64,000 nt of DNA, taken from contig NC_015437.1 in the NCBI RefSeq assembly GCF_000208405.1, forward strand, positions 1,419,501-1,483,500, in the 5' to 3' direction. Positions 1-64,000 of this stretch are shown in pieces. This DNA is from Selenomonas sputigena ATCC 35185. Its GTDB lineage: Bacteria; Bacillota; Negativicutes; Selenomonadales; Selenomonadaceae. The notes beneath the pieces were generated by a model. It was not told the origin of the DNA and made no database searches. It saw only the letters and a program-made list of their open reading frames with translations. Position 1 is the first letter of the stretch, and every line of letters begins with the position of its first letter. The position numbers and the translations under genes were made by a program.

Positions 1-197
1 GGCAAAAGCGCGCCGCGCGGCAAAAGCGGCAAAACGCCGATAAGAAGTCCCATAAGGAAACTGCCTGACACGTTGACAAAGAGCGTGCCGTAAGGAAATG
101 CCGACCCGAAGCGCACGGCGAAAAACGAGGTCGCCAAATAGCGGCAGACAGCGCCGAGGCCGCCGCCAAGAAAGACAACGATATACTGCACTCCCAT
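1..197 (-). CDS. crcB: Fluoride channel CrcB/Fluc, N-terminal part (runs off the window)
   Basis: The reverse strand reads an ATG at 197 followed by a small hydrophobic protein that is still open at base 1. The N-terminus has the Fluc family pattern: a glycine-rich GGGLGAVCRYL, then GTLFVNVSGSFLMG, whose Asn lies in the fluoride-conducting region of known CrcB proteins. CrcB dimers export fluoride across the inner membrane. The start lies three bases after the stop of the NiaP-like gene, and a GGAG inside the end of that gene can serve as ribosome site, so the two are probably translated from one mRNA. Only 65 codons are visible, so length and C-terminus cannot be judged. Confidence 0.85.
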   Translation of the reverse strand, partial: MGVQYIVVFLGGGLGAVCRYLATSFFAVRFGSAFPYGTLFVNVSGSFLMGLLIGVLPLLPRGALL

Positions 198-200
198 CGC

Positions 201-1547
201 TTACGCTCCATGCGCCTCGCGGACATCGGAGAGATCTTCGAGCGTCTTCTGCTTACTTTCCTTGCCGCAGGCGATGACGACGATCGAAATCAGCACGAAT
301 ACGGACGCGAACAGAGCGAAGATCGTCTCAATGCCGACGGAGCCGGCGAGCAGCACGCCGACGAGCATCGGCGCGATCATGCCGCCGATGCGTCCAAAGC
401 CCGCCGCCCAGCCGCTGCCGAGCGCGCGCATCGCCGTCGGGTACTGCTCGGGCGTGTAGGTGTAGATGACGCCCCATGCACCGAGGTTGAAGAAGCTCAT
501 GCCCGCGCCCCAGGCGAGAAGCGCCGACGACGATTCGGCAGCGCCGAAGAAGTAGCTGCAAACGCCCGACAAGAGCAGAAATGCGGACAATGTATACTTG
601 CGTCCGATGACTTCCACGAACCACGCGGCAGCAAGATAGCCGGGCAGCTGCGCGAGCGTCATCATCAGCACATACTCGAAGGTCTTGACGACGGCGAAGC
701 CCTGCGCGTAGACGAGCGACGGCAGCCACATGAAGATGCCGTAGTAGCTGAAGACGATGCCGAACCACGTCAGCCAGAGCATCGCCGTGCGCAGACGGAA
801 GCCCTTTTGCCACAGAGCGGCAAATCCCGTCTCTCTGCCGCTCTCTCTCGGCAATAGTTCATCTGCCGTAAACGGACGGTTTGCGAGACCGAGCTTTTCC
901 TCCAGATGGCAGACGATTTCCTTCGCCTCCTCGACGCGCCCCTTCGCGAGCAGGTAGCGAACGGATTCGGGCAAGTGCAGGCGGATGAGGAACACATAGA
1001 GTGCAGGCAGAGCGCCGAGGAGGAACGCGAGCTTCCAGCCGAACGTTGGAATGAAGAGATATGAGATGCAGGCGGCGACGAGCCAGCCGACGCCCCAGAA
1101 GCTCTCAAGAAGGACGATGAAGCGCCCGCGCAGCCGCGTCGGCGCATACTCGGTCATGAGCGTGACGGCGACGGGCAGTTCGCCGCCGAGGCCGAAGCCG
1201 ACGAGGAAACGGAAGACGAGCAGCGATTCATAGCTCCAAGCCAGGGCGCAAAGCCCCGTCGATACACTGTAGAGCAGAACCGTCGCAGTGAAGACCTTCT
1301 TGCGCCCCCAACGATCAGCCAGAGATCCTGCCACGACCGCACCGAGCGCCATGCCGATAAGTCCCACGGAGCCGATCCAGCCCGCCTGCGCGGGACTCAG
1401 CCCCCAATCCTTGACCAAGAGCGGCAGAACGAAGGCGATCAGCCCCGTATCCATCGCATCAAAGAGCCATCCCAGACCCGTGACAAGGAGCATCTTGTAG
1501 TGAAAAGAGCCAATGGGCAATTCTTCCAAACGACGCAGCATAAACAT
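201..1547 (-). CDS. niaP: MFS transporter, NiaP-like (possible niacin uptake)
   Basis: This 448-residue protein is a 12-helix major facilitator. The N-terminus (RRLEELPIGSFHYKMLLVTG, then GLGWLFDAMDTGLIAFVLP) closely resembles the YceI/NiaP group, which imports nicotinate and related aromatic acids. The loop 2-3 signature GSLADRWGRKK and its partner further on (GRKYTLSAF) are typical of MFS transporters. The name rests on recalled similarity of the N-terminus; substrate is inferred, and another aromatic acid is possible. An ATG at 1541 is an alternative start. It is followed without a gap by crcB and has its own promoter upstream. Nothing else in the window belongs to NAD synthesis except the stand-alone PncC deamidase. 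Confidence 0.75.
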   Translation of the reverse strand: MFMLRRLEELPIGSFHYKMLLVTGLGWLFDAMDTGLIAFVLPLLVKDWGLSPAQAGWIGSVGLIGMALGAVVAGSLADRWGRKKVFTATVLLYSVSTGLCALAWSYESLLVFRFLVGFGLGGELPVAVTLMTEYAPTRLRGRFIVLLESFWGVGWLVAACISYLFIPTFGWKLAFLLGALPALYVFLIRLHLPESVRYLLAKGRVEEAKEIVCHLEEKLGLANRPFTADELLPRESGRETGFAALWQKGFRLRTAMLWLTWFGIVFSYYGIFMWLPSLVYAQGFAVVKTFEYVLMMTLAQLPGYLAAAWFVEVIGRKYTLSAFLLLSGVCSYFFGAAESSSALLAWGAGMSFFNLGAWGVIYTYTPEQYPTAMRALGSGWAAGFGRIGGMIAPMLVGVLLAGSVGIETIFALFASVFVLISIVVIACGKESKQKTLEDLSDVREAHGA

Positions 1548-1606
1548 CCACTTCCTTTGAAAATAAAATCATATCTTCTCCGCCCTGAACAAAGGCGTCG
1601 CCCTCT

Positions 1607-1634
1607 ATTGTACCACCTATGCACCACAGGTCAA
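1607..1634 (-). promoter_or_regulatory. Predicted sigma-70 promoter of the NiaP-like gene
   Basis: On the minus strand TTGACC and TACAAT are separated by 16 bases, about 60 bases upstream of the start codon. The site lies between this gene and the end of the polyamine operon, so the transporter does not depend on read-through. Confidence 0.6.
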
Positions 1635-1653
1635 GTCTTTCCTACAGGACGCA

Positions 1654-1685
1654 AAGAAGCGCCATCGCGAACGACGGCGCTTCTT
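1654..1685 (-). terminator. Hairpin after the polyamine operon
   Basis: A 10-bp perfect stem (AAGAAGCGCC with GGCGCTTCTT) begins directly behind the stop codon of the last polyamine gene. The U-tract is short (CUUCUU), so termination may be only partial. Confidence 0.55.
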
Positions 1686-1686
1686 C

Positions 1687-2850
1687 CTAGGACAGGCGCA
1701 TCTTGAAATCCTCGTAGCCGAAGCGGCGCACGACCTGCCATGCGCCCGTTTCATCGACGGCGACGATCGCGGGCAGCGGCATACCGTTGAAGGTGTTGTT
1801 CTTCACCATCGTATAGATCGCCATGTCGCCGAAGACGATGCGGCGGGAGGCAGCAAGCGGCGCATCGAACGAGTATGTGCCGATCGTGTCGCCTGCAAGG
1901 CACGTCGGCCCCGCAAAGGTATAGGCGAAGGGCTTCTCCCCTGCCTCGCCCGCACCCAGAACGGGCGGGCGGTACGGCATCTCGATGACGTCGGGCATGT
2001 GGCACGCCGCCGACGTGTCGAGGATGGCGACAGGCGTATCGTTTTCAACGATTTCCAGCACCTCGGCAACGAGGAATCCCGCATCGAGCGCGATCGCCTC
2101 GCCCGGCTCGATATAGACCTTGAGTCCGTATTTCGTTTGCATACGCATAATGCACTGTTTCAGCAGGTCGATGTCGTAGTCCTCGCGCGTGATATGGTGT
2201 CCGCCGCCGAAGTTGATCCACTCCATCTGCGGCAGCCATGCGCCGAACTTCTCCTCAACGGCTTCGAGCGTCTCCGCCAGCGGCCCCGCCCCCTGCTCGC
2301 AAAGTGTATGAAAGTGCAGTCCCGTCAATCCTTCCATCTTGTCGGGGCGAAAATCACCGAGCTTGACGCCGAGACGCGAGCCGGCCGAGCATGGGTCATA
2401 GATCGCGTGCTCCTGCGTCGAATACTCGGGATTGATGCGCAAGCCGCACGCGCAGCCGTGCTTCAAGGCAAACTCGCCGTACTTTTCCCACTGGGCGAAG
2501 GAGTTGAATACGATGTGATCGGCAATCTTGACGATCTCCGCCATGTCCGCCTCCTTGAACGCCGGCGAAAAGACGTGGTTCTCCTTGCCCTTCATCTCCT
2601 CGTATGCGAGACGTGCCTCAAAGAGGCCGCTCGCCGCCGAACCTGCGAGGTATTCGGCAATGAGCGGATAGAAGTGAAACATCGAAAATGCCTTCTGTGC
2701 CAGAAGCACATGTGCGCCCGTCTCCTGCTGCAAGTCACGCAGCACGGTGAGATTCCTGCGCAGAAGATCCTCCATGACGACGTAGGCGGGCGTCGGCACA
2801 GAATGGAAAATTTCTGCGTATTTCTCGAATTTCCCAAAAGCCTCGCCCAT
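1687..2850 (-). CDS. nspC: Carboxynorspermidine/carboxyspermidine decarboxylase
   Basis: This 387-residue alanine-racemase-fold PLP enzyme removes CO2 from carboxyspermidine (or carboxynorspermidine) to give spermidine (norspermidine). The PLP lysine is in LLAQKAFSMF (about residue 53), the phosphate-binding glycines in NFGGGHH, and the active-site Cys in GPTCLAGD near the C-terminus. Length fits the family (about 370-390). The start used is the ATG at 2850, which overlaps the TGA of the dehydrogenase gene (TGATG), so the pair is translationally coupled. It is the last gene of the polyamine operon and catalyses the second step after the adjacent dehydrogenase. Since the operon makes putrescine and no diaminopropane enzyme is seen, carboxyspermidine is the likelier substrate. 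Confidence 0.92.
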   Translation of the reverse strand: MGEAFGKFEKYAEIFHSVPTPAYVVMEDLLRRNLTVLRDLQQETGAHVLLAQKAFSMFHFYPLIAEYLAGSAASGLFEARLAYEEMKGKENHVFSPAFKEADMAEIVKIADHIVFNSFAQWEKYGEFALKHGCACGLRINPEYSTQEHAIYDPCSAGSRLGVKLGDFRPDKMEGLTGLHFHTLCEQGAGPLAETLEAVEEKFGAWLPQMEWINFGGGHHITREDYDIDLLKQCIMRMQTKYGLKVYIEPGEAIALDAGFLVAEVLEIVENDTPVAILDTSAACHMPDVIEMPYRPPVLGAGEAGEKPFAYTFAGPTCLAGDTIGTYSFDAPLAASRRIVFGDMAIYTMVKNNTFNGMPLPAIVAVDETGAWQVVRRFGYEDFKMRLS

Positions 2851-4049
2851 CAATCGACAAGCTCCGGCGTGAAGCTCTCCTGCCACGGCAAGCCCCAGCG
2901 ATTCAGCGCATCCATGAACGGATCGGGATCGAACTGCTCGATGTTATAGACGCCCGCGCCCTTCCATGTGCCGTTCATCACGAGCATCGCACCGATCATC
3001 GCGGGCACGCCCGTCGTGTAGGAAACCGCCTGCGAGCCGACTTCCTTGTAACACGCTTCGTGATCGCAGACGTTATAGACATAGTACGTCTTTTCCTTGC
3101 CGTCCTTCTTGCCGCGGAAGATGCAGCCGATGTTCGTCTTGCCCTTCGTCCTCGGGCCAAGGCTCGCGGGATCGGGCAAAACTGCCTTGAGGAACTGCAG
3201 CGGAATGATCTTCTTGCCCTCGAACTCAATCGGCTCGATCGAAGTCATGCCGACGTTTTCCAGGCACTTGAGGTGGCGCAGGTAGCTCTCGCCGAACGTC
3301 ATGAAGAAGCGGATGCGGCGAATGCCGGGGATATTGATCGCGAGCGACTCCAGCTCCTCGTGATGCAAGAGGTACATGTCCTTCTCGCCGACCTCGGGGA
3401 AGTTGTAAACGCGCTTGATCTCCATCGGCTCCGTCTCAACCCACTTGCCGTCTTCCCAATAGCTTCCCTTCGCCGAAACCTCGCGGATGTTGATCTCGGG
3501 ATTGAAGTTCGTCGCAAACGGATAGCCGTGATCGCCCGCGTTGCAGTCAAGAATGTCGATGTAGTTGATCTCATCGAAGTGATGCTTCAAGGCATAAGCG
3601 GAAAAGACGCCCGTGACGCCCGGATCGAAGCCCGAGCCGAGCAGCGCCGTGATGCCGGCTTCCTTGAAGCGGTCATTGTACTCCCACTGCCATTTGTATT
3701 CAAACTTCGCCGTGTCCTCCGGCTCGTAGTTTGCCGTATCGACATAGTGCGTCTTCGTCGCAAGGCACGCGTCCATGATCGTCAGATCCTGGTACGGCAG
3801 CGCGAGATTCAAGACGACGTCGGGCTTCTCCCGCTCAATCAGGGAGATGAGCTCGTCCGTCTTGTCCGCATCCACCTGCGCCGTCGTGATTTTCGTCTTG
3901 CCGCCCGCGAGCTTTTCCTTCAATGCGTCGCACTTTGCCTTCGTGCGGCTCGCAATGCAAATTTCCTCAAAGGCGTCGCTGTTCTGGCAGCACTTGTGCA
4001 CGGCGACGCTTGCGACGCCGCCCGCGCCGATGATCAAAGCCTTTCCCAT
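2850..4049 (-). CDS. Carboxynorspermidine/carboxyspermidine dehydrogenase (saccharopine dehydrogenase family)
   Basis: The 399-residue protein starts with a Rossmann nucleotide-binding loop (IIGAGGVASVAVHKC, residues 6-20) and has the saccharopine-dehydrogenase-like C-terminal domain (for example YVYNVCDHEACYKEV, TTGVPAMIGAMLV). Members of this group condense a diamine with aspartate semialdehyde and reduce the Schiff base with NADPH, yielding carboxyspermidine from putrescine or carboxynorspermidine from diaminopropane. The overlap with the decarboxylase gene and the position behind agmatinase, which supplies putrescine, point to this reaction and away from lysine metabolism. A lysine-pathway saccharopine dehydrogenase is the main alternative, made unlikely by the context. 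Confidence 0.9.
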   Translation of the reverse strand: MGKALIIGAGGVASVAVHKCCQNSDAFEEICIASRTKAKCDALKEKLAGGKTKITTAQVDADKTDELISLIEREKPDVVLNLALPYQDLTIMDACLATKTHYVDTANYEPEDTAKFEYKWQWEYNDRFKEAGITALLGSGFDPGVTGVFSAYALKHHFDEINYIDILDCNAGDHGYPFATNFNPEINIREVSAKGSYWEDGKWVETEPMEIKRVYNFPEVGEKDMYLLHHEELESLAINIPGIRRIRFFMTFGESYLRHLKCLENVGMTSIEPIEFEGKKIIPLQFLKAVLPDPASLGPRTKGKTNIGCIFRGKKDGKEKTYYVYNVCDHEACYKEVGSQAVSYTTGVPAMIGAMLVMNGTWKGAGVYNIEQFDPDPFMDALNRWGLPWQESFTPELVD

Positions 4050-4092
4050 GATTTTCCTCCTGTCGTCAACTCAAGGGCGTTCGCCGCCCGCA

Positions 4093-4974
4093 TCAAACCA
4101 TCTCTGCTCCGCGAATTGCCGGCTCTTCCCAAGCGAGAAGCATCTCTCGGAGGAGCTTCAAGGCCACCGCCGTCGATGCGCCGCTCGCATCGTAGTGCGG
4201 CGACAGTTCGACCATGTCGCAACCGACGATGCGGTCGAGCCGCAGCGTCTTTCGGAGCGCACGAAGAAGATCGAGGAAGCTCACGCCGCCCGGCTCGGGC
4301 GTGCCCGTGCCGGGAAAACCACTCGGATCGAGCACATCGAGATCGAGCGTCAAGTACACGGGCTTTCCCATGAGTTCAGAGAGACTCCATTCAAGCCCCG
4401 TGAAATCGAAGCGCTGCAAATGCGTGTGCTCCTTCGCCCAGAGGAACTCCGCGCGCTCGCCGCTCCGTATGCCGAACTGATGAATGCGTCCGTCCCCCAA
4501 GATATCCCAGGCGCGACGCATGACCGTCGCGTGCGAGAGCTTCGCGCCCAAGTAATCATCGCGCAGATCCGTATGCGCATCGAAATGCACGATATGGAGA
4601 TCTTCGTAGCGCTCAGCGAGCGCACGCACGACGGGAAGCGTCACGAGATGCTCGCCGCCGATCATGAAGGGCTTCTTGCCATCGGCGAGCAGGTTCCGCG
4701 CAAAGTCCTCGATCTGCCCCAGGGCGCGAGCCGTATCGCCAAAGCAAAGCTCCAAGTCGCCGCCGTCAAAGACGCGCGTCTCCTCCATATCAAGGTCGAG
4801 ATATGGGCTGTACGTCTCCAGCCCGTACGACTCGGCACGCATCGTGCGGCTCGCAAAGCGCGTGCCCGGGCGAAACGACGTCGTCGAATCGAAAGGTGCG
4901 CCGAAGAGCACGATGCGCGACTCTTCATACGATGTGTCGCAGCCCAGAAAAGTTTCTACATTATCTTTCAACAT
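4093..4974 (-). CDS. speB: Agmatinase (ureohydrolase family)
   Basis: This 293-residue enzyme hydrolyses agmatine to putrescine and urea. All ureohydrolase metal motifs are present: GGEH (106-109), HFDAHTD (130-136) and DLDVLDP (211-217) followed by GFPGTGTPEPGG, which bind the two Mn ions. The chosen ATG at 4974 lies 14 bases inside the end of speE and has a GGAGGAG ribosome site ten bases upstream. The frame stays open further upstream, but that part is only a shadow of speE. Placed behind an arginine-decarboxylase-type gene, agmatinase is favoured over arginase, formiminoglutamase or guanidinobutyrase, which share the fold. Confidence 0.93.
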   Translation of the reverse strand: MLKDNVETFLGCDTSYEESRIVLFGAPFDSTTSFRPGTRFASRTMRAESYGLETYSPYLDLDMEETRVFDGGDLELCFGDTARALGQIEDFARNLLADGKKPFMIGGEHLVTLPVVRALAERYEDLHIVHFDAHTDLRDDYLGAKLSHATVMRRAWDILGDGRIHQFGIRSGERAEFLWAKEHTHLQRFDFTGLEWSLSELMGKPVYLTLDLDVLDPSGFPGTGTPEPGGVSFLDLLRALRKTLRLDRIVGCDMVELSPHYDASGASTAVALKLLREMLLAWEEPAIRGAEMV

Positions 4975-5815
4975 CGCGCAGCATCTCCTCCACATAGGTC
5001 GGCAAGGCGAAAGCGCCGATATGCAGCTTCGTATTGTAGTAGCGCGTCTTGATGCCGAGCCGCTTCCAACGCTGCCAATCAACACCCTCGATGGGCGCAC
5101 GCTTCTTCGACGCGAAGCCGAAGAGCCAGTGCCCCGACGGATACGTCGGGATATGCGCCTGATAGACGCGGCTAATGGGGAACGACTCGACGATGCGCTT
5201 GTGCGCACGCTGCATGGCATAGGCGTCGTCCTTGTAAAACGGGCTTTCGTGCTGATTGACCATGATGCCGTCCTCGTGCAGAGCTTTGAAGCAGTTACCG
5301 TAGAACTCCTTCGTAAAAAGCCCCTCGCCCGGCCCGAAAGGATCGGTCGAATCCACGAGGATCAAATCATACTCGTCCTCAGGCTGGCGAATGAAGCGCA
5401 GTCCATCTTCGAAGAAGAAGCGAATGCGCGAATCTGCAAGACACGCCGCCGTCTGCGGCAAGTGCTCGCGGCATGCCTCGACGACCATCTCGTCGATTTC
5501 CACGAGGTCGATGCGCTCGACGCTTTTGTAGCGCAGAAGCTCGCGTACCGTGCCGCCGTCGCCGCCGCCGATGACGAGGATGCGCTTCGCCTCGGGATTG
5601 ACGCACATCGGCACATGCACGATCATCTCATGGTAGATGAACTCGTCCTTCTCCGTCAGCATCATGTAGCCGTCGATTGTCAGAAAGCGGCCGAACTCCG
5701 GCGATTCGAAGATGTCGATGCGCTGAAAGTCGCTCCTGCCCGAGTAGATCTGCCGATCGACCTTGATGGAAAAGCCCGCATTCTTCGTGTGCTTCTCCGT
5801 AAACCAAAGATTCAT
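4961..5815 (-). CDS. speE: Spermidine synthase
   Basis: The 284-residue aminopropyltransferase moves the aminopropyl group of decarboxylated S-adenosylmethionine to putrescine. It shows the N-terminal beta domain, the nucleotide-binding loop IGGGDGGT (82-89) and the catalytic segment VDSTDPFGP (154-162). The length equals that of typical bacterial SpeE. The stop codon of the decarboxylase lies outside, two bases upstream of this start is the next gene's boundary, and the 3' end overlaps speB by 14 bases. The donor is made by SpeD, the first gene of the same operon. Confidence 0.95.
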   Translation of the reverse strand: MNLWFTEKHTKNAGFSIKVDRQIYSGRSDFQRIDIFESPEFGRFLTIDGYMMLTEKDEFIYHEMIVHVPMCVNPEAKRILVIGGGDGGTVRELLRYKSVERIDLVEIDEMVVEACREHLPQTAACLADSRIRFFFEDGLRFIRQPEDEYDLILVDSTDPFGPGEGLFTKEFYGNCFKALHEDGIMVNQHESPFYKDDAYAMQRAHKRIVESFPISRVYQAHIPTYPSGHWLFGFASKKRAPIEGVDWQRWKRLGIKTRYYNTKLHIGAFALPTYVEEMLRDVER

Positions 5816-5817
5816 GC

Positions 5818-7281
5818 CTAAGTCTCCTTCATCACGTTGAGCCGCCGGATCTCCATATCCTCAGGCCCCGTCAGCGAGCAGCCCTTCTTCTTCGCGTAGC
5901 GGATATAATCGAGGATGTCCGCCGTCACAAGCTCGCCCGGTGCGAGGATTGGAATGCCCGGCGGATAGCACATGACGAACTCGCCCGCGACGCGCCCTGC
6001 CGTCTCGGCGATGGGAAGCGCCTCCTTCTCAGCGTAGAACGCTTCCTGCGGGCCGCAGACGATCTTCGGGCTGATGTACTCGACCTCCAGCATATTTTTC
6101 GGCGGCTTCTTATAGTTGCGGCGAATTTCGGCAAGCGCGGATACGAGACGCTCAATGTCCTTGGGGCGATCGCCGATTGAGACGTAAGCGAGGAGGTTCG
6201 CCATATCGCCGAACTCCGTCTGAATATCGTACTCGTCACGCAGGAGGTCGTAGACTTCAATGCCCGCAAGCCCCAGAGAGCGCGTGAAGATCGAAAGTTT
6301 CGTGACATCGAAATCGAAGACGGCGTCGCCGTCGGCAAGTTCCTTCGCATAGGCATAGTAATCGCCGATGGCGTTGATCTCAGAACGCGCATATTCGACG
6401 TGACGGATGACCTTATCGATCGTCTCGCGCCCACGAATCGCAAGGTTACGCCGCGAGATATCGAGGCTTACCATGAGAAGGTACGACGCACTCGTCGTCT
6501 GCGTGAGGTTGATGATCTGATGCACATAGCCCTCGTGCACGCGCTCACCGATCAAAAGGAGCGAGCTTTGCGTCAGAGAGCCGCCCGACTTGTGCATGCT
6601 CACCGACGCCATGTCCGCCCCCGCCGCCATGGCGGAAACGGGCAAATGATCGTGGAAGTAAAAGTGTGTGCCGTGCGCCTCATCGGCGAGGAGCAGCATG
6701 CCGTGCGCATGAGCGAGATCGGCGATGGCGCGGATGTTCGAGCATATCCCGTAATACGTCGGATTGTTGACGAAGATCGCCCTCGCGTCCGGATTCTCCT
6801 CGATCGCACGCTCGACATCGGCGAGCCTCATGCCGAGCGCGATGCCGAGCCGCCGATCCATCTGTGGATTCACATAGACAGGAACAGCGCCCGAGAGGAT
6901 CATCGCGTTGATGACGCTTCGATGCACATTGCGCGGCAAGATGATCTTCTCGCCGCGCTTCGCCGCCGTCAGAATCATCGTCTGCACCGAACTCGTCGTG
7001 CCGCCGACCATGAAGAAGGCATGCGCCGCGCCGAAAGCCCGCGCCGCCAAATCCTCCGCTTCGCGAATCACCGATACGGGATGGCAAAGGTTGTCGAGCA
7101 TTTTCATCGAATTGACGTCGACGGAAAGGCACTTCTCGCCAAGAAAGTCCACAAGCTCCGCGTTGCCGCGTCCGCGCTTGTGCCCCGGCACGTCAAAAGG
7201 CACGACGCGCCTGCTCTTGAAGCGCTCCAGAGCTTCAAGAACAGGCGCCCTGTCCTGCGTATAGTAGTCGAATGCTTCCAA
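5818..7281 (-). CDS. speA: Arginine (Orn/Lys/Arg) decarboxylase, fold type I
   Basis: This 487-residue PLP enzyme belongs to the short Gram-positive SpeA/Cad group. It has the PGHKRG motif (32-37), the PLP aspartate region LLADEAHGTHF (197-207) and the Schiff-base lysine in SMHKSGGSLTQSS (about K231). It lacks the N-terminal wing domain of long inducible decarboxylases. Arginine is the likely substrate because agmatinase follows in the operon; lysine or ornithine cannot be excluded from sequence alone. The start used is a TTG at 7281 preceded by GGGAGG; a second in-frame TTG at 7314 would add 11 residues but has a poor ribosome site. It lies between speD and speE. Confidence 0.88.
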   Translation of the reverse strand: MEAFDYYTQDRAPVLEALERFKSRRVVPFDVPGHKRGRGNAELVDFLGEKCLSVDVNSMKMLDNLCHPVSVIREAEDLAARAFGAAHAFFMVGGTTSSVQTMILTAAKRGEKIILPRNVHRSVINAMILSGAVPVYVNPQMDRRLGIALGMRLADVERAIEENPDARAIFVNNPTYYGICSNIRAIADLAHAHGMLLLADEAHGTHFYFHDHLPVSAMAAGADMASVSMHKSGGSLTQSSLLLIGERVHEGYVHQIINLTQTTSASYLLMVSLDISRRNLAIRGRETIDKVIRHVEYARSEINAIGDYYAYAKELADGDAVFDFDVTKLSIFTRSLGLAGIEVYDLLRDEYDIQTEFGDMANLLAYVSIGDRPKDIERLVSALAEIRRNYKKPPKNMLEVEYISPKIVCGPQEAFYAEKEALPIAETAGRVAGEFVMCYPPGIPILAPGELVTADILDYIRYAKKKGCSLTGPEDMEIRRLNVMKET

Positions 7282-7322
7282 TCCTTCTCTTTCCTCCCAA
7301 AGAGCAAAGCGCAAAGCCCCAC

Positions 7323-8096
7323 TCAGAATACATTGCTGCCGCTGTAGATCTCAATCATCTCGCGCCGCAGACTGTTGCTGATCGCGAGCCGCGTCTTCGG
7401 CGGTATCTCGTAAATATCCGTATTGAAGAGGTAATTCTGCAGCTCGATCTCCTTGATGAGCATGCGCGTGTGGAAAATATTCGCCTGATAGACATTGATG
7501 TCCATGGCATCGTACGTCGCCAAGGTCTCCGACTTGATATACTCCTGAATCGACGACATCTTGTCGTCCATAAAGAGCTTCTTTCCCGTCACATCGCGCG
7601 TGAAGCCGCGCACGCGGTAATCCATCGTGATGATATCCGAATCAAACTTGCCGATGAGGTAGTCGAGCGTCTTCAAAGGCGTGATCTCGCCGCACGTCGC
7701 CACGTCGATGTCGACACGGAACGTCGCAATGCTCGTCTCGGGGTGGAACTCGGGATACGTATGCACGGTCACATGGCTCTTGTCAAGGTGCGCGACAATC
7801 TCGTCATTCAGCAGCGGCTTCTTGTGCCCCGCTGCATCCTCTTCCGAAATGAGGAAGGTCACGCTCGCGCCCTGCGGATCGTAATCCTGCTTCGAGATGC
7901 TCAGGACATGTGCGCCGATCATCTCCGTCACGCGCATGAGGATCTTCGTCAAGCGCTCTGAGTTGTACTGCGAGTCAATATATTTGATGTAGTCCTGCTG
8001 CTCACGCTGCGATTTCGCGTAGCAAATATCGTAGATATTGAAGCTCAAAGACTTCGTCAGATTATTGAACCCGTATAACTTCAGCTTTCCTTCCAA
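7323..8096 (-). CDS. speD: S-adenosylmethionine decarboxylase proenzyme, E. coli-type
   Basis: This 257-residue proenzyme cleaves itself to form a pyruvoyl group and then decarboxylates S-adenosylmethionine, giving the aminopropyl donor for SpeE. The cleavage site is in LDKSHVTVHTYPE: Ser107 after Lys106 becomes the pyruvoyl residue, as in the E. coli class rather than the short Thermotoga/Bacillus class of about 125 residues. The frame begins with TTG at 8096; the ribosome site is not strong and a slightly later start is possible. It is the first gene of the polyamine operon, preceded by a good promoter and a leader of about 95 bases with a stable hairpin. Confidence 0.93.
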   Translation of the reverse strand: MEGKLKLYGFNNLTKSLSFNIYDICYAKSQREQQDYIKYIDSQYNSERLTKILMRVTEMIGAHVLSISKQDYDPQGASVTFLISEEDAAGHKKPLLNDEIVAHLDKSHVTVHTYPEFHPETSIATFRVDIDVATCGEITPLKTLDYLIGKFDSDIITMDYRVRGFTRDVTGKKLFMDDKMSSIQEYIKSETLATYDAMDINVYQANIFHTRMLIKEIELQNYLFNTDIYEIPPKTRLAISNSLRREMIEIYSGSNVF

Positions 8097-8133
8097 CCCG
8101 CACGTCCCATCCTTCCCTTGGCTGACAAGAAAA

Positions 8134-8166
8134 GGCAGATAACGAGCTATCGCTGCGTCACCTGCC
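8134..8166 (-). promoter_or_regulatory. Hairpin in the speD leader
   Basis: The leader RNA can form an 11-bp stem (GGCAGGUGACG with CGUUAUCUGCC, two G-U pairs) around an 11-base loop. It lies between the promoter and the speD start and has no U-tract, so it is not a terminator. Polyamine-responsive translation control is possible but only inferred. Confidence 0.45.
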
Positions 8167-8196
8167 GTTCATTTTCGTTTTTGCTAGCTCTGCCTT

Positions 8197-8225
8197 ATTA
8201 TAATGGAAATTTCGTGCTTTGACAA
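8197..8225 (-). promoter_or_regulatory. Predicted sigma-70 promoter of the polyamine operon
   Basis: TTGTCA and a perfect TATAAT are spaced by 17 bases on the minus strand, about 100 bases upstream of speD. No other strong promoter was noticed between the six genes, which overlap or are closely spaced. Confidence 0.8.
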
Positions 8226-8254
8226 GACTTCATCACAGCAAACTGGAGGACAAC

Positions 8255-9112
8255 TCACCCTTTGACGAGCGCTGCGTATTTGGCACGTTCCGCTGCAGGA
8301 ATCTGCAGAATATCCATCGCCTTTTCCATGGAAAAGTTCAATTTCTCCATCATGCTGCGAATAGAAAGCGCCATCCCTTCGGCTTTTCCTTCGGCTTTTC
8401 CTTCAGCCTTGCCCTTGGCAAGACCCTGACGTTCCCCTTCCCTGAAACCCTCTTTCCTTTCCTCCATCATTTTCATCGCGAAAGTCATGTAACTCACCCT
8501 CTCTTCGTTCTCTTTCTTGATTCGCCGAATTTCCTCGTCAATTTCCTTTACAAGAGGATTGTCGCATACGATACCGTTCACATAATCGAGAAACGCTTTG
8601 ACTCCTTCATCCACATCATTCAGCGTACCCTTAGCATTTAAGAAAATTTTTATTGCCCCGTCAGAAAGCTCAAGCTTCTTATCCTCCACGCATAGATTGC
8701 GAAAAGTGTAGATATGCCGCCCCTTGCTGAAAGGATCAAAAGGACAGATAAAAATGATAACGGTTTTGTTTAAGTCGTCATAGTCCGCACCTGCCGCCAA
8801 GAGATCGGCATCAATCATTGACTGGTAGTAGCGCGTACGCTTGAAAAGACTTTCCCCTTCAAGCATACAAACCTGCATTTCGATGTTGTATACTGTATTA
8901 GCATCGTCGCGCACATAGACATCCATGCGAACACCCTTGCCTTGATAGCGTGCGCTCATGGATTTTTCTGTTTCCAGATAATGGATGTCCTTGATTTCCA
9001 CACGGAGAATTCCTTGCAGCAAGTTCAGGCATATCCGTTTGACGCCCATGATGAGTTTGAACATGTAATCATCTTGAATCGTCAAGTCTTCCCACGGCTT
9101 GATGCGGTACAT
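8255..9112 (-). CDS. Rpn/PD-(D/E)XK nuclease-family protein
   Basis: This 285-residue protein belongs to the Rpn (recombination-promoting nuclease, formerly putative transposase) superfamily. The nuclease core is visible as VRMDVYVRDD followed by YNIEMQV, i.e. the Asp and the E-x-Q of the degenerate PD-(D/E)XK site. The C-terminal third is charged and carries three KAEG-type repeats, common in these proteins. The ATG at 9112 has AAGGAAG eight bases upstream. It sits alone between the polyamine operon and htpG with its own promoter. Some family members are DNA endonucleases with anti-phage or recombination roles; the role here is unknown. Confidence 0.8.
   Translation of the reverse strand: MYRIKPWEDLTIQDDYMFKLIMGVKRICLNLLQGILRVEIKDIHYLETEKSMSARYQGKGVRMDVYVRDDANTVYNIEMQVCMLEGESLFKRTRYYQSMIDADLLAAGADYDDLNKTVIIFICPFDPFSKGRHIYTFRNLCVEDKKLELSDGAIKIFLNAKGTLNDVDEGVKAFLDYVNGIVCDNPLVKEIDEEIRRIKKENEERVSYMTFAMKMMEERKEGFREGERQGLAKGKAEGKAEGKAEGMALSIRSMMEKLNFSMEKAMDILQIPAAERAKYAALVKG
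8376..8411. repeat. Three 12-bp tandem repeats inside the Rpn-type gene
   Basis: Two identical units (CCTTCGGCTTTT) and a third variant unit encode KAEG repeats. The repeat keeps the frame when units are gained or lost, so its number may vary between strains. Confidence 0.8.
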
Positions 9113-9133
9113 CTTCCTCACTTCCTTATTTGT

Positions 9134-9163
9134 ATTATACTACATTTTGCCGCATTCCGCCAA
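9134..9163 (-). promoter_or_regulatory. Predicted promoter of the Rpn-type gene
   Basis: TTGGCG and TATAAT are separated by 18 bases on the minus strand. The -10 box lies about 20 bases from the start codon. Confidence 0.5.
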
Positions 9164-9243
9164 GAATTGCTGCAGCAACAACCTGCATACAATGTCCAAA
9201 AAACTAACGGTTGCATGTGCAGCTCACTCGATTCTTCACATAG

Positions 9244-9280
9244 AAAAATCCCCAAGAAAATTGGACTTCTCGGGGATTTT
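9244..9280 (-). terminator. Intrinsic terminator of htpG
   Basis: A 13-bp stem (AAATCCCCGAGAA with TTCTTGGGGATTT, one G-U pair) is followed by T residues, about 60 bases behind the htpG stop. Confidence 0.85.
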
Positions 9281-9337
9281 CATTTTTATATAAGCGACTG
9301 CTTCACTCGCATCCGTCACTTATCACATTATTTTTCC

Positions 9338-11293
9338 TCACTTCGCCATAAGCTTCGCAAGCTTGTTCGCAAAGTCTACGGGATTCTCGGGCAGGATGCC
9401 TTCGATGATCAGCGCCTGCGTGTAGAGAAGATCGCAGTAGTCCTTGAAGTCCTCCGTTTCCTTGCCTGCTTCGTGCAAGGCCTGCAGGCGCGTGAAAATC
9501 TCATGGTGCGGGTTGATCTCAAGGATGCGGCGCGCCTTGAACATCGGGTTGTCCATCTCGGAGAACGTGTGCTCCATCGAGAGGCTCGGGCCCATCGCGT
9601 CCGCCACGAGGCAGACGGCGCTCGACTTGAGACGCGAGGTCAGCTTGACTTCCGCCACGCGGTCGCCCAAGGCTTCCTTGACGTCCTTCAGAAGATCGTC
9701 GTTCTTCTTTTGGATGTCTTCCGTCTCCTTCTTCGCCTCCTGCGACTCGGCATCGTCAAGATCCAAGTCACCGCGGCTGATCGAGTGGAACTTCTTGCCC
9801 TCATACTCGCGCAGCGTCTCAATCGTGAACTCGTCGACGGGATCGGTCAGGTAGAGGACTTCGATGCCCTTTTCGCGCAGAAGTTCCATCTGCGGTAATT
9901 TCTCGATCGTCGCCTTGTCCGCGCCCGTCGCATAGTAGATTTCCTTCTGGCTCTCTGGCATGCGCGAGACATACTCCTTAAGCGTTGCGAGCTTGCCTTC
10001 TTTCGAGCTGAGGAAGAGCAGCAAGTCCTTGAGCTTGTCGGCCGTGTTCTCGCCGCTGTAGATGCTGTTGTAAATGCCGATCTTCAGCGACTTGCCGAAT
10101 TCCGCCCAGAACCTCTCGTACTTCTCGCGCTCGTTCTTCAGCGTGCGCTCCAACGTCTTCAGGATGTTCTTCTCAAGATTCCTGCCGATGGTCTTGAGTT
10201 CGCGGCTCTGCTGCAGAAGCTCGCGCGAGATGTTGAGCGAGAGGTCGGGCGAGTCGACGAGCCCCTTCATGAAGCGCAGGTAATCGGGCAGGAGATCCTT
10301 GCACTTGTCCATGATGAAGACGTGGCGCGAGTAAAGCTGCACGCCCGGCTCAAAGTCCGTGTGGTAGAGGTTGAAGGGCGCGTGCGCGGGAATGAAGAGC
10401 AGCGCCGTGTACTCGACCGCGCCTTCCGCCTTCGTGTGGAAGATCTCCATCGGGTCTTCCCACTCGTGGAATTGATTCTTCAAGAACTCGTTGTATTCCT
10501 CAGGCTTGATATCGCTCTTGTTCTTCGTCCAGAGCGGCGTCATGGAATTGAGCGTGCGCACCTCCGTGCGCTTCGTTTTCTCCGCGCCTTCGATGGGTTT
10601 GCCGTCTTCATCCTTCGGCGTTTCCTCGATCTCGAAACTCATCTTGATCGGGTAGCGCACATAGTCCGAATACTTCTTGACGAGACCTTCAAGCTTGTAC
10701 TTGTCGAGGAAGTTCTCCTCAGCCTCCGCACCGTAGTATTCCTTGGCGAGCGTGATGACGATCGTCGTGCCGTGCTTCTCCTTGTCGCACTCTTCTATGC
10801 TGTAGGTGCCGTCGCCCGTCGATTCCCAGCGTATGCCCTGCTTCTCGCCCGCCTTGCGTGTGAGGATCGTGACCTTCTCGGCGACCATGAAGGCGGAGTA
10901 GAAGCCCACGCCGAACTGACCGATCAGTTCCTTCTCGTCAACCGCTCCGTTCTCTTCCTTCGTACGCTGCAGCTGCTCCAAGAACGCCTTCGTTCCCGAC
11001 TTCGCAATCGTGCCGATGTTCTCGACGACTTCCTCCTCCGTCATGCCGATGCCGTTGTCCGAGATAGAAAGCGTATGCGACGCCTCATCCGGCACGAGGA
11101 AAATCTCCGCACTCTCATCGCCCTCTCGCAAAGCGCTGTCCGTCAAGGCGGCGAAATGCAGCTTGTCGAGCGCATCCGACGCGTTTGAAATAAGCTCCCG
11201 CAAAAAGATCTCGTGATTCGTATAGATGGAATGAATCATCAAGTCGAGAAGCTGTTTTGTTTCTGCCTGAAATTCATGCTGTACCTTTGCCAT
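9338..11293 (-). CDS. htpG: Molecular chaperone HtpG (Hsp90)
   Basis: The 651-residue protein is a full-length bacterial Hsp90. The N-terminal GHKL ATPase motifs are all present: ELISNASDALDKL, DNGIGM and GQFGVGFYSAFM. The middle domain and the C-terminal dimerisation domain follow. It acts as an ATP-dependent dimeric chaperone in the cytoplasm. It is a single-gene unit with its own promoter and terminator. The promoter region contains a 9-bp inverted repeat but no CIRCE (HrcA) element. Confidence 0.97.
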   Translation of the reverse strand: MAKVQHEFQAETKQLLDLMIHSIYTNHEIFLRELISNASDALDKLHFAALTDSALREGDESAEIFLVPDEASHTLSISDNGIGMTEEEVVENIGTIAKSGTKAFLEQLQRTKEENGAVDEKELIGQFGVGFYSAFMVAEKVTILTRKAGEKQGIRWESTGDGTYSIEECDKEKHGTTIVITLAKEYYGAEAEENFLDKYKLEGLVKKYSDYVRYPIKMSFEIEETPKDEDGKPIEGAEKTKRTEVRTLNSMTPLWTKNKSDIKPEEYNEFLKNQFHEWEDPMEIFHTKAEGAVEYTALLFIPAHAPFNLYHTDFEPGVQLYSRHVFIMDKCKDLLPDYLRFMKGLVDSPDLSLNISRELLQQSRELKTIGRNLEKNILKTLERTLKNEREKYERFWAEFGKSLKIGIYNSIYSGENTADKLKDLLLFLSSKEGKLATLKEYVSRMPESQKEIYYATGADKATIEKLPQMELLREKGIEVLYLTDPVDEFTIETLREYEGKKFHSISRGDLDLDDAESQEAKKETEDIQKKNDDLLKDVKEALGDRVAEVKLTSRLKSSAVCLVADAMGPSLSMEHTFSEMDNPMFKARRILEINPHHEIFTRLQALHEAGKETEDFKDYCDLLYTQALIIEGILPENPVDFANKLAKLMAK

Positions 11294-11316
11294 GAAAAAA
11301 TCTCCTTTACATGAAA

Positions 11317-11361
11317 ATGCACGGGCGGCAAACTGCGCTATGCGCCGTTCATCCCGTGCAT
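11317..11361 (-). promoter_or_regulatory. Inverted repeat spanning the start of the htpG transcript
   Basis: The nine bases ATGCACGGG and CCCGTGCAT form a perfect inverted repeat with 27 bases between the arms. One arm lies where transcription should begin, two bases from the -10 box. It could be an operator or a leader hairpin (RNA thermometer). It is followed by only a short T-tract. Confidence 0.5.
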
Positions 11362-11362
11362 T

Positions 11363-11391
11363 ATCATACTACATAAAGGTCAAAAAGTCAA
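11363..11391 (-). promoter_or_regulatory. Predicted sigma-70 promoter of htpG
   Basis: TTGACT and TATGAT are separated by 17 bases on the minus strand, about 75 bases upstream of the start codon. Confidence 0.7.
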
Positions 11392-11406
11392 TATCCTCCG
11401 CACAAA

Positions 11407-12009
11407 TTACAAATCTTGGAGCGTCGAAATGCCCGCGCGGAATTCCGAAACGTTTTTCGCCGTGATTTCGGGGTTGTCGATCAACTCGATCTTGAAGGCG
11501 CGTCCCTTTTCCGAGCGCAGGAAGACGACTGCCATCTGCGTGTCCGCCGTCGCTTCGGTGTCAAGCTCTCCGTCTCCGTCCGTATCGACCATGATAGTCT
11601 TCGCTGTCACGGCGAAGACGCCCTTCGTCTTTGCCGTAATCGGTATGATATCGACGACAGCATAGGCGCTGTTTTCCTTCAACTGCGTGAGGAGAAGCGC
11701 CTCATCCTTCTGCGAGAGTTTCGTGAGATCGGGCAGATCCCCCTTGGCGAAACCGTCAGGAACGATGACCCAAGCCTTGTTGATCTTGTAGCCGTCGTTG
11801 GCGAAGACGAGCACGCTGCCCTTCTCATCCTCATGCAGCACGCTTGCGGGCAGAACGCCGAGCGGCTTCGTCGGACACATGATGCTGTAGCCTTCCTCCT
11901 TGTTCGTATAGGTGTAAGGCTCGGCGCCCGCCGTCTGCGGCATCACCGCTGTCGCTGCGAACATCGCACAAAAGGCGAAGGCTGCAGCAAAAATCTTCTT
12001 CAGCTTCAT
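11407..12009 (-). CDS. Secreted protein of unknown function
   Basis: I do not recognise the family. The 200-residue protein starts with a clear Sec signal peptide (KLKK, then a hydrophobic stretch, cleavage after QTAGA near residue 27). The mature part begins YTYTNKEEGYSIMCPTKPLG, and contains an acidic DTDGDGELDTEA stretch (possible Ca-binding loop). The pattern of a short beta-rich domain after a signal peptide suggests a periplasmic or secreted role. The ATG at 12009 has GGAAAGGAG upstream. The gene stands alone; the 137 bases upstream hold no other gene. Confidence 0.8.
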   Translation of the reverse strand: MKLKKIFAAAFAFCAMFAATAVMPQTAGAEPYTYTNKEEGYSIMCPTKPLGVLPASVLHEDEKGSVLVFANDGYKINKAWVIVPDGFAKGDLPDLTKLSQKDEALLLTQLKENSAYAVVDIIPITAKTKGVFAVTAKTIMVDTDGDGELDTEATADTQMAVVFLRSEKGRAFKIELIDNPEITAKNVSEFRAGISTLQDL

Positions 12010-12173
12010 AAAAAATCTCCTTTCCCAATTTCCCAAAATATCGGCAGAGTTACCTCTTGCTGTTCATGCCATCATACAACGAAAAATCTAAAGCCTCCTT
12101 ACATTCGCTTAAATAATCAGCGATAAAGGCTGAAACTTGTCTAAAAGGCCGTATGACAAAATTTGTGTTCCAT

Positions 12174-12668
12174 TCAATGCGGAACGTCTAGAAGCAGATC
12201 TCGCACCATGGCGAGCGCAACTTCTGTCGACTGACGCTTGACCTCTGCACGCGAGCCGCTGAACACATGACGCACTGCGTGCGTCATGTGTTCAGCGGCG
12301 ACAGCGATATAGACAAGCCCCACGGGCTTCTCTGCCGTCGCGCCGCCCGGCCCCGCGATGCCCGTGATACCAACGCCGATATTGGCGGGAATCGCACGGC
12401 GCACGCCCTCCGCCATCTCTCGTGCCGTCTCCTCGGACACGGCACCGAACGCCTTGAGCGTCGCCTCGTGCACGCCGACGAGCGAGGCCTTGACCTCGTT
12501 CGTATAAGATACGACAGCTCCCATGACATAGGCGGAACTTCCCGCGACATCGGTCAGGCGGCTCGTCAGAAGACCGCCCGTACACGACTCGGCGCAGGCG
12601 ATCGTCCTGCCGCACTCACGCAGCAGTCGTCCGACAAGCGCCTCCAACGACTCCCTTTCCTCGGCCAT
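12174..12668 (-). CDS. pncC: Nicotinamide-nucleotide amidohydrolase PncC (stand-alone CinA C-terminal domain)
   Basis: The 164-residue protein consists only of the CinA C-terminal domain, which deamidates NMN to nicotinate mononucleotide and so recycles pyridine nucleotides. The conserved motifs are IACAESCTGGLLTSRLTDVAG, with the catalytic Ser-x-Thr region, VVSYTNEVKASLVGV and GITGIAGPGG. No N-terminal COG1058 domain is present. The start used is an ATG at 12668 with GGAAGGG nine bases upstream. It lies behind rimO on the same strand with a 77-base gap. Confidence 0.92.
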   Translation of the reverse strand: MAEERESLEALVGRLLRECGRTIACAESCTGGLLTSRLTDVAGSSAYVMGAVVSYTNEVKASLVGVHEATLKAFGAVSEETAREMAEGVRRAIPANIGVGITGIAGPGGATAEKPVGLVYIAVAAEHMTHAVRHVFSGSRAEVKRQSTEVALAMVRDLLLDVPH

Positions 12669-12745
12669 GCCTGCACACCCTTCCAAAATCCTTCCGCCTT
12701 TCGTTTCCTAAGCGTCGCCGCCCATACATCGTACAAACCGTACCC

Positions 12746-14074
12746 TCACTCGACAAGCTCACCGACCGCATCGTAGGTGAAGCCCTGCACAATGCGCACA
12801 CGCACGATGTCGCCCGGCCGGCTCACCGCATCGCCTTCGATGAAGATCTGCCCATCGACGCCCGGCGCTTCGCGATAGGAGCGCCCAAAGGCAAGATTCG
12901 GCTGCTCCTCGTCGCGGCCTTCGACGAGCACGTCAAGCTCCTTGCCCTCAAGCCCTTGGTTCAGTTCCTCCGAAATCTTACACTGCACGCTCATGAGATC
13001 ATGGTAACGCTCCTGCACGACATCCTCGGGCACTTGGCGCATCATGGAAGCGGCAGGCGTATCCTCCTCCTGCGAATAGGTGAAGATCCCCACTTTCTCA
13101 AAGCGCTGCTCGATGAGGAAGCGGCGCAGCGTCTGGTACTGCGCATCCGTCTCGCCAGGAAATCCCACGATGAAGGTAGAGCGAACAGCGACGTTCGGTA
13201 TGCGCGCGCGAATCTTCTTGAGAAGCGTCACAACCTCCTCCTGCGTATCGGGGCGACGCATCGACTTCAGGATCGAATTGTGCGCATGCTGCAGCGGCAA
13301 GTCGACGTACTTGCATATCTTCGGCTCCTGCGCAATCGTCGTGATGAGTTCATCGGTGAAATTCTTCGGATAGCAGTAGAGCACACGCATCCACTCGACC
13401 TTCTCGATTTTCACAAGCTCCTGCAAGAGACGCGCCAAGGACGGCTCGCCGTAGATGTCCTTGCCGTAATACGTCGAATCCTGCGCGACGAGTATGATCT
13501 CCCGCACGCCCTCGGCGGCAAGGCGTGTGACCTCGCGCTTGATATCGTCCATCGATCGGCTGCGAAAGCGTCCGCGAATCAGCGGAATAGCGCAGAAGGC
13601 GCAGCGATGGTCGCAGCCCTCGGCGATCTTCACGTAAGCGGAGTAAGCAGGCGTCGTCAAAATGCGCGGCGTCTTCGCATCGTAAACAATCTCATTCTCT
13701 CCTGCCAAGACGATGCGGTTGCCCGCCAGAGTCTCACGCACCGCCTCCATGATGCGGTTCCATGCGCCCGTGCCAATGATGGCATCGGCCTCGGGCATGT
13801 CGTCCAAAAGCTCCTGATGATAGCGTTCCCCGAGACAGCCTGCGATGATGAGCGAACGACAGCAGCCCGTTTCCTTGTACTCCGCCATATTGAGCACCGT
13901 CGTAATGGATTCCTCCTTCGCCGACTGGATGAAAGCGCATGTATTAACGATGATGATCTCCGCTTCTGCCGGATCGGGCGTAAGCTCGATGCCGTTGTCC
14001 TGCAAGATACCGAGCATGACTTCCGTATCGACGAGATTCTTGGCGCAGCCGAGGCTGATGAATCCTGCTTTCAA
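12746..14074 (-). CDS. rimO: Ribosomal protein S12 (Asp89) methylthiotransferase RimO
   Basis: This 442-residue radical-SAM enzyme adds a methylthio group to an aspartate of ribosomal protein S12. The N-terminal UPF0004 domain carries cysteines C10, C46 and C80, which hold the second Fe-S cluster; the radical SAM cluster is CDHRCAFC (C154, C158, C161); a TRAM domain closes the protein. The start SLGCAKNLVDTEVMLG distinguishes RimO from MiaB, whose N-terminus reads TYGCQMN. Size is normal. Its start lies behind the binding-protein gene and a hairpin. Confidence 0.95.
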   Translation of the reverse strand: MKAGFISLGCAKNLVDTEVMLGILQDNGIELTPDPAEAEIIIVNTCAFIQSAKEESITTVLNMAEYKETGCCRSLIIAGCLGERYHQELLDDMPEADAIIGTGAWNRIMEAVRETLAGNRIVLAGENEIVYDAKTPRILTTPAYSAYVKIAEGCDHRCAFCAIPLIRGRFRSRSMDDIKREVTRLAAEGVREIILVAQDSTYYGKDIYGEPSLARLLQELVKIEKVEWMRVLYCYPKNFTDELITTIAQEPKICKYVDLPLQHAHNSILKSMRRPDTQEEVVTLLKKIRARIPNVAVRSTFIVGFPGETDAQYQTLRRFLIEQRFEKVGIFTYSQEEDTPAASMMRQVPEDVVQERYHDLMSVQCKISEELNQGLEGKELDVLVEGRDEEQPNLAFGRSYREAPGVDGQIFIEGDAVSRPGDIVRVRIVQGFTYDAVGELVE

Positions 14075-14086
14075 AAAATTTCCCCC

Positions 14087-14108
14087 TCAAGGTATATTCA
14101 AGGTATAT
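14087..14108. repeat. Two tandem 11-bp repeats upstream of rimO
   Basis: TCAAGGTATAT occurs twice without a gap, 13-34 bases upstream of the rimO start. No function is evident; it could be a binding site or slippage. Confidence 0.6.
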
Positions 14109-14118
14109 CAAGCATAAG

Positions 14119-14142
14119 GGGAGGAATCCATAGATTCCTCCC
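14119..14142 (-). terminator. Hairpin between the binding-protein gene and rimO
   Basis: A perfect 10-bp stem (GGGAGGAATC with GATTCCTCCC) with a four-base loop follows the stop codon by about 12 bases. It lacks a U-tract, so it may act as an mRNA-stabilising or processing element rather than a terminator. Confidence 0.45.
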
Positions 14143-14153
14143 ACCATCATCTT

Positions 14154-15191
14154 TTACTGCAGCCGCACTTCCTTCACCCAACGATCCAAGAGATCGTGAC
14201 GCTGGCTCGGGCTGAACTCCTGCGGCTTGGAAAAGAGCACGACGTCTTTCCCCGGAAAAGACTTATAGGCGATCGTCACAGGATTGAGCGGCACGAAGAA
14301 GAACTCCCGGCTCTGCAGGGTGAGCTGCGCTTCATCGCTCAGCAGCCACTCCGCAAAGGCCTCTGCCTGCTCCTCGTTCTTTGCTCCCTCGACCAGTCCC
14401 ACGCCCGTCAGCGTGTACGCCGTGCCGTCCTCGGGGTAGATGATCTGCAAGGGATAGCCTTGATGGATGTAGCGCATGACCTCGCTCTGCACGGCGATGG
14501 AAATGTCGACCTCGCCCATGCCCGCCATGCGCACGGGCGTCGAAAGGTATTTGGAATACTGCACGACCTTGGGCTGTATGCCGCGCAGGATGTCATACGT
14601 CGCCGCATCGCCGAACTGCGACATCATGGAGAAGAAGAGATTCGCCGACGCATCCGCCGCAAAAAAGTCGGTAATGCCGACGCGCATCCCCTGCATCGTG
14701 GCAAGTTCCGTCCACGTATTGGGCACGCGCGGCACAGTCCGCACATAGTCGCGGTTAGCGCAGAATACGACGGGATCGTACCAGATGCCCGTCCACGCAG
14801 CAGACGCATCCTTGAAGGACGCGCTGACCGAGTCCGTGCTCTCCGAGACGTACGGCTGCAGATCACCGTCTGCCGCCGCCTTCTCCAATGTCGCACGATC
14901 GGCGAGCACGAGATCCGCCCCGCCCTTGCCAATCGCGGCATCCTGGTGCAGCTTCTGCAAGACCTCGGCCGAACTTACGGGAACGAAGTTCACCTGCACG
15001 CGCTTTGCCTTCTCGTATCCTTCAGCAAGGATTCCCGCATGCTCGGGCGGCAAGGTCGTATATACCGTGACGGACTGCTGAGGTCGCTCCCGCCGCGTCC
15101 TGTCCGCATGCCCCGCCAAATTGTCCGAAATCGTCGCGATCAAAAGAACCAGCATGAACGCCACGAGGAGCAGGGATGTATATCGTCGCAT
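14154..15191 (-). CDS. ABC transporter substrate-binding protein, Fe(III)/FbpA-like
   Basis: The 345-residue protein has an N-terminal hydrophobic signal/anchor (residues about 6-24) and then the beginning of a type 2 periplasmic binding protein (SVTVYTTLPPEHAGILAEGYE) as in the FbpA/AfuA/putative spermidine-iron group. YDPVVFCANRDYV and the segment LTGVGLVEGAKNEEQAEAFAEWLL are typical of this group. It probably captures iron(III) or a related anion complex in the periplasm. No permease or ATPase gene is next to it, so it is an orphan component here. There is no lipobox cysteine. Ligand is inferred from family only. Confidence 0.78.
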   Translation of the reverse strand: MRRYTSLLLVAFMLVLLIATISDNLAGHADRTRRERPQQSVTVYTTLPPEHAGILAEGYEKAKRVQVNFVPVSSAEVLQKLHQDAAIGKGGADLVLADRATLEKAAADGDLQPYVSESTDSVSASFKDASAAWTGIWYDPVVFCANRDYVRTVPRVPNTWTELATMQGMRVGITDFFAADASANLFFSMMSQFGDAATYDILRGIQPKVVQYSKYLSTPVRMAGMGEVDISIAVQSEVMRYIHQGYPLQIIYPEDGTAYTLTGVGLVEGAKNEEQAEAFAEWLLSDEAQLTLQSREFFFVPLNPVTIAYKSFPGKDVVLFSKPQEFSPSQRHDLLDRWVKEVRLQ

Positions 15192-15263
15192 CGCTTTCCC
15201 TCCTTGGTTCTTATCGAAGCGCCGACAGATTCAGCGCTTCCTTGAAAGTATATCATTGGGTAC

Positions 15264-15292
15264 ATTATACATAAAATGCCGCACTTATACAA
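15264..15292 (-). promoter_or_regulatory. Predicted promoter of the binding-protein gene
   Basis: TTGTAT and TATAAT are spaced by 17 bases on the minus strand in the divergent region shared with rqcH. Confidence 0.65.
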
Positions 15293-15302
15293 CTGCCTAT
15301 AC

Positions 15303-15326
15303 ATGATAGCATATATATGCTATCAT
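15303..15326. promoter_or_regulatory. Perfect 24-bp palindrome in the rqcH/binding-protein intergenic region
   Basis: The half-site ATGATAGCATAT is followed immediately by its reverse complement. It lies 33 bases upstream of the rqcH start and upstream of the divergent promoter, where a dimeric repressor could sit. As RNA it would form a loopless stem, which favours a DNA operator. Confidence 0.5.
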
Positions 15327-15359
15327 AACATTAAGTTTACGAAAGAACAGGTGACGACC

Positions 15360-17117
15360 ATGAGCCTCGATGGATTTTCCACACAGCCCTTAGTCAGGGA
15401 ACTGCGCGCCGCGCTGCTAGGCGGACGCATCGACAAGATCACGCAGCCGACGAAAGCCTCCGTCTTCTTGAGCATACGCCAGCCCGGCAGGAATCACCTG
15501 CTGCACATCGCGGCAAGCCCTCAGGCAAGCGCCGTCTTCCTCGCGACGAAGCCGCCCGAGAATCCAGCTGAACCGCCGCTCTTCTGCATGGTTCTGCGCA
15601 AGCAGCTCGAAGGAAGCCGCATCGCCGACATCCGCCAGCACTCGCTCGACCGCATCCTCTGCTTTGACTTCGACTCCCTCGCGGCCGGCGGCAAGATCGT
15701 CACGAAGACGCTCATCGTCGAACTCATCGGCAAGTACAGCAACATCATCCTCGTGCAGGACGGCGTCGTCATCGACGCTCTCAAGAAAGTCGGCAGCGCG
15801 AACAGCCGCACGCGCCTCATTCTGCCCGCACGCGAATACGCACCGCCGCCCGCTCAGGAAAAGCTCGACCTGCGCACCGTGAAGCCCGACGTCATCGTCG
15901 AACGCCTCGCACAAGATGCGGAAGCGACGCTCTGCAAAGGACTTTTGAACATCTGTCTGGGATTCGGCCCGGTGAGCGCCCGCGAGGTCATTTTTTCTGC
16001 CGGATTGCCCGAGAAGATGAGCTGCGCCGACTTGGACGCAAAGGACAAGGAAGCGCTGCAATGCGCCCTCGCTGAAGTCTATGCTGCCTGCATAGAGGAA
16101 GAAGCTGCGCCCGGCCTCACTCTTGACAAGAACAGCAAGGTGCTCGCGACCTCACCCTTTCCTCTCCATTACTTCCCGGCAGAAAGCACGCAGCTCTCCT
16201 TTCCCACGATCAGCGCGATGCTCGAAAAAGCCACGCAGCTTGCGGGAGCCTACACGCCGCCCGAAAAGGATCGCCTGAAGAAATTCGTCAAGACCGAACT
16301 CACGCGTGCCGAAAACAAGCTCGGCATCCTGCAGGAAGAGCTTCGCCAAGCAGAAAACGCCGAGGACTACAAAATCTTTGGTGACAATCTCATGACGTAC
16401 GCGCATCTCTACGAAGACCACGCCGACGCCTCGCTGACCGTCGACAACATCTACAGCGAAGCGGGCGAAAAGATCACGCTGAAACTCGACCAGAGATTGA
16501 CGCTCAGTCAGAACATGCAGGCGTTCTACCACAAGTACGACAAGCTCAAGCGTGCGCAGAAGCTGCTCGACGGGCAGATCGCACTCTGCGAGGAAAACAT
16601 CCGCTATCTCTCCAGCGTCGAAAGCTCCCTCGCCGCCTCCTCGACACTGCCCGAAATCGAAGAGATCAAAGATGAGCTGATTCAAAGCGGCTTCCTCAAG
16701 GAGAGCACGAAAAAAAAGCGGCAGGACAAGCCTTCCGCTCCCTTTCGCTTCGTGACCGAGGACGGCAAGAGCATCCTCGTCGGCAAGAACAATTACCAGA
16801 ACGACCGCCTGACCTTCCACACGGCGGCACCCGACGACATTTGGCTGCACGCCAAGGACATCCCCGGCTCGCACGTCATCCTGCGCCTCTCAGGCGAAGA
16901 GCCGAGCGAAGAGAGCCTGCACCACGCCGCCCTCCTCGCTGCACACTTCAGCAAGGCGCAGGATTCCTCGAACGTGCCCGTCGACTACACCTACCGACGC
17001 TATGTAAAAAAGCCCTCCGGCTCACGTCCGGGCTTCGTCATCTTCACGCGCCAGAAGACGCTTTACGTGACGCCTTCGGCAGAAGACGCGGCAAGACTGC
17101 TTCTCGAAGAGCGCTGA
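15360..17117 (+). CDS. rqcH: Rqc2/NFACT protein RqcH (ribosome quality control)
   Basis: The 585-residue protein belongs to the NFACT family (RqcH, formerly fibronectin-binding protein FbpA). The N-terminal NFACT-N domain (SLDGFSTQPLVRELRAALLG, GRIDKITQP) is followed by helix-hairpin-helix and coiled-coil segments (about 270-440) and the NFACT-R domain with DIWLHAKDIPGSHVILR near residue 500. RqcH binds stalled 50S subunits and directs C-terminal alanine tailing. The ATG at 15360 matches the family start; the open frame further upstream runs over the palindrome. It ends 12 bases before the convergent dut gene. Confidence 0.93.
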   Translation: MSLDGFSTQPLVRELRAALLGGRIDKITQPTKASVFLSIRQPGRNHLLHIAASPQASAVFLATKPPENPAEPPLFCMVLRKQLEGSRIADIRQHSLDRILCFDFDSLAAGGKIVTKTLIVELIGKYSNIILVQDGVVIDALKKVGSANSRTRLILPAREYAPPPAQEKLDLRTVKPDVIVERLAQDAEATLCKGLLNICLGFGPVSAREVIFSAGLPEKMSCADLDAKDKEALQCALAEVYAACIEEEAAPGLTLDKNSKVLATSPFPLHYFPAESTQLSFPTISAMLEKATQLAGAYTPPEKDRLKKFVKTELTRAENKLGILQEELRQAENAEDYKIFGDNLMTYAHLYEDHADASLTVDNIYSEAGEKITLKLDQRLTLSQNMQAFYHKYDKLKRAQKLLDGQIALCEENIRYLSSVESSLAASSTLPEIEEIKDELIQSGFLKESTKKKRQDKPSAPFRFVTEDGKSILVGKNNYQNDRLTFHTAAPDDIWLHAKDIPGSHVILRLSGEEPSEESLHHAALLAAHFSKAQDSSNVPVDYTYRRYVKKPSGSRPGFVIFTRQKTLYVTPSAEDAARLLLEER

Positions 17118-17129
17118 CAGCCGCCCGCT

Positions 17130-17585
17130 TCAGCGCTTGCCCGTCGAGCCGAAACCTCCCGTGCGCGCTTCGCCCGTGCCCGCCTCGTCGTCATCGGCGA
17201 CGAGATACTTGTAGAAGATGCCCTGCGCGATGCGCATGCCCTTCTCCACATGAAAATCCGACGCGCCGAGATTCAGGATCGCCACCATGATATGCCCCTC
17301 GTTCTCCTCGTTGTCATAGTAATCCGCGTCGATGATTCCCTGCGCATTGACGAGCATGAGCTGATGCTTGAGCGAGATTCCAGAACGGATGTGCAGTCCG
17401 AGATACTCATCCTTCTGCATGTACGCCTTGAGTCCCGTCGGCACGATCGTCACCTTGCCGCACGGCAATACGCAGTCCTTTGCCGCCGCGAGATCGTAGC
17501 CCGCGCTCGCCGCCGTCTTTCTCTGCGGCAGGGAAAGACCCGCCGCTTCATACGCCTTGATGATTTCAAATCCACGCTTTCGCAA
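17130..17585 (-). CDS. dut: dUTP diphosphatase
   Basis: This 151-residue trimeric dUTPase splits dUTP into dUMP and PPi. All five motifs are visible: SAGYDLAA, RSGIS, GIIDADYYDNEENEGH, RIAQGIF and the C-terminal RTGGFGSTGKR, whose Phe stacks on uracil. Family length is about 145-150. The start is a TTG at 17585 with AGGAGG seven bases upstream; longer readings of the frame run into the hfq terminator hairpin. It follows hfq on the same strand. Confidence 0.95.
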   Translation of the reverse strand: MRKRGFEIIKAYEAAGLSLPQRKTAASAGYDLAAAKDCVLPCGKVTIVPTGLKAYMQKDEYLGLHIRSGISLKHQLMLVNAQGIIDADYYDNEENEGHIMVAILNLGASDFHVEKGMRIAQGIFYKYLVADDDEAGTGEARTGGFGSTGKR

Positions 17586-17618
17586 AGTATTTCCTCCTAA
17601 GATCTTCGCCGCATCACG

Positions 17619-17657
17619 AAGAAGAGCCTTCCCCCTCTGCGGGAGAAGGCTCTTCTT
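17619..17657 (-). terminator. 17-bp stem hairpin behind hfq
   Basis: AAGAAGAGCCTTCTCCC pairs with GGGGGAAGGCTCTTCTT (one G-U) and begins at the hfq stop codon. The better T-tract lies on the plus strand, so on the minus strand it may stop RNA only partly, allowing some dut expression. Confidence 0.6.
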
Positions 17658-17889
17658 ATTTTTCCACCTCGCCGGCCGACGCAAGCTTCGTCGCCACGAT
17701 CGTCGATATGGCGTGCTTGTAAACAAGATTCTGCTTGCCCGCCACCTCAAGAATCACCGTGAAATTGTCGAAGCCCTTGACATATCCCTTCATCTGGAAG
17801 CCGTTGAGCAGATGGATGCTGACTGCCCGGTTCTCCTTGCGCATCTGATTGAGAAAATTATCCTGTAAGTTCAGCGGTTTTACCGGCAT
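17656..17889 (-). CDS. hfq: RNA chaperone Hfq
   Basis: The 77-residue protein is a complete Hfq. The Sm1 strands ([26 protein letters not shown]) and Sm2 with the characteristic YKHAISTI (57-64) are present; Hfq forms a hexameric ring that pairs sRNAs with mRNAs. The start lies 32 bases inside the end of miaA, the same miaA-hfq order as in proteobacteria. Confidence 0.96.
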
Positions 17890-18817
17890 GGAAAGACCTC
17901 CTTATATCCGTACAAATTTTTTCCAGCAGCAGCTCTTCCCCCTGCGACGCCGCATACCAATGTACATACGGCATCTTGCGAAACCAAGTGAGCTGGCGCT
18001 TCGCGAAATGGCGCGTCGCCTTCTTGATTTCCGCTGCGGCAAGCGGCAAGTCCATGCTTCCCGCAAGATAGGCAAGCATCTCGCGATAGCCGATGCCCTT
18101 CATCGCCGGACAGTCACGAGGTACGCCTTCCGCCAAGAGAGAGCGCACCTCGTCGGCAAGACCTGCCTCCAACATCGCATCGACACGTTCCTCGATACGT
18201 GCATAGAGCGCTTGCCGTTCGCGCCGCAGTCCGATGACATAGGCGTCGTAAGCAAGCTCCCCGCCTGCCGCCTCGCGCTGCTCGGAGATATGCTCGTTTC
18301 CCAAGGAAGCGACCTCCAAGGCACGCACGACGCGGCGGAAATCGTTGACATGCAGACGAGCCGCCGCCTCCGGATCGGCTTCCTGCAAAAGGCCATGGAC
18401 AAACGCCTTGCCCTTTTCCTGTGCCAGCCTCTCAAACTTTTCACGATAGGCGCGATCGCCCGAAGTCTCGTTGAAAACGTACCCTTCCAGGAGCGACTTG
18501 ATGTAAAGCCCCGTGCCGCCGACGACGAGCGGCAGCTTGCCGCGCGCGGCGATGCGTCCGATCTCCTCCCGCGCGAGGCGCTGAAAGTCCATGACGTTGA
18601 ACGAAGCCGCAGGCGCGAGAATGTCGATGAAGTGATGCGGCACGGCACTCAACTCTTCTTTCGTCGGCTTCGCCGTGCCGATGTCGAAGCCCCGATAAAA
18701 GAGCATCGAATCGCCCGAGATGATTTCCGCATCAAGCCGTCGGGCAAGCGCGAGGGAAAGCGCGGTCTTGCCGACCGCCGTCGGCCCTATGAGGACGACG
18801 AGCCGCGCCTTCTTCAT
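17858..18817 (-). CDS. miaA: tRNA dimethylallyltransferase MiaA
   Basis: This 319-residue enzyme transfers a dimethylallyl group to N6 of A37 in tRNAs reading codons beginning with U. The P-loop is GPTAVGKT (11-18), followed by the [17 protein letters not shown] substrate region, [13 protein letters not shown] and the C-terminal [14 protein letters not shown]. The ATG at 18817 overlaps the stop of the UPF0173 gene (ATGA), and the 3' end overlaps hfq by 32 bases, so three genes form one unit. Confidence 0.95.
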
Positions 18818-19491
18818 GCAAGCTCCAACGTACCGCCCGGCTCTACGATATGCACGGCGGCACGCGTCATGCCCTCCGTCACTTCCTTGTACCGCCCCGC
18901 TTCCTGTGCGATGACGGGCCAAGTGTTGTAGTGGATCGGTATGACGTTCTTCGTGTTGAGCCACTGTGCGGCAAGAGCCGCATCCTCAAGTCCCATCGTA
19001 TAATTGTCGCCGATGGGCAGAACCGCGTAGTCGAGCGGATCCTTCTGTCCGATGAGCTTCATGTCGCTGAAAAGCGCCGTATCACCGGCAAAGTAGACGT
19101 TGATGCCGCCGATCTGGATGACGTAGCCGCAGGCGATGCCGCCCGCGACGCCCGAGCTGTGCAGCGCCATCGTCATGCGCACCTTGCCGAAGGGCAGCTT
19201 GACCGAGCCGCCGATGTTCATGCCGTGCGTCTTGATGTCGCTCTCCGCCTGCAAACAGACGTCGAGCACCTCTGGAATACCCAAGACCATCGCGCCCGTG
19301 CGCTTGGCGATGGCAGGTGCGTCGCCGAGATGATCGCCGTGCGCGTGCGTCAGCAAGATGTAGTCGCACTCCACCTCATCCGCCTGAATTGCAGCGAGCG
19401 GATTTCCCGTGAGGAACGGATCGGTCAGAACCTTCGACGTGCCGTCATCGAGCAAGAACGAAGCGTGCCCGTAATACGTATACTTGATCAT
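18814..19491 (-). CDS. UPF0173 metal-dependent hydrolase (metallo-beta-lactamase fold)
   Basis: The 225-residue protein has the beta-lactamase-fold metal ligands: LTHAHGDHLGDA (HxHxDH), the Asp of AGDTALFSDM and His in IPIHYNTWPVI. The start MIKYTYYGHASFLLDDG is typical of UPF0173. It probably hydrolyses a phosphodiester or lactone, but the substrate of the family is not known. It is the first gene of the unit with miaA and hfq, and is divergent from thiN. Confidence 0.92.
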   Translation of the reverse strand: MIKYTYYGHASFLLDDGTSKVLTDPFLTGNPLAAIQADEVECDYILLTHAHGDHLGDAPAIAKRTGAMVLGIPEVLDVCLQAESDIKTHGMNIGGSVKLPFGKVRMTMALHSSGVAGGIACGYVIQIGGINVYFAGDTALFSDMKLIGQKDPLDYAVLPIGDNYTMGLEDAALAAQWLNTKNVIPIHYNTWPVIAQEAGRYKEVTEGMTRAAVHIVEPGGTLELA

Positions 19492-19540
19492 CGCATTTGA
19501 CTCCTCCCATTTTAGTCGAGCACAAAAAAGCTATATATTG

Positions 19541-19546
19541 TATAAT
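19541..19546 (+). promoter_or_regulatory. Possible -10 box in the UPF0173/thiN divergent region
   Basis: A perfect TATAAT lies 53 bases upstream of thiN in a strongly AT-rich intergenic stretch (19492-19599). I see no convincing -35 box. The same stretch must also hold the promoter of the UPF0173-miaA-hfq unit. Confidence 0.4.
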
Positions 19547-19599
19547 TAAACAAAAAAGTTGAAAAACCTTCCTACAAACGGAAATGGAGGAGGAAAAAC

Positions 19600-20301
19600 A
19601 TGCACTCCCATGAATTTTCCCTGCCGCAGGGCACGATCGCGTTCTCTCGGGCGCTTCCCGCACATATCTGCACCTTGGTCACAGGGGGCCGCCCGCCCGC
19701 CGCCGACTGGCTGCAAAGGGCGCGGCGCGGCAAGCTCTGGGTGATCGATCACGGCGTCGATCTCTGCCACGCGATGAAATGCGTACCCGACTTCCTGCTC
19801 GGCGACGCAGACAGCGCCTCGCCCGCCGCCTGGTCTTGGGCGCTCGCCGAAGGCGTCCCCTGCGAGCGCTTCGATGTCAAGAAGGATCTCACGGACACGC
19901 AGCTCGCACTTGTCAAAATCAAGGAGAAAGCCCCCGACACGTTTCTCCTGCTCACGGGGGCTTTCGGCGGCCGCTTCGATCACGCCATGAGCACGCTCTT
20001 TTCCTGCGCCTTCAGCGGCATCCCGATGATTCTGGCGGACGAGCAGGAAGCGTGCTTCTTCCTGCACGAAGAAGACAGCCTTTCCTTCACCGCAAAGCAA
20101 ACGCCCAAGGCTATCTCTCTCCTCGCCTTGGGCGGCGAATGTCGCGGCGTCTCTCTAGCGGGAACACAATGGCCGCTCGAAGGCGCCGTCCTGCGCCAGG
20201 AAGAACCCTACGCCGTGAGCAACGAACTGGCGGAAGGAAGCTCCTCCTTCCGCGCCAGCCTGCAAGCGGGTACGCTCGCCGTCTATCTCTACTGGCAATG
20301 A
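19600..20301 (+). CDS. thiN: Thiamine pyrophosphokinase
   Basis: The 233-residue enzyme makes thiamine diphosphate from thiamine and ATP. It shows the motifs LLGDADS (67-72), KKDLTDTQLAL (94-104) and GAFGGRFDH (120-128) of the catalytic domain and a C-terminal thiamine-binding beta domain ending in a typical GTLAVYLYWQ-like strand. GGAGGAGG precedes the ATG. It is convergent with the rRNA methyltransferase gene, and the 3' ends overlap by 13 bases. Confidence 0.93.
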   Translation: MHSHEFSLPQGTIAFSRALPAHICTLVTGGRPPAADWLQRARRGKLWVIDHGVDLCHAMKCVPDFLLGDADSASPAAWSWALAEGVPCERFDVKKDLTDTQLALVKIKEKAPDTFLLLTGAFGGRFDHAMSTLFSCAFSGIPMILADEQEACFFLHEEDSLSFTAKQTPKAISLLALGGECRGVSLAGTQWPLEGAVLRQEEPYAVSNELAEGSSSFRASLQAGTLAVYLYWQ

Positions 20302-21110
20302 CGCCGAAAGCCGCGGCGCACGCCCGCCGCCTCGTAGAGCACAAGGGCGGCGGCGGTCGCCACGTTGAGCGATTCCGCCTTGCCGAACATCGGGATGAAG
20401 AGCTTTGCCTCGGCCATACGACGAACCTCGTCCGACACGCCGTTGCCCTCGTTGCCGAAGGCGAGCGCGAGCCGGCCGCTGTAATCCGCCGCATAGTACG
20501 GCTGTGCCGCCTCATCGAGATCGGCAGCCAAGAGCCGCACGCGTCCCTGCTGCAGGAACTCGCACAGCGCCGTGCGAGACACGTTCCGCACGACGGGCAC
20601 ATGAAAGACAGATCCCATGCTTGCGCGAACCGCCTTGGCAGAAAACACATCGATCGTATCCGCCAGACAGACGACGGCATCCGCGCCCGCCGCATCCGCC
20701 GTGCGCACGATCGTTCCCGCATTCCCCGGATCCTGCACGCCATCGAGCACGACGACGTGCATTTCCTGCCGCATCGCAAGAGCCGCAAGACTCGCTCCTC
20801 GCTCTTCCAGTACAAGCAAAATGCCCTGCGGCGCGTCGGTGTCGCTCGCCTTCATATAGACCTCGGGCGTCACCTCAGCGAGCGGGCAGCCGAGGGACTC
20901 CAGCCGCGCGAGGATGCGCTCTGCGCGCTCCTCGCGCGCCGCCTCGGCTGTGACGAGACAAAAGCGCGTCGTCCAGCCCGCCTCCGCCGCCATCTCGACG
21001 AGCCGCACGCCCTCGGCGACGACGACGCCTTCTTCCCTTCGCCGCCTGGCATTCTTCAAGCTCGCAATCCACTTGATCCTCTTATTCTGTGCGCTCTCGA
21101 TCTTTTCCAT
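20289..21110 (-). CDS. TrmH/SpoU-family RNA 2'-O-methyltransferase
   Basis: The 273-residue protein has an N-terminal substrate-binding domain (SAQNKRIKWIASLKNARRRR) and a SPOUT methyltransferase domain with the three knot motifs: VVLDGVQDPGNAGTIVRTA, LALAFGNEGNGVSDEV and IPMFGKAESLNVATAAALVLYE. Such enzymes methylate the ribose of a 23S rRNA or tRNA nucleotide; the exact target is not clear (RlmB- or YsgA-like). The ATG at 21110 has GGAGG five bases upstream. Confidence 0.88.
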   Translation of the reverse strand: MEKIESAQNKRIKWIASLKNARRRREEGVVVAEGVRLVEMAAEAGWTTRFCLVTAEAAREERAERILARLESLGCPLAEVTPEVYMKASDTDAPQGILLVLEERGASLAALAMRQEMHVVVLDGVQDPGNAGTIVRTADAAGADAVVCLADTIDVFSAKAVRASMGSVFHVPVVRNVSRTALCEFLQQGRVRLLAADLDEAAQPYYAADYSGRLALAFGNEGNGVSDEVRRMAEAKLFIPMFGKAESLNVATAAALVLYEAAGVRRGFRRHCQ

Positions 21111-21134
21111 CGTTCCTCCGCGGAAATTGTAGAT

Positions 21135-21140
21135 ATTATA
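21135..21140 (-). promoter_or_regulatory. Possible -10 box of the SPOUT methyltransferase gene
   Basis: A TATAAT lies about 25 bases upstream of the start. The matching -35 region is weak. Confidence 0.4.
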
Positions 21141-21235
21141 CGCACGAACATCCACTTTCATGACATTGTGCGCCGCCCTTACAGAAAGTTCCCCGAGCAG
21201 TCTGCACCCTTCGAGTTTGACTTCTTGGCTTTCAT

Positions 21236-21265
21236 AAAAAAAGAGGAGCTATGGAAAGCTCCCCT
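21236..21265 (-). terminator. Terminator of the infC-rpmI-rplT operon
   Basis: A 9-bp stem (AGGGGAGCT with AGCTCCTCT) with six-base loop is followed by seven T residues, just behind rplT. Confidence 0.9.
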
Positions 21266-21277
21266 TTCGTCATCTTC

Positions 21278-21631
21278 TTACTGATTTTCCTTGGCAATGG
21301 CGACGAGCTGGGCAAACGCCTTCTCATCGTGCACGGCAAGATCGGCAAACATCTTGCGGTTGACCTCGACGCCGGCCTTCGTTAAGCCGTTGATGAGACG
21401 GCTGTAGGAAATGCCGTTCATGCGTGCAGCCGCATTGATGCGGGCGATCCAGAGCTTGCGGAACTCGCCCTTCTTCGCGCGGCGATCACGACGCGCATAG
21501 TAGAGCGCCTTCATGACCGTCTCGTTCGCCTTCTTAAACTGCTTGCTCTTTGCGCCGCGATAGCCCTTGGCGAGCTTCAGAATCTTCTTATGGCGGCGAT
21601 GCGCCGTAACGCCGGATTTTACTCTTGGCAT
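21278..21631 (-). CDS. rplT: 50S ribosomal protein L20
   Basis: The 117-residue protein matches L20 over its whole length ([20 protein letters not shown], then [15 protein letters not shown]). It binds 23S rRNA early in 50S assembly. In other Firmicutes it also represses its own operon through the infC leader, which fits the leader terminator found here. Confidence 0.98.
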
Positions 21632-21662
21632 ATCTTATTCCTCCATTATCTTCGCTCGAATC

Positions 21663-21857
21663 TTACTTGTTCAGCATATCGCGCACGCGCCTGTGGTCAG
21701 CGGCGGCGACAAGCGTAGCCTTGCGCAGGTTGCGCTTGCGCTTCCTCGTCTTCTTCTCAAGGATATGGCTCTTGAACGCTTTGTTCCGCTTGAACTCACC
21801 GGAACCCGTTATCGAAAAGCGCTTGGCAGCGGCTCTGCGTGTCTTTACCTTTGGCAT
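21663..21857 (-). CDS. rpmI: 50S ribosomal protein L35
   Basis: The 64-residue basic protein has the L35 pattern ([35 protein letters not shown]). It lies two bases after infC and 31 bases before rplT, the standard order. Confidence 0.97.
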
Positions 21858-21859
21858 GT

Positions 21860-22390
21860 TTATTTTCCTCCTTTAGTCTGCGCCTTCGGGGCGAGAATCA
21901 TCGTCATGTTCTTGCCCTCCAGCTTCGCATCGCGCTCGATGGAAACGAGCTCCTTGAGCCGGTCGGCCACCTTGTTCAAGACCTCTCGGCCAAGCTCCGG
22001 ATGCGACAATTCGCGGCCACGGAACATGATCGTGACCTTGACCTTGTTTCCTTCTTCCAGAAAGCGAAGAGCATTCTTGAGCTTCACGTCGAAATCATGC
22101 TGCTCGATGTTCGGGCGCAGCTTGACCTCCTTGATCGTGACGATCTTCTGCTTCTTCTTCGCCTCCTTCTCCCTTTTTTGCTGCTCGTAACGGTACTTGC
22201 CGAAATCCATGATGCGGCAGACAGGAGGCTTCGCTTTCGGCGCAACCTCGACGAGATCGAGATGCTGCTCCTCCGCCATGCGCAAGGCATCGCGTGTCGC
22301 CATGATGCCGAGCTGCTCGCCGGACGCGCTCGTGACGCGTACCTCGCGAATGCGGATTTCTTCGTTGATTCTTAAAGAGTCCCTGCTAAT
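21860..22390 (-). CDS. infC: Translation initiation factor IF-3 (AUU start)
   Basis: This 176-residue protein is IF-3: the N-terminal domain begins with [13 protein letters not shown] and the C-terminal domain has [18 protein letters not shown]. The start is placed at an ATT codon (22388-22390) with AGGAGG nine bases upstream; no ATG or GTG is suitably placed. An AUU start is the hallmark of infC, because IF-3 discriminates against it and so limits its own synthesis. The gene heads the infC-rpmI-rplT operon and is preceded by a leader terminator. Confidence 0.95.
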
Positions 22391-22417
22391 GGGAAAACAC
22401 CTCCTGGTGAACGAGCA

Positions 22418-22443
22418 AATAAAAAGGGCGGCAGACGCCACCC
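22418..22443 (-). promoter_or_regulatory. Leader terminator (attenuator) of infC, L20-leader type
   Basis: A stem of seven pairs (GGGTGGC with GCCGCCC, loop GTCT) followed by TTTTTATTT lies between the promoter and the infC ribosome site. A terminator in this place suits L20-controlled attenuation, as known for Bacillus; the L20-binding fold itself was not modelled. Confidence 0.7.
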
Positions 22444-22528
22444 CTTCCTTTGCAAAACCTGCATATAAGACCCGCTCGACGCATGTCGGCAGGTGAGAAG
22501 CGGCGGCCTCTTCTTGAATTACTTGCCT

Positions 22529-22557
22529 ATGTTATCATAGAAAACCGTATGCGTCAA
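22529..22557 (-). promoter_or_regulatory. Predicted promoter of the infC operon
   Basis: TTGACG and TAACAT are separated by 17 bases. This gives a leader of about 130 bases. Confidence 0.65.
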
Positions 22558-22623
22558 GACATTTTTTCAAAATGCAGCGCAGCGAGCTGCGAATCTCGTC
22601 GATGAATCGCGCGGCTTCCCAGC

Positions 22624-22875
22624 CTACCCTTTCGGCTCTTCCAAAAGCGCTAAGAGTTCGTCGTAATCCTTCTTCAGCTTGTAGTATTCATCGGCAAGCT
22701 GCAGGGCGGCGAGCACACCGATCTTCGTGCCCGAGAAACTGCGGGTCTTTTTAGCGACGTCGCGCATGTTGTCATCCACGAGCTTGGCAAGCTGGCGCAC
22801 ATAGTCGGCAGGTTCATCGCTCTTGAGCGGATACACTTCGCCGAATATCTCAACGACTACCTTCTTCTTTTCCAT
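22624..22875 (-). CDS. zapA: Cell division protein ZapA
   Basis: The 83-residue protein has the ZapA pattern: a short beta hairpin (KVVVEIFGEVYPLKSDEPADY) followed by helices ending in a coiled coil (ALQLADEYYKLKKDYDELLALL). ZapA tetramers bundle FtsZ filaments. It follows pheT by 19 bases on the same strand, an arrangement often seen in Firmicutes. Confidence 0.9.
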   Translation of the reverse strand: MEKKKVVVEIFGEVYPLKSDEPADYVRQLAKLVDDNMRDVAKKTRSFSGTKIGVLAALQLADEYYKLKKDYDELLALLEEPKG

Positions 22876-22894
22876 CGTTTCACCCGCTGTCTCT

Positions 22895-25327
22895 TCAGGC
22901 GCGAAGCTCAGCGCCGCATTCTTTTTGGAGCGCCGCCAAGATCTTCGCTACGGCTTCGTCGGCTTCTTCGTCCTTCAAGGTCTTGTCCGCCGACTGGAAG
23001 TCGACGCTGAATGCCATGCTCTTCTTGCCCTCGGCGACCTGCTCGCCTGTGTAAACGTCGAAGAGGTGCAGATCCTTGAAGAACTTGCCCGCACTCTTTT
23101 CGATGGTGCGTGCGAGTTGCGCCGCGTCCGTCTGCTCGTCGACGAGCAGTGCGAGGTCGCGCGAGATCGCGGGGAAGCGCGGCAGCGGCTCATAGCGGAA
23201 GTTCTTCGCGCGATACTTGAGCAAGGTCTCGACGTCCATCTCGAAGATGTATGCCTTCTTGTGGATACCGAGCGCTTTCAGGACAGCAGGATGCACCTCG
23301 CCGAGCACGGCGATGACCTCCCTGCCCTTCTTGAAGAATGCCGTCTTCCCCGGATGCAGCGCGAAGTGTTCGCCGCTTTCCACCGTATAATTGGCGATAG
23401 AAAGACGCGCGAGGAGTTCTTCTACGACACCCTTGACATCGTAGAAGTCGACGGCTTCAGTGTCCTGATTCCAGCCGATCGGATGACGCCTGCCTGCAAG
23501 AAGCCCTGCGAGCTTCACGATTTCCTCGGGCTGCTCCGTCACGGGCAATTCCTTCGGCACAAAGATCGGCGCGACCTCGAAGAGGCGCAGATCTTCGTTC
23601 TTGCGCGAGAAGTTGCGCTGTGCGTTTTCCAAGAGGCTGGAAAGGAGCGTCGTTCGCACGAGCGGATATTCGTCCGTCAGCGGATTCATGATCGGCACGG
23701 CGCGGCGCAGGGCGCTCGCCTGCGGCACCTGCATCTTGTCGAACATGCTCGGATGCGTGAAACTGAAGGACACGGTTTCCGTCATGCCGAGTCCTGTGAG
23801 AATCTCCTTGATGCGGCCGATGAATGAGAGCCGCTCGCTCTGGCGTCCCTGCACGGCTTCGCCGCGCGGGCGCGTCGCGGCAATCTTGTCGTAGCCGTGG
23901 ATGCGCGCGACTTCTTCAGAGATGTCCTCCATCAAGGTCACATCGCTGCGCCACGAGGGCACGCATGCGATGTACGAGCTGCTCTCCTCGCGCACGGCGA
24001 AGCCGAGTTTTTCGAGGATGCGCTTCATCTCCGCACCTTCGATCTCCGTGCCGAGACGCGCATTGACCGCCGCCGCGGTGAAAGTGACTTCCACAGGCGC
24101 CTTGGGCGTCGGATATACGTCGACGACGCCCGAGGCAACCGTGCAGGCGCCCATCTGCTGCAGGAGCTGCGCTGCACGATCGAGCGCACGCACCGTATGC
24201 GCGACGTCAACGCCGCGCTCGAAGCGCCCCGACGCCTCGGAGCGAAGGCCGAGGGCGCGGCTCATGCGGCGGATGCTCGCGCCATTGAACGCAGCGGCCT
24301 CCAGGACGACGGTCTGCGTCGCGTCGGTGACTTCCGATTCCAAACCGCCCATGACGCCGGCAAGACCCGCAGCCTTTTCCGCATCGGCGATGACAAGTTC
24401 CGTTCCCTTGGCGCGGCGCGAGGAATCGTCGAGCGTATGAAGCTCCTCCCCTTTTGCCGCAAGCCGCGCCGTGAGCTTCTTCCCCGCAATCTGCGCCCAA
24501 TCGTAGGCATGCATGGGCTGGCCGAGCTCCAGCATGACGAAGTTCGTGACGTCGACGACATTGTTGATGGCGCGGATGCCTGCATCTTCCAGCCGCTTCG
24601 CCATCCATGCGGGCGACGGCGCGATCTTGACGTTCTGCAGGACGCGCGCGGAGAAGCGGCTGCAAAGCTCGGGCGCCGCTATGCCGATCTCGATGAGGTC
24701 AGAAGCCCTGACGGAGGCGTCTTCTTCGACGCGAATCTCAGGGAACTTCGCCTCGCCTCCCGTGAGCACGGCAGCTTCGCGCACAAGCCCCAAGACGCTG
24801 AAGCAGTCACCGCGGTTCGCCGTAAGCTCGAATTCCAAGACGACGCCGTCGAGTCCCAAGACCTTGCTCGCCGGAATCCCTACGGGCGTATCGGGCGGCA
24901 GGATGTAGATGCCGTTCTTTTGCTCCTCTGTCAGCTTCGATTCATCGAGCTTCAGCTCGCCGGCGGAACAAAGCATGCCGTTCGACACGATGCCGCGCAG
25001 TTTGCCCTTCGCAATCTTCAAGCCGTTCGGCAGATGCGCGCCGACGAGCGCGACGGGAACGATGTCCCCTTCATGCACGTTGTCCGCGCCCGTCTGAATC
25101 GTGACGAGTTCCTTTTGCCCCACATTCATCCGGCAAACGAGAAGATGATCGGAATCGGGATTCGGCTCAAGCTGTTCGATGCGTCCCGTGACGACCTTGT
25201 CCAGTCCGCTGTCCGCACGCACGACATTTTCCACGGGCACGCCCGCCATCGTGTATTTGTCGGCCAGTTCTTCCGCCGTCTCCTTGAAGTCTATATAGTC
25301 ATGAAGCCATTCGATCGATACCTGCAT
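22895..25327 (-). CDS. pheT: Phenylalanine-tRNA ligase beta subunit
   Basis: The 810-residue subunit has the full domain set: an N-terminal EMAP-like tRNA-binding domain (VVTGRIEQLEPNPDSDHLLVCR), B3/B4 editing domain, B5 domain, and the C-terminal ferredoxin-fold anticodon-binding domain (RFPAISRDLALLVDEQTDAAQ). It forms an alpha2-beta2 enzyme with PheS, encoded 17 bases upstream. Confidence 0.97.
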   Translation of the reverse strand: MQVSIEWLHDYIDFKETAEELADKYTMAGVPVENVVRADSGLDKVVTGRIEQLEPNPDSDHLLVCRMNVGQKELVTIQTGADNVHEGDIVPVALVGAHLPNGLKIAKGKLRGIVSNGMLCSAGELKLDESKLTEEQKNGIYILPPDTPVGIPASKVLGLDGVVLEFELTANRGDCFSVLGLVREAAVLTGGEAKFPEIRVEEDASVRASDLIEIGIAAPELCSRFSARVLQNVKIAPSPAWMAKRLEDAGIRAINNVVDVTNFVMLELGQPMHAYDWAQIAGKKLTARLAAKGEELHTLDDSSRRAKGTELVIADAEKAAGLAGVMGGLESEVTDATQTVVLEAAAFNGASIRRMSRALGLRSEASGRFERGVDVAHTVRALDRAAQLLQQMGACTVASGVVDVYPTPKAPVEVTFTAAAVNARLGTEIEGAEMKRILEKLGFAVREESSSYIACVPSWRSDVTLMEDISEEVARIHGYDKIAATRPRGEAVQGRQSERLSFIGRIKEILTGLGMTETVSFSFTHPSMFDKMQVPQASALRRAVPIMNPLTDEYPLVRTTLLSSLLENAQRNFSRKNEDLRLFEVAPIFVPKELPVTEQPEEIVKLAGLLAGRRHPIGWNQDTEAVDFYDVKGVVEELLARLSIANYTVESGEHFALHPGKTAFFKKGREVIAVLGEVHPAVLKALGIHKKAYIFEMDVETLLKYRAKNFRYEPLPRFPAISRDLALLVDEQTDAAQLARTIEKSAGKFFKDLHLFDVYTGEQVAEGKKSMAFSVDFQSADKTLKDEEADEAVAKILAALQKECGAELRA

Positions 25328-25344
25328 GAAACTTTTCCTCCCCC

Positions 25345-26577
<1,233 letters not shown>

Positions 26578-26669
26578 TTAAGATAAAGCGAGCACGCCAT
26601 GAAGGCAAGAACTCCAAGAATAAAATCTCCCACGGAAAGCCCCCTGATACATACCTTTGAAAAATAATC

Positions 26670-26698
26670 TTGTCAAATGAACTTTCCTGTGTTATTCT
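26670..26698 (+). promoter_or_regulatory. Predicted promoter of the zinc-type binding lipoprotein
   Basis: TTGTCA and TATTCT are separated by 17 bases, about 70 bases before the start. Confidence 0.65.
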
Positions 26699-26704
26699 AT
26701 CAAA

Positions 26705-26718
26705 TAGTAAAATTACTA
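26705..26718. promoter_or_regulatory. Putative Fur-family (Zur-like) operator
   Basis: TAGTAA and TTACTA flank two bases and form a perfect 14-bp palindrome right where transcription should start. Its position and AT-rich symmetry fit a metal-dependent repressor; identity as a Zur site is inferred from the gene it controls. Confidence 0.5.
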
Positions 26719-26768
26719 CTCATGGGAAATCGTTCATGACGTTTCCCCATGCACAGGAGGTCATTATT

Positions 26769-27668
26769 TTGAAACGCAAAAACATGTTCCTTTGCCTGCT
26801 CACTGCCCTCTGCCTGCTCCTCACAGGATGCGGCGGCACGAACACGGCGGGAGGCGGCAAGGACGGCTCCTTCCACATCGTCACGTCCTTCTACCCCATG
26901 TACGTCGCCACCATCAACATCACACAGGGCGTCGACGGCGTGACCGTCACCAACATGACGAAGCCGCAGACGGGCTGCCTGCACGACTACCAGCTCATGA
27001 CCGAGGACATGAAGACGCTCGAAAAAGCCGATGCCTTCGTCATCAACGGCGCAGGCATGGAGAGCTTCCTCGACAAGGTCGTCGAGCAGCAGAAGAACCT
27101 CAAGATCATCGACGCCTCCAAGGGCATCGAGCTTCTGAAAGACGACGATGAGGAGAATCCACATGTCTGGCTCAGCGTCACCGACGCCATCCTGCAGGTG
27201 AAGAACATCGCCGAGCAGCTCAAGGCGGCCGATCCCAAGCACGCCGACGCCTACGAAAAGAACGCTGCCGCCTACATCAAGAAGCTCGAAGCGCTCAAGG
27301 CCGAGATGCACACCGAACTCGACACCGTGCCGAACAAGGACATCGTGACCTTCCACGAAGCCTTCCCCTACTTCGCCAAGGAATTCGGCCTCAACATCAT
27401 CAGCGTCGTCGAGCGCGAGCCGGGCACGGAGCCGACACCCGCAGAGCTGCAGGCGACGATCGAGCAGGTCAAGAAACTGCCCGTCAAGGTTCTCTTCACC
27501 GAGCCACAGTACTCGCCGAGCGCCGCTGAAACCATCGCGCGCGAAACGGGCGCGAAGATCTACACGCTCGATCCCGTCGTCACAGGCGAGGCGAACGATC
27601 AGGCACTCAATGCCTACATCGACACCATGAAGAAGAACATGGAAACGCTGAAGACGGCGCTGCAGTAA
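26769..27668 (+). CDS. Metal ABC transporter substrate-binding lipoprotein, zinc-type (ZnuA/AdcA-like)
   Basis: The 299-residue protein begins at a TTG with AGGAGG eight bases upstream and has a lipoprotein signal with lipobox LLTGC (Cys21). The cluster A-I fold carries the expected metal ligands: His72 in CLHDYQ, His132 in NPHVWL, His196 in TFHEAFPYF, and an acidic residue near the end (TLDPV). It would bind Zn(II) or Mn(II) at the outer face of the inner membrane. No permease or ATPase gene follows; a tyrosine recombinase comes next after a terminator. The His-rich loop of many ZnuA proteins is missing. Confidence 0.85.
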   Translation: MKRKNMFLCLLTALCLLLTGCGGTNTAGGGKDGSFHIVTSFYPMYVATINITQGVDGVTVTNMTKPQTGCLHDYQLMTEDMKTLEKADAFVINGAGMESFLDKVVEQQKNLKIIDASKGIELLKDDDEENPHVWLSVTDAILQVKNIAEQLKAADPKHADAYEKNAAAYIKKLEALKAEMHTELDTVPNKDIVTFHEAFPYFAKEFGLNIISVVEREPGTEPTPAELQATIEQVKKLPVKVLFTEPQYSPSAAETIARETGAKIYTLDPVVTGEANDQALNAYIDTMKKNMETLKTALQ

Positions 27669-27717
27669 GCCTGCACTGCGAGAGAAGAAGCCGACTTCAC
27701 GAACTTTCCCGAAAAGA

Positions 27718-27759
27718 AAGCGGACGCACCTCGAATCCATCGAGCTGCGTCCGCTTTTT
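27718..27759 (+). terminator. Terminator of the zinc-type lipoprotein gene
   Basis: A long stem (AAAGCGGACGCA paired with TGCGTCCGCTTT, with an inner CTCGA/TCGAG) is followed by T residues. Confidence 0.9.
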
Positions 27760-27835
27760 CCATCTGGAAAAAATCCGAGATTCCTGTATAATGGTTATAC
27801 TGCTGAATGAACTTTGACGCATGAGGTGTTTTGTG

Positions 27836-28816
27836 ATGGATGTACGCGACGATTTCCTGCTCGCCAAGAACCAGAAGGTCGAGCAGAACGAGAAACTTTC
27901 CGCCAAGAGCAAGCGGCGTATGCAGAAGAGCAAATCGTTCAATACGATCAAATCTTACGCGAGCGATTGGAACGATTTTGCCGACTGGTGCGAGCATCAC
28001 CAGATTGCTTCCCTGCCCGCAGAACCGGAGACCATCGTCAACTATATCAACGACCTCGCAGACAATGCGAAGGCGAACACGGTCTCGCGCCGCGTCACCG
28101 CCATCTCAGAGAACCACATCGCCGCCGGCTACAAGCGCGACAATCCCGCCCACTCAGGACTTGTGCGAAACGCCATGTCCGCCATCCGCAGGGAGAAGGG
28201 AACGTTCCAGCACGGCAAGGCGCCGATCCTCTTGGAGACGCTCTATTTGATCGCCGACGGCTTCGGCACGGACGAGGCCTCGATTCGTGACAAGGCGCTG
28301 CTCCTCCTCGGCTTTGCAGGAGCGTTCCGCCGCTCGGAACTCGTCGCGCTCACGGTCGAGGATGTCAGCTTCTCCGCCGAAGGCATGGTCGTCTTCATCG
28401 GCAAATCGAAGGGCGACCAACTCGGCAAGGGAAGCTATATCGGCATCCCCTATGCGCCCGACAAGGAAATCTGCGCCGTGCGTGCGCTCCGCGCGTGGCT
28501 CTCCCTCAGCGGCATCAAGAAAGGCCCGCTCTTCCGCCCCTTCAAGCGCAATCGTGAACTGCGCGATACGCAGCTCTCGGACAAGTCCGTGGCGCTCATC
28601 GTCAAGAAGTACATCAAGAAAGCCGGGCTCAGCGAGGAGGATTTTGCCGGGCACAGCCTGCGCCGAGGCTTCGCGACGAGCGCCGCGCAGCACGACGTCG
28701 ATGCTCTGACCATCATGCGCCAGACGCGCCACAAATCAGAGAAGATGGTGCACCGCTACATCGAGCAGGGAAACATCTTCAAGGACAATCCACTCGCACG
28801 CATGTACGGCAAATAA
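27836..28816 (+). CDS. Tyrosine recombinase (phage-integrase family)
   Basis: This 326-residue protein has a SAM-like core-binding domain (about 35-110) and the catalytic domain with all active-site residues: Arg165 in AFRRSELVAL, Lys near 190, His273/Arg276 in GHSLRRG, His299 in TRHKS and nucleophile Tyr308 in VHRYIE. It resembles XerC/D-sized recombinases but I cannot assign it to the dif system. No phage or transposon genes are near and the prophage of this window is 30 kb away. Its stop codon lies inside a perfect 45-bp palindrome. It could be a solitary chromosomal recombinase, a remnant of a mobile element, or a phase-variation invertase. Confidence 0.88.
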   Translation: MDVRDDFLLAKNQKVEQNEKLSAKSKRRMQKSKSFNTIKSYASDWNDFADWCEHHQIASLPAEPETIVNYINDLADNAKANTVSRRVTAISENHIAAGYKRDNPAHSGLVRNAMSAIRREKGTFQHGKAPILLETLYLIADGFGTDEASIRDKALLLLGFAGAFRRSELVALTVEDVSFSAEGMVVFIGKSKGDQLGKGSYIGIPYAPDKEICAVRALRAWLSLSGIKKGPLFRPFKRNRELRDTQLSDKSVALIVKKYIKKAGLSEEDFAGHSLRRGFATSAAQHDVDALTIMRQTRHKSEKMVHRYIEQGNIFKDNPLARMYGK

Positions 28817-28855
28817 GGAGGAGGATATGCCTCAGGCATATCCTCCTCCTTATTT
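28811..28855. terminator. Perfect 45-bp palindrome at the recombinase stop codon
   Basis: Two 22-base arms (first arm begins AAATAAGGAGGAGGATATGC) surround a single base. It includes the recombinase TAA and would fold into a very stable hairpin in RNA from either strand. It probably ends transcription from both sides (recombinase on plus, HD-GYP on minus), but there is no long T-tract beyond TTATTT. Confidence 0.7.
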
Positions 28856-28894
28856 GCTTCGTCCAAGCAAGAGCTTCCGATGGTGGAAGCCTCC

Positions 28895-29956
28895 TTATTT
28901 CGGATTGTACTCGATAATCTTGATATTCTTGTGCTCATTCAAATCGACGACCTGATCCTGCGTGATGCGAATGAGCGGATGCGCCGCAAAGTCCTCGGGA
29001 TAGCCGACGAGGATGCCTTGGAGACCGTTGCTCAAGGTGACGGTCGAGCCGAGGAACACATGCTTGATGTTGTTGAGGAACGGCATGCAGACAGCAGGAT
29101 CGAGCTTGCTGAACATGTCCTCGGAAATCTGCGCGATGGCACTGAACGGCGTCTGCTTCACATAACCTTCGCGCTCCGTCGTGATGTTGTCGTAGATGTC
29201 CGCGACGGCGATGATGCGCGCATACTCATGGATGTCCTTGCCCGTGAGTCCCGATGGGAAGCCCGATCCGTCCATGCGCTCGTGATGCTGCAAGGCTGCG
29301 AGACGCACGCCCTCAGAAACGTCCTTGTTGGCACTGAGGATATTGAAACCGTCGCGCGCATGATTGCGGTATGCTTCAAGATCTTCGCCCTTGAGCGTCT
29401 GGATGTTCTTTTCCAAGAGACGCTCCGTAAACTTCGTCTTGCCGATGTCGTGCATGAAGCCCGCCATGATGATGTCATGCGTCTTCTTCTGCGGAATGCG
29501 CATCCACTTGGCGATGACGCCCGCGAGGATGGAGACGCGCAGCGAATGATTGTAGACGTCGCTCGCGAGGTGGTTGAGTTCATACAAATAGTCGATGGCG
29601 CCGCTCTGCTTCGACATGGGTGCGAGATCTCGCTGCACCATCGCCGTCGTACGCTCGACGGGCACCTCGTTGTCCTTGGCGACGGAGCTGAAGATGTCCT
29701 GCGCTTCGGAGACGACTTCCTTATATTCAGCGACGAAAGCATGGCTGCGCGTCAGCGGCTCGCCGACGACAGGCGTCGTCGTCAGTTCGAAGTCGTCCTT
29801 GACATAGACGGCCGGTATATTCAAGAATCCCAAACGCGTGATATGCGGCTTCGTCAGAACAGTGTTCTCCGAGAGCACGACAATCATGTTGTCGTTGACG
29901 ATGGTGCGCGCCAAGGTCATTCCAGGATGCAGATCCTCGATGGATACGGCTTTCAA
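28895..29956 (-). CDS. HD-GYP domain protein (cyclic-di-GMP phosphodiesterase)
   Basis: The protein (353 residues from the TTG at 29956, which has AAGGAGGAG upstream) has an N-terminal domain with SIEDLHPGMTLARTIVNDN and a C-terminal HD-GYP domain: the HD pair in FMHDIGKTKFTERLL and the HHERMDGSGFPSG motif (HHE-x-x-DG-x-GYP with Phe for Tyr), plus VADIYDNIT. Such enzymes hydrolyse c-di-GMP to GMP with a di- or tri-iron centre. An ATG at 30031 with AGAGGAAG upstream is an alternative start that adds 25 residues. It lies next to the HPt-like gene and TrmO on the same strand. Confidence 0.87.
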   Translation of the reverse strand: MKAVSIEDLHPGMTLARTIVNDNMIVVLSENTVLTKPHITRLGFLNIPAVYVKDDFELTTTPVVGEPLTRSHAFVAEYKEVVSEAQDIFSSVAKDNEVPVERTTAMVQRDLAPMSKQSGAIDYLYELNHLASDVYNHSLRVSILAGVIAKWMRIPQKKTHDIIMAGFMHDIGKTKFTERLLEKNIQTLKGEDLEAYRNHARDGFNILSANKDVSEGVRLAALQHHERMDGSGFPSGLTGKDIHEYARIIAVADIYDNITTEREGYVKQTPFSAIAQISEDMFSKLDPAVCMPFLNNIKHVFLGSTVTLSNGLQGILVGYPEDFAAHPLIRITQDQVVDLNEHKNIKIIEYNPK

Positions 29957-30122
29957 AGCAAACTCCTCCTTTGGGAAACGGCATATATCATAATCGCGTT
30001 TCTTCCGTACATAAATCGATTCGGAATCCATCCGAATACTTCCTCTATGCTTAATTCTCTACAAAAGTCGGAAATCCTTTATCGTACTGGGAAATTCTTT
30101 CCTTTTTGTAAGAAACGACTTT

Positions 30123-30473
30123 TTACCCATTCTGCCGAATCGCGTCGCATACCTTTTCGTGGATTTCACGCACCTCGTAAATCAAAGGCCGAATTTTCTC
30201 CACCTCCTTGCCCGAGCGAAGCTCTTTGCCGATCGCATCCGCCAGCGCCGAGAGTTTGACGAGACTGAGATTCGCTGCCGTCCCTTTCAACGTATCGATG
30301 GCCTTCTCCGCCATGGAGATGTCGCCCATTTCGATACCTGCCCAGAATTCCTGAAACGATCCATCATAGAGGAACTTCGACAGGAATTCAAGGTAAAGCG
30401 CCTCGTTTCCCATGAAACGCTCCAAACCTTTGGCATAGTCGATGCCCGCCGCCCTGCACGTCTCTTCTTTCAA
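30123..30473 (-). CDS. HPt-like domain protein lacking the phosphorylatable histidine
   Basis: The 116-residue protein, starting with a TTG behind AAAGGAGG, is a lone HPt-type four-helix domain: FLSKFLYDGSFQEFWAGIEMGD, then AEKAIDTLKGTAANLSL, then a long helix (LADAIGKELRSG). In HPt domains the second segment reads H-x-LKG-x-A-x-x-L-G; here Asp60 takes the place of the His, and Ser replaces the Gly. So it cannot act as a classic phosphorelay carrier and may instead bind a response regulator or sensor kinase. It lies next to an HD-GYP gene, which suggests a role in c-di-GMP signalling (inference). Confidence 0.72.
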   Translation of the reverse strand: MKEETCRAAGIDYAKGLERFMGNEALYLEFLSKFLYDGSFQEFWAGIEMGDISMAEKAIDTLKGTAANLSLVKLSALADAIGKELRSGKEVEKIRPLIYEVREIHEKVCDAIRQNG

Positions 30474-30525
30474 GGAACATCCTCCTTTCGCCAACGCTTC
30501 CAATCAACCATTCCGCGCGTCCAAG

Positions 30526-30942
30526 TCACATGCCGCCGCTTTTGCCGCTTGCCAGACCAACCGCATCGACGTACGGCTTGATGTCGATGACAGCGCTGCC
30601 GTCCAAGGCGTCGAGATGGCGCACGAAGAGCCGCCCTTCCTCGCGCCGCAGAAGTTTCACGGCGCAGAGCGACAGGGGATTCGGGCGATGCGGCGAGCGA
30701 CATGCGAAGACGCCGCAGGAACGCGTGCCGCTCGGCGGCGTCGTCACGAGACGGTCGCGCTCGGCGAGGTGCGCCCAGTAGAGCACCGTGAGCCATTCGC
30801 TCTCTTCGACATGCTCCAAGGCGGGCGCATACGCCTCGTCGATTTCGATGACAGACTCCTCCTCGCTGAAAAATCCCTGGCGCGGTATCTGCTGCAAACT
30901 CTTGTAGGGACTGTGCACCACGCCTATGCGCTGCAATTCCAT
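30526..30942 (-). CDS. trmO: tRNA (t6A37-N6)-methyltransferase TrmO
   Basis: This 138-residue protein has the TsaA/TrmO beta-barrel motifs: IGVVHSPYKSLQQIPRQG, GVFACRSPHRPNPLSLCAVKL and LDGSAVIDIKPYVD. TrmO methylates N6-threonylcarbamoyladenosine at position 37 of tRNA-Thr(GGU). The C-terminus is short: it lacks the extra domain seen in E. coli. It follows ileS by 19 bases and is probably in the same transcript. Confidence 0.92.
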   Translation of the reverse strand: MELQRIGVVHSPYKSLQQIPRQGFFSEEESVIEIDEAYAPALEHVEESEWLTVLYWAHLAERDRLVTTPPSGTRSCGVFACRSPHRPNPLSLCAVKLLRREEGRLFVRHLDALDGSAVIDIKPYVDAVGLASGKSGGM

Positions 30943-30961
30943 CCAGCTTCCTCCCCTCGTT

Positions 30962-33900
30962 TCACTCGACCTTGAGCGTCAATTTCTCGCCGTTGATGTT
31001 CCACGCCTTGCCTTCCGGCTCCTTTTCATAGGAGATTGCGTCGGCGAGCGTGATGCGCTTGATGTACTCCTCGTTCTTCGCCATGAGCGCTGCAATCTTC
31101 TCGTTGCCTCCCGCCGTGATCTTGATGTGGTCGGTGACTTCGAAGCCGTTCTCCTTGCGCATCGTCTGCACCTTGCTGACGATCTCACGCACGAAGCCCT
31201 CCTCGATGAGCGCAGGGCTCAAGGTCGTCTCCAGGGCAATCGTGACTGCGCCGTAGCGCTCCGTGACGAAGCCTTCCGTCTGCGCCATCGACACCTCGAC
31301 GTCTTCGGCCTCCAGCGTGACTTCACCCGAAGGAAGCGCGAGCTTCAGCTTGCCCGTGCGGTCAAGCTCGTCCTTCGCCTCGTGTCCGTTGACCTTTGAA
31401 AGAGCCGCCTTGACCTCGCCGATCCTCTTGCCGACCTTCGGTCCCAAGATCTTGAACTGCGGTTTGAAGCTGTAGCTCAGGAACTCTTCCATGTCGTCCT
31501 TGAAGACGACTTCCTTGACGTTCAGCTCACTCTCGACAATCTCGCGGAAGAAATCGTCGAGCGCGTGCGCCGCCTTGACGAACATCCTGCCGATGGGCTG
31601 GCGATTCTTGATGTTTGCAGTGTTTCGCGCTGCACGCCCCAAGACGACGATCTCAAGGACGATCTCCATGTTGTCTTCCAGCGATGCGTCGATATACTCT
31701 TCATGCACGGCAGGGAAATCGCAAAGATGGATGCTCTCGGGCGCCTCCTTGTCGATGCTGCAGACGATGTTCTGATAAATGGCTTCCGTCATGAAAGGAA
31801 TCATCGGCGCGGCGGCCTTCGCCGTCGTCACGAGTGCCGTGTAGAGCGTCATATAGGCATTGACCTTGTCCTCGCCCTCGCCCTTCGCCCAGAAGCGCTC
31901 GCGGCTGCGGCGCACATACCAGTTGCTCAGTTCATCGACGAAGCTCTGCAGGGCCTTCGCCGCTTCTGTGACCTTGTAAGCGGCGAGATTTTCGTCGACC
32001 GCCTTGACCATCGTGTTGAGGCGCGACAAAATCCACTTGTCCATGACGGCGAGCTTCTCGTAGTCGAGCGCATGATCGAGCGGATTGAAATTGTCGATAT
32101 TGGCATAGAGCACATAGAAGGCATAGGTATTCCACAGCGTGCCCATGAACTTTCGCTGCCCTTCCTGCACGGCGCCGTCGTGGTAGCGGTTCGGCAGCCA
32201 CGGTGCGCTGTTCTCATAGAAATACCAGCGGATCGCATCCGCACCGTGCTTCCTCAGCGCATCCATCGGATCGACGGCGTTGCCCTTCGACTTCGACATC
32301 TTTCGGCCGTTCTCGTCCTGCACATGGCCGAGGACGATGACGTTCTTGTACGGCGCCTTGTGAAAGAGCAGCGTCGAGATGGCGATGAGCGAATAGAACC
32401 AGCCGCGCGTCTGGTCGACCGCCTCGGAGATGAAGTCCGCGGGGAAGCGGCGCTCGAAGATCTCCTTGTTTTCGAACGGATAGTGCCACTGGGCAAAGGG
32501 CATGGAGCCGGAGTCGAACCAGCAGTCGATGACCTCGGGCACGCGGTGCATTTCCTCGCCGCACTCGGTGCAGCGAATCGTCACGGCGTCGACGTAAGGA
32601 CGGTGCAGCTCAAGCTCCTCGGGGCAGTTGTCCGACAGCGACTTCAGCTCCTCGATCGAGCCGATCGAATGCTGATGGCCGCAGCCGCACTCCCATATAT
32701 TGAGCGGCGTACCCCAGTAGCGGTTGCGGCTGATGCCCCAATCCTGCACATGCTCAAGCCAGTCGCCGAAGCGTCCCTTGCCGATGCTCTCAGGGATCCA
32801 GTTGACCGTATCGTTGTTCGCAATGAGTTCGTCGCGCACCGCCGTCATCTTGATGAACCACGACTCGCGCGCGTAGTAGACGAGCGGCGTGTCGCAGCGC
32901 CAGCAATGCGGATAGCTGTGTTCGAAGACGGGCGCCTTGAAGAGAAGTCCCTTCTCTTTCAAGTCCTGCAAGATCAGCGGATCGGCGTCCTTGACGAAGA
33001 CGCCCGGCCAGTCCGTGTCCGCCGTCATCTCGCCCTTTGCGTCAACGAACTGCACGAAGGGCATGTCGTACTTGCGGCACACGCGGTTGTCGTCCTCGCC
33101 GAACGCCGGCGCCGTATGGACGATGCCCGTGCCGTCAGACGTCGTAACATAGTCGTCGCATATAACGAAGAATGCCTTCTTCTTGATTTTTCCTTGCGCA
33201 TACGGATAGAGCGGCTCATAGTCACGATGCTCAAGCTCCTTGCCCTTCATGCGCGCGAGAACCTCGCGCTCGCCCTCGACGCCCTCGAAGACCGCATCGA
33301 CGAGCGCTTCCGCGAGATAGTAGACGGTATCGCCGACGCGCAGCTTCACATAGGTCACGTCGGGGTTGACGCAGAGGCCGAGGTTCGACGGCAGCGTCCA
33401 CGGCGTCGTCGTCCAGGCGAGGAAATACGCGTCCTCCCCCTTCGCCTTGAACTTGACCATGGCGGAGCGCTCTTTGACGTCCTTGTAGCCCTGCGCGACC
33501 TCGTGCGAGGAAAGCGGCGTGCCGCAGCGCGGGCAGTACGGCACGACCTTGTAGCCCTTGTAGAGCAGGCCGCGCTTCCAGATCTCCTTGAGCGCCCACC
33601 ACTCCGACTCGATGAAGTCGTTCTCATAGGTGATGTACGGATGCTCCATATCGGCCCAGAAGCCGACGACGTCGGAGAACTCCTCCCACATGCCCTTGTA
33701 CTTCCAGACGGATTCGCGGCACTTCTTGATGAAAGGCTCCATGCCGTACTTCTCGATCTGATCCTTGCCGTCGAGTCCGAGCGCCTTCTCCACCTCAAGC
33801 TCCACAGGCAGGCCGTGCGTGTCCCATCCCGCTTTTCTAAGGACGCGCTTTCCCTTCATCGACTGGTAGCGAGGCAGCATGTCCTTGATGACGCGCGTCA

Positions 33901-34081
33901 GCACATGACCGATGTGCGGCTTGCCGTTCGCCGTCGGTGGCCCATCGTAGAACGTGAAATTCTCCTTGCCTGCGCGCTGGTCAATCGCCTTCTGGGCGAT
34001 GTCGTGCGATTTCCAGAAGTCTTCGACCTCCTTCTCGCGCTCAACAAAATTCAACGTCGTGTCTACCTTCTTATACAGCAA
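30962..34081 (-). CDS. ileS: Isoleucine-tRNA ligase, long (IleS2-like) type
   Basis: The 1039-residue enzyme is a class Ia synthetase with HIGH motif in PTANGKPHIGH, the editing (CP1) domain with CPRCGTPLSSHEVAQGY and the KMSKS loop (KMSKSKGNAVDP). It has no C-terminal zinc-finger of the ordinary bacterial type, and its length and motifs (DTHGLPVELEVEKALGLDGK) fit the IleS2 group, which includes eukaryotic enzymes and mupirocin-resistant bacterial forms. The start is a TTG at 34081 with AGGAGG seven bases upstream. A terminator hairpin lies directly before the ribosome site. Confidence 0.95.
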   Translation of the reverse strand: MLYKKVDTTLNFVEREKEVEDFWKSHDIAQKAIDQRAGKENFTFYDGPPTANGKPHIGHVLTRVIKDMLPRYQSMKGKRVLRKAGWDTHGLPVELEVEKALGLDGKDQIEKYGMEPFIKKCRESVWKYKGMWEEFSDVVGFWADMEHPYITYENDFIESEWWALKEIWKRGLLYKGYKVVPYCPRCGTPLSSHEVAQGYKDVKERSAMVKFKAKGEDAYFLAWTTTPWTLPSNLGLCVNPDVTYVKLRVGDTVYYLAEALVDAVFEGVEGEREVLARMKGKELEHRDYEPLYPYAQGKIKKKAFFVICDDYVTTSDGTGIVHTAPAFGEDDNRVCRKYDMPFVQFVDAKGEMTADTDWPGVFVKDADPLILQDLKEKGLLFKAPVFEHSYPHCWRCDTPLVYYARESWFIKMTAVRDELIANNDTVNWIPESIGKGRFGDWLEHVQDWGISRNRYWGTPLNIWECGCGHQHSIGSIEELKSLSDNCPEELELHRPYVDAVTIRCTECGEEMHRVPEVIDCWFDSGSMPFAQWHYPFENKEIFERRFPADFISEAVDQTRGWFYSLIAISTLLFHKAPYKNVIVLGHVQDENGRKMSKSKGNAVDPMDALRKHGADAIRWYFYENSAPWLPNRYHDGAVQEGQRKFMGTLWNTYAFYVLYANIDNFNPLDHALDYEKLAVMDKWILSRLNTMVKAVDENLAAYKVTEAAKALQSFVDELSNWYVRRSRERFWAKGEGEDKVNAYMTLYTALVTTAKAAAPMIPFMTEAIYQNIVCSIDKEAPESIHLCDFPAVHEEYIDASLEDNMEIVLEIVVLGRAARNTANIKNRQPIGRMFVKAAHALDDFFREIVESELNVKEVVFKDDMEEFLSYSFKPQFKILGPKVGKRIGEVKAALSKVNGHEAKDELDRTGKLKLALPSGEVTLEAEDVEVSMAQTEGFVTERYGAVTIALETTLSPALIEEGFVREIVSKVQTMRKENGFEVTDHIKITAGGNEKIAALMAKNEEYIKRITLADAISYEKEPEGKAWNINGEKLTLKVE

Positions 34082-34096
34082 GATTTTCCCTCCTAT

Positions 34097-34128
34097 AAAA
34101 AATCCTCCATCCCGAAACAGGATGAAGG
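34097..34128 (-). promoter_or_regulatory. Terminator hairpin in the ileS leader (attenuator)
   Basis: CCTTCATCC pairs with GGATGGAGG around a seven-base loop and is followed by ATTTTTT, only five bases before the AGGAGG of ileS. It is downstream of the predicted promoter, so it acts as an attenuator rather than a gene-end terminator. No T-box motif was found. Confidence 0.65.
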
Positions 34129-34181
34129 CGCACTTTCCTGCCAGCTTTTTTCAGCATTTCATATCCTTTTTTCCAACCCTA

Positions 34182-34210
34182 ATGATAACGCAAAATGACA
34201 AAAAAGCCAA
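34182..34210 (-). promoter_or_regulatory. Predicted promoter of ileS
   Basis: TTGGCT and TATCAT are separated by 17 bases on the minus strand, about 100 bases upstream of ileS. Confidence 0.6.
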
Positions 34211-34315
34211 GTGTTATCTTCCGAGAAGAACTGCAGTCGATTGCAAGGTCAATCGCAATCGAAAACAGGACAAGTACCCCATCACTCTGCGCCTATATGC
34301 CTTAAAACCAGACAT

Positions 34316-34351
34316 GCAGACAGCCCGACGGATTGATGTCGGGCTGTCTGC
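34316..34351 (-). terminator. Hairpin behind the TonB receptor gene
   Basis: A perfect 14-bp stem (GCAGACAGCCCGAC with GTCGGGCTGTCTGC) lies 30 bases behind the stop codon. The core CAGCCCGAC also forms the hairpin at 40467-40506. The T-tract is better on the plus strand; it may work in both directions. Confidence 0.65.
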
Positions 34352-34380
34352 TGTCTTTCTTCATCGCTTTCGCCGAGTTA

Positions 34381-37300
34381 TTAGAAGCGATAGGTGAGCT
34401 GCACCCTTGCGTAGTCGCCGAGGCTGAAGTGCTCGGGGCCGTAGAGGGTGTCGCGTGCACCGATTCCTTTGGCGCCGAAGGTGTAGAAGGCTTCGACGAG
34501 GAGGTTTTCCATCGGCACATAGCCCGCGCCGACGGTGAAGCTCTTGATGCCGTCGAGGTAGCGGTCGGGCAGCGCTTCCGTGCCGTTGCCGCCGAAGAAG
34601 GAGCCGTGCTCGAAGCGCTTGTAGTCGATGAATGCATTCCACGAGTGCGGCACTTTCGTATCGGCTTTGCCGAGATCGAGCCGCATGACCCAGAATCTCG
34701 GTGCAGAGCCGGTTTCCCTGCCCTTGATCGCGAAGTCGGATGTGCCGCTCTTGTGCTCATAGCGCGTGTGGCCGTTCATGTACTTGCCAAAGTCGGTCGT
34801 ATTCACGCCGTAGTCGAAGGATAGCGCGGCATTCTTCGAGAGCTGCCACTTCGCGCCGACACCGACGACATTCGCGAGCGTGTCGAAGGTGCTGACATCA
34901 TTTCCCGTGCCGTTCGCCGCGAGGAAGCGATGCGAGTCATTGCCGACCGAGCGCAGATACCAAGCGGCGACGCCGAGATTTGGCGAGAGTTCGTGACGTG
35001 CCTGCACATAGAACGCCTGCTTGAGCGCAGGGATCTGGTCGCGCTCAAGTATCGTGCCAACTTGCAGTACAAAATAGCCCGCGCGTTTCAGCAGATTAAG
35101 CGGCAGAGCGCTCTTGTCCTCCGGACCCCAATAATAATCATCAATTAGATAGTCGATGATCGTTTGACCGAGATGCGATATACCCCTTTTATTGCCTGCC
35201 GGAATCTTCCCGTTTAATGTAAATCCGCTATCGGGGTCATCCGGATTGCGTTTCAACGACTGCACCCCGTGGTAAGCGCTTTTATCCCAAGAAGAACGAA
35301 TGGTGCGCTCTTTTGCCTCATCCTTCGTCATCGATCTGAAATCTCCGGGTTGCAAATCACTCATCTTCAAATTGTAGCCAAGGATCGGCTTCTTTCCGTG
35401 ATATGTTCCATAGCCGTAGAACTCATAGGTCAGATTATAAACCCCGTCCGGATGACCGTCGATATTATCAAGCTTCTCCACCCGCGTCCGCGTCGTCTCC
35501 AGATTTGCCTCTGCCGACTCCCACGCTTTACGGGTGACATCCTCCATCTTCTCGCGATTGAATCTGTCCTGATAAGAAAGGCTTGCCCTCGGATGCAGCT
35601 TCTTCAACTGCGGACTTTCTTCCTGTGAAAGATATGTCCCGACGACGTTGCCATGTTTGTCCCTCACGGTCACCTTGTACCATGCGAAGTCATCGTGCTG
35701 GATTCTCCCTTTCTCAGACAACCGATCCATCAATTTCTGATATGCTTTGGGATTATCCTGTTTGACAACATTCAGATACTCGTCAAGAATCTGCTTTTGC
35801 TCTGCCAAACTCTGCGCCTTGACGAGCCGTTGATACAGTCCGTCAAAGCCCGGGGTATCCTTAATGAGCGTGCTGTAGTTCGGATAATACGGAACGGCGT
35901 CCGTCGTACGGCTGTTGATCGCGGTCGCTTTATAGCCCAGCCATTCTTCCTTAGTCACGCCGCGCACGAAGCTCTGACGCGTCGCGTGCGTATAGGCGGA
36001 GTCTGTGACGCCTGTCGAGTGCCGGAAGTCGCCGTAGCCGAGACGCACCTGCGTATGGGCGCCCGTCCATACGGCGCGTCCGCCGTCGTACTCTTTGCCG
36101 AAGTAGTAGCCTGTGACGCCCATCGGCTCCGTCATGCGGCCAAGCGAGAAGTCCCAGTCGTTCGCATGTACGGTGAGGTTCGCCTCGTCAAGGCGCACAT
36201 GGTTGAGTCCACGGCTTTTGGCGACATCGGTATCGGTGCCGACACCCTCTGCGCCCGAAGCGCTTCCCAAAATAGTGAGGTTCGTGTTCGCATCGATCCT
36301 CGCATCCACGCCAACGCGCAGCCACTGCTCGAAGCCGTGCTCAGCTTTTTCGAGGTAATTTTTATACGCGCCGTCGCTTACGCTCGCTGTGGTCGTGACA
36401 CGCGCTTCAGACGGCTTTTCCTTGCCTGTAAAGGCGTTCCAACGCCAGCGATAATCGCCGATGACACGCACGCCCTTTTCCTTCGTCGTATCGAACGGCT
36501 TTTGGATGAACCATGCATCTTCGGGCAGAAGATGCACTTCTTCCTTCTTGAAGCGCCCGCCCGCCCCCGTGCTCGCATCGGGGCCGAACTTCAAGTTCAC
36601 GCCAATGCGGTACGTGCGCTCTTGAAAGGCGCGGTCGTCGTCGCGATGGTTGAAGATATTGTCGACGCCGATATAGGCGCTCGCGTCCTTGCCGAAGTCT
36701 TTTTGCAGGATGAAGTTCCAGATACCGAAAGTCTTTTTCTCGTACGTCTGCTTGCCGCCCTCGGCGAAGTTATAATGCCACTTTTTTGCCACGCCGTCCC
36801 AGTCGTAATAGTTGCCGTTGTTCGCAACACTGTTGCTGTCTAGCATGTTGACATAATAGTTCCCCCAGAGCGTCGCACGCCAGCCTTGGTTCTCGTAGGT
36901 CACGCCAAGGTCGATCTTGTGCTGCGGCCGATCGAGCAAACGATCCGGCATGTTCGGATCGCTCTTGTTGATGGCATGAAGATAGGTATAGCCGAGCTTC
37001 GCCGACCAATGCTTGTCAAAGCGATGGTTATACTCTGCTTCAAGACCTGTGATCTCCGCTTTGCCGATGTTCTTGAAGCTGTAAATCATATCGGGCGGCA
37101 TGAGCCATCTGGCATCAGCGGAAATTTCCGGATGGAAATCCATCAGATAGCCGGTGAAGTAAGTCGTCATATAGTTGTCGATGCGATTGTGGAAAGCATT
37201 GATACGGTAGCTGTCCCTGCCATCCTTGCTTTCGCCCTCATAGCCAAGATCGAAATTGAGGGACTTCTCGGGCTTCAAGTTCGGATTGCCGACAAAATAG

Positions 37301-39261
37301 TAGCCAAGGCGTGCGCGTTCCAGTCCCATCGGCGAGCCTGCATACATCTCCCAGTTGTAGTAAAGCTCCCCCATGCCCGGCTCGGTATAGCCCGTGCCGA
37401 GGTTCGCCTTGAAGCGCTGGTTCGCCTTGCCGCCGATGTTGTGCGTCATGCCGATATTGAACGTCGCATGTGTGCCGAAAAGGCTGCTGTGATCGACGCG
37501 CAGAATTGGCGAGAGCAAAGTATTCCGATTGACCTGCCATGCGTCCTGCAAAAACACATATTGCTTCTTGATCTCCACACTGCCAATCGTCAATCGGTTC
37601 TGCCGCGCATCAAATTCCTCATTGAACGCTTTTCCGTTCCAAAGCATCGCATGTCCAAACATTTTACGATCATAATTGGCAAATTCCTGATCATAGTAGT
37701 GATTGATTGCCGAAGTCGGCGTATCAATATGAGTCAGATCATGGTTGCGAGCATCATCAAGCAGCTGCTGACCGAACGCCATAAGCCGCGCCATAACATC
37801 CGGCGGCGCCGGATTCCAGTCTTTATCATAGCCCTGAGAGCCATATTTCAAATAGTCCTGATACGTATAGATTGGCTCCAGTGAGCGTCCGGCAGCATCC
37901 TTATGCCCATACCACTCGTATTCATTATCGTACTTAGGCACTCCCGCTTCATTTCGCGTCATCGCATAGTCGTGCACGCGCGAAGATGGCTCCCCCGCGC
38001 CGCCTCTCGTATAAAGGTTCTTATCGTAATCCCACGGATCGATCATGCGCGTATGGCTGTTCGGTGCGTTTTTGATGCGGCTGCCCTCGCCTTTCTCCTG
38101 CGTGTAGCCAATGCCGTAGGTCAGCAGATGATCGCGATGGATCTGGGTGTTTGCCGATGCCTTGAGGCTCCATTGCTGATGCATGAGGTCGTCGATATAG
38201 TTGAGCGTGTTCTTGCCTTCATAGGGAGAATTGATATAGTCCGAGGTCAGCGTCGTGTCGTCCTCGTTCATCTTTGCATAGTCGAGAGAGACATTCCAAT
38301 CCGAATTGCCGCCGCGCCCCGCATACGAGAGGCGATATGTGCTGCGGTCAAGTTCGCGTTTGAATTGCTGCAAACCTTCCCCCCCAGAGTTGGAGCGCTT
38401 GACGAAGCGCTCCATATCCTCTGCCGTATGATCAACATTCAAGGAGAGACTATGATTCTTATCGAAATCGTAGGATGCGACAAGTCCGATATTCTTGATG
38501 TCGCCATAGTAGCGCAGCGAGTTTCGCACACGGCTTTCCTCGTCTTCATAAGAGTCGCCGCCCTTGATGAGCCCGCCAAAGGTCTCCGTGCTGTAAATCG
38601 GCATGACGTCGCGCTTGCCGCCGTAGGCTGCGACGCGCAGCTTGCCAATGTCGCCCGAGTCGGCGCGCAGGAAGAAGTTCGTATAGGGGATCTTCGAGTC
38701 GCCCTTGACGCGCCTGCCTTCGAGGTTGACCTGCATGCCCGCACGCTTCGCCGCCGCCTTCGTGATGACGTTGACGACGCCGCCGATGGCGTCGGCGCCG
38801 TACTTCGCGCTCGCCGCCCCGCGGATGATCTCGATGCGCTCGACGTTCTCCGTGCCGAGCCGCTGCAGCTCGTCGCCCGCGCCCGTGTACTTGGCGAAGT
38901 CGCCCATGACGGGCTGCCCGTCGACGAGGATCAAGGTATGGCGCGGCTCCGCGCCGCGAATCGAGAGCGTGACGCGCCCCATGGCGTCGACGCTGCGCGT
39001 CATGCCTGTCTCGTCGAAGATGATGTCTTCGACGGACTTCGCCTGCTTCTTCTCGATGTCCTCTTTCGTGATGATCGTCGTAGACTGCGACTCGTACTTC
39101 GCATCCTCTTTCGCGGCGTTCGCTTCGACGTCAACGGATCCCGTCTGAACGTCTACCCCCCCCGCACTTTCATGCGCCTGTGCCGTACAAAGAGGCAGCA
39201 TGAGATGGAGCGCGACAGCGAACGCCAACGCGTTCTTTCTCCGAACGGTGATTTCTTTCAC
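34381..39261 (-). CDS. TonB-dependent receptor fused to a second beta-barrel (1626 residues)
   Basis: A Sec signal peptide (cleavage after TAQA, near residue 28) precedes a TonB plug domain (about 45-170; TIITKEDIEKKQAKSVEDII, IRGAEPRHTLILVDGQPV, IEIIRGAASAKYGADAIGG). A first barrel then ends near residue 892 with RTYRIGVNLKFG, which looks like a natural receptor C-terminus. The frame continues without a stop through a short linker into about 700 more residues rich in beta strands (WNAFTGKEKPSEARVTTTAS, DFSLGRMTEPMGVTGYYFG) and ends with YARVQLTYRF, a terminal aromatic residue typical of outer-membrane barrels. Ordinary receptors have 600-1000 residues. Two large insertions (about 394-557 and 1100-1387) sit in the barrels. 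The substrate is unknown; Fur-like boxes suggest iron or heme. Confidence 0.9.
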   Translation of the reverse strand: MKEITVRRKNALAFAVALHLMLPLCTAQAHESAGGVDVQTGSVDVEANAAKEDAKYESQSTTIITKEDIEKKQAKSVEDIIFDETGMTRSVDAMGRVTLSIRGAEPRHTLILVDGQPVMGDFAKYTGAGDELQRLGTENVERIEIIRGAASAKYGADAIGGVVNVITKAAAKRAGMQVNLEGRRVKGDSKIPYTNFFLRADSGDIGKLRVAAYGGKRDVMPIYSTETFGGLIKGGDSYEDEESRVRNSLRYYGDIKNIGLVASYDFDKNHSLSLNVDHTAEDMERFVKRSNSGGEGLQQFKRELDRSTYRLSYAGRGGNSDWNVSLDYAKMNEDDTTLTSDYINSPYEGKNTLNYIDDLMHQQWSLKASANTQIHRDHLLTYGIGYTQEKGEGSRIKNAPNSHTRMIDPWDYDKNLYTRGGAGEPSSRVHDYAMTRNEAGVPKYDNEYEWYGHKDAAGRSLEPIYTYQDYLKYGSQGYDKDWNPAPPDVMARLMAFGQQLLDDARNHDLTHIDTPTSAINHYYDQEFANYDRKMFGHAMLWNGKAFNEEFDARQNRLTIGSVEIKKQYVFLQDAWQVNRNTLLSPILRVDHSSLFGTHATFNIGMTHNIGGKANQRFKANLGTGYTEPGMGELYYNWEMYAGSPMGLERARLGYYFVGNPNLKPEKSLNFDLGYEGESKDGRDSYRINAFHNRIDNYMTTYFTGYLMDFHPEISADARWLMPPDMIYSFKNIGKAEITGLEAEYNHRFDKHWSAKLGYTYLHAINKSDPNMPDRLLDRPQHKIDLGVTYENQGWRATLWGNYYVNMLDSNSVANNGNYYDWDGVAKKWHYNFAEGGKQTYEKKTFGIWNFILQKDFGKDASAYIGVDNIFNHRDDDRAFQERTYRIGVNLKFGPDASTGAGGRFKKEEVHLLPEDAWFIQKPFDTTKEKGVRVIGDYRWRWNAFTGKEKPSEARVTTTASVSDGAYKNYLEKAEHGFEQWLRVGVDARIDANTNLTILGSASGAEGVGTDTDVAKSRGLNHVRLDEANLTVHANDWDFSLGRMTEPMGVTGYYFGKEYDGGRAVWTGAHTQVRLGYGDFRHSTGVTDSAYTHATRQSFVRGVTKEEWLGYKATAINSRTTDAVPYYPNYSTLIKDTPGFDGLYQRLVKAQSLAEQKQILDEYLNVVKQDNPKAYQKLMDRLSEKGRIQHDDFAWYKVTVRDKHGNVVGTYLSQEESPQLKKLHPRASLSYQDRFNREKMEDVTRKAWESAEANLETTRTRVEKLDNIDGHPDGVYNLTYEFYGYGTYHGKKPILGYNLKMSDLQPGDFRSMTKDEAKERTIRSSWDKSAYHGVQSLKRNPDDPDSGFTLNGKIPAGNKRGISHLGQTIIDYLIDDYYWGPEDKSALPLNLLKRAGYFVLQVGTILERDQIPALKQAFYVQARHELSPNLGVAAWYLRSVGNDSHRFLAANGTGNDVSTFDTLANVVGVGAKWQLSKNAALSFDYGVNTTDFGKYMNGHTRYEHKSGTSDFAIKGRETGSAPRFWVMRLDLGKADTKVPHSWNAFIDYKRFEHGSFFGGNGTEALPDRYLDGIKSFTVGAGYVPMENLLVEAFYTFGAKGIGARDTLYGPEHFSLGDYARVQLTYRF

Positions 39262-39333
39262 TTGCGTTTCCCTCCGATGCTTTGGAAAGCACGGATCGAT
39301 GCCGTGCTTCCTATAAATTTATGAAACCAACTC

Positions 39334-39346
39334 TGATTCTCATTCA
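39334..39346. promoter_or_regulatory. Fur-like box at the TonB receptor promoter
   Basis: TGATTCTCATTCA is an imperfect inverted repeat next to a TATAAT -10 box on the minus strand (39346-39351), covering the likely transcription start. It matches a near-identical element at 39422. Binding of Fur would block transcription. Confidence 0.6.
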
Positions 39347-39421
39347 TTATATCACGCTTTGAGAATAAATCTACCCTTTGGGGCAAAAAATATGAAAAAA
39401 ATTCTATTCTATTCACAAATT

Positions 39422-39434
39422 TGAATCTCATTCA
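39422..39434. promoter_or_regulatory. Second Fur-like box upstream of the TonB receptor
   Basis: TGAATCTCATTCA has perfect outer arms (TGAAT and ATTCA) and repeats the first box with one change, 88 bases away. Between the boxes the DNA is AT-rich. Confidence 0.5.
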
Positions 39435-39440
39435 CTTTTT

Positions 39441-39480
39441 AATGAAAAAGAAAGACTGCCGCACCGTGTATGCGACAGCC
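39441..39480 (-). terminator. Terminator of the second Rpn-type gene
   Basis: A ten-pair stem (GGCTGTCGCA with TGCGGCAGTC) is followed by a T-rich tract (TTTCTTTTTCATT), about 70 bases behind the stop. Confidence 0.75.
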
Positions 39481-39545
39481 CTCTTCTTATGATTCTTGCG
39501 GGAATTACGAATATCGAAAGTTCATCTACGTTTCACGCTGCCTGC

Positions 39546-40406
39546 TCAAAGCAAGCTGTGCATCCTGCCAAGCTCCTGCACGCGCTCCATGGAGAACTTT
39601 GATATACGCGCGATCGTCTCAAGCGGCAGCTTGTCACGCAGCATCTCCAAGACCATATCGACCTTCCCCTCCTCACGTCCGCGCTCCATGCCCTCTTCCA
39701 GGATGGCCTCTTCAAAATCCTTCTGATTCCATTCAAAATTCACCATATCGACGACCTCCCTTTCATGCTGCTGCAGAAATTCTTTCATGATGTCACTTTC
39801 TTCACAGTACCGCATGGCTTCGCGGATTGCTTGTGCTCTCTCCATACCCGCTGCCATATTTCTTTTGATTCGAGCAATGAAGAAGCTGTAGTCGTGGATC
39901 GACCGACTTCTTTGCAGGAGTATTTTCGCATTGTCATAGGCGATGTTGTGGAAATTTGCTTTTAATTCCAAATGAATTTCTTCATCTGTCTTCACATAAG
40001 CATCCGACAGCTTCATCTGGCAGGTTTCGGGCATATCGTTGTTTCCCGTGTAGAATACATGAAATTCTGGTGCAGGGAGCTTGATCGGAGTATTCTGGTA
40101 GAGTTTCTTCGCTGGAATGTATTGCCGTAATTGTTCGCAGACGTAGTATAGACAGCGCAATGGCATATTTTGATTTGCAGTGCTTTGATGTTCCATGAAA
40201 ATCAGATGACGTCCTGCCAGCAAGAATGAGATGTCATTTTTGATTTGTGACAGGAAGGTTCCTTCAAGCGTCACGATTTTCAGCGGTTCTTCCTCGTAGG
40301 ATCTTCCATGCAGCGCTCCCGCAACCTCTTTCAGTCGCTCTTCCTCGTTGAAGTACATGCGAAAGACCGTATCTTGATACTGTCTGCCTTTCTTCTCTTT
40401 GTCCAT
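39546..40406 (-). CDS. Rpn-type PD-(D/E)XK nuclease-family protein (second type)
   Basis: This 286-residue protein starts with MDKEKKGRQYQDTVFRMYF, typical of the transposase-like Rpn/PDDEXK group. The core is KNDISFLLAGRHLIFMEHQST: Asp, then Glu-His-Gln. The C-terminal part is charged (EEGMERGREEGKVDMVLEML), like many Rpn proteins. It is not closely similar to the first Rpn-type gene (different core and length of domains). A likely start is the ATG at 40406 with GGAG upstream; earlier ATGs at 40418 and 40448 exist. Role unknown. Confidence 0.82.
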   Translation of the reverse strand: MDKEKKGRQYQDTVFRMYFNEEERLKEVAGALHGRSYEEEPLKIVTLEGTFLSQIKNDISFLLAGRHLIFMEHQSTANQNMPLRCLYYVCEQLRQYIPAKKLYQNTPIKLPAPEFHVFYTGNNDMPETCQMKLSDAYVKTDEEIHLELKANFHNIAYDNAKILLQRSRSIHDYSFFIARIKRNMAAGMERAQAIREAMRYCEESDIMKEFLQQHEREVVDMVNFEWNQKDFEEAILEEGMERGREEGKVDMVLEMLRDKLPLETIARISKFSMERVQELGRMHSLL

Positions 40407-40466
40407 AAGGTGCTCCATCTTGCCGAAAATCCTTTTCCCTTCCCTCATTATATCATAAAGTTCCAC

Positions 40467-40506
40467 ATGCAAACAGCCCGACGAAAATCCGTCGGGCTGT
40501 TTGCAT
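40467..40506 (-). terminator. Hairpin behind the OPT transporter gene
   Basis: A perfect 17-bp stem (ATGCAAACAGCCCGACG and its complement) with six-base loop lies 14 bases behind the stop. The core is shared with the hairpin at 34316-34351. Confidence 0.75.
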
Positions 40507-40519
40507 ACGGGAATATCAT

Positions 40520-42547
40520 TCATCCGTTCTTTTTCGCGAGCACGACGCGGCTCAGAATGACGACCACGAGTGCGAAGACGGCGAGGCCGAGCATTTCCGC
40601 CGTGTCAGCAAAATCGGCACCGACGAGTGCCAGCGGGCTTTCGCTGCCGCCGCTCGATACGGATATGGCGATGAGTCCGGCGAGTGCGACGCCGACGATG
40701 GATTCGCCGACGATGAGTCCCGAGGCGAAGAGCGTACCGCGGCGGCGCGCCGCTTTGCCCTCTTCCGCACCGCGGTCTTTCAGCACCTTGTCGAGCACAT
40801 AGCCAAGGACAGCGCCGATGACGAGCGGCGTCTGGATGCTCGGCGGCAGGTAGATGCCCATGCCAACGGCCAAAGGCGGCAGCATGAGATTCCTCGTCGT
40901 GCGGCGCAGGAAGAGATCGACGAGCACGATGACGACACCAAGCCCGAGACCGATGTAGATGTACTCCCATGCGAGGTTGTTCGAGAAGATTCCCTCGGCG
41001 ATCGTCTTCATGAGCACCGCCTGCGGCGCGGCGAGCGCCTGCGAAGGATCCATGCCCTCGCGTGGCAAGGCGCCGACGAAGCCGTACGCCTCATAGAGGA
41101 GGTTCAGCACAGGCGCAATGACGAGCGCACCGACGATGCAGCCCAAAAGAAGCGCGACCTGCTGACGCCACGGCGTCGCACCGACGAGCCAACCCGTCTT
41201 GAGATCCTGCATGTTGTCGTTCGAGATGCAGGCGATGGCAAGGATGATCGACGTCGTGAAAATCGCCGTCGCCGTCGCGAATTTCTCACCACCCGGCAAA
41301 GCGAAGATGCCGAACGAGGAGCAAAGCGCGTACATGACGAGCGAGGCAACGATGATGCCGAGAATACCGATGCCCGAGATCGGACTCGACGACGTGCCGA
41401 CGAGGCCTGCCATATAAGCGCAGGCAGCGGCGACGAAGAAGCCCATGAAGACGGCGACGCCGACGCCGACGAGCGTGAAGGCGAGCACCTGACCACTTGG
41501 CAGTCCCTCGGGGCTGACGAAAGCGTAGAATACGGCGAGAAGACCGACGACTGTCAGCAGGAATACGAAGCCGATGCTCTTCATCGACATGTCGATGTCC
41601 ATGCGATGCCTGTCCTTGATCGTCTCGGGCATGCGCATGGCGGCAAGCGATTCCTTCATGCCGTCGATGACGGGACGCGCGAGCGTAATCAGCGTCCAGA
41701 TGGCGGCGACACCCATGGCACCCGCACCGATGAGGCGCACGCGCTCCTGATAGACGGCGGCAGCGAACTTCTGCATCGTCACGCCGTCGGGCGGCGTACT
41801 CGTGATCGTGTAGAAGGGAACGAAGCCCGCCCAAGCGATGAGGATGCCGACGAGCATGGCGAGACCGCTCGCTATACCGATGAGGTAGCCCGCGCCGACG
41901 AGAGCCGACGAGTAGCCGATGGGGAACTGCGTCATGCCGCGCCCGATGGGAATCCATACGGAAAGCGCACCCGACAGCACTTGAAAGCCGCTCGTGCAAA
42001 GTGCAATGATACCTGCGACGAAACTGCCCGACAAGATCTCCTTGAGCCCTGTGCCTGTGCCTTTGCCCTTGCCATCTTCATCATGCGCATTGACCTTCAA
42101 GATCTCCGCCGCCGCAACGCCCTCGGGATAAGCGAGGTCGCTGTGCACGACCATGGCGCGGCGCAAGGGGATCGTAAAGAGCACGCCCAGGCAGCCGCCA
42201 CAGGCCGCGACGAGAAGCGTCTGCGTGAACTCAAAGCCGTGCCAGTAGCCAATCATGAGCATGCCCGGAATGATGAAGATGATCGCGGACAAGGTGCCGG
42301 CCGCTGAGGCCTGCGTCTGCACCATGTTGTTTTCCAGGATATTGGAATCCTTCGCCATCTTGAGGACGGCCATCGAGATGACAGCTGCCGGAATGGCGGA
42401 CGAGAACGTCAGGCCGACCTTCAGCCCCAGATAGACGTTCGATGCCGTAAAGATCACGGTCAATACGGCGCCCAAGAGCATGCCGCGCACGGTAAGCTCG
42501 GGCAGTCGCAGCTCATGCTGCATAAACTCATTGTGTTCATTTTTCAT
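40520..42547 (-). CDS. OPT-family oligopeptide transporter
   Basis: The 675-residue protein has about 14-16 hydrophobic segments and the OPT start (ELTVRGMLLGAVLTVIFTASNVYLGLKVGLTFSSAIPAAV). Further typical parts are GVAAAEILKVNAHD and GLVGTSSSPISGIGI. OPT proteins are proton-coupled carriers of short peptides or metal complexes in the inner membrane; bacterial ones are poorly characterised. It is a single-gene unit with a TATAAT box at 42604. Confidence 0.93.
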   Translation of the reverse strand: MKNEHNEFMQHELRLPELTVRGMLLGAVLTVIFTASNVYLGLKVGLTFSSAIPAAVISMAVLKMAKDSNILENNMVQTQASAAGTLSAIIFIIPGMLMIGYWHGFEFTQTLLVAACGGCLGVLFTIPLRRAMVVHSDLAYPEGVAAAEILKVNAHDEDGKGKGTGTGLKEILSGSFVAGIIALCTSGFQVLSGALSVWIPIGRGMTQFPIGYSSALVGAGYLIGIASGLAMLVGILIAWAGFVPFYTITSTPPDGVTMQKFAAAVYQERVRLIGAGAMGVAAIWTLITLARPVIDGMKESLAAMRMPETIKDRHRMDIDMSMKSIGFVFLLTVVGLLAVFYAFVSPEGLPSGQVLAFTLVGVGVAVFMGFFVAAACAYMAGLVGTSSSPISGIGILGIIVASLVMYALCSSFGIFALPGGEKFATATAIFTTSIILAIACISNDNMQDLKTGWLVGATPWRQQVALLLGCIVGALVIAPVLNLLYEAYGFVGALPREGMDPSQALAAPQAVLMKTIAEGIFSNNLAWEYIYIGLGLGVVIVLVDLFLRRTTRNLMLPPLAVGMGIYLPPSIQTPLVIGAVLGYVLDKVLKDRGAEEGKAARRRGTLFASGLIVGESIVGVALAGLIAISVSSGGSESPLALVGADFADTAEMLGLAVFALVVVILSRVVLAKKNG

Positions 42548-42603
42548 AGTATCGCTCCCTATAGTAATTTGCGCCCATGAAGCAGGCGAATGGATGCCTA
42601 TCT

Positions 42604-42609
42604 ATTATA
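42604..42609 (-). promoter_or_regulatory. Possible -10 box of the OPT transporter gene
   Basis: A perfect TATAAT on the minus strand, 57 bases upstream of the ATG; a -35 box at standard spacing is not clear. Confidence 0.45.
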
Positions 42610-42683
42610 GCACATATTTATAGAACATATAGCAAAATTTATATAAAAATCGTAAAAATGAATCCATTTTCCTCATTTGTCCC

Positions 42684-42719
42684 AAATAAGAAATCGCTGC
42701 GCAATTTGGCACAGCGATT
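42684..42719 (-). terminator. Terminator of the toxin-antitoxin operon
   Basis: An 11-bp stem (AATCGCTGTGC with GCGCAGCGATT) and T-rich tail follow the toxin stop by about 30 bases. Confidence 0.8.
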
Positions 42720-42750
42720 CATCATAATATCCATCTCATACATACCGCTC

Positions 42751-43014
42751 TTATTTGTCTCCATAGTGAGAGCCGCATTGAGCAATCTCCAACATGCCAT
42801 CGGATATTTGAAAGACAAGCCGATTCTTCTCATCGATGCGCACGCTGTAAAAGCCGCTCCAGTTGCCGCGCAAAGGCTCCGGCTTTCCTATACCATCATA
42901 CCCATTTCGATCGATATCCTTGATGAGATTATTGATCTTTTTCAACGTTTTCTTATCCTTGGTTTGCCATTCGATATATTCAGCCCACGCCTCGTCATGC
43001 CATATTTTTCGCAC
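42751..43014 (-). CDS. yoeB: YoeB-family mRNA interferase toxin
   Basis: This 87-residue toxin matches YoeB over its length: KIWHDEAWAEYIEWQTKDKK, GIGKPEPLRGNWSGFYSVRI and the C-terminal CGSHYGDK. The residues at the YoeB active-site positions are all present (Glu46, Arg65, His83, Tyr84). YoeB cuts mRNA in the ribosomal A site. Translation starts at a GTG with GAGGTG upstream, two bases after the antitoxin stop. The partner is of RelB/DinJ type, whereas YoeB usually pairs with YefM. Confidence 0.94.
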   Translation of the reverse strand: MRKIWHDEAWAEYIEWQTKDKKTLKKINNLIKDIDRNGYDGIGKPEPLRGNWSGFYSVRIDEKNRLVFQISDGMLEIAQCGSHYGDK

Positions 43015-43016
43015 CG

Positions 43017-43268
43017 CTACACCTCGATGAGTTCATGCTCAGACACATTTCTTCCCGCTCTTATGTCCGCAATCCTCCGATCCAGAATCGCCGTATTTTC
43101 TGAAGACGAAACCGGCTCTGCCATGACTTCGAAAGGGATGCGCCTTTCTCTGCCGAGCCTTTTCAGGTAGATGTTGACTGCAGTAGACATGGACATCCCC
43201 ATGTCTTCACACACCTGTTCTGCCTCCTGCTTCACATCATCATCAATGCTTAGACAAATCTGTGCCAT
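43017..43268 (-). CDS. RelB/DinJ-family antitoxin
   Basis: The 83-residue protein starts with a ribbon-helix-helix domain (AQICLSIDDDVKQEAEQVCE, MGMSMSTAVNIYLKRL) of RelB/DinJ type, which binds the operon's operator, followed by a C-terminal segment that should wrap the toxin (IADIRAGRNVSEHELIEV). It precedes the YoeB gene with a two-base gap. Confidence 0.92.
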   Translation of the reverse strand: MAQICLSIDDDVKQEAEQVCEDMGMSMSTAVNIYLKRLGRERRIPFEVMAEPVSSSENTAILDRRIADIRAGRNVSEHELIEV

Positions 43269-43291
43269 AATCTCATCCCCCTTCTTCTTGA

Positions 43292-44461
43292 TTATATTAC
43301 ATTTGCACCAATGCCGGCAAGCTTGCCCTTCATGACGTCGATCGCCTTCAAGAGCTGCACGTCCTGTGCACCGTCCGCCTGCGGCTCGACGCGGACGTCC
43401 GGCTCGATGCCCGTACCATCGATGCTTCTGCCCGACGGCGTGTAGTACTTGGCAATCGTAAGCTTCAGCGCATCGTCATCGTAGAGCGGCAAGATGACCT
43501 GCACGGAGCCTTTGCCATACGATGTCTCGCCGACGATCGTCGCCGCGCCCGTATCTTGCAGTGCGCCCGCGAGGATTTCGCTCGCCGAGGCGCTGTTGCC
43601 ATCGATGAGTACGACGAGCGGATATTTCTCTTCGGAAAGATCCGATTTATACTCTTCGCGCGTTCCGTCCTTCTGCACGACGGAGACGACCGGCCCCTTC
43701 GGCACGACCATATTGGCGATTGCCACACAGCTCGTCACAAGTCCGCCGGGGTTCTCGCGCAGGTCGATGATCATGCCCTTGACGCCATCTTTTTCCAGCG
43801 CATGATAGGCATCCTTGAACTCATCTGCCGTATGCTCGGAGAACGACGCGATGCGGATGTAGCCGATGCCGTCCGTATCGGGCAGCATTTGCCCTGCGAC
43901 CGTATGCACCTGGATCGTCGCGCGCCGCACAACGTAGTCCTTATCCTCTTCACCCGCGCGGCGAATCTTAAGCGTCACATCGGTGCCAATTTCGCCGCGA
44001 ATGTGCAGCACGACCTCTTCCGGCTCAATCTCATTCGTCGGCGTGCCGTCGACAGCGATGATCTCATCGCCCGTCTTAATGCCCGCCGCCTCGCTCGGCG
44101 TCCCCTCCATGACGGAAATGACCGTGATCTTGTTGTCCTTGAAGCCCATGACGATGCCGACGCCGCCGAAGCTCCCCTCCGTATGCGAGCGCATGAGTTC
44201 GTACATCTTGGGATCGAGATAGATGGAATGGGGATCGTCAAGCGTCTTGACCATGCCCGAGATGGCGCCGTCGATGAGATTCGTATAGTCGACGTCGCGC
44301 ACATACTGTGTCTCAATGAAGCGCAGAGCGCCGAAAAAGCGCAGGACGTCCTTCGTCTTCTGAGCGTTGAATCCCATCAGGGCATAGAAGGCGAAGATGG
44401 TCGCGTTGAGCATCACGACAGCCGTCGCGATGACGAGCAGGAAAACCGTTTTCTTTTTCAA
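43292..44461 (-). CDS. C-terminal processing peptidase (S41 family, CtpA-like)
   Basis: The 389-residue protease has an N-terminal membrane anchor (about 5-28), the S41 N-terminal part (LRFIETQYVRDVDYTNLIDG), a PDZ domain (GIVMGFKDNKITVISVMEGTPSEAAGI) and the catalytic core with the Ser in NSASASEILAGAL and Lys in SYGKGSVQ. It acts in the periplasm. A TTG at 44461 with GGAGG five bases upstream is preferred over a GTG at 44473 without a ribosome site. The order ftsE-ftsX-envC-ctpA is classic and ties it to cell-wall cleavage. Confidence 0.93.
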   Translation of the reverse strand: MKKKTVFLLVIATAVVMLNATIFAFYALMGFNAQKTKDVLRFFGALRFIETQYVRDVDYTNLIDGAISGMVKTLDDPHSIYLDPKMYELMRSHTEGSFGGVGIVMGFKDNKITVISVMEGTPSEAAGIKTGDEIIAVDGTPTNEIEPEEVVLHIRGEIGTDVTLKIRRAGEEDKDYVVRRATIQVHTVAGQMLPDTDGIGYIRIASFSEHTADEFKDAYHALEKDGVKGMIIDLRENPGGLVTSCVAIANMVVPKGPVVSVVQKDGTREEYKSDLSEEKYPLVVLIDGNSASASEILAGALQDTGAATIVGETSYGKGSVQVILPLYDDDALKLTIAKYYTPSGRSIDGTGIEPDVRVEPQADGAQDVQLLKAIDVMKGKLAGIGANVI

Positions 44462-44476
44462 AATATCCTCCACCTA

Positions 44477-45622
44477 TCAAAGATACCCCATGGGGTCGAC
44501 AGGTTCGCCGTCAACACGAACCTCGAAGTGGCAGTGCGGCCCTGTGGAATTACCCGTCGAACCGCATTCGGCGATCGCCTGTCCCTGCGAGACGCTCTGC
44601 CCCTCGCTGACGAGGAGCGCTTGGTTGTGCCCGTAAAGCGTCGATATGCCGCCGCCGTGGTCAATGATGACGGCGTAGCCATAGCCCGAAATCCAGCCGG
44701 CATAAGAGACGATGCCCGCGCCAGCCGCATGGATCGTATCGCCGTAGTCGCCGCCGATGTCGATGCCCGAATGGAAGCGGCTCGCGCCCGTGATCGGATG
44801 GACGCGCCAACCGAAGGGCGATGTGATCGGTCCGCCAAGCGGCCAGTTGAGCGCTCCGCCGCCCGAAAGGGCGGGAGACGCGGGCTGATAGCGGCTGTTT
44901 CGTATCATCTGCTCGACTTCCTTGGACGCCGCGAGGTTTTCGTTGATGATGCGTTCCTGCGTCGCGCGATCCGTTTCCATCTTGTCAATGATCGCCTGCT
45001 TTGCCGCCTGCTTTTTCTCCGCCTCTTTCTTGCGGTCGGCAGCGGACGCGACGAGCTTTTCCTTCGCCGTCTTGTCCTTTTCCAATTCCTTCTGCGACGT
45101 CTCGATCGCGGTCTTTTCTGCAAACACGACCTGCACGAGGTCGTAGTCCTGCTGAATGACACGCTTCAAGAGATCCATGCGCGTGAAGAAGTCCTGAAAG
45201 TCCTTCGCGCCGAAGAGGACGTCGAGATAGTTGATCTGACCGTTGATGTAGATGTCGCGCACGCGCTTGGCGAGCTGGTCGCGCTTCACGACGAAATCCT
45301 TGTTCAATACCTTGAGCTTGTCTTCGTTCTCATCGATGCGCGCCTCGGTCGCGTCAAGTTCCTTCTTCACGTCCTTGTAGGCTTTCGTCGCCTCGTCTGC
45401 CGCCTCATCGACAGCACGCTTCTCTTCGGAAAGCCCCTCGATCCTCGACTCGATCTCGTTCTTCTTCTTCTGCGCCTGCTCCGCCTTTTCGATATGCGCG
45501 TCGCGCTGCTCCTCTAAGGTTTCGGCCTGCGCGAGCGGCGCAAGCGTCATCAAGTAGACGGCAGAAAGAAACGCCGCTGCCGCTTTCTTCCCCTTTTTCC
45601 CTCCTGCGGGATAAAAAACCAT
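44477..45622 (-). CDS. Murein hydrolase activator EnvC-like (coiled coil + M23 peptidase domain)
   Basis: The 381-residue protein has a signal peptide (cleavage after PLAQA, near residue 33), a long coiled coil (about 35-245), and a C-terminal M23 (LytM) domain with HSGIDIGGDYG and GPHCHFEVRVDG, so the zinc ligands are present. E. coli EnvC, which binds FtsEX, lost these ligands; here an active endopeptidase is possible. The gene follows ftsX by 12 bases. Confidence 0.93.
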   Translation of the reverse strand: MVFYPAGGKKGKKAAAAFLSAVYLMTLAPLAQAETLEEQRDAHIEKAEQAQKKKNEIESRIEGLSEEKRAVDEAADEATKAYKDVKKELDATEARIDENEDKLKVLNKDFVVKRDQLAKRVRDIYINGQINYLDVLFGAKDFQDFFTRMDLLKRVIQQDYDLVQVVFAEKTAIETSQKELEKDKTAKEKLVASAADRKKEAEKKQAAKQAIIDKMETDRATQERIINENLAASKEVEQMIRNSRYQPASPALSGGGALNWPLGGPITSPFGWRVHPITGASRFHSGIDIGGDYGDTIHAAGAGIVSYAGWISGYGYAVIIDHGGGISTLYGHNQALLVSEGQSVSQGQAIAECGSTGNSTGPHCHFEVRVDGEPVDPMGYL

Positions 45623-45634
45623 GAGAAAAGCCTC

Positions 45635-46522
45635 CTATACCTTGAGGAATCGCTTCAAGGAAATCGTGCTGCCCAAGGCGCCGATGCCCATGCCGCTCAA
45701 GACCATCACGAGGCTGATGAAGTTGACAAACGGGTACTGCGGTATGAGCGGCAGAAATGCCAGCGTGCTGTAAACCTTCGCCGTGATCAGCCCGTAAATG
45801 CTTCGAAGCGCGATGGAAGCGAGGATGCCGCCGAAGAAGCCGAGCACGACGCCCTCCAAGAGGAACGGCCAGCGTATGAACCAATCCGTCGCGCCGACGT
45901 ATTTCATGATGGCGATTTCTTTGCGGCGCGCGAAGACCGTCAGGCGGATCGTGTTCGAGATGATGAAGAGCGTCGCGCCCGCCAGGAGCAGCATGAGCGT
46001 GAAGCCGAAGATACGCACGAGGCGCGTCATGTCGAAGAGGTGCTCGACGACGTCCTGCCCGTACTTCACCGACTCGACGCCGCCGAACTTCTCGATTGCC
46101 TTCGCTGCCGTCTCCACCATCGTCGGCTGCTTGACCGTGACCTCGAAGGCGTTCGGCAGAGGATTCTTGTCGCCGAGCGCATCGAGCAGATACTTCTGGT
46201 CGCCGAGCCTTTCCCGCAAGCGCACGATGGCGTCCTCGCGGCTCACATACTGCACGCTCTCAATGCCCTGCATCTTCTTCAAGTCGTCTTCGAGATCGTC
46301 GATTTCCGATCCTTTGAGCTTGTCGTCCAAATAGACGTTGATCTGCACCTGTGATTCAAGCATCGACGCCATGCGGTTCATGTTGAGCACGATGATGAGG
46401 AACATGCCGAGCACGAAGAGCGATACGGCGACCGTGCTGATGGAGGCGAACGACATCCAGTTGTTGCGCTTAATCGATATGCAGACCTCGCGCACGAAAT
46501 ACTCCGTCGTCCTAAGCTTCAT
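45635..46522 (-). CDS. ftsX: Cell division protein FtsX
   Basis: The 295-residue membrane protein has the FtsX layout: an N-terminal helix (about 25-45), a periplasmic domain (about 50-170) that contacts the EnvC partner, and three more helices with the FtsX permease pattern. It overlaps ftsE by 11 bases. Confidence 0.95.
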   Translation of the reverse strand: MKLRTTEYFVREVCISIKRNNWMSFASISTVAVSLFVLGMFLIIVLNMNRMASMLESQVQINVYLDDKLKGSEIDDLEDDLKKMQGIESVQYVSREDAIVRLRERLGDQKYLLDALGDKNPLPNAFEVTVKQPTMVETAAKAIEKFGGVESVKYGQDVVEHLFDMTRLVRIFGFTLMLLLAGATLFIISNTIRLTVFARRKEIAIMKYVGATDWFIRWPFLLEGVVLGFFGGILASIALRSIYGLITAKVYSTLAFLPLIPQYPFVNFISLVMVLSGMGIGALGSTISLKRFLKV

Positions 46523-47198
46523 AGCCGTACCCCCCCTTCGCCTCGTCGCGCACGATGCGCCCGCCCTCGATGGCGATGACGCGCTTCTTCATCGTGTCCA
46601 CGATGTTCTTGTCGTGCGTCGCCATGACGATCGTCGCTCCCGCATCATTGATGCGGCGGAAGATGTCCATGATCTCCCACGACGTATCGGGATCGAGATT
46701 GCCCGTCGGCTCATCGGCGATGATGAGCGCGGGATCGTTGACGATGGCACGCGCAATGGCCACGCGCTGCTGTTCGCCGCCCGAAAGCTGCGACGGGAAA
46801 TTCTTCCACTTCTCGCGCAGTCCCACGATGTCGAGGACGGCGTTGACACTGCGCTGCATGAGACGGCGCGGCGCTTCGATGACCTCCATGGCAAAGGCGA
46901 CGTTCTCGTAGACCGTCTTGTCAGGCAAAAGGCGATAGTCCTGGAAGATCACGCCGAGGCCACGCCGCATGTACGGCACATCCTTCGGGCGAAGTTTCAT
47001 CATATCGTGCCCGTTGACGCGCAGATTGCCGCTCGTCGGCAGAATTTCCCGGAGCAGCATGCGCACGAAGGTCGACTTGCCCGCACCGCTCGCCCCCACG
47101 AGAAAGACGAAATCCCCCTTCTCGATCCTGACATTCACATGGTCGAGCGCCACCGTGCCGTTGTCATATACCTTGGAAACATCCTTCATATAAATCAT
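46512..47198 (-). CDS. ftsE: Cell division ATP-binding protein FtsE
   Basis: The 228-residue ABC ATPase has Walker [10 protein letters not shown], the Q-loop, signature LSGGEQQR and Walker B ALIIADEP. With FtsX it forms a mechanical transmitter that activates the EnvC-type hydrolase during division. The start [14 protein letters not shown] at 47198 fits the family length of 228; an upstream ATG at 47216 is less likely. Confidence 0.96.
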
Positions 47199-47351
47199 TG
47201 CAGTGAATTCCCCCATCGTAAGGAAACACCGATAATTTTAGCACCGATCAGACGGACTTTTTTATCAGCGATTCCCAAGCGCCGATTTTTGGCATTTGTG
47301 TCTATTATACCACATTTCTTCCAATTTCACTTCCTTAATTATAGTACGAGA

Positions 47352-47385
47352 ATAAAAAGTCGCCGAAACCATACAGAATCGGCGA
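47352..47385 (-). terminator. Terminator of the phosphofructokinase gene
   Basis: TCGCCGA and TCGGCGA form a stem with a 12-base loop, then CTTTTTATT. Confidence 0.8.
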
Positions 47386-47409
47386 TCTTTCATCAAATTT
47401 TCATCCTGT

Positions 47410-48657
47410 TCATTCAAAAAGATACGCGTACCTCTCCTTGAATTCTTCCTTTTCCATGTGATAGGCGTTGGCAAGGCCGGGATCGTCGAGGTCTGCCTTT
47501 TCCATGCGCATCATAAAGCCGCGCGCGATCTTGTAATGGACGGACTCGATGTTGACCTTGCGCACCCTCGTCTTGCCCGTCTCAGGATCCTTGATCTCGT
47601 CGAAGAAGAGCGGCTTCGCCTGATTGTCCTGCAGCGTGATGAGCGCTCCCGACTCGCCGCGCATGAGGAACTGCACAGCTTCGTATCCCAGGGAGCGCGC
47701 GTAATCGATGTCGTAGGCAATCGGTGCGGCACAGCGCAATTCGTAGCCAATTTCCTTGTCCACGATGGCAATCTTGATGCCGATCTTCTTGACCTCGGCG
47801 AGCACTGCCTGCTTCAGGATCTCACCGAAGTCAAGCTCCGCATAGCGGATATGGCCATGCTCGTCGAGCACAAGGTTGCCGAGCTTCTGGAAGTCCTCCG
47901 GTGCAATCTTCTCGATGACGCCTTCGGCGATGACAGCGACGCCGTAGTTGTGCCCCGTCAAGTAACGCTTGACGATCGATCCTGTGATGATGTCGACAAC
48001 CTGCTGCAAGGGGATGGATTCCGCTGCGAACTCCTCGGGGATGATCGTCAAGGCTGCCCCTGCCGAACGCCCCATGCCAAGCGCCAAGTGTCCCGCCGTA
48101 CGCCCCATAGCAATCGTGAAGTACCAGCGGTTGTTGCTCGTACGTGCGTCTTCCATGAGGTTCTCGATTTCCTCCGTGCCAAAGGCACGCGCCGTCTCGA
48201 AGCCAAATGTCGGAATGCCTTCGGGCAGCGGCAGATCGTTGTCGATGGTCTTCGGCACATGGACGACGTTGATCGTCTTGCCGATCTGGCGCGCATAGTT
48301 CGACACCGCCATGGCGCTGTACGCCGTGTCGTCGCCGCCGATGGTCACGACATGCGTGACGCCCAATTCCGTCAGGGTATCGACGACCGTGCGCAGATCG
48401 GACTCCTTCTTCGTCGGATTGTAGCGCGACATCTGCAGGATGCAGCCCCCCGTCAGGTGGATGCGGTTCACTCGCTCCATGTCGAGGCGCACATACTTCT
48501 TCTCGCCGCGTGCGAGGCGTGAAAAGCCGTCGTAAATGCCGAGCACATCCCAGCCATGACGGTCGGCCTCGATGGTCACGGCGGAAATGACACTGTTGAT
48601 GCCGGGCGCAGGCCCGCCGCCACAGATAATGGCGATGACGTTCTTGATTCCAATCAT
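47410..48657 (-). CDS. pfp: 6-phosphofructokinase, PPi-dependent type (predicted)
   Basis: The 415-residue enzyme phosphorylates fructose 6-phosphate. It carries GGDD (107-110) in place of the GGDG of ATP-dependent enzymes and PKTIDND (135-141) in place of PGTIDND; in the PFK superfamily the Asp and Lys mark use of pyrophosphate. Other parts are ICGGGPAPGINSVI and GRTAGHLALGMG. The Asp in GGDD is predictive, and the physiologic donor remains to be shown. The gene is monocistronic, as judged by terminator and intergenic space. Confidence 0.9.
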   Translation of the reverse strand: MIGIKNVIAIICGGGPAPGINSVISAVTIEADRHGWDVLGIYDGFSRLARGEKKYVRLDMERVNRIHLTGGCILQMSRYNPTKKESDLRTVVDTLTELGVTHVVTIGGDDTAYSAMAVSNYARQIGKTINVVHVPKTIDNDLPLPEGIPTFGFETARAFGTEEIENLMEDARTSNNRWYFTIAMGRTAGHLALGMGRSAGAALTIIPEEFAAESIPLQQVVDIITGSIVKRYLTGHNYGVAVIAEGVIEKIAPEDFQKLGNLVLDEHGHIRYAELDFGEILKQAVLAEVKKIGIKIAIVDKEIGYELRCAAPIAYDIDYARSLGYEAVQFLMRGESGALITLQDNQAKPLFFDEIKDPETGKTRVRKVNIESVHYKIARGFMMRMEKADLDDPGLANAYHMEKEEFKERYAYLFE

Positions 48658-48837
48658 GAAAAAGCCCCCTCTTCCATTTTGCGCATGAATTTTATTGCTT
48701 CATATTGAACATACTATTCTAATTCTGTCAAAAAAACAATTTTCCTGCCGCAGATACCAGGCAGAGGGAAGAAAGTTCTGAATCTCGCATCGTCAAGTGT
48801 CGATTCAGACGAATCGCGCGCCTGCCCGATGCATATT

Positions 48838-50022
48838 TCAAATGCCGTACTCCTCCGCCAGCTTCTCAAAGAGCGGCAGTGAGCGTTCGATCGTCTGCTC
48901 CTTGATGCAGTAGGACGCGCGGAAGTGTCCGGGGCAACCGAAATCCGTGCCGGGGACGAGCAGAAGGTCGTACTTCTTGGCGCGCTCGCAGAAGGCATAG
49001 TCGTCCGCCTCCAGTGCGCGCGGAAAGAGGTAGAATGCGCCCTGCGGCTTGACACACGAGAAGCCCGCGCGTACGAGTCCCTCGTAGAGCATCGTGCCGT
49101 TCTTCTCGTACGGCGTTATATCCGAGGACAGCCTCGCGCAGCGCGCGACGACGAGCTGCCACAAAGATGGCGCATTCACATGCGTGAGGACGCGCGCCGC
49201 ACCTGCGACAGCGCCGTAGACACTCGAAAAATCCACCGTCTCATCGGGCACGACGATGTAGCCAATGCGCTCTCCTGCAAGCGAGAAGGACTTGCTGTAC
49301 GAATAACAGACGAGCGTATTCTCGTAATACTTCGTGATGTACGGCACCTCGCAGCCGTAAGCGATCTCGCGATACGGCTCATCGGAAATGAGGAAGATCG
49401 GATGATCGTATTCCTGCTGTTTCTTGCGAAGGAGTGCGGCAAGTTCTTTGATCGTCTTCTCAGAGTATACGGCGCCGCTCGGATTGTTCGGCGAATTGAC
49501 GATGACGCCCTTCGTCCTGGGAGAAAGACGCTCCTCCAAGGCGACGAAGTCGATCTGAAAATCCTCCGTCTTGGCAGGCACGACGCGAAGATTCGCACCG
49601 ACGGACTCAACAAAGCAGCGATACTCGGGAAAGAACGGCGCAAAGGCGATGAACTCGTCGCCTTCCTCGGCGAGCGCCTTGAAGCACACAGTGATCGCCG
49701 CCGCCGCGCCCGCTGTCATGAAGAGGTTTCTGCCCGAAAAGTGCGTGCCGAAGCGCTCGTTGATACTCGCGGCGAGCGTTTCGCGCACGGCGGGATTGCC
49801 CGGCGCAATGGTGTAACCGTGCACCGCCTGCGGCTCCATCTCCGTCATGATTGCAAGAACCGCCTGCTTGATGAAGTCGGGCGCAGGGACATTGGGATTG
49901 CCGAGGCTGAAATCGCAGATGTTTTCCTCCCCCACCTCCTGCGCTCGCTTCCTGCCGTACTCAAAGATCTCGCGGATCGTCGACTTCTTCGTGCCGAGTT
50001 CCCGCATCTTTTCTGATACCAT
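48838..50022 (-). CDS. PLP-dependent class I/II aminotransferase (aspartate aminotransferase-like)
   Basis: This 394-residue fold-type I transaminase has SPNNPSGAVYSEKT (177-190), the aspartate in LISDEPY, the Schiff-base lysine (K244) in YSKSFSLAGERIGY and the substrate-binding Arg in FRASYC near the end. The substrate is not clear (Asp, Ala or aromatic). The start overlaps the stop of the siroheme decarboxylase subunit gene (TAATG), so the gene is co-translated with ahbB. The 180 bases downstream (48658-48837) hold a TTGACA-like box and no gene. Confidence 0.87.
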   Translation of the reverse strand: MVSEKMRELGTKKSTIREIFEYGRKRAQEVGEENICDFSLGNPNVPAPDFIKQAVLAIMTEMEPQAVHGYTIAPGNPAVRETLAASINERFGTHFSGRNLFMTAGAAAAITVCFKALAEEGDEFIAFAPFFPEYRCFVESVGANLRVVPAKTEDFQIDFVALEERLSPRTKGVIVNSPNNPSGAVYSEKTIKELAALLRKKQQEYDHPIFLISDEPYREIAYGCEVPYITKYYENTLVCYSYSKSFSLAGERIGYIVVPDETVDFSSVYGAVAGAARVLTHVNAPSLWQLVVARCARLSSDITPYEKNGTMLYEGLVRAGFSCVKPQGAFYLFPRALEADDYAFCERAKKYDLLLVPGTDFGCPGHFRASYCIKEQTIERSLPLFEKLAEEYGI

Positions 50023-50516
50023 TATGCCAAACCCTCTTCATTTTCACAGAAATAACGCATGCTCGTCTTCTTCCACTCCTTGACGGAGTAGAGCATGACG
50101 CGCTCTTCAAGACCGCACTCTGCCGCGAGCGCAGCGGCGATCTCCTCACACTCGGCGCGGCTCTTCGCATGAATCATCGTGTAGACGTTGTACGGCCAAT
50201 CTTCCGCCGTATCGCGGTCGTAGCAATGCGACACCGCAGGGCTTTCGCACATACATCGCGCGATCTCGTCCATGCGCTCGGGCGGCACGACCCATGCGCT
50301 CAGAACGTTCGCCGTGAAGCCCGCCGCGCGATGCTGAAGCACGGCTCCCATCTTGCGTATCTGCCCGTTTTCCTTGAAACGGCGCAGACGAAGCAGAAGC
50401 TCTTCCTCTCCGATGCCCACCTTGGCTGCGATCTCCTTGTACGGTTCTTCCACAAGCGGGAAATCCCCCTGCATGGCACGCGTGATCTTCCTGTCGATTT
50501 CATCGAGCATTTCCAT
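50022..50516 (-). CDS. ahbB: Siroheme decarboxylase subunit AhbB-like (Lrp/AsnC fold)
   Basis: The 164-residue protein has an Lrp-type helix-turn-helix (ITRAMQGDFPLVEEPYKEIA) and an AsnC-type ligand domain ending in KKTSMRYFCE, a motif of the AhbB/NirH group. Together with AhbA it removes two acetate groups from siroheme to give 12,18-didecarboxysiroheme in the alternative heme pathway. A plain Lrp regulator is the alternative; the paired arrangement and the signature WPYNVYTMIHAKSRAECE favour the enzyme. Confidence 0.85.
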   Translation of the reverse strand: MEMLDEIDRKITRAMQGDFPLVEEPYKEIAAKVGIGEEELLLRLRRFKENGQIRKMGAVLQHRAAGFTANVLSAWVVPPERMDEIARCMCESPAVSHCYDRDTAEDWPYNVYTMIHAKSRAECEEIAAALAAECGLEERVMLYSVKEWKKTSMRYFCENEEGLA

Positions 50517-50528
50517 CGTGACGCCCCC

Positions 50529-50981
50529 CTATCCGAGCTTGAACTGCACGTTAACCTTGTACTTCTTGTGCGAGGCAAGGTTCAACAGAGCCTCGACCCC
50601 GGGAAGCGCTCGAATCTCCGCGAGAATCCTGCGGCGCATTTCCTCGTTCGGCGTGAGCAGCGTGAACCAAAGGTTGTACCTGCCCTCACGCTCGTAGTTG
50701 TGCGTCACACCCACATGGCGATTCACGGCCTCCGCCACGCTTTTCATCGCCTCGGGCCTCACGCGAAGCGCCACGAGCGTGCCGCGGTAGCCCATCTTCG
50801 CCGAGTCGAAAAACGGCCCGATGCGGCGAAGATACCCTTGCTCCTTGAGTTCCTTCACGCGCGAAAGAACGGTCTTCTCGTCCGACTCCAAGCCTTGCGC
50901 CAAGTCAGCAAAAGGCCGGCTGCTGATGGGCAAGCCGGCCTGCAAGACGTTGAGGAGCTTCTTGTCAAAAGCTGTCAACAT
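50529..50981 (-). CDS. ahbA: Siroheme decarboxylase subunit AhbA-like (Lrp/AsnC fold)
   Basis: This 150-residue protein shows AhbA patterns: IGPFFDSAKMGYRGTLVALRV, GVTHNYEREGRYNLWFTLLTP. It pairs with the next gene, and both subunits are needed for siroheme decarboxylation. The ATG at 50981 with GAGGGTGA upstream fits the family; a longer reading begins at 51023. It follows ysxC by 49 bases. The later enzymes (AhbC, AhbD) are not in the window. Confidence 0.85.
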   Translation of the reverse strand: MLTAFDKKLLNVLQAGLPISSRPFADLAQGLESDEKTVLSRVKELKEQGYLRRIGPFFDSAKMGYRGTLVALRVRPEAMKSVAEAVNRHVGVTHNYEREGRYNLWFTLLTPNEEMRRRILAEIRALPGVEALLNLASHKKYKVNVQFKLG

Positions 50982-51030
50982 ATTTTCACCCTCATTTTCT
51001 CTGGGGAATTTCTGGCAATACACCCTTCCT

Positions 51031-51654
51031 TCATTCTATCAGAACGTTCGCTATCGCGTCAAGCAATTCTGAACGCCCTTCATTTTTTACCGAAGAATAC
51101 GGCAGGATATCAAGCTCCGCGACGCCGAGCGCCCTTCGCATGGCAGCGATGCTCTTCTTCTGCTCGTTGCGGCTCAGCTTGTCCGCCTTCGTCGCTATGA
51201 CGAGCACGGGCAGTCCCTTCGCCACCAGCCATTGAAACATCTCAATATCCGAAGCCATGGGTTCGTGTCGGATGTCCATGAGTTGGCACACGAACTGCAA
51301 ATCCTCGCTTTGCAGCAGGTACGCCTCGATGAAACGCGACCAAATCTTGCGGTTCTTCTTCGCCGTGCGCGCGTAGCCGTAGCCTGGCAGATCAACGAGG
51401 TAGAAGTCGCACCGCTCGTCTTCCCCCTCGATCTTCGCGCCAAGCTCGTAGAAGTTGATCGTCTGTGTCTTGCCGGGCTGTCCCGAGACGCGAGCGAGAT
51501 TCTTCGTGCGTGCGAGCGAGTTGATGAGCGACGACTTGCCTACGTTCGAGCGTCCGATGAAGACGATCTCCCTGCGACGCACTTCGGGATACTGCTCCTT
51601 CTTTACGGCGGAAGCAATGTACTTGCCCTGCGTGATCGTGACCCTATCTGGCAT
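51031..51654 (-). CDS. ysxC: Ribosome biogenesis GTPase YsxC/EngB
   Basis: This 207-residue protein has G1 [10 protein letters not shown]3 DLPGYG and G4 TKADK, and the family N-terminus. It acts in 50S assembly. Its ATG is 11 bases inside lon, the usual lon-ysxC pairing of Firmicutes. Confidence 0.95.
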
Positions 51655-53977
51655 GTGCGCCCCCCTTTTGCGGCACGAGCGCCTCAGCGAGAACCTCATC
51701 CATCGTTTCCACGGGCACGAAGGCGAGCTTTTCGCGCACCTCCTGCGGAATGTCTTCGATGTCGCGCTCATTCTCCTTCGGCAGCACGATGCGCGTCATG
51801 CCTTCGCGGTACGCCGCCAAGACCTTTTCTTTCAGCCCGCCGATGGCGAGCACGCGTCCGCGCAGCGTGATCTCCCCCGTCATGGCGACGTCACTTCTGA
51901 CCTTTCGCCCCGTCAGTGCCGAAATCATCGCCGTCGCCATCGTGATGCCCGCTGACGGGCCGTCCTTCGGAATCGCGCCCTCAGGCAGATGGATGTGGAT
52001 GTCGCGCTTCTCGTAGAAGTCGCCGTCTATGCCGAATTTCTCCTGCCGACTGCGAATGTAGGAAAGCCCCGCGCGCGCCGACTCCTGCATGACATCACCG
52101 AGCTGTCCCGTCAAGATCAGCTTGCCCTTGCCCGCGAGCACCGTGACCTCCGTCGGCAGGATGTCGCCGCCGACCTCCGTCCATGCCATGCCTGTCGCCA
52201 CGCCGACTTCGGGCTTCTTCTCCGCCTTCTTCCTGAGAAACTTCGGACGCTCCAAGAAGTCTCTGAGATTCTTCTTCGTCACGCGCACGGACTTCTTCTC
52301 GCCCTCGACGATGAGCCGTGCCGCCTTGCGGCATACATGGCCGATCGTGCGCTCAAGCTCGCGCACGCCCGATTCACGCGTGTACTCGACGATCATCTTC
52401 TCGATGACGCCTTCGCCAAATTGCAGGTCACGCGCCTTCAGGCCGTTCGCCGTGCGCTGGCGTCCGACGAGATAGCGCTTGGCGATTTCCAGCTTCTCCT
52501 GCTCGGTGTAGCTCGACAGCATGATGAGCTCCATGCGGTCGCGCAGGGCGCGCGGGATATTCGCGAGACTGTTCGCCGTGACGATCCAAAGAACCTCGGA
52601 AAGATCGAAGGGAAGCTCGACGTAATGATCGCTGAACGTCGTGTTCTGCGCGGGATCGAGCACTTCGAGGAGCGCCGCCGACGGATCGCCCTTGTAGTCC
52701 ATGGCGATCTTGTCCACTTCATCGAGCAGGAATACGGGGTTCTTCGTGCCCGCCTTGTGCAGCCCTTCCATGATGCGTCCCGGCATTGCACCGACGTAGG
52801 TGCGGCGATGTCCGCGAATCTCCGCCTCGTCACGGATGCCGCCCAGAGACGCACGAACGAATTTCCTGCCCGTCGCCCGCGCCACGGAGCTTGCCAGAGA
52901 CGTCTTGCCAACACCCGGCGGGCCTACGAGGCACAGGATCGGCGCATGCTGCTCCTTCGTGAGCTGGTGGACGGCGAGGTATTCGAGGATGCGCTCCTTG
53001 ACCTTCTTGAGTCCGTAGTGATCCTCGTTCAAGACCGTTTCCGCCGCCTTGATGTCGATGTTGTCCTCCGAGGAAATCATCCATGGAAGCTCAAGCAATA
53101 TCTCGATATAGGTGCGTATGACGCCCATCTCGGCGGACATGCTCGCTTGCCCCTCCATGCGGTGGATTTCCTTCTCGATCGTCTTCTGTACGTCCTCGGG
53201 ATAGCCGCCTTCGGCGAGTTTCTTGCGGTACGCTTCGATATCCGCCGCCTTGTCGTCCTCGTCGCCCAGCTCCTTTTGAATCGCCTTGATCTGTTCGCGC
53301 AGGTAATAGTCCTTCTGGATCTTTTCCATCTGTTTGCGCACGCGCATGCCGATCTTGCGCTCCATCTCAAGCACTTCAAGCTCACGTGCCAGAATCTTGT
53401 AGAGAAGCTCCATGCGATTCTTGATGTTGATCTGCTCAAGGAGCGCCTGCCTGTCCTCAACCTTGAGGCTCAAGTGGCTGGCGATGAGGTCGCCCAAGCG
53501 TCCCGCATCGTCGAGAATCGCCACGGAAACAAGCGTCTCGGCGGGAATCTTCTTGCTGAGTTTCACCCATTGCTCGAATTCATGCACGACGGCGCGTGTC
53601 AAAGCCTCCATCTCCATGGATTCCTCCACGACCTCGGCGTATTCGACGACCGTCACCTCGGCAAAGGTTTCCATCTCGTCATACGCTTCGATTGCCGCAC
53701 GCTTCTGCCCCTCGACGAGCACGCGCAGAGCGCCGCCCGGAAGCTTCAGCAATTGGCGCACCTCGGCGATCGTGCCGACATCGTAGAGATCTTTCTCTCC
53801 CGGCTCATCGGTTTCCGCATTCTTCTGCGCCACGAGCAGGATCTGACGATCGCGCACCATCGCTTCCTCCAAGGCTGCCACGGAGCGCTCCCTGCCAACG
53901 TCGAGATGGATGATCATGAATGGAAACACAATCATTCCACGCAGAGGCAGGAGCGGCAGCTTACGTATTTCCGACAT
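51644..53977 (-). CDS. lon: ATP-dependent protease La (Lon)
   Basis: The 777-residue protease has the N-terminal substrate domain ([15 protein letters not shown]), the AAA module (Walker [10 protein letters not shown]) and the C-terminal Ser-Lys protease domain with [10 protein letters not shown]. The ATG at 53977 has AGGAGG seven bases upstream. It degrades damaged proteins in the cytoplasm. Downstream it overlaps ysxC. Confidence 0.97.
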
Positions 53978-53998
53978 AAACAATCCTCCTGAATATAG

Positions 53999-54035
53999 AA
54001 AAAAGGGGACGCTGCTTGCCGCAGCGCCCCCTTTC
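53999..54035 (-). terminator. Terminator between clpX and lon
   Basis: An 11-bp GC stem (GGGGGCGCTGC with GCAGCGTCCCC) is followed by seven T residues. It separates tig-clpP-clpX from lon and its followers, so lon should have its own promoter, which I did not find with confidence. Confidence 0.9.
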
Positions 54036-54040
54036 GATGC

Positions 54041-55318
54041 TCAAGCCGATGCTTCCTTGTCCGTGCCTTTCGTCTTCGCCTTCGCCTTGTCAATCGTCAG
54101 CACAGGATCCTTCTTGTCCGAAATGACTTCCTTCGTGACGCGACAGTGCGAAGCTCCGTCGACCGACGGCACCTCGTACATGACGTTTCGCATGATGCTC
54201 TCGATGATCGAGCGCAGACCTCGCGCCCCCGTCTTTCGCTTCAAGGCTTCCTTTGCAATCAGATGAAGCGCCTCTTCGTCGAAATCGAGCTTCACGCCGT
54301 CCATCTCCAAGAGCTTCTGATACTGCTTGACGAGCGCGTTCTTCGGCTCAGTCAGGATGCGTACGAGCGTATCTTCACCGAGCGCTTCGAGCGTCACAAC
54401 GATCGGGAGTCTCCCGATGAACTCGGGAATCAGGCCGTTCTTCAGCAAATCCTCCGGCAGGATGTGGCGCAGCGTTTCCCCGATGTTGCGCTCCACCTTC
54501 GACTCGATTTCCGCGCCGAAGCCCATGTTCTTTTTGCCAAGACGCGCCTCGATGATCTTCTCGATGCCGTCGAATGCGCCACCGCACAAGAACAGGATAT
54601 TCGTCGTGTCGATCTGAATGAGTTCCTGGTGCGGATGCTTGCGCCCGCCTTGCGGCGGTACGGAAGCCACCGTTCCCTCCAAGATTTTGAGGAGCGCCTG
54701 CTGCACGCCCTCGCCCGAGACATCGCGCGTGATGGACGGATTCTCCGATTTGCGTGCGATCTTGTCGATCTCGTCGATGTAGATGATGCCTTTCTCCGCT
54801 TTCTCCACATCGTAGTCGGCCGCCTGTATGAGCTTTAAGAGGATATTCTCCACATCCTCGCCGACGTAGCCGGCTTCCGTCAAAGACGTCGCATCGGCGA
54901 TGGCGAACGGTACGTTGAGGATCTTAGCAAGCGTCTGCGCCAAGAGCGTCTTGCCGCTGCCCGTCGGGCCGATCATGAGAATGTTCGACTTCTGCAGCTC
55001 GACCTCGTCTGCCTTGCCCTGCGTGCGATTGATTCGCTTGTAGTGGTTGTAGACGGCAACGGAAAGCGATTTCTTCGCTTCCTCCTGCCCAATCACGTAT
55101 TGGTCGAGGATCTGGCGAATCTCCTTCGGTTTCGGCACATCCTTGAGTTCCACTTCGATATCTTCACTGAACTCTTCCTCGATGATCTCGTTGCAAAGTT
55201 CGATGCATTCATCGCAGATGTAGACGCCCGGACCTGCCACAAGTTTTCTTACCTGTTCCTGCGACTTGCCGCAGAAGGAGCACTTGAGCTGACCCTTTTC
55301 ATCCCCAAACTTCAACAT
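54041..55318 (-). CDS. clpX: ATP-dependent Clp protease ATP-binding subunit ClpX
   Basis: This 425-residue unfoldase has an N-terminal zinc finger (Cys13, 16, 35, 38), Walker A GPTGSGKT and the ClpP-contacting IGF-like loop region. It feeds proteins to ClpP, encoded 11 bases upstream. Confidence 0.97.
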
Positions 55319-55329
55319 GATACCACCTC

Positions 55330-55950
55330 TTACTCCTTGGGCTTCTCGATTTTGACAGGACGCGTGATGACCTCGTCGATGAGACCGTATTCCTTCGCCT
55401 CCTCTGCCGTCATGAAATTGTCACGCTCCGTGTCGGCGATGAGCTTTTCACGCGGCTGCCCCGTGTGCTTGGCAAGGATGTCGTTGCCGACTTCCCTGAG
55501 GCGCAGAATCTCCTTCGCCTGAATCTGGATATCCGTCGACTGTCCCTGTGCACCGCCCAAAGGCTGATGAATCATGATGCGTGCCAAAGGAAGCGCGTAG
55601 CGCTTGCCCTTCGCGCCCGCCGTCAGGAGCAAAGAGCCCATGCTCGCCGCCTGCCCGATGCAGATCGTCGACACGTCGGGGCGGATGTACTGCATCGTGT
55701 CGTAGATGGCAAGGCCTGCCGTCACGACGCCGCCCGGGCTGTTGATGTAAAGGTGGATGTCCTTATCGGGATCTTCCGACTCAAGGAAGAGGAGCTGCGC
55801 GACGACGACATTCGCGACGTTGTCGTCGATCGGCCCGCCGACGAAGACGATGCGATCCTTCAAGAGACGCGAATAAATATCGTAGGCGCGCTCTCCTCGA
55901 TTCGACCGCTCGACCACCATGGGAACATAACTGTTCATATAGCTGTTCAT
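55330..55950 (-). CDS. clpP: ATP-dependent Clp protease proteolytic subunit ClpP
   Basis: The 206-residue protein has catalytic Ser103 ([10 protein letters not shown]), His128 (MIHQPLGG) and the Asp in ERDNFMT. The N-terminus ([14 protein letters not shown]) offers three possible ATG starts; the first has GGAG upstream, and the propeptide is processed in the family. Confidence 0.97.
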
Positions 55951-55999
55951 GCAATCACTCCATATATGACGACGTCAACGACCGTGAAAGAACGTGACA

Positions 56000-57289
56000 T
56001 CACTTCGCGGCATTGTCCAAGATGAACTGCGACGTCTTCTTTCTGAGAACTGTCGTGATGAGATCGCCGATGCGGCCCTGCTCCTTGACGACCTTCCGGA
56101 CCTGCGCCGGCGTCGCGCCGTAGGTCAGTGCCATCGCCGCAACCTCGTCGTCGAGATCCTTGCCTTCGACCTTGATGTCCTCAGCCTTCGCCACAGCTTC
56201 CAGCATGAGGTCGGTCTTGACGTTTTCCTCAGCCGTCTTCTTGTACTGCTCGCGAATCTGGTTGAGGTCGGTGCCCGCGTACTGCAGGTACTGCTCAAGC
56301 TTCATGCCCTGCTGCTCCAGGCGCATCGCCATCTCCTGAATCATCATCGTCACGCGGTTCTCGATCATGACGGCAGGAATGTCGACCGTGATGTTCTCCG
56401 TCGCCTTCTCGATGACGGCGACCTTGTAGTCGTTATCTGCCTTCTGCTGCGCGGCATGCTCAAGGTTCTTGCGGATGTCAGCACGAAGCTCGTCGACCGT
56501 CTGGAACTTGCTGACCTTCTTGACAAACTCATCGCCGAGTTCAGGCAGCTGGCGCTCCTTGATGCTGTGAATCGTGCACTCGAACTTTGCGGGCTTTCCT
56601 GCGAGATCCTTCGAGTGGTACTCCTCGGGGAACGTCACATTGACGTCGCGCGCCTCGCCGATCTTCGCACCGATGAGCTGATCCTCAAAGCCCGGGATGA
56701 AGCGGTTCGAGCCGATTTCGAGCGGATAGTCCTTGCCCTCGCCGCCTTCAAATGCCTCTCCGTCAACGAAGCCCTTGAAGTCGAGCGTCACGAGGTCGCC
56801 GTTCTTGACCTCAGCGCCCTCGGCGGCATCGACCATCTGGCTGCGACGACGACGCATGCTCTCGATTTCCTTGTCGATGTCCTCATCTGTGATCTCATCG
56901 ACCTTCTTCTCAACCTGGATGCCCTTGTACTCACCGAGCGTTACCTCGGGCTTTGCCGTGAAGCGTGCCTTGAAGACGACATCCTTTCCTTCTTCCAGTG
57001 TCACGACCTCGATATCGGGGTGCGAAACGGGCGTCACATCCTGCTCCTTCAGGGCATCGGCAAATGCCTTGTCCGCCACGGCGTCAAATGCCGTATCAAG
57101 AATCGCCTGCTTGCCGACGCGCTGCTCGATGATATGGCGCGGCGCCTTGCCCTTGCGGAAGCCCGGGATGCTCACGCGGTTCGCAAGATCCTTGCAAGCC
57201 TTCGCCTCGGCCTTCTTCAAGACCTCCGCTTCTACCTCTATTGTCAGCACGACCTCGTGGTTGTCCATCTTCTCTGCAGTAACCTTCAT
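56000..57289 (-). CDS. tig: Trigger factor (ribosome-associated chaperone)
   Basis: The 429-residue protein has the ribosome-binding domain with GFRKGKAPRHIIEQR, the FKBP-type PPIase domain (KNGDLVTLDFKGFVDGEAFEGG), and the C-terminal chaperone arms. The ATG at 57289 is preceded by TAGGAGGG. The order tig-clpP-clpX-lon is standard. Confidence 0.96.
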   Translation of the reverse strand: MKVTAEKMDNHEVVLTIEVEAEVLKKAEAKACKDLANRVSIPGFRKGKAPRHIIEQRVGKQAILDTAFDAVADKAFADALKEQDVTPVSHPDIEVVTLEEGKDVVFKARFTAKPEVTLGEYKGIQVEKKVDEITDEDIDKEIESMRRRRSQMVDAAEGAEVKNGDLVTLDFKGFVDGEAFEGGEGKDYPLEIGSNRFIPGFEDQLIGAKIGEARDVNVTFPEEYHSKDLAGKPAKFECTIHSIKERQLPELGDEFVKKVSKFQTVDELRADIRKNLEHAAQQKADNDYKVAVIEKATENITVDIPAVMIENRVTMMIQEMAMRLEQQGMKLEQYLQYAGTDLNQIREQYKKTAEENVKTDLMLEAVAKAEDIKVEGKDLDDEVAAMALTYGATPAQVRKVVKEQGRIGDLITTVLRKKTSQFILDNAAK

Positions 57290-57385
57290 AGTATGAAATA
57301 CCCTCCTAATTGTTCCTTCATCGATGGTTTCCAAGGGACAAAAGCAAGAGCAATCCCCTTGCAATCCCATTTTGCCATACTATTC

Positions 57386-57414
57386 ATGATACCATACTCA
57401 AATAGGAAATACAA
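57386..57414 (-). promoter_or_regulatory. Predicted promoter of tig-clpP-clpX
   Basis: TTGTAT and TATCAT are separated by 17 bases, giving a leader of about 90 bases. Confidence 0.6.
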
Positions 57415-57479
57415 GCATTTCTCCCACGGATTATTCATTCGATGCTCGCGGTTTGCCGCGTGCAAAACCACCGAATCTC

Positions 57480-57488
57480 TGCTATAAT
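57480..57488 (+). promoter_or_regulatory. Extended -10 promoter of the TVP38-type gene
   Basis: TGC followed by a perfect TATAAT forms an extended -10 element 38 bases upstream of the ATG; no good -35 box is needed for such sites. Confidence 0.6.
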
Positions 57489-57525
57489 GAAGCCGTCTTT
57501 TCTATTGTATCGAAGGAGGCTGTCC

Positions 57526-58278
57526 ATGCTCAAGAATCCCATGAACATCGTCAAGCTCGTCGCCCTCTTCCTCTCGTGCGCTCTCCTCTATGCAATCCAC
57601 CTTGCCAATCCAACGTTTTTTCCCGAACTCTGGCAAGTCTTAAAGAGCGGCGATCTCCTTGCGACGGCAGAATACATCCGTTCTTTCGGCTCTTGGGCGA
57701 TGTTTTTCAGCTTCTGGCTCGTGCTCTTCGTCAATGCCATCGGCTTTCCGCCCGCCATCATCTTCTCCACAGCGAACACCCTGATCTTCGGCATTGTGCC
57801 CGGCATCGTCCTCTCCGTCATCGCTGAGACCGTCGGCGTCACAATCAGCTTCCTGCTGCTGCGCTTTCTCTTCCGCGCCTCGGCAGAACAGCTGATTGCC
57901 AAGCACCCTAGACTCAAGAAGGTCGACGCCTACAGCGGCAAGAACGGCTTCACCGTCATGCTCATCGCACGCATGGTGCCTTATATCCCATCGGCACTCC
58001 TGAACGCGCTCGGCGCTCTGAGCGCCATCAGTCTCAGGGACTACGTCATCTCCTCCTTCGTCGGCAAATTTCCCTCGACCGCCATCGAGGCGATCATCGG
58101 GCACGATACCGTACTTAAAAACCCCGACCCGACGCGCCTCGTCCTCGTATGCATCGCAGCCGTCCTCCTCGTCATCGGCGCCTGGTACTACGAGAAGCGC
58201 GTCGAGAAGAAGGCGGATGCCATGCAGAAAATCCTCGACGAACACGCAAAAATGCAAAAGAAGAAGCCTGCAAAATAG
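57526..58278 (+). CDS. TVP38/TMEM64 (DedA-like, VTT domain) membrane protein
   Basis: The 250-residue protein has several helices and the VTT/SNARE-associated domain: FPPAIIFSTANTLIFG, GVTISFLLLRFLFR and ARMVPYIPSALLNALGALSAI. Family members are thought to move phospholipids or undecaprenyl-phosphate carriers across the inner membrane; this one's cargo is unknown. The ATG at 57526 has GAAGGAGG upstream. The C-terminus is a charged coiled tail. Confidence 0.9.
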   Translation: MLKNPMNIVKLVALFLSCALLYAIHLANPTFFPELWQVLKSGDLLATAEYIRSFGSWAMFFSFWLVLFVNAIGFPPAIIFSTANTLIFGIVPGIVLSVIAETVGVTISFLLLRFLFRASAEQLIAKHPRLKKVDAYSGKNGFTVMLIARMVPYIPSALLNALGALSAISLRDYVISSFVGKFPSTAIEAIIGHDTVLKNPDPTRLVLVCIAAVLLVIGAWYYEKRVEKKADAMQKILDEHAKMQKKKPAK

Positions 58279-58297
58279 CCCGCAGGCTTCTTCTTTT
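58256..58297 (+). terminator. Terminator of the TVP38-type gene
   Basis: A 16-bp perfect stem (AAAAGAAGAAGCCTGC) that overlaps the stop codon, with TTTT at its end. Confidence 0.9.
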
Positions 58298-58335
58298 GTC
58301 CCGCACAAGCTGTCAAATAGGCTGTAAAAAACCGT

Positions 58336-58369
58336 AAAAAGGCTTCCGAGCAAAATACTCGGAAGCCTT
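58336..58369 (-). terminator. Terminator behind the tRNA-Leu fragment
   Basis: A perfect 12-bp stem (AAGGCTTCCGAG and complement) with TTTTT lies 11 bases behind the CCA end of the tRNA fragment. It was probably the terminator of the original tRNA gene. Confidence 0.85.
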
Positions 58370-58379
58370 GAAATCTCTA

Positions 58380-58434
58380 TGGTGCCGAAGGCCGGACTCG
58401 AACCGGCACGTAGGGAACTACGCTTGATTTTGAG
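58380..58434 (-). other. 3' fragment of tRNA-Leu(CAA): prophage attachment site
   Basis: Read on the minus strand this gives the anticodon loop (CTCAAAA, anticodon CAA), the 3' half of the anticodon stem (TCAAG), a variable arm, the T arm with GGTTCGAGTCC and the acceptor end CTTCGGCACCA. The 5' half, with acceptor start GCCGAAG and D arm, is absent: the sequence upstream is not tRNA-like. Such a 3' fragment beside phage genes is the usual attachment-site duplicate left by an integrase that uses a tRNA gene. The intact gene is expected at the other end of the prophage. Confidence 0.82.
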
Positions 58435-58559
58435 TTTCTTTTTACACGTTTTTGCAAACACTCAATACGCGGAAACTCTTAAAGTGCGCGACTTCCTGGC
58501 TTCCCGTATGAGCCTGTATTACTCTGTTTGCAACCATGACAGGATGTCAAAAAGATGTC

Positions 58560-58594
58560 AAATAAAATATGCCCCGAAGCCGAAGCCCCGGGGC
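58560..58594 (-). terminator. Terminator of the last prophage gene
   Basis: GCCCCG and CGGGGC form a stem with a GC-UUCG-GC inner hairpin, followed by ATATTTTATTT; it begins seven bases behind the stop. Confidence 0.75.
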
Positions 58595-58601
58595 GCTTTC
58601 C

Positions 58602-59240
58602 CTACCACTCAACCACATTATACATCACGCTGCCGCCCCGCACCCGTGCACCATCAAGATGCACAAGTGCCTCGAAGCGTCCCTGCTCATAGCCGACAGT
58701 GGCGTATGCCTTGCCGTCCATCATCGTCGCACCCGCTTTCACGCGATGGTCTTTTCGCAGGTTCACCTTGTAGATATCGACCTTCTGCTTATTCGGCGGC
58801 AGTTCCTTGCCTTCTTTGTCTTTCGTGATCGGTGTCACGACTGTCCGATCGGACTTCTCCCGCGCCGCCCGTGGCAGTGTCGGATCGTCTGCCTTGATCT
58901 GCTTTTCAACTGTCTGCGCCGCCCGCTCGACTGTCGGCGCATTGACATAGTATGTCGCTGCAGGCGCACGCTGTCCCGCCTGTGCGGCGGCAAGTTCGCG
59001 GCGCAGCGCATCGGCATTCTTGCGCGAGATGTCAAGCTGCTGCTGCAGAGCTTTTGCATCCTGCGTCTGCTCCTGTGTAACGGCGGCAGGATTTTCCTTT
59101 TGTCGCTCGACAAGATCCCCACACAGCCAAAAAACGAACACGACAAACATCAGCAATGTTCCCAGCGACAGCCCGATCTTTATCATGGTTTTATGCTTTC
59201 GAATCCACGTAAGGATGTTCTGCACAACTATGTTCTGCAT
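58602..59240 (-). CDS. Membrane-anchored coiled-coil phage protein (spanin candidate or moron)
   Basis: I do not recognise the family. The 212-residue protein has one N-terminal membrane helix (about 19-40) then a coiled-coil segment (about 55-100, ALQQQLDISRKNADALRREL) and a C-terminal domain (KVNLRKDHRVKAGATMMDGK). The topology and the place after holin and amidase fit an inner-membrane spanin, needed by phages of diderm hosts. But it has its own promoter and terminator at the very end of the prophage, typical of lysogenic-conversion (moron) genes. GGGAGGG precedes the ATG at 59240. Confidence 0.65.
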   Translation of the reverse strand: MQNIVVQNILTWIRKHKTMIKIGLSLGTLLMFVVFVFWLCGDLVERQKENPAAVTQEQTQDAKALQQQLDISRKNADALRRELAAAQAGQRAPAATYYVNAPTVERAAQTVEKQIKADDPTLPRAAREKSDRTVVTPITKDKEGKELPPNKQKVDIYKVNLRKDHRVKAGATMMDGKAYATVGYEQGRFEALVHLDGARVRGGSVMYNVVEW

Positions 59241-59306
59241 CTCGCTCCCTCCCAATCGTCACAAAATACAAATTCCCCCCGAAACTTTCAACTTTTACGG
59301 AGAAAT

Positions 59307-59335
59307 TGTAAAGTATACTTATAGGTTCATGTCAA
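59307..59335 (-). promoter_or_regulatory. Predicted promoter of the terminal prophage gene
   Basis: A consensus TTGACA and TTTACA are separated by 17 bases (a TACAAT at 19 bases is an alternative). It lies behind the amidase terminator. Confidence 0.65.
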
Positions 59336-59344
59336 TCCTGCATA

Positions 59345-59378
59345 GAAAAGGCAACGCCCCTAAGAAAGCGTTGCCTTT
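59345..59378 (-). terminator. Terminator of the prophage late operon
   Basis: AAAGGCAACGC and GCGTTGCCTTT form an 11-bp stem with a ten-base loop and T residues, right behind the amidase gene. Confidence 0.85.
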
Positions 59379-59391
59379 GACAGTCAACATG

Positions 59392-59946
59392 CTACTGACA
59401 TTGTGCGTAATCCGTCACAGCTCGTGCAAATGCACGTGCGGCTTCATGCTGGTTGTCGGCTTCACGCAGCCATTCCTCTTCGTCGGGGTTGCTGATGAAC
59501 GGCAGCTCAAAGAGCGCCGCCGGGCAGTCCGAGTTGCGAAGGACGTACAGCCCCGCTTCTTTGTCCACGTCGCCGTCCGACCAGTCGTCGCGGACGGTGA
59601 GATCGGGGAATGTGTCACTCATCTGCGCCATGAGCAGCGTGGCAAAGTCGTCGCTTCTCGTCCAGCCGCGCGATGTCCAGACTTCGATGCCGTGAGCGCT
59701 CTCGTCAAACGAGTTGCAATGGATCGAGAGCAGCAAGTCATAGTCGCCGTCGTTTGCCGTGTCGCAGATCGCTTCAAGGCTGTCGTCTTGGATAAAGTCT
59801 GCCTGCACGCCCGCTTTGATGAGATAGTCCACGGTCATGTGCGCGATGTTGCAAACGACATCGCATTCGCGCAAGCCCGTCGGTCCCACCGCACCGGGAT
59901 CGGGGATGCCGTTCGGCGCGTGTCCTGCGTTAATGAGTACTTTCAT
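59392..59946 (-). CDS. N-acetylmuramoyl-L-alanine amidase (phage endolysin, Amidase_3)
   Basis: This 184-residue enzyme cuts the bond between MurNAc and the stem peptide. Zinc ligands and catalytic Glu are visible: NAGHAP (His9), GLRECDVV (Glu27), SIHCNSF (His76) and FELPFISN (Glu147). It has no cell-wall-binding domain and no signal peptide, so the holin must release it. The start overlaps the holin stop by four bases (ATGA). Confidence 0.92.
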   Translation of the reverse strand: MKVLINAGHAPNGIPDPGAVGPTGLRECDVVCNIAHMTVDYLIKAGVQADFIQDDSLEAICDTANDGDYDLLLSIHCNSFDESAHGIEVWTSRGWTRSDDFATLLMAQMSDTFPDLTVRDDWSDGDVDKEAGLYVLRNSDCPAALFELPFISNPDEEEWLREADNQHEAARAFARAVTDYAQCQ

Positions 59947-60488
59947 TTGTCGTTTCTCCTTTCGTTGTCCTGCTTCTTATCTGTTCCAAGCCCACCGCGC
60001 TTGCGGATCATCTCGACTAATGCGCCTGCTTCCTCGATGCCCGACTTCTGTATGTTCTCTAAAATCGACACAAATTCTGTCAGGGCGAGATACCCAACGA
60101 CGATGGTTACAGCAAATGTCGGCGCGTGCGTTTTGAGCAGGATGAAATCAAGCAATGCTGCAGCTGCGACGACAGCGACATAGGTCAGCATCTTATGCAC
60201 AAAGCGCGTGCGCATGGCATCGCTGCGAATGTAGCCGGCATGACGAGCCGCGCGCATGTGCCAAAGCGCTTGCCAGAGCGTCGGTGCCGGATGTCCACTG
60301 TCTGCGAGATACTGCCTCGACAGCGCTATCCACTTCGTAGCGAGATCAACGCATACGAGCGCAAAAAACGCCACAAAGATTTGTGCATGGTCTTGTACAG
60401 CCACCATACACGCGATGGATATGCCGATTTTGGCCCCCCATCCCTCCTGCAGTCGCTGCAGAACCGCAGTAAAATCTGTCCAGTTCAA
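59943..60488 (-). CDS. Phage holin (toxin secretion/lysis holin family)
   Basis: The 181-residue protein has about three membrane helices (around 35-55, 105-125, 125-145) and the holin_4_1-type features: VFVALVCVDL-like first segments (AFFALVCVDLATKWIAL), a middle MRTRFVHKMLTYVAVVAAAALLD and a C-terminal charged tail (KRGGLGTDKKQDNERRNDK). It forms the pore that releases the endolysin encoded next. Confidence 0.88.
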   Translation of the reverse strand: MNWTDFTAVLQRLQEGWGAKIGISIACMVAVQDHAQIFVAFFALVCVDLATKWIALSRQYLADSGHPAPTLWQALWHMRAARHAGYIRSDAMRTRFVHKMLTYVAVVAAAALLDFILLKTHAPTFAVTIVVGYLALTEFVSILENIQKSGIEEAGALVEMIRKRGGLGTDKKQDNERRNDK

Positions 60489-60515
60489 ACTTTATCCTCT
60501 CCTCTCTACAAATAC

Positions 60516-60545
60516 AAGAGCCGCCGTATTGCTACAGCGGCTCTT
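60516..60545. terminator. Hairpin between the small tail gene and the holin gene
   Basis: AAGAGCCGC pairs with GCGGCTCTT around 12 bases. The long T-tract is on the plus strand; on the coding minus strand it may weaken read-through into the lysis genes. Confidence 0.5.
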
Positions 60546-60559
60546 TTTTCTTACGCGTC

Positions 60560-60715
60560 CTACGCCGCGTGCTCGGCGAGATAGGCGGCGACGTCATCGC
60601 GATAGACCTCGGGGACGACCTTCTGTCCCTCCTGCTTGTCCTCTTCGCTGATCGCCCATTTCCCTGCACGCACGAGATACGCATAAATGGGGATCATATA
60701 AGCCCACTTCTTCAT
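60560..60715 (-). CDS. Short phage protein (XkdX/CD1375-like)
   Basis: The 51-residue protein reads MKKWAYMIPIYAYLVRAGKW and ends VPEVYRDDVAAYLAEHAA, the size and pattern of the small conserved proteins found behind tail-fibre genes in Firmicute phages. Its function is not known. The start ATG overlaps the TGA of the gene before it (ATGA) and a GGGAGGTG ribosome site lies upstream. Too short for many gene finders. Confidence 0.7.
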   Translation of the reverse strand: MKKWAYMIPIYAYLVRAGKWAISEEDKQEGQKVVPEVYRDDVAAYLAEHAA

Positions 60716-61104
60716 TTGCTGTCACCTCCCTTCGTTTTGAGCGCGGCTTCGAGCGCTGCGATGCGCTCTGCCTGCGCTGCAAGGCGCTCATCCTGCGCCG
60801 CCATAGCCTCGTAGACGGCGAGACGCTCGGGATCGACGGGCAGCTCTTGCGGCTCTTCATCCACGGCAGGCGCGGGCGGCGCGGAGACGGGCTTGCCCGT
60901 CTTGATGTCGCGGATGTAGCCCGTGCCGTTGTCGCCTGCGCCACGGTTACCGATGTAGTGCTGGTAATCCTCATCCGAGATGGGGATATATCCGTCGTCG
61001 ATATACGCTTGACGCTCCTCCTTTGTGGTGTAGTGTATGCCTCTGACGACGGTCGTTTCGCGCCGACCATCGGCGTCAAATTTGGCAAGGTATTCGTTTT
61101 CCAT
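60712..61104 (-). CDS. Phage protein of unknown function near the tail fibre
   Basis: The 130-residue protein has an N-terminal part (YLAKFDADGRRETTVVRGIHY) resembling small tail-associated proteins, a Pro/Ala linker (VSAPPAPAVDEEPQELP) and a C-terminal coiled coil (ERLAAQAERIAALEAALKTK). It may be a tail-fibre assembly or tail accessory protein. Overlaps the next gene by four bases. Confidence 0.7.
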   Translation of the reverse strand: MENEYLAKFDADGRRETTVVRGIHYTTKEERQAYIDDGYIPISDEDYQHYIGNRGAGDNGTGYIRDIKTGKPVSAPPAPAVDEEPQELPVDPERLAVYEAMAAQDERLAAQAERIAALEAALKTKGGDSK

Positions 61105-61150
61105 TTTTACATCACCCTTTTTAAACTACAGATTACCTTGCGATCGGTGT

Positions 61151-62578
61151 TTAGATGCCGATCGCAATAAATTCCGGTGCAGCTTTTATTTGCCCAAGTA
61201 CATTTAAGATATGAGTACTAAAATGCTGCGTCATTATCTTGGCCCGCGTGCGCTCAAGTGCGATCACCTGGTAACCTAAATCTGCGTTGATGTGCTCCTG
61301 CAAAAGGGATGTACCTACAATCGCCTTAAAGCATCTAGACGGAAACGCGAGAGGGAATGTAAACCATTGCGATTTTTCCTGCACCGACTCTCCCCACGAG
61401 CCCCATTGCAGTATTATCCCATTGGCAAATTTGATCCACCCATTTTGCTGCAAATTGCTCGCGACGATACCCGTGTTGGCAGCCTTAATTTGCTCAAGCA
61501 TCCACTGCAGCGATTTGTCCCCAAGTTTATTGGCATTATCCGCCGTGCCACGGAGGCTACCCTCAAAGCCGGCATTGCAGCGTATCTTGCCGGTGGTGTA
61601 GATGTTTTTGCCGTTGTAGGCACGGATCCACTCGTTGTCTGTCATGTGCCAGCCGCCGCCATATTTCTCAAAGAGGAGGCCACAGTCTCCAAGCGCCCTA
61701 AACCAGTCATCGACAAGCACGGACGGAGCGGTAAGTCTCCCCGTCATTGTATCGCCTGACTTGGCGACCTTACCCGCCAGCGCGTTGGTGACAGTCGCCG
61801 CAAAGTTGGCATCATTGCCAAGCGCTTTTGCAAGCTCCTGTAGCGTATCGAGTGCTCCTGGGGCGCCGTTGATAAGGGCTGTGATGGCTTGCACTACAAA
61901 CGCGGTCGTTGCGATTTGTGTGCTATTTGTGCCGCGTCCTGCTGTCGGTGCCGTCGGCGTACCAGTGAGTGCCGGTGAGGCAAGGGGCGCTTTGCTAGCG
62001 AGCCGCTCATCGGTCTCCGTCTTGGTGTACGCACCGATGTTGCCCGGCGTGACCGCTGCCCAAGAGTTGTCGTTACGCAAAAAGCGCGTATTGTTTGCCG
62101 CTTCAGGCGTCGGGATATGGTGTCCGTGGCTGAGCGGCGCCTTTGTATTGAGCCGCGCATCGGTTTCGGCTTTGGTGTAGGCGCCCAGTTCGCCGGCGGA
62201 TACGGCGAGCTTCGCACTTGTGACGGATTTGTCGGCGAGCTTCGCCGTCGTCACGCTGCCGTCGGGGTGATCGAGCGGCGTTTTTGTGCGGTGCTTTTTG
62301 ACCTCTGTATCCGCTGCGTTCGTGATGGTCTCATCAAGATAACGCGTGATCCCTGCCACATCGCTATCCATGCAGTCGTGCCCGTGATTGACGATGAGGT
62401 TGGCGATCGCCTTGCACATCGCGGACCACTGATAGTACATCTTATTGTGCATACGAGAGAGTGCCATACCGGGCATGACACCGCCGAGGCGCTGCGTGGC
62501 TTCCTTATATTCCGAATCGTTGTACGTCCTTTCCGGTGCGTTCTCTTCGTTGAAAATCTGAAAATTTGTCTTTGCCAT
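61151..62578 (-). CDS. Phage tail fibre protein
   Basis: The 475-residue protein has tail-fibre features: repeated AYTKAETDARL and AYTKTETDERL units (around 130-200) alternating with KAPLSH/KAPLAS segments, TPTAPTAGRGTNSTQIATTAF near 215, and a C-terminal gp53-like domain (NGWIKFANGIILQWGSWG) that probably touches the host surface. AAGGAGG precedes the ATG. Repeats and C-terminus are likely sites of variation. Confidence 0.88.
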   Translation of the reverse strand: MAKTNFQIFNEENAPERTYNDSEYKEATQRLGGVMPGMALSRMHNKMYYQWSAMCKAIANLIVNHGHDCMDSDVAGITRYLDETITNAADTEVKKHRTKTPLDHPDGSVTTAKLADKSVTSAKLAVSAGELGAYTKAETDARLNTKAPLSHGHHIPTPEAANNTRFLRNDNSWAAVTPGNIGAYTKTETDERLASKAPLASPALTGTPTAPTAGRGTNSTQIATTAFVVQAITALINGAPGALDTLQELAKALGNDANFAATVTNALAGKVAKSGDTMTGRLTAPSVLVDDWFRALGDCGLLFEKYGGGWHMTDNEWIRAYNGKNIYTTGKIRCNAGFEGSLRGTADNANKLGDKSLQWMLEQIKAANTGIVASNLQQNGWIKFANGIILQWGSWGESVQEKSQWFTFPLAFPSRCFKAIVGTSLLQEHINADLGYQVIALERTRAKIMTQHFSTHILNVLGQIKAAPEFIAIGI

Positions 62579-62589
62579 ACGGATCCTCC

Positions 62590-63234
62590 TTATGTCCAGT
62601 AGCTATCGTCATAGCCGTCCATGCCCGTCCTCGGGTTATCTACGTCATACGCAAAGGATGCCTCTGGCACAGAGTTCATCCAATCTGCATGATCGTAGCC
62701 CTTAATCGTATCCGTTTCGAGATCATAGCCGAATACGACTCGGCTCGCAAAATAGTAGTTCACATGCACTCCCTGCGGCTTCGGGATGATGAGCCCTTGT
62801 TTGACCATCTCTTTTGTGATCTGATCGTAAATACCGATGGTAAGTACGTCAATCGTCATATCCTGATTATCCTGGATGATGATACCTTTGCCAAAGAGCG
62901 TATTCCACAGCTCCTTGATGTCGTAGATACCGCCTTTCCATAGGTTTTTTGCAATCCGCGCGCGCAGGAGATTCCGATAAGCGGCATTGTCCAATACAGG
63001 CGATACGCCTTTTTCCGGTTGATACTCCAATACCCGATTCGCGCCGACGAGCACGCCGAGCGTATCCTCCTGCACCCCGGTAGCGTAGTTCAGATCGTAT
63101 TCGTCATCAAGATATACAGCAAGACTGAAAATATCTTCGGACGGTGTGAGCAGCGCTTCTACCGTCCGCACGAATTTCTCGCATCCCCTATGCTGCGAGG
63201 TGATTAAATTGACGTACGAATCCATAATGGGCAT
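62590..63234 (-). CDS. DUF2612-like phage tail/baseplate protein
   Basis: The 214-residue protein follows baseplate J and starts DSYVNLITSQHRGCEKFVRTV; the AYRNLLRARIAKNLWKGGIYDIKELWN segment is typical of baseplate wedge proteins of DUF2612 type (gpI-like). It takes the place of tail protein I, which links baseplate and fibre. The start ATG at 63234 overlaps the stop of the J gene. Confidence 0.8.
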   Translation of the reverse strand: MPIMDSYVNLITSQHRGCEKFVRTVEALLTPSEDIFSLAVYLDDEYDLNYATGVQEDTLGVLVGANRVLEYQPEKGVSPVLDNAAYRNLLRARIAKNLWKGGIYDIKELWNTLFGKGIIIQDNQDMTIDVLTIGIYDQITKEMVKQGLIIPKPQGVHVNYYFASRVVFGYDLETDTIKGYDHADWMNSVPEASFAYDVDNPRTGMDGYDDSYWT

Positions 63235-64000
63235 CAAACCACCTCCACCGTAACAGCGCCGCTCTTGGCAATAGCATTGTACGGAATCACGACATCGGCG
63301 ATACCAAGTGCGCCGCCTGCACGCCCTAGCTGCACAGACTGCAGTGCGAAAGACGGGCGCAAGGCGTCATCAACCGCGGCGGCGATCGCCGTAAGGACAC
63401 CTGTCGTCGTTACGTTGACGCCGATGCCGAGCCGCTCGATGTACGTTGAAATATTGTGCTTGATAGCTGTTTCAACCGCCGTCGTATAGGTCGCGTACTT
63501 TTTTACGGTGACCTTAGCAGCGACCTTTTGGTAGATCGGACGGAAAAATCGGATTTCATTTTTCAGCCCATCCGAATTGATGTAGATTGCCGTCGTCGTC
63601 CCGTGCGTACCGCAGCCGGGTCCTTTTCGCAGATAAATTTGTTCGGCGACCTGCGCATCCAGTCCGCCCTCAACGACAGCTGCAATACTGTGACTGGGGA
63701 CACCGTTGTCATCCGTATGGTTTGTATCGTTCTCATACACTTTATACTGCGTAACACCCGCCACGCTCGCAATACCGGCAAGCGTACTGTCCACCATGTT
63801 CTGGCTCGGGACTGCCGTCGATAGTTCTTGCCTGCGGCGCAACTCCTCATCGGTTTCGACAGCACGCCCTTTGACCGCCGGAACCTTATTAGTCACAGCG
63901 AGCCAGCCATACTGCGGATTACTGATTTTCGTAATCGTACCGACGGGCGCCTCAATCGCGCCGATGTCCCTGCAGCGTGCGGTCACCTCCAACGACTCGC
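63234..64000 (-). CDS. Baseplate assembly protein J, C-terminal part (runs off the window)
   Basis: The open frame continues beyond base 64000, so only about 255 residues are seen. They contain the baseplate J pattern: an ESLEVTARCRDIGAIEAPVG start of a glycine-less loop, VKGRAVETDEELRRR, and VAGVTQYKVYENDTNHTDDNG. Gene J builds the edge of the baseplate of contractile tails. It is placed before DUF2612 and tail fibre, the standard order. Confidence 0.9.
   Translation of the reverse strand, partial: ESLEVTARCRDIGAIEAPVGTITKISNPQYGWLAVTNKVPAVKGRAVETDEELRRRQELSTAVPSQNMVDSTLAGIASVAGVTQYKVYENDTNHTDDNGVPSHSIAAVVEGGLDAQVAEQIYLRKGPGCGTHGTTTAIYINSDGLKNEIRFFRPIYQKVAAKVTVKKYATYTTAVETAIKHNISTYIERLGIGVNVTTTGVLTAIAAAVDDALRPSFALQSVQLGRAGGALGIADVVIPYNAIAKSGAVTVEVV

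Follow-up and report, generated by a model that had tools for sequence, protein, structure and literature searches.

An HPt-fold protein with aspartate at the phosphorylation position, apparently retained by selection, in Selenomonas sputigena

Pseudo-histidine kinases and pseudo-receivers have been studied. As regards the HPt proteins, the literature on pseudo-HPts consisted, among the matches listed by our searches, of plant papers throughout; bacterial phosphorelay papers came up in wider searches, and no title or abstract opening among the matches listed named a bacterial HPt that lacks the His and has a known function. Bacterial Hpt domains lacking the histidine have been counted, 90 of 10,312 (0.9%), in a survey that in its available text names no families or functions (PMC12632262). 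The Arabidopsis protein AHP6, which reads N-Q-L-V-G at the motif, inhibits signalling through HPts according to the accessible part of one paper (PMC4709007). Acidic residues have been engineered at the same site, and the excerpts available report that plant AHP1-H79E binds a non-phosphorylatable ETR1 with a Kd of 3.6 uM, the corresponding value for H79A being 15.4 uM (PMC3166298), and that fungal Ct_HPt-H105E shows no phosphotransfer (PMC11224324). According to similar excerpts, the motif Gly of yeast Ypd1 matters for transfer and not for binding affinity (PMC6341664), HmrB of Caulobacter, in which the HxxKG motif is absent, has been argued to rely on His residues elsewhere (PMC11481889), and Selenomonas sputigena makes c-di-GMP, the signalling by which is unstudied in Selenomonas (PMC13339959).

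The protein considered here belongs to the same class as the domains of the bacterial survey and can be placed in one lineage with its genomic context. The window, that is, the whole stretch of 64,000 nucleotides that was analysed, comes from the S. sputigena ATCC 35185 genome (NC_015437.1, positions 1,419,501 to 1,483,500), a single contig of 2,568,361 bp referred to as G000; one other genome of the genus, G141, was compared with it. A minus-strand ORF of 116 aa at 30123-30473 starts with TTG at 30473 and stops at 30123, and AGGAGG at 30481-30486 (minus strand), 7 nt upstream of the start, is its likely ribosome binding site. Codon 60 (30294-30296, minus strand) is GAT, and the encoded Asp60 sits within AEKAIDTLKGTAANLSL; the motif D-T-L-K-G (30282-30296, minus strand) thereby occupies the H-x-L-K-G position, with Lys63 and Gly64 kept at H+3 and H+4. 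The sole Pfam family matched by the ORF is Hpt (PF01627), at 19.1 bits (E 0.0015) and below the curated gathering cut-off of 24.6, while a His-bearing orthologue from genome G184 reaches 25.9 bits. AlphaFold2, supplied with 26 aligned sequences, modelled a four-helix bundle of the HPt type (pLDDT 94.9, pTM 0.87), and the top five Foldseek matches to the model were all HPt domains or HptB at TM 0.75-0.79 (including 3myf at 0.79, HptB 7c1i at 0.75 and the BarA HPt 3iqt at 0.79, each with prob 1.00), the best E value being 1.3e-3 and none reaching 0.001. The hits of a profile search of PDB sequences were for the most part HPt proteins or P1 domains of CheA. Taken together, these results identify the fold as HPt with Asp at the phosphorylation position, as the preliminary description of this DNA had read it, and the different fold for which that description had allowed is ruled out by the model and its Foldseek matches.

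The protein thus shares its fold (7c1i, TM 0.75), its size, the L-K-G and N-L elements of the motif and an ileS neighbourhood with canonical HPts such as P. aeruginosa HptB and the other Selenomonadaceae orthologues, from which it differs in having no phosphorylatable motif His and in residing in a genome where no hybrid kinase was found. A carrier without His had been expected to be unable to pass phosphate, and the accessible text of the survey agrees in stating that this site "cannot be bypassed" (PMC12632262). AHP6 likewise has no His, and it is altered at the same His and Lys positions that vary in Selenomonadaceae with the Gly kept; the S. sputigena protein, on the other hand, keeps the Lys and carries Asp rather than Asn (AHP6 as described in the part of PMC4709007 available). 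With AHP1-H79E and Ct_HPt-H105E, as reported in the excerpts cited above, it has in common an acidic residue at the phospho-His position; those are engineered Glu substitutions in a plant and a fungal protein, whereas this is a natural bacterial Asp, one methylene shorter.

A search of 189 family genomes gave 43 orthologous loci in 42 genomes at E <= 6.5e-21, all of which were read at position 60. His is present in 38 of them, 28 having H-T-L-K-G, and absent in five (D, D, I, Q, Y). D-T-L-K-G occurs in G000 and G141 alone, which are the two genomes compared of the window's genus; the other His-less orthologues read I-T-L-K-G (G118), Q-T-L-R-G (G139) and Y-T-L-M-G (G124). Since Ile, Gln or Tyr stands at position 60 elsewhere, a negative charge is not generally required there. 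A further ten loci, from G125 and nine from genus g19, have kept the His and lost the Lys, and the same two positions therefore vary repeatedly (D/I/Q/Y at His, I/V/M/R at Lys), with L62, G64 and N68 invariant across 25 aligned sequences. In 27 of 27 distant homologues, mostly Clostridial and collected by scanning GTDB genomes for a DNA pattern, His stands at the aligned position. Outside this genus a degenerate motif occurs in 12 genomes, and in every one of them another HPt, reading an intact H-T-L-K-G, lies nearby; in 7 of the 12 ileS is on the same stretch as the degenerate gene. Beside the orthologue in 15 large intact-motif loci no second HPt was found. The nine g19 loci (L072, L073, L075, L077, L078 and L081-L084), in which Ile or Val replaces the motif Lys and the His is kept, lie near such an intact-motif HPt and are themselves under purifying selection. 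An HPt tree computed with the motif columns excluded, and without one locus and its paralogue (G128b), requires a minimum of three changes between His and non-His and one between intact and degenerate motifs; it does not fix the position of the genus. In the ileS tree the genus groups with G177 of g24 (SH-aLRT 99), and both belong to a larger group (88) that also takes in g5, g25, g26, g20, g13 and g19, g16 being outside the tree's sample.

Between G000 and G141 the gene shows 8 synonymous differences and 1 non-synonymous one (dN 0.0037, dS 0.112), and the binomial probability of a single non-synonymous change among nine under no selection is 4e-5. These rates match those of the neighbouring TrmO-like gene (dN 0.0095, dS 0.087) and HD-GYP gene (dN 0.005, dS 0.164, computed with two codons beyond its currently preferred start). 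For the Lys-less orthologues of other genera dN/dS ranges from 0.01 to 0.16 in 8 pairs (seven g19 pairs and G124/G125), and for the intact-motif paralogue from 0.02 to 0.12 in 7 pairs, several dS values in both sets being near saturation. Judged by these substitution patterns, both the S. sputigena gene and the Lys-less orthologues are maintained by purifying selection, which may act on the rest of the protein rather than on Asp60 itself, Asp being found in just two genomes. The S. sputigena protein accordingly has what marks a pseudo-HPt, namely, an HPt homologue that lacks the His and is retained by selection.

The genome encodes 12 receiver and 9 HATPase-type domains, no two of them in one open frame, and so offers no detectable hybrid kinase of the kind that would donate phosphate to a functional HPt. 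Hybrid kinases recognised elsewhere by matching frame lengths by eye numbered 7 in G146, 2 in G184 and at least 12 each in G118 and G134; by the same inspection there was none in G141 or G177 among the receiver matches listed (8 of 11 and 10 of 11, respectively). When a single HATPase-REC query, taken to represent all hybrid kinases, was run over the 189 genomes, G000 and G141 had the weakest best match of all (4e-12). With the cut between hybrid-positive and hybrid-negative genomes at E 1e-25, chosen after the values were seen and lying in a gap from 3.2e-22 to 2.3e-27, this HPt was matched at E 1e-3 in 135 genomes, 131 of the 157 hybrid-positive versus 4 of the 32 hybrid-negative ones. A profile search assigned a free-standing HPt to three of the 32, namely, G000 and G141, both with Asp, and G163, with His (82% complete); in the same set the G047 match falls in a 900-aa frame and the others are weak, in frames between 472 and 806 aa long, mostly CheA-sized. 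Family genomes without hybrid kinases are therefore usually without a free-standing HPt. In G144 (g21) the HPt orthologue, the hybrid-kinase match and the match to a REC-GGDEF-EAL protein (see below) are absent together. An HPt match in G177 at 760715, which runs antisense inside the HD-GYP gene of that genome, was regarded as spurious.

A second free-standing HPt in G000 was likewise rejected: at E 0.1, a level that a very divergent copy could escape, the profile search gave the protein itself and a 746-aa frame of CheA size. Neither a hybrid kinase nor a second free-standing HPt was thus detected in G000 or G141. AHP6, in the available description, inhibits active HPts of the same cell, and an active free-standing HPt coexisting with the degenerate one is what these two genomes lack and the 12 other degenerate-motif genomes, with their second intact HPt, possess. 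This genus has kept a free-standing HPt, with Asp, despite having no detected hybrid kinase, and the lineage seems to have lost the relay that the HPt served. As the donors are apparently gone, phosphotransfer from a hybrid kinase is unlikely to be the remaining function.

The gene order in this genus is ileS (30962-34081), a TrmO-like gene (30526-30942) and the HPt gene, all on the minus strand, as assigned from ORFs, Pfam and tblastn. Upstream ileS, encoding IleRS, recurs in the relatives, where neighbours identified by tblastn include a CsoR-like gene in 15 of 15 and ileS in 11 of 15 large intact-motif loci. Beyond ileS, a 1626-aa ORF (34381-39261, minus strand) encodes a TonB-dependent receptor with a plug at residues 58-162 and a barrel to about residue 879, followed by some 700 residues in which a weak Porin_5 match at 1520-1554 stands alone; the chain may hold two outer-membrane barrels. 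On the other side lies an HD-GYP/HD_5-type gene (28895-30031, minus strand), whose likely TTG start at 29956 has its own GGAGG. The sequence between the HPt stop and this start measures 166 bp (29957-30122, minus strand) and contains no promoter-like site; the one terminator-like stem near it (30037-30019) is no more than chance gives. Adjoining the HD-GYP gene is a tyrosine recombinase gene of the phage integrase family (27821-28816, plus strand), directly followed by a near-perfect inverted repeat (28818-28853); in G117 (L092) a relative of this recombinase with 62% identity has an HPt-like gene close by.

A better candidate partner than the HD-GYP protein may, by its distribution and domain content, be an orphan REC-GGDEF-EAL protein encoded elsewhere in the genome (L111; G000:C1:2353277-2354257). 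Its EAL domain is matched at 1.1e-70, its GGDEF signature is not intact and its receiver retains the acidic pair, Asp, Thr and Lys, and it is a predicted c-di-GMP phosphodiesterase. A close relative is found in 104 of the 189 family genomes, that is, in 42 of 42 genomes with the HPt orthologue against 62 of 147 others (Fisher P 1e-13, a statistic that ignores shared ancestry), at a cut of E 2.8e-69 set after the matches were seen, the weaker ones spanning the GGDEF part alone. It occurs in the absence of the HPt orthologue in five of the hybrid-poor genomes (G002, G003, G170, G171 and G178), and G144 and G177 gave no match. Since transfer is impossible without the His, an acid can mimic the phosphorylated state, and Lys63 and Gly64 are kept, we propose that the protein is a receiver-binding regulator. 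In the relatives, the orthologue with intact H-T-L-K-G, found in hybrid-kinase-rich genomes, is presumably a normal free-standing carrier of phosphate. The ancestors of this genus would have lost their hybrid kinases and exchanged His60 for Asp (CAT to GAT), in an order that we can only infer, and the protein would have been retained for a second job independent of phosphotransfer. For this job the four-helix face with Lys63 and Gly64, whose preservation fits continued docking, would settle onto a receiver and hold it in one state, with Asp60 perhaps a weak standing mimic of phospho-His. Were the REC-GGDEF-EAL protein the partner, the pseudo-HPt would regulate c-di-GMP indirectly, in whichever direction the docking worked. 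We hold with moderate confidence that it is a retained pseudo-HPt acting by putative receiver binding, with REC-GGDEF-EAL as the likeliest single partner. The more specific proposal, that after the loss of hybrid kinases the last free-standing HPt was frozen in a "charged-like" form by Asp60 and became a regulator acting stoichiometrically on the orphan REC-GGDEF-EAL protein, is in our estimation unlikely to hold in full.

Several other readings have to be set against this one. The pseudo-HPt could bind a different partner, such as a histidine kinase, the chemotaxis proteins CheY/CheV, the 128-aa CheY-like orphan or a conventional response regulator: recognition of receivers is a general property of HPt faces, the genome has among its candidates two single-domain receivers, of 127 and 128 aa, and a CheV-like protein, and those 62 genomes have REC-GGDEF-EAL with no HPt orthologue. 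We consider such a partner rather unlikely, given the presence of REC-GGDEF-EAL in every genome with the HPt orthologue, a co-occurrence computed for it alone among the receivers. The preliminary description had looked instead to the adjacent gene and suggested an adaptor that blocks or scaffolds a regulator, with the HD-GYP phosphodiesterase in mind. The extent of the HPt frame and the HD-GYP-type neighbour were borne out, and the idea of an adaptor or blocker agrees with the purifying selection and with the conservation of the surface that surrounds the absent His; it is the HD-GYP partnership that is not supported. The two genes are adjacent and co-directional in both genomes of the genus, and in many of loci L032-L057, mostly Clostridial, tblastn with the proteins of this genome places the HPt homologue in a cluster with REC-HD-GYP-like and hybrid-kinase-like genes. 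Against this, the HD-GYP protein has no receiver domain, the intervening gap measures 166 bp, and its gene lies beside the HPt gene in 2 of 42 genomes, both of this genus (best places compared by eye; draft contig ends could hide a case). It is matched in 177 of the 189 family genomes at E <= 1e-30 and in 133 at <= 1e-77, of which 91 have no HPt orthologue; the link is weak because close relatives are so widespread and so seldom adjacent. Adaptation to, or inhibition of, this phosphodiesterase is thus improbable.

Decay is a quite unlikely alternative, in which the relay has gone, the gene is a vestige and His60Asp is the first visible step; it would account for the coincidence of His loss with the absence of detectable hybrid kinases, for the failure to find an HPt gene in G177, which groups with this genus on the ileS tree, and for the Pfam score below cut-off. 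The single non-synonymous change among nine, in a comparison of two genomes, speaks against it, as do the intact frame, start signal and conserved core and the purifying selection on Lys-less orthologues elsewhere. That the protein still carries phosphate, through His105 or another residue, seems highly improbable: H105 is its only His and, as none of the 24 other members of one alignment has it, is specific to this lineage within that alignment, though the Clostridial homologue L055 has a His there; yet in the AlphaFold2 model it lies in the last helix, outside the motif helix, and there is no hybrid kinase found to feed a relay. An artefact of sequencing or assembly would need a single base, CAT versus GAT, and the preliminary description had treated His in the orthologues as a possible sign of one or of a recent mutation. 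His is indeed the rule in the orthologues, but the chance of an error is practically negligible, because G141 has the same GAT codon with its eight synonymous and one non-synonymous differences around it.

To conclude, the acidic swap at the carrier site, together with the selection that still preserves the protein, suggests that it now functions by binding a partner and not by passing phosphate. The lineage offers a natural experiment on whether an HPt has a job beyond phosphate carriage, which can be tested with two proteins in a tube. If the phospho-mimetic reading were true, what had been a relay step would now serve c-di-GMP control as a fixed allosteric subunit.
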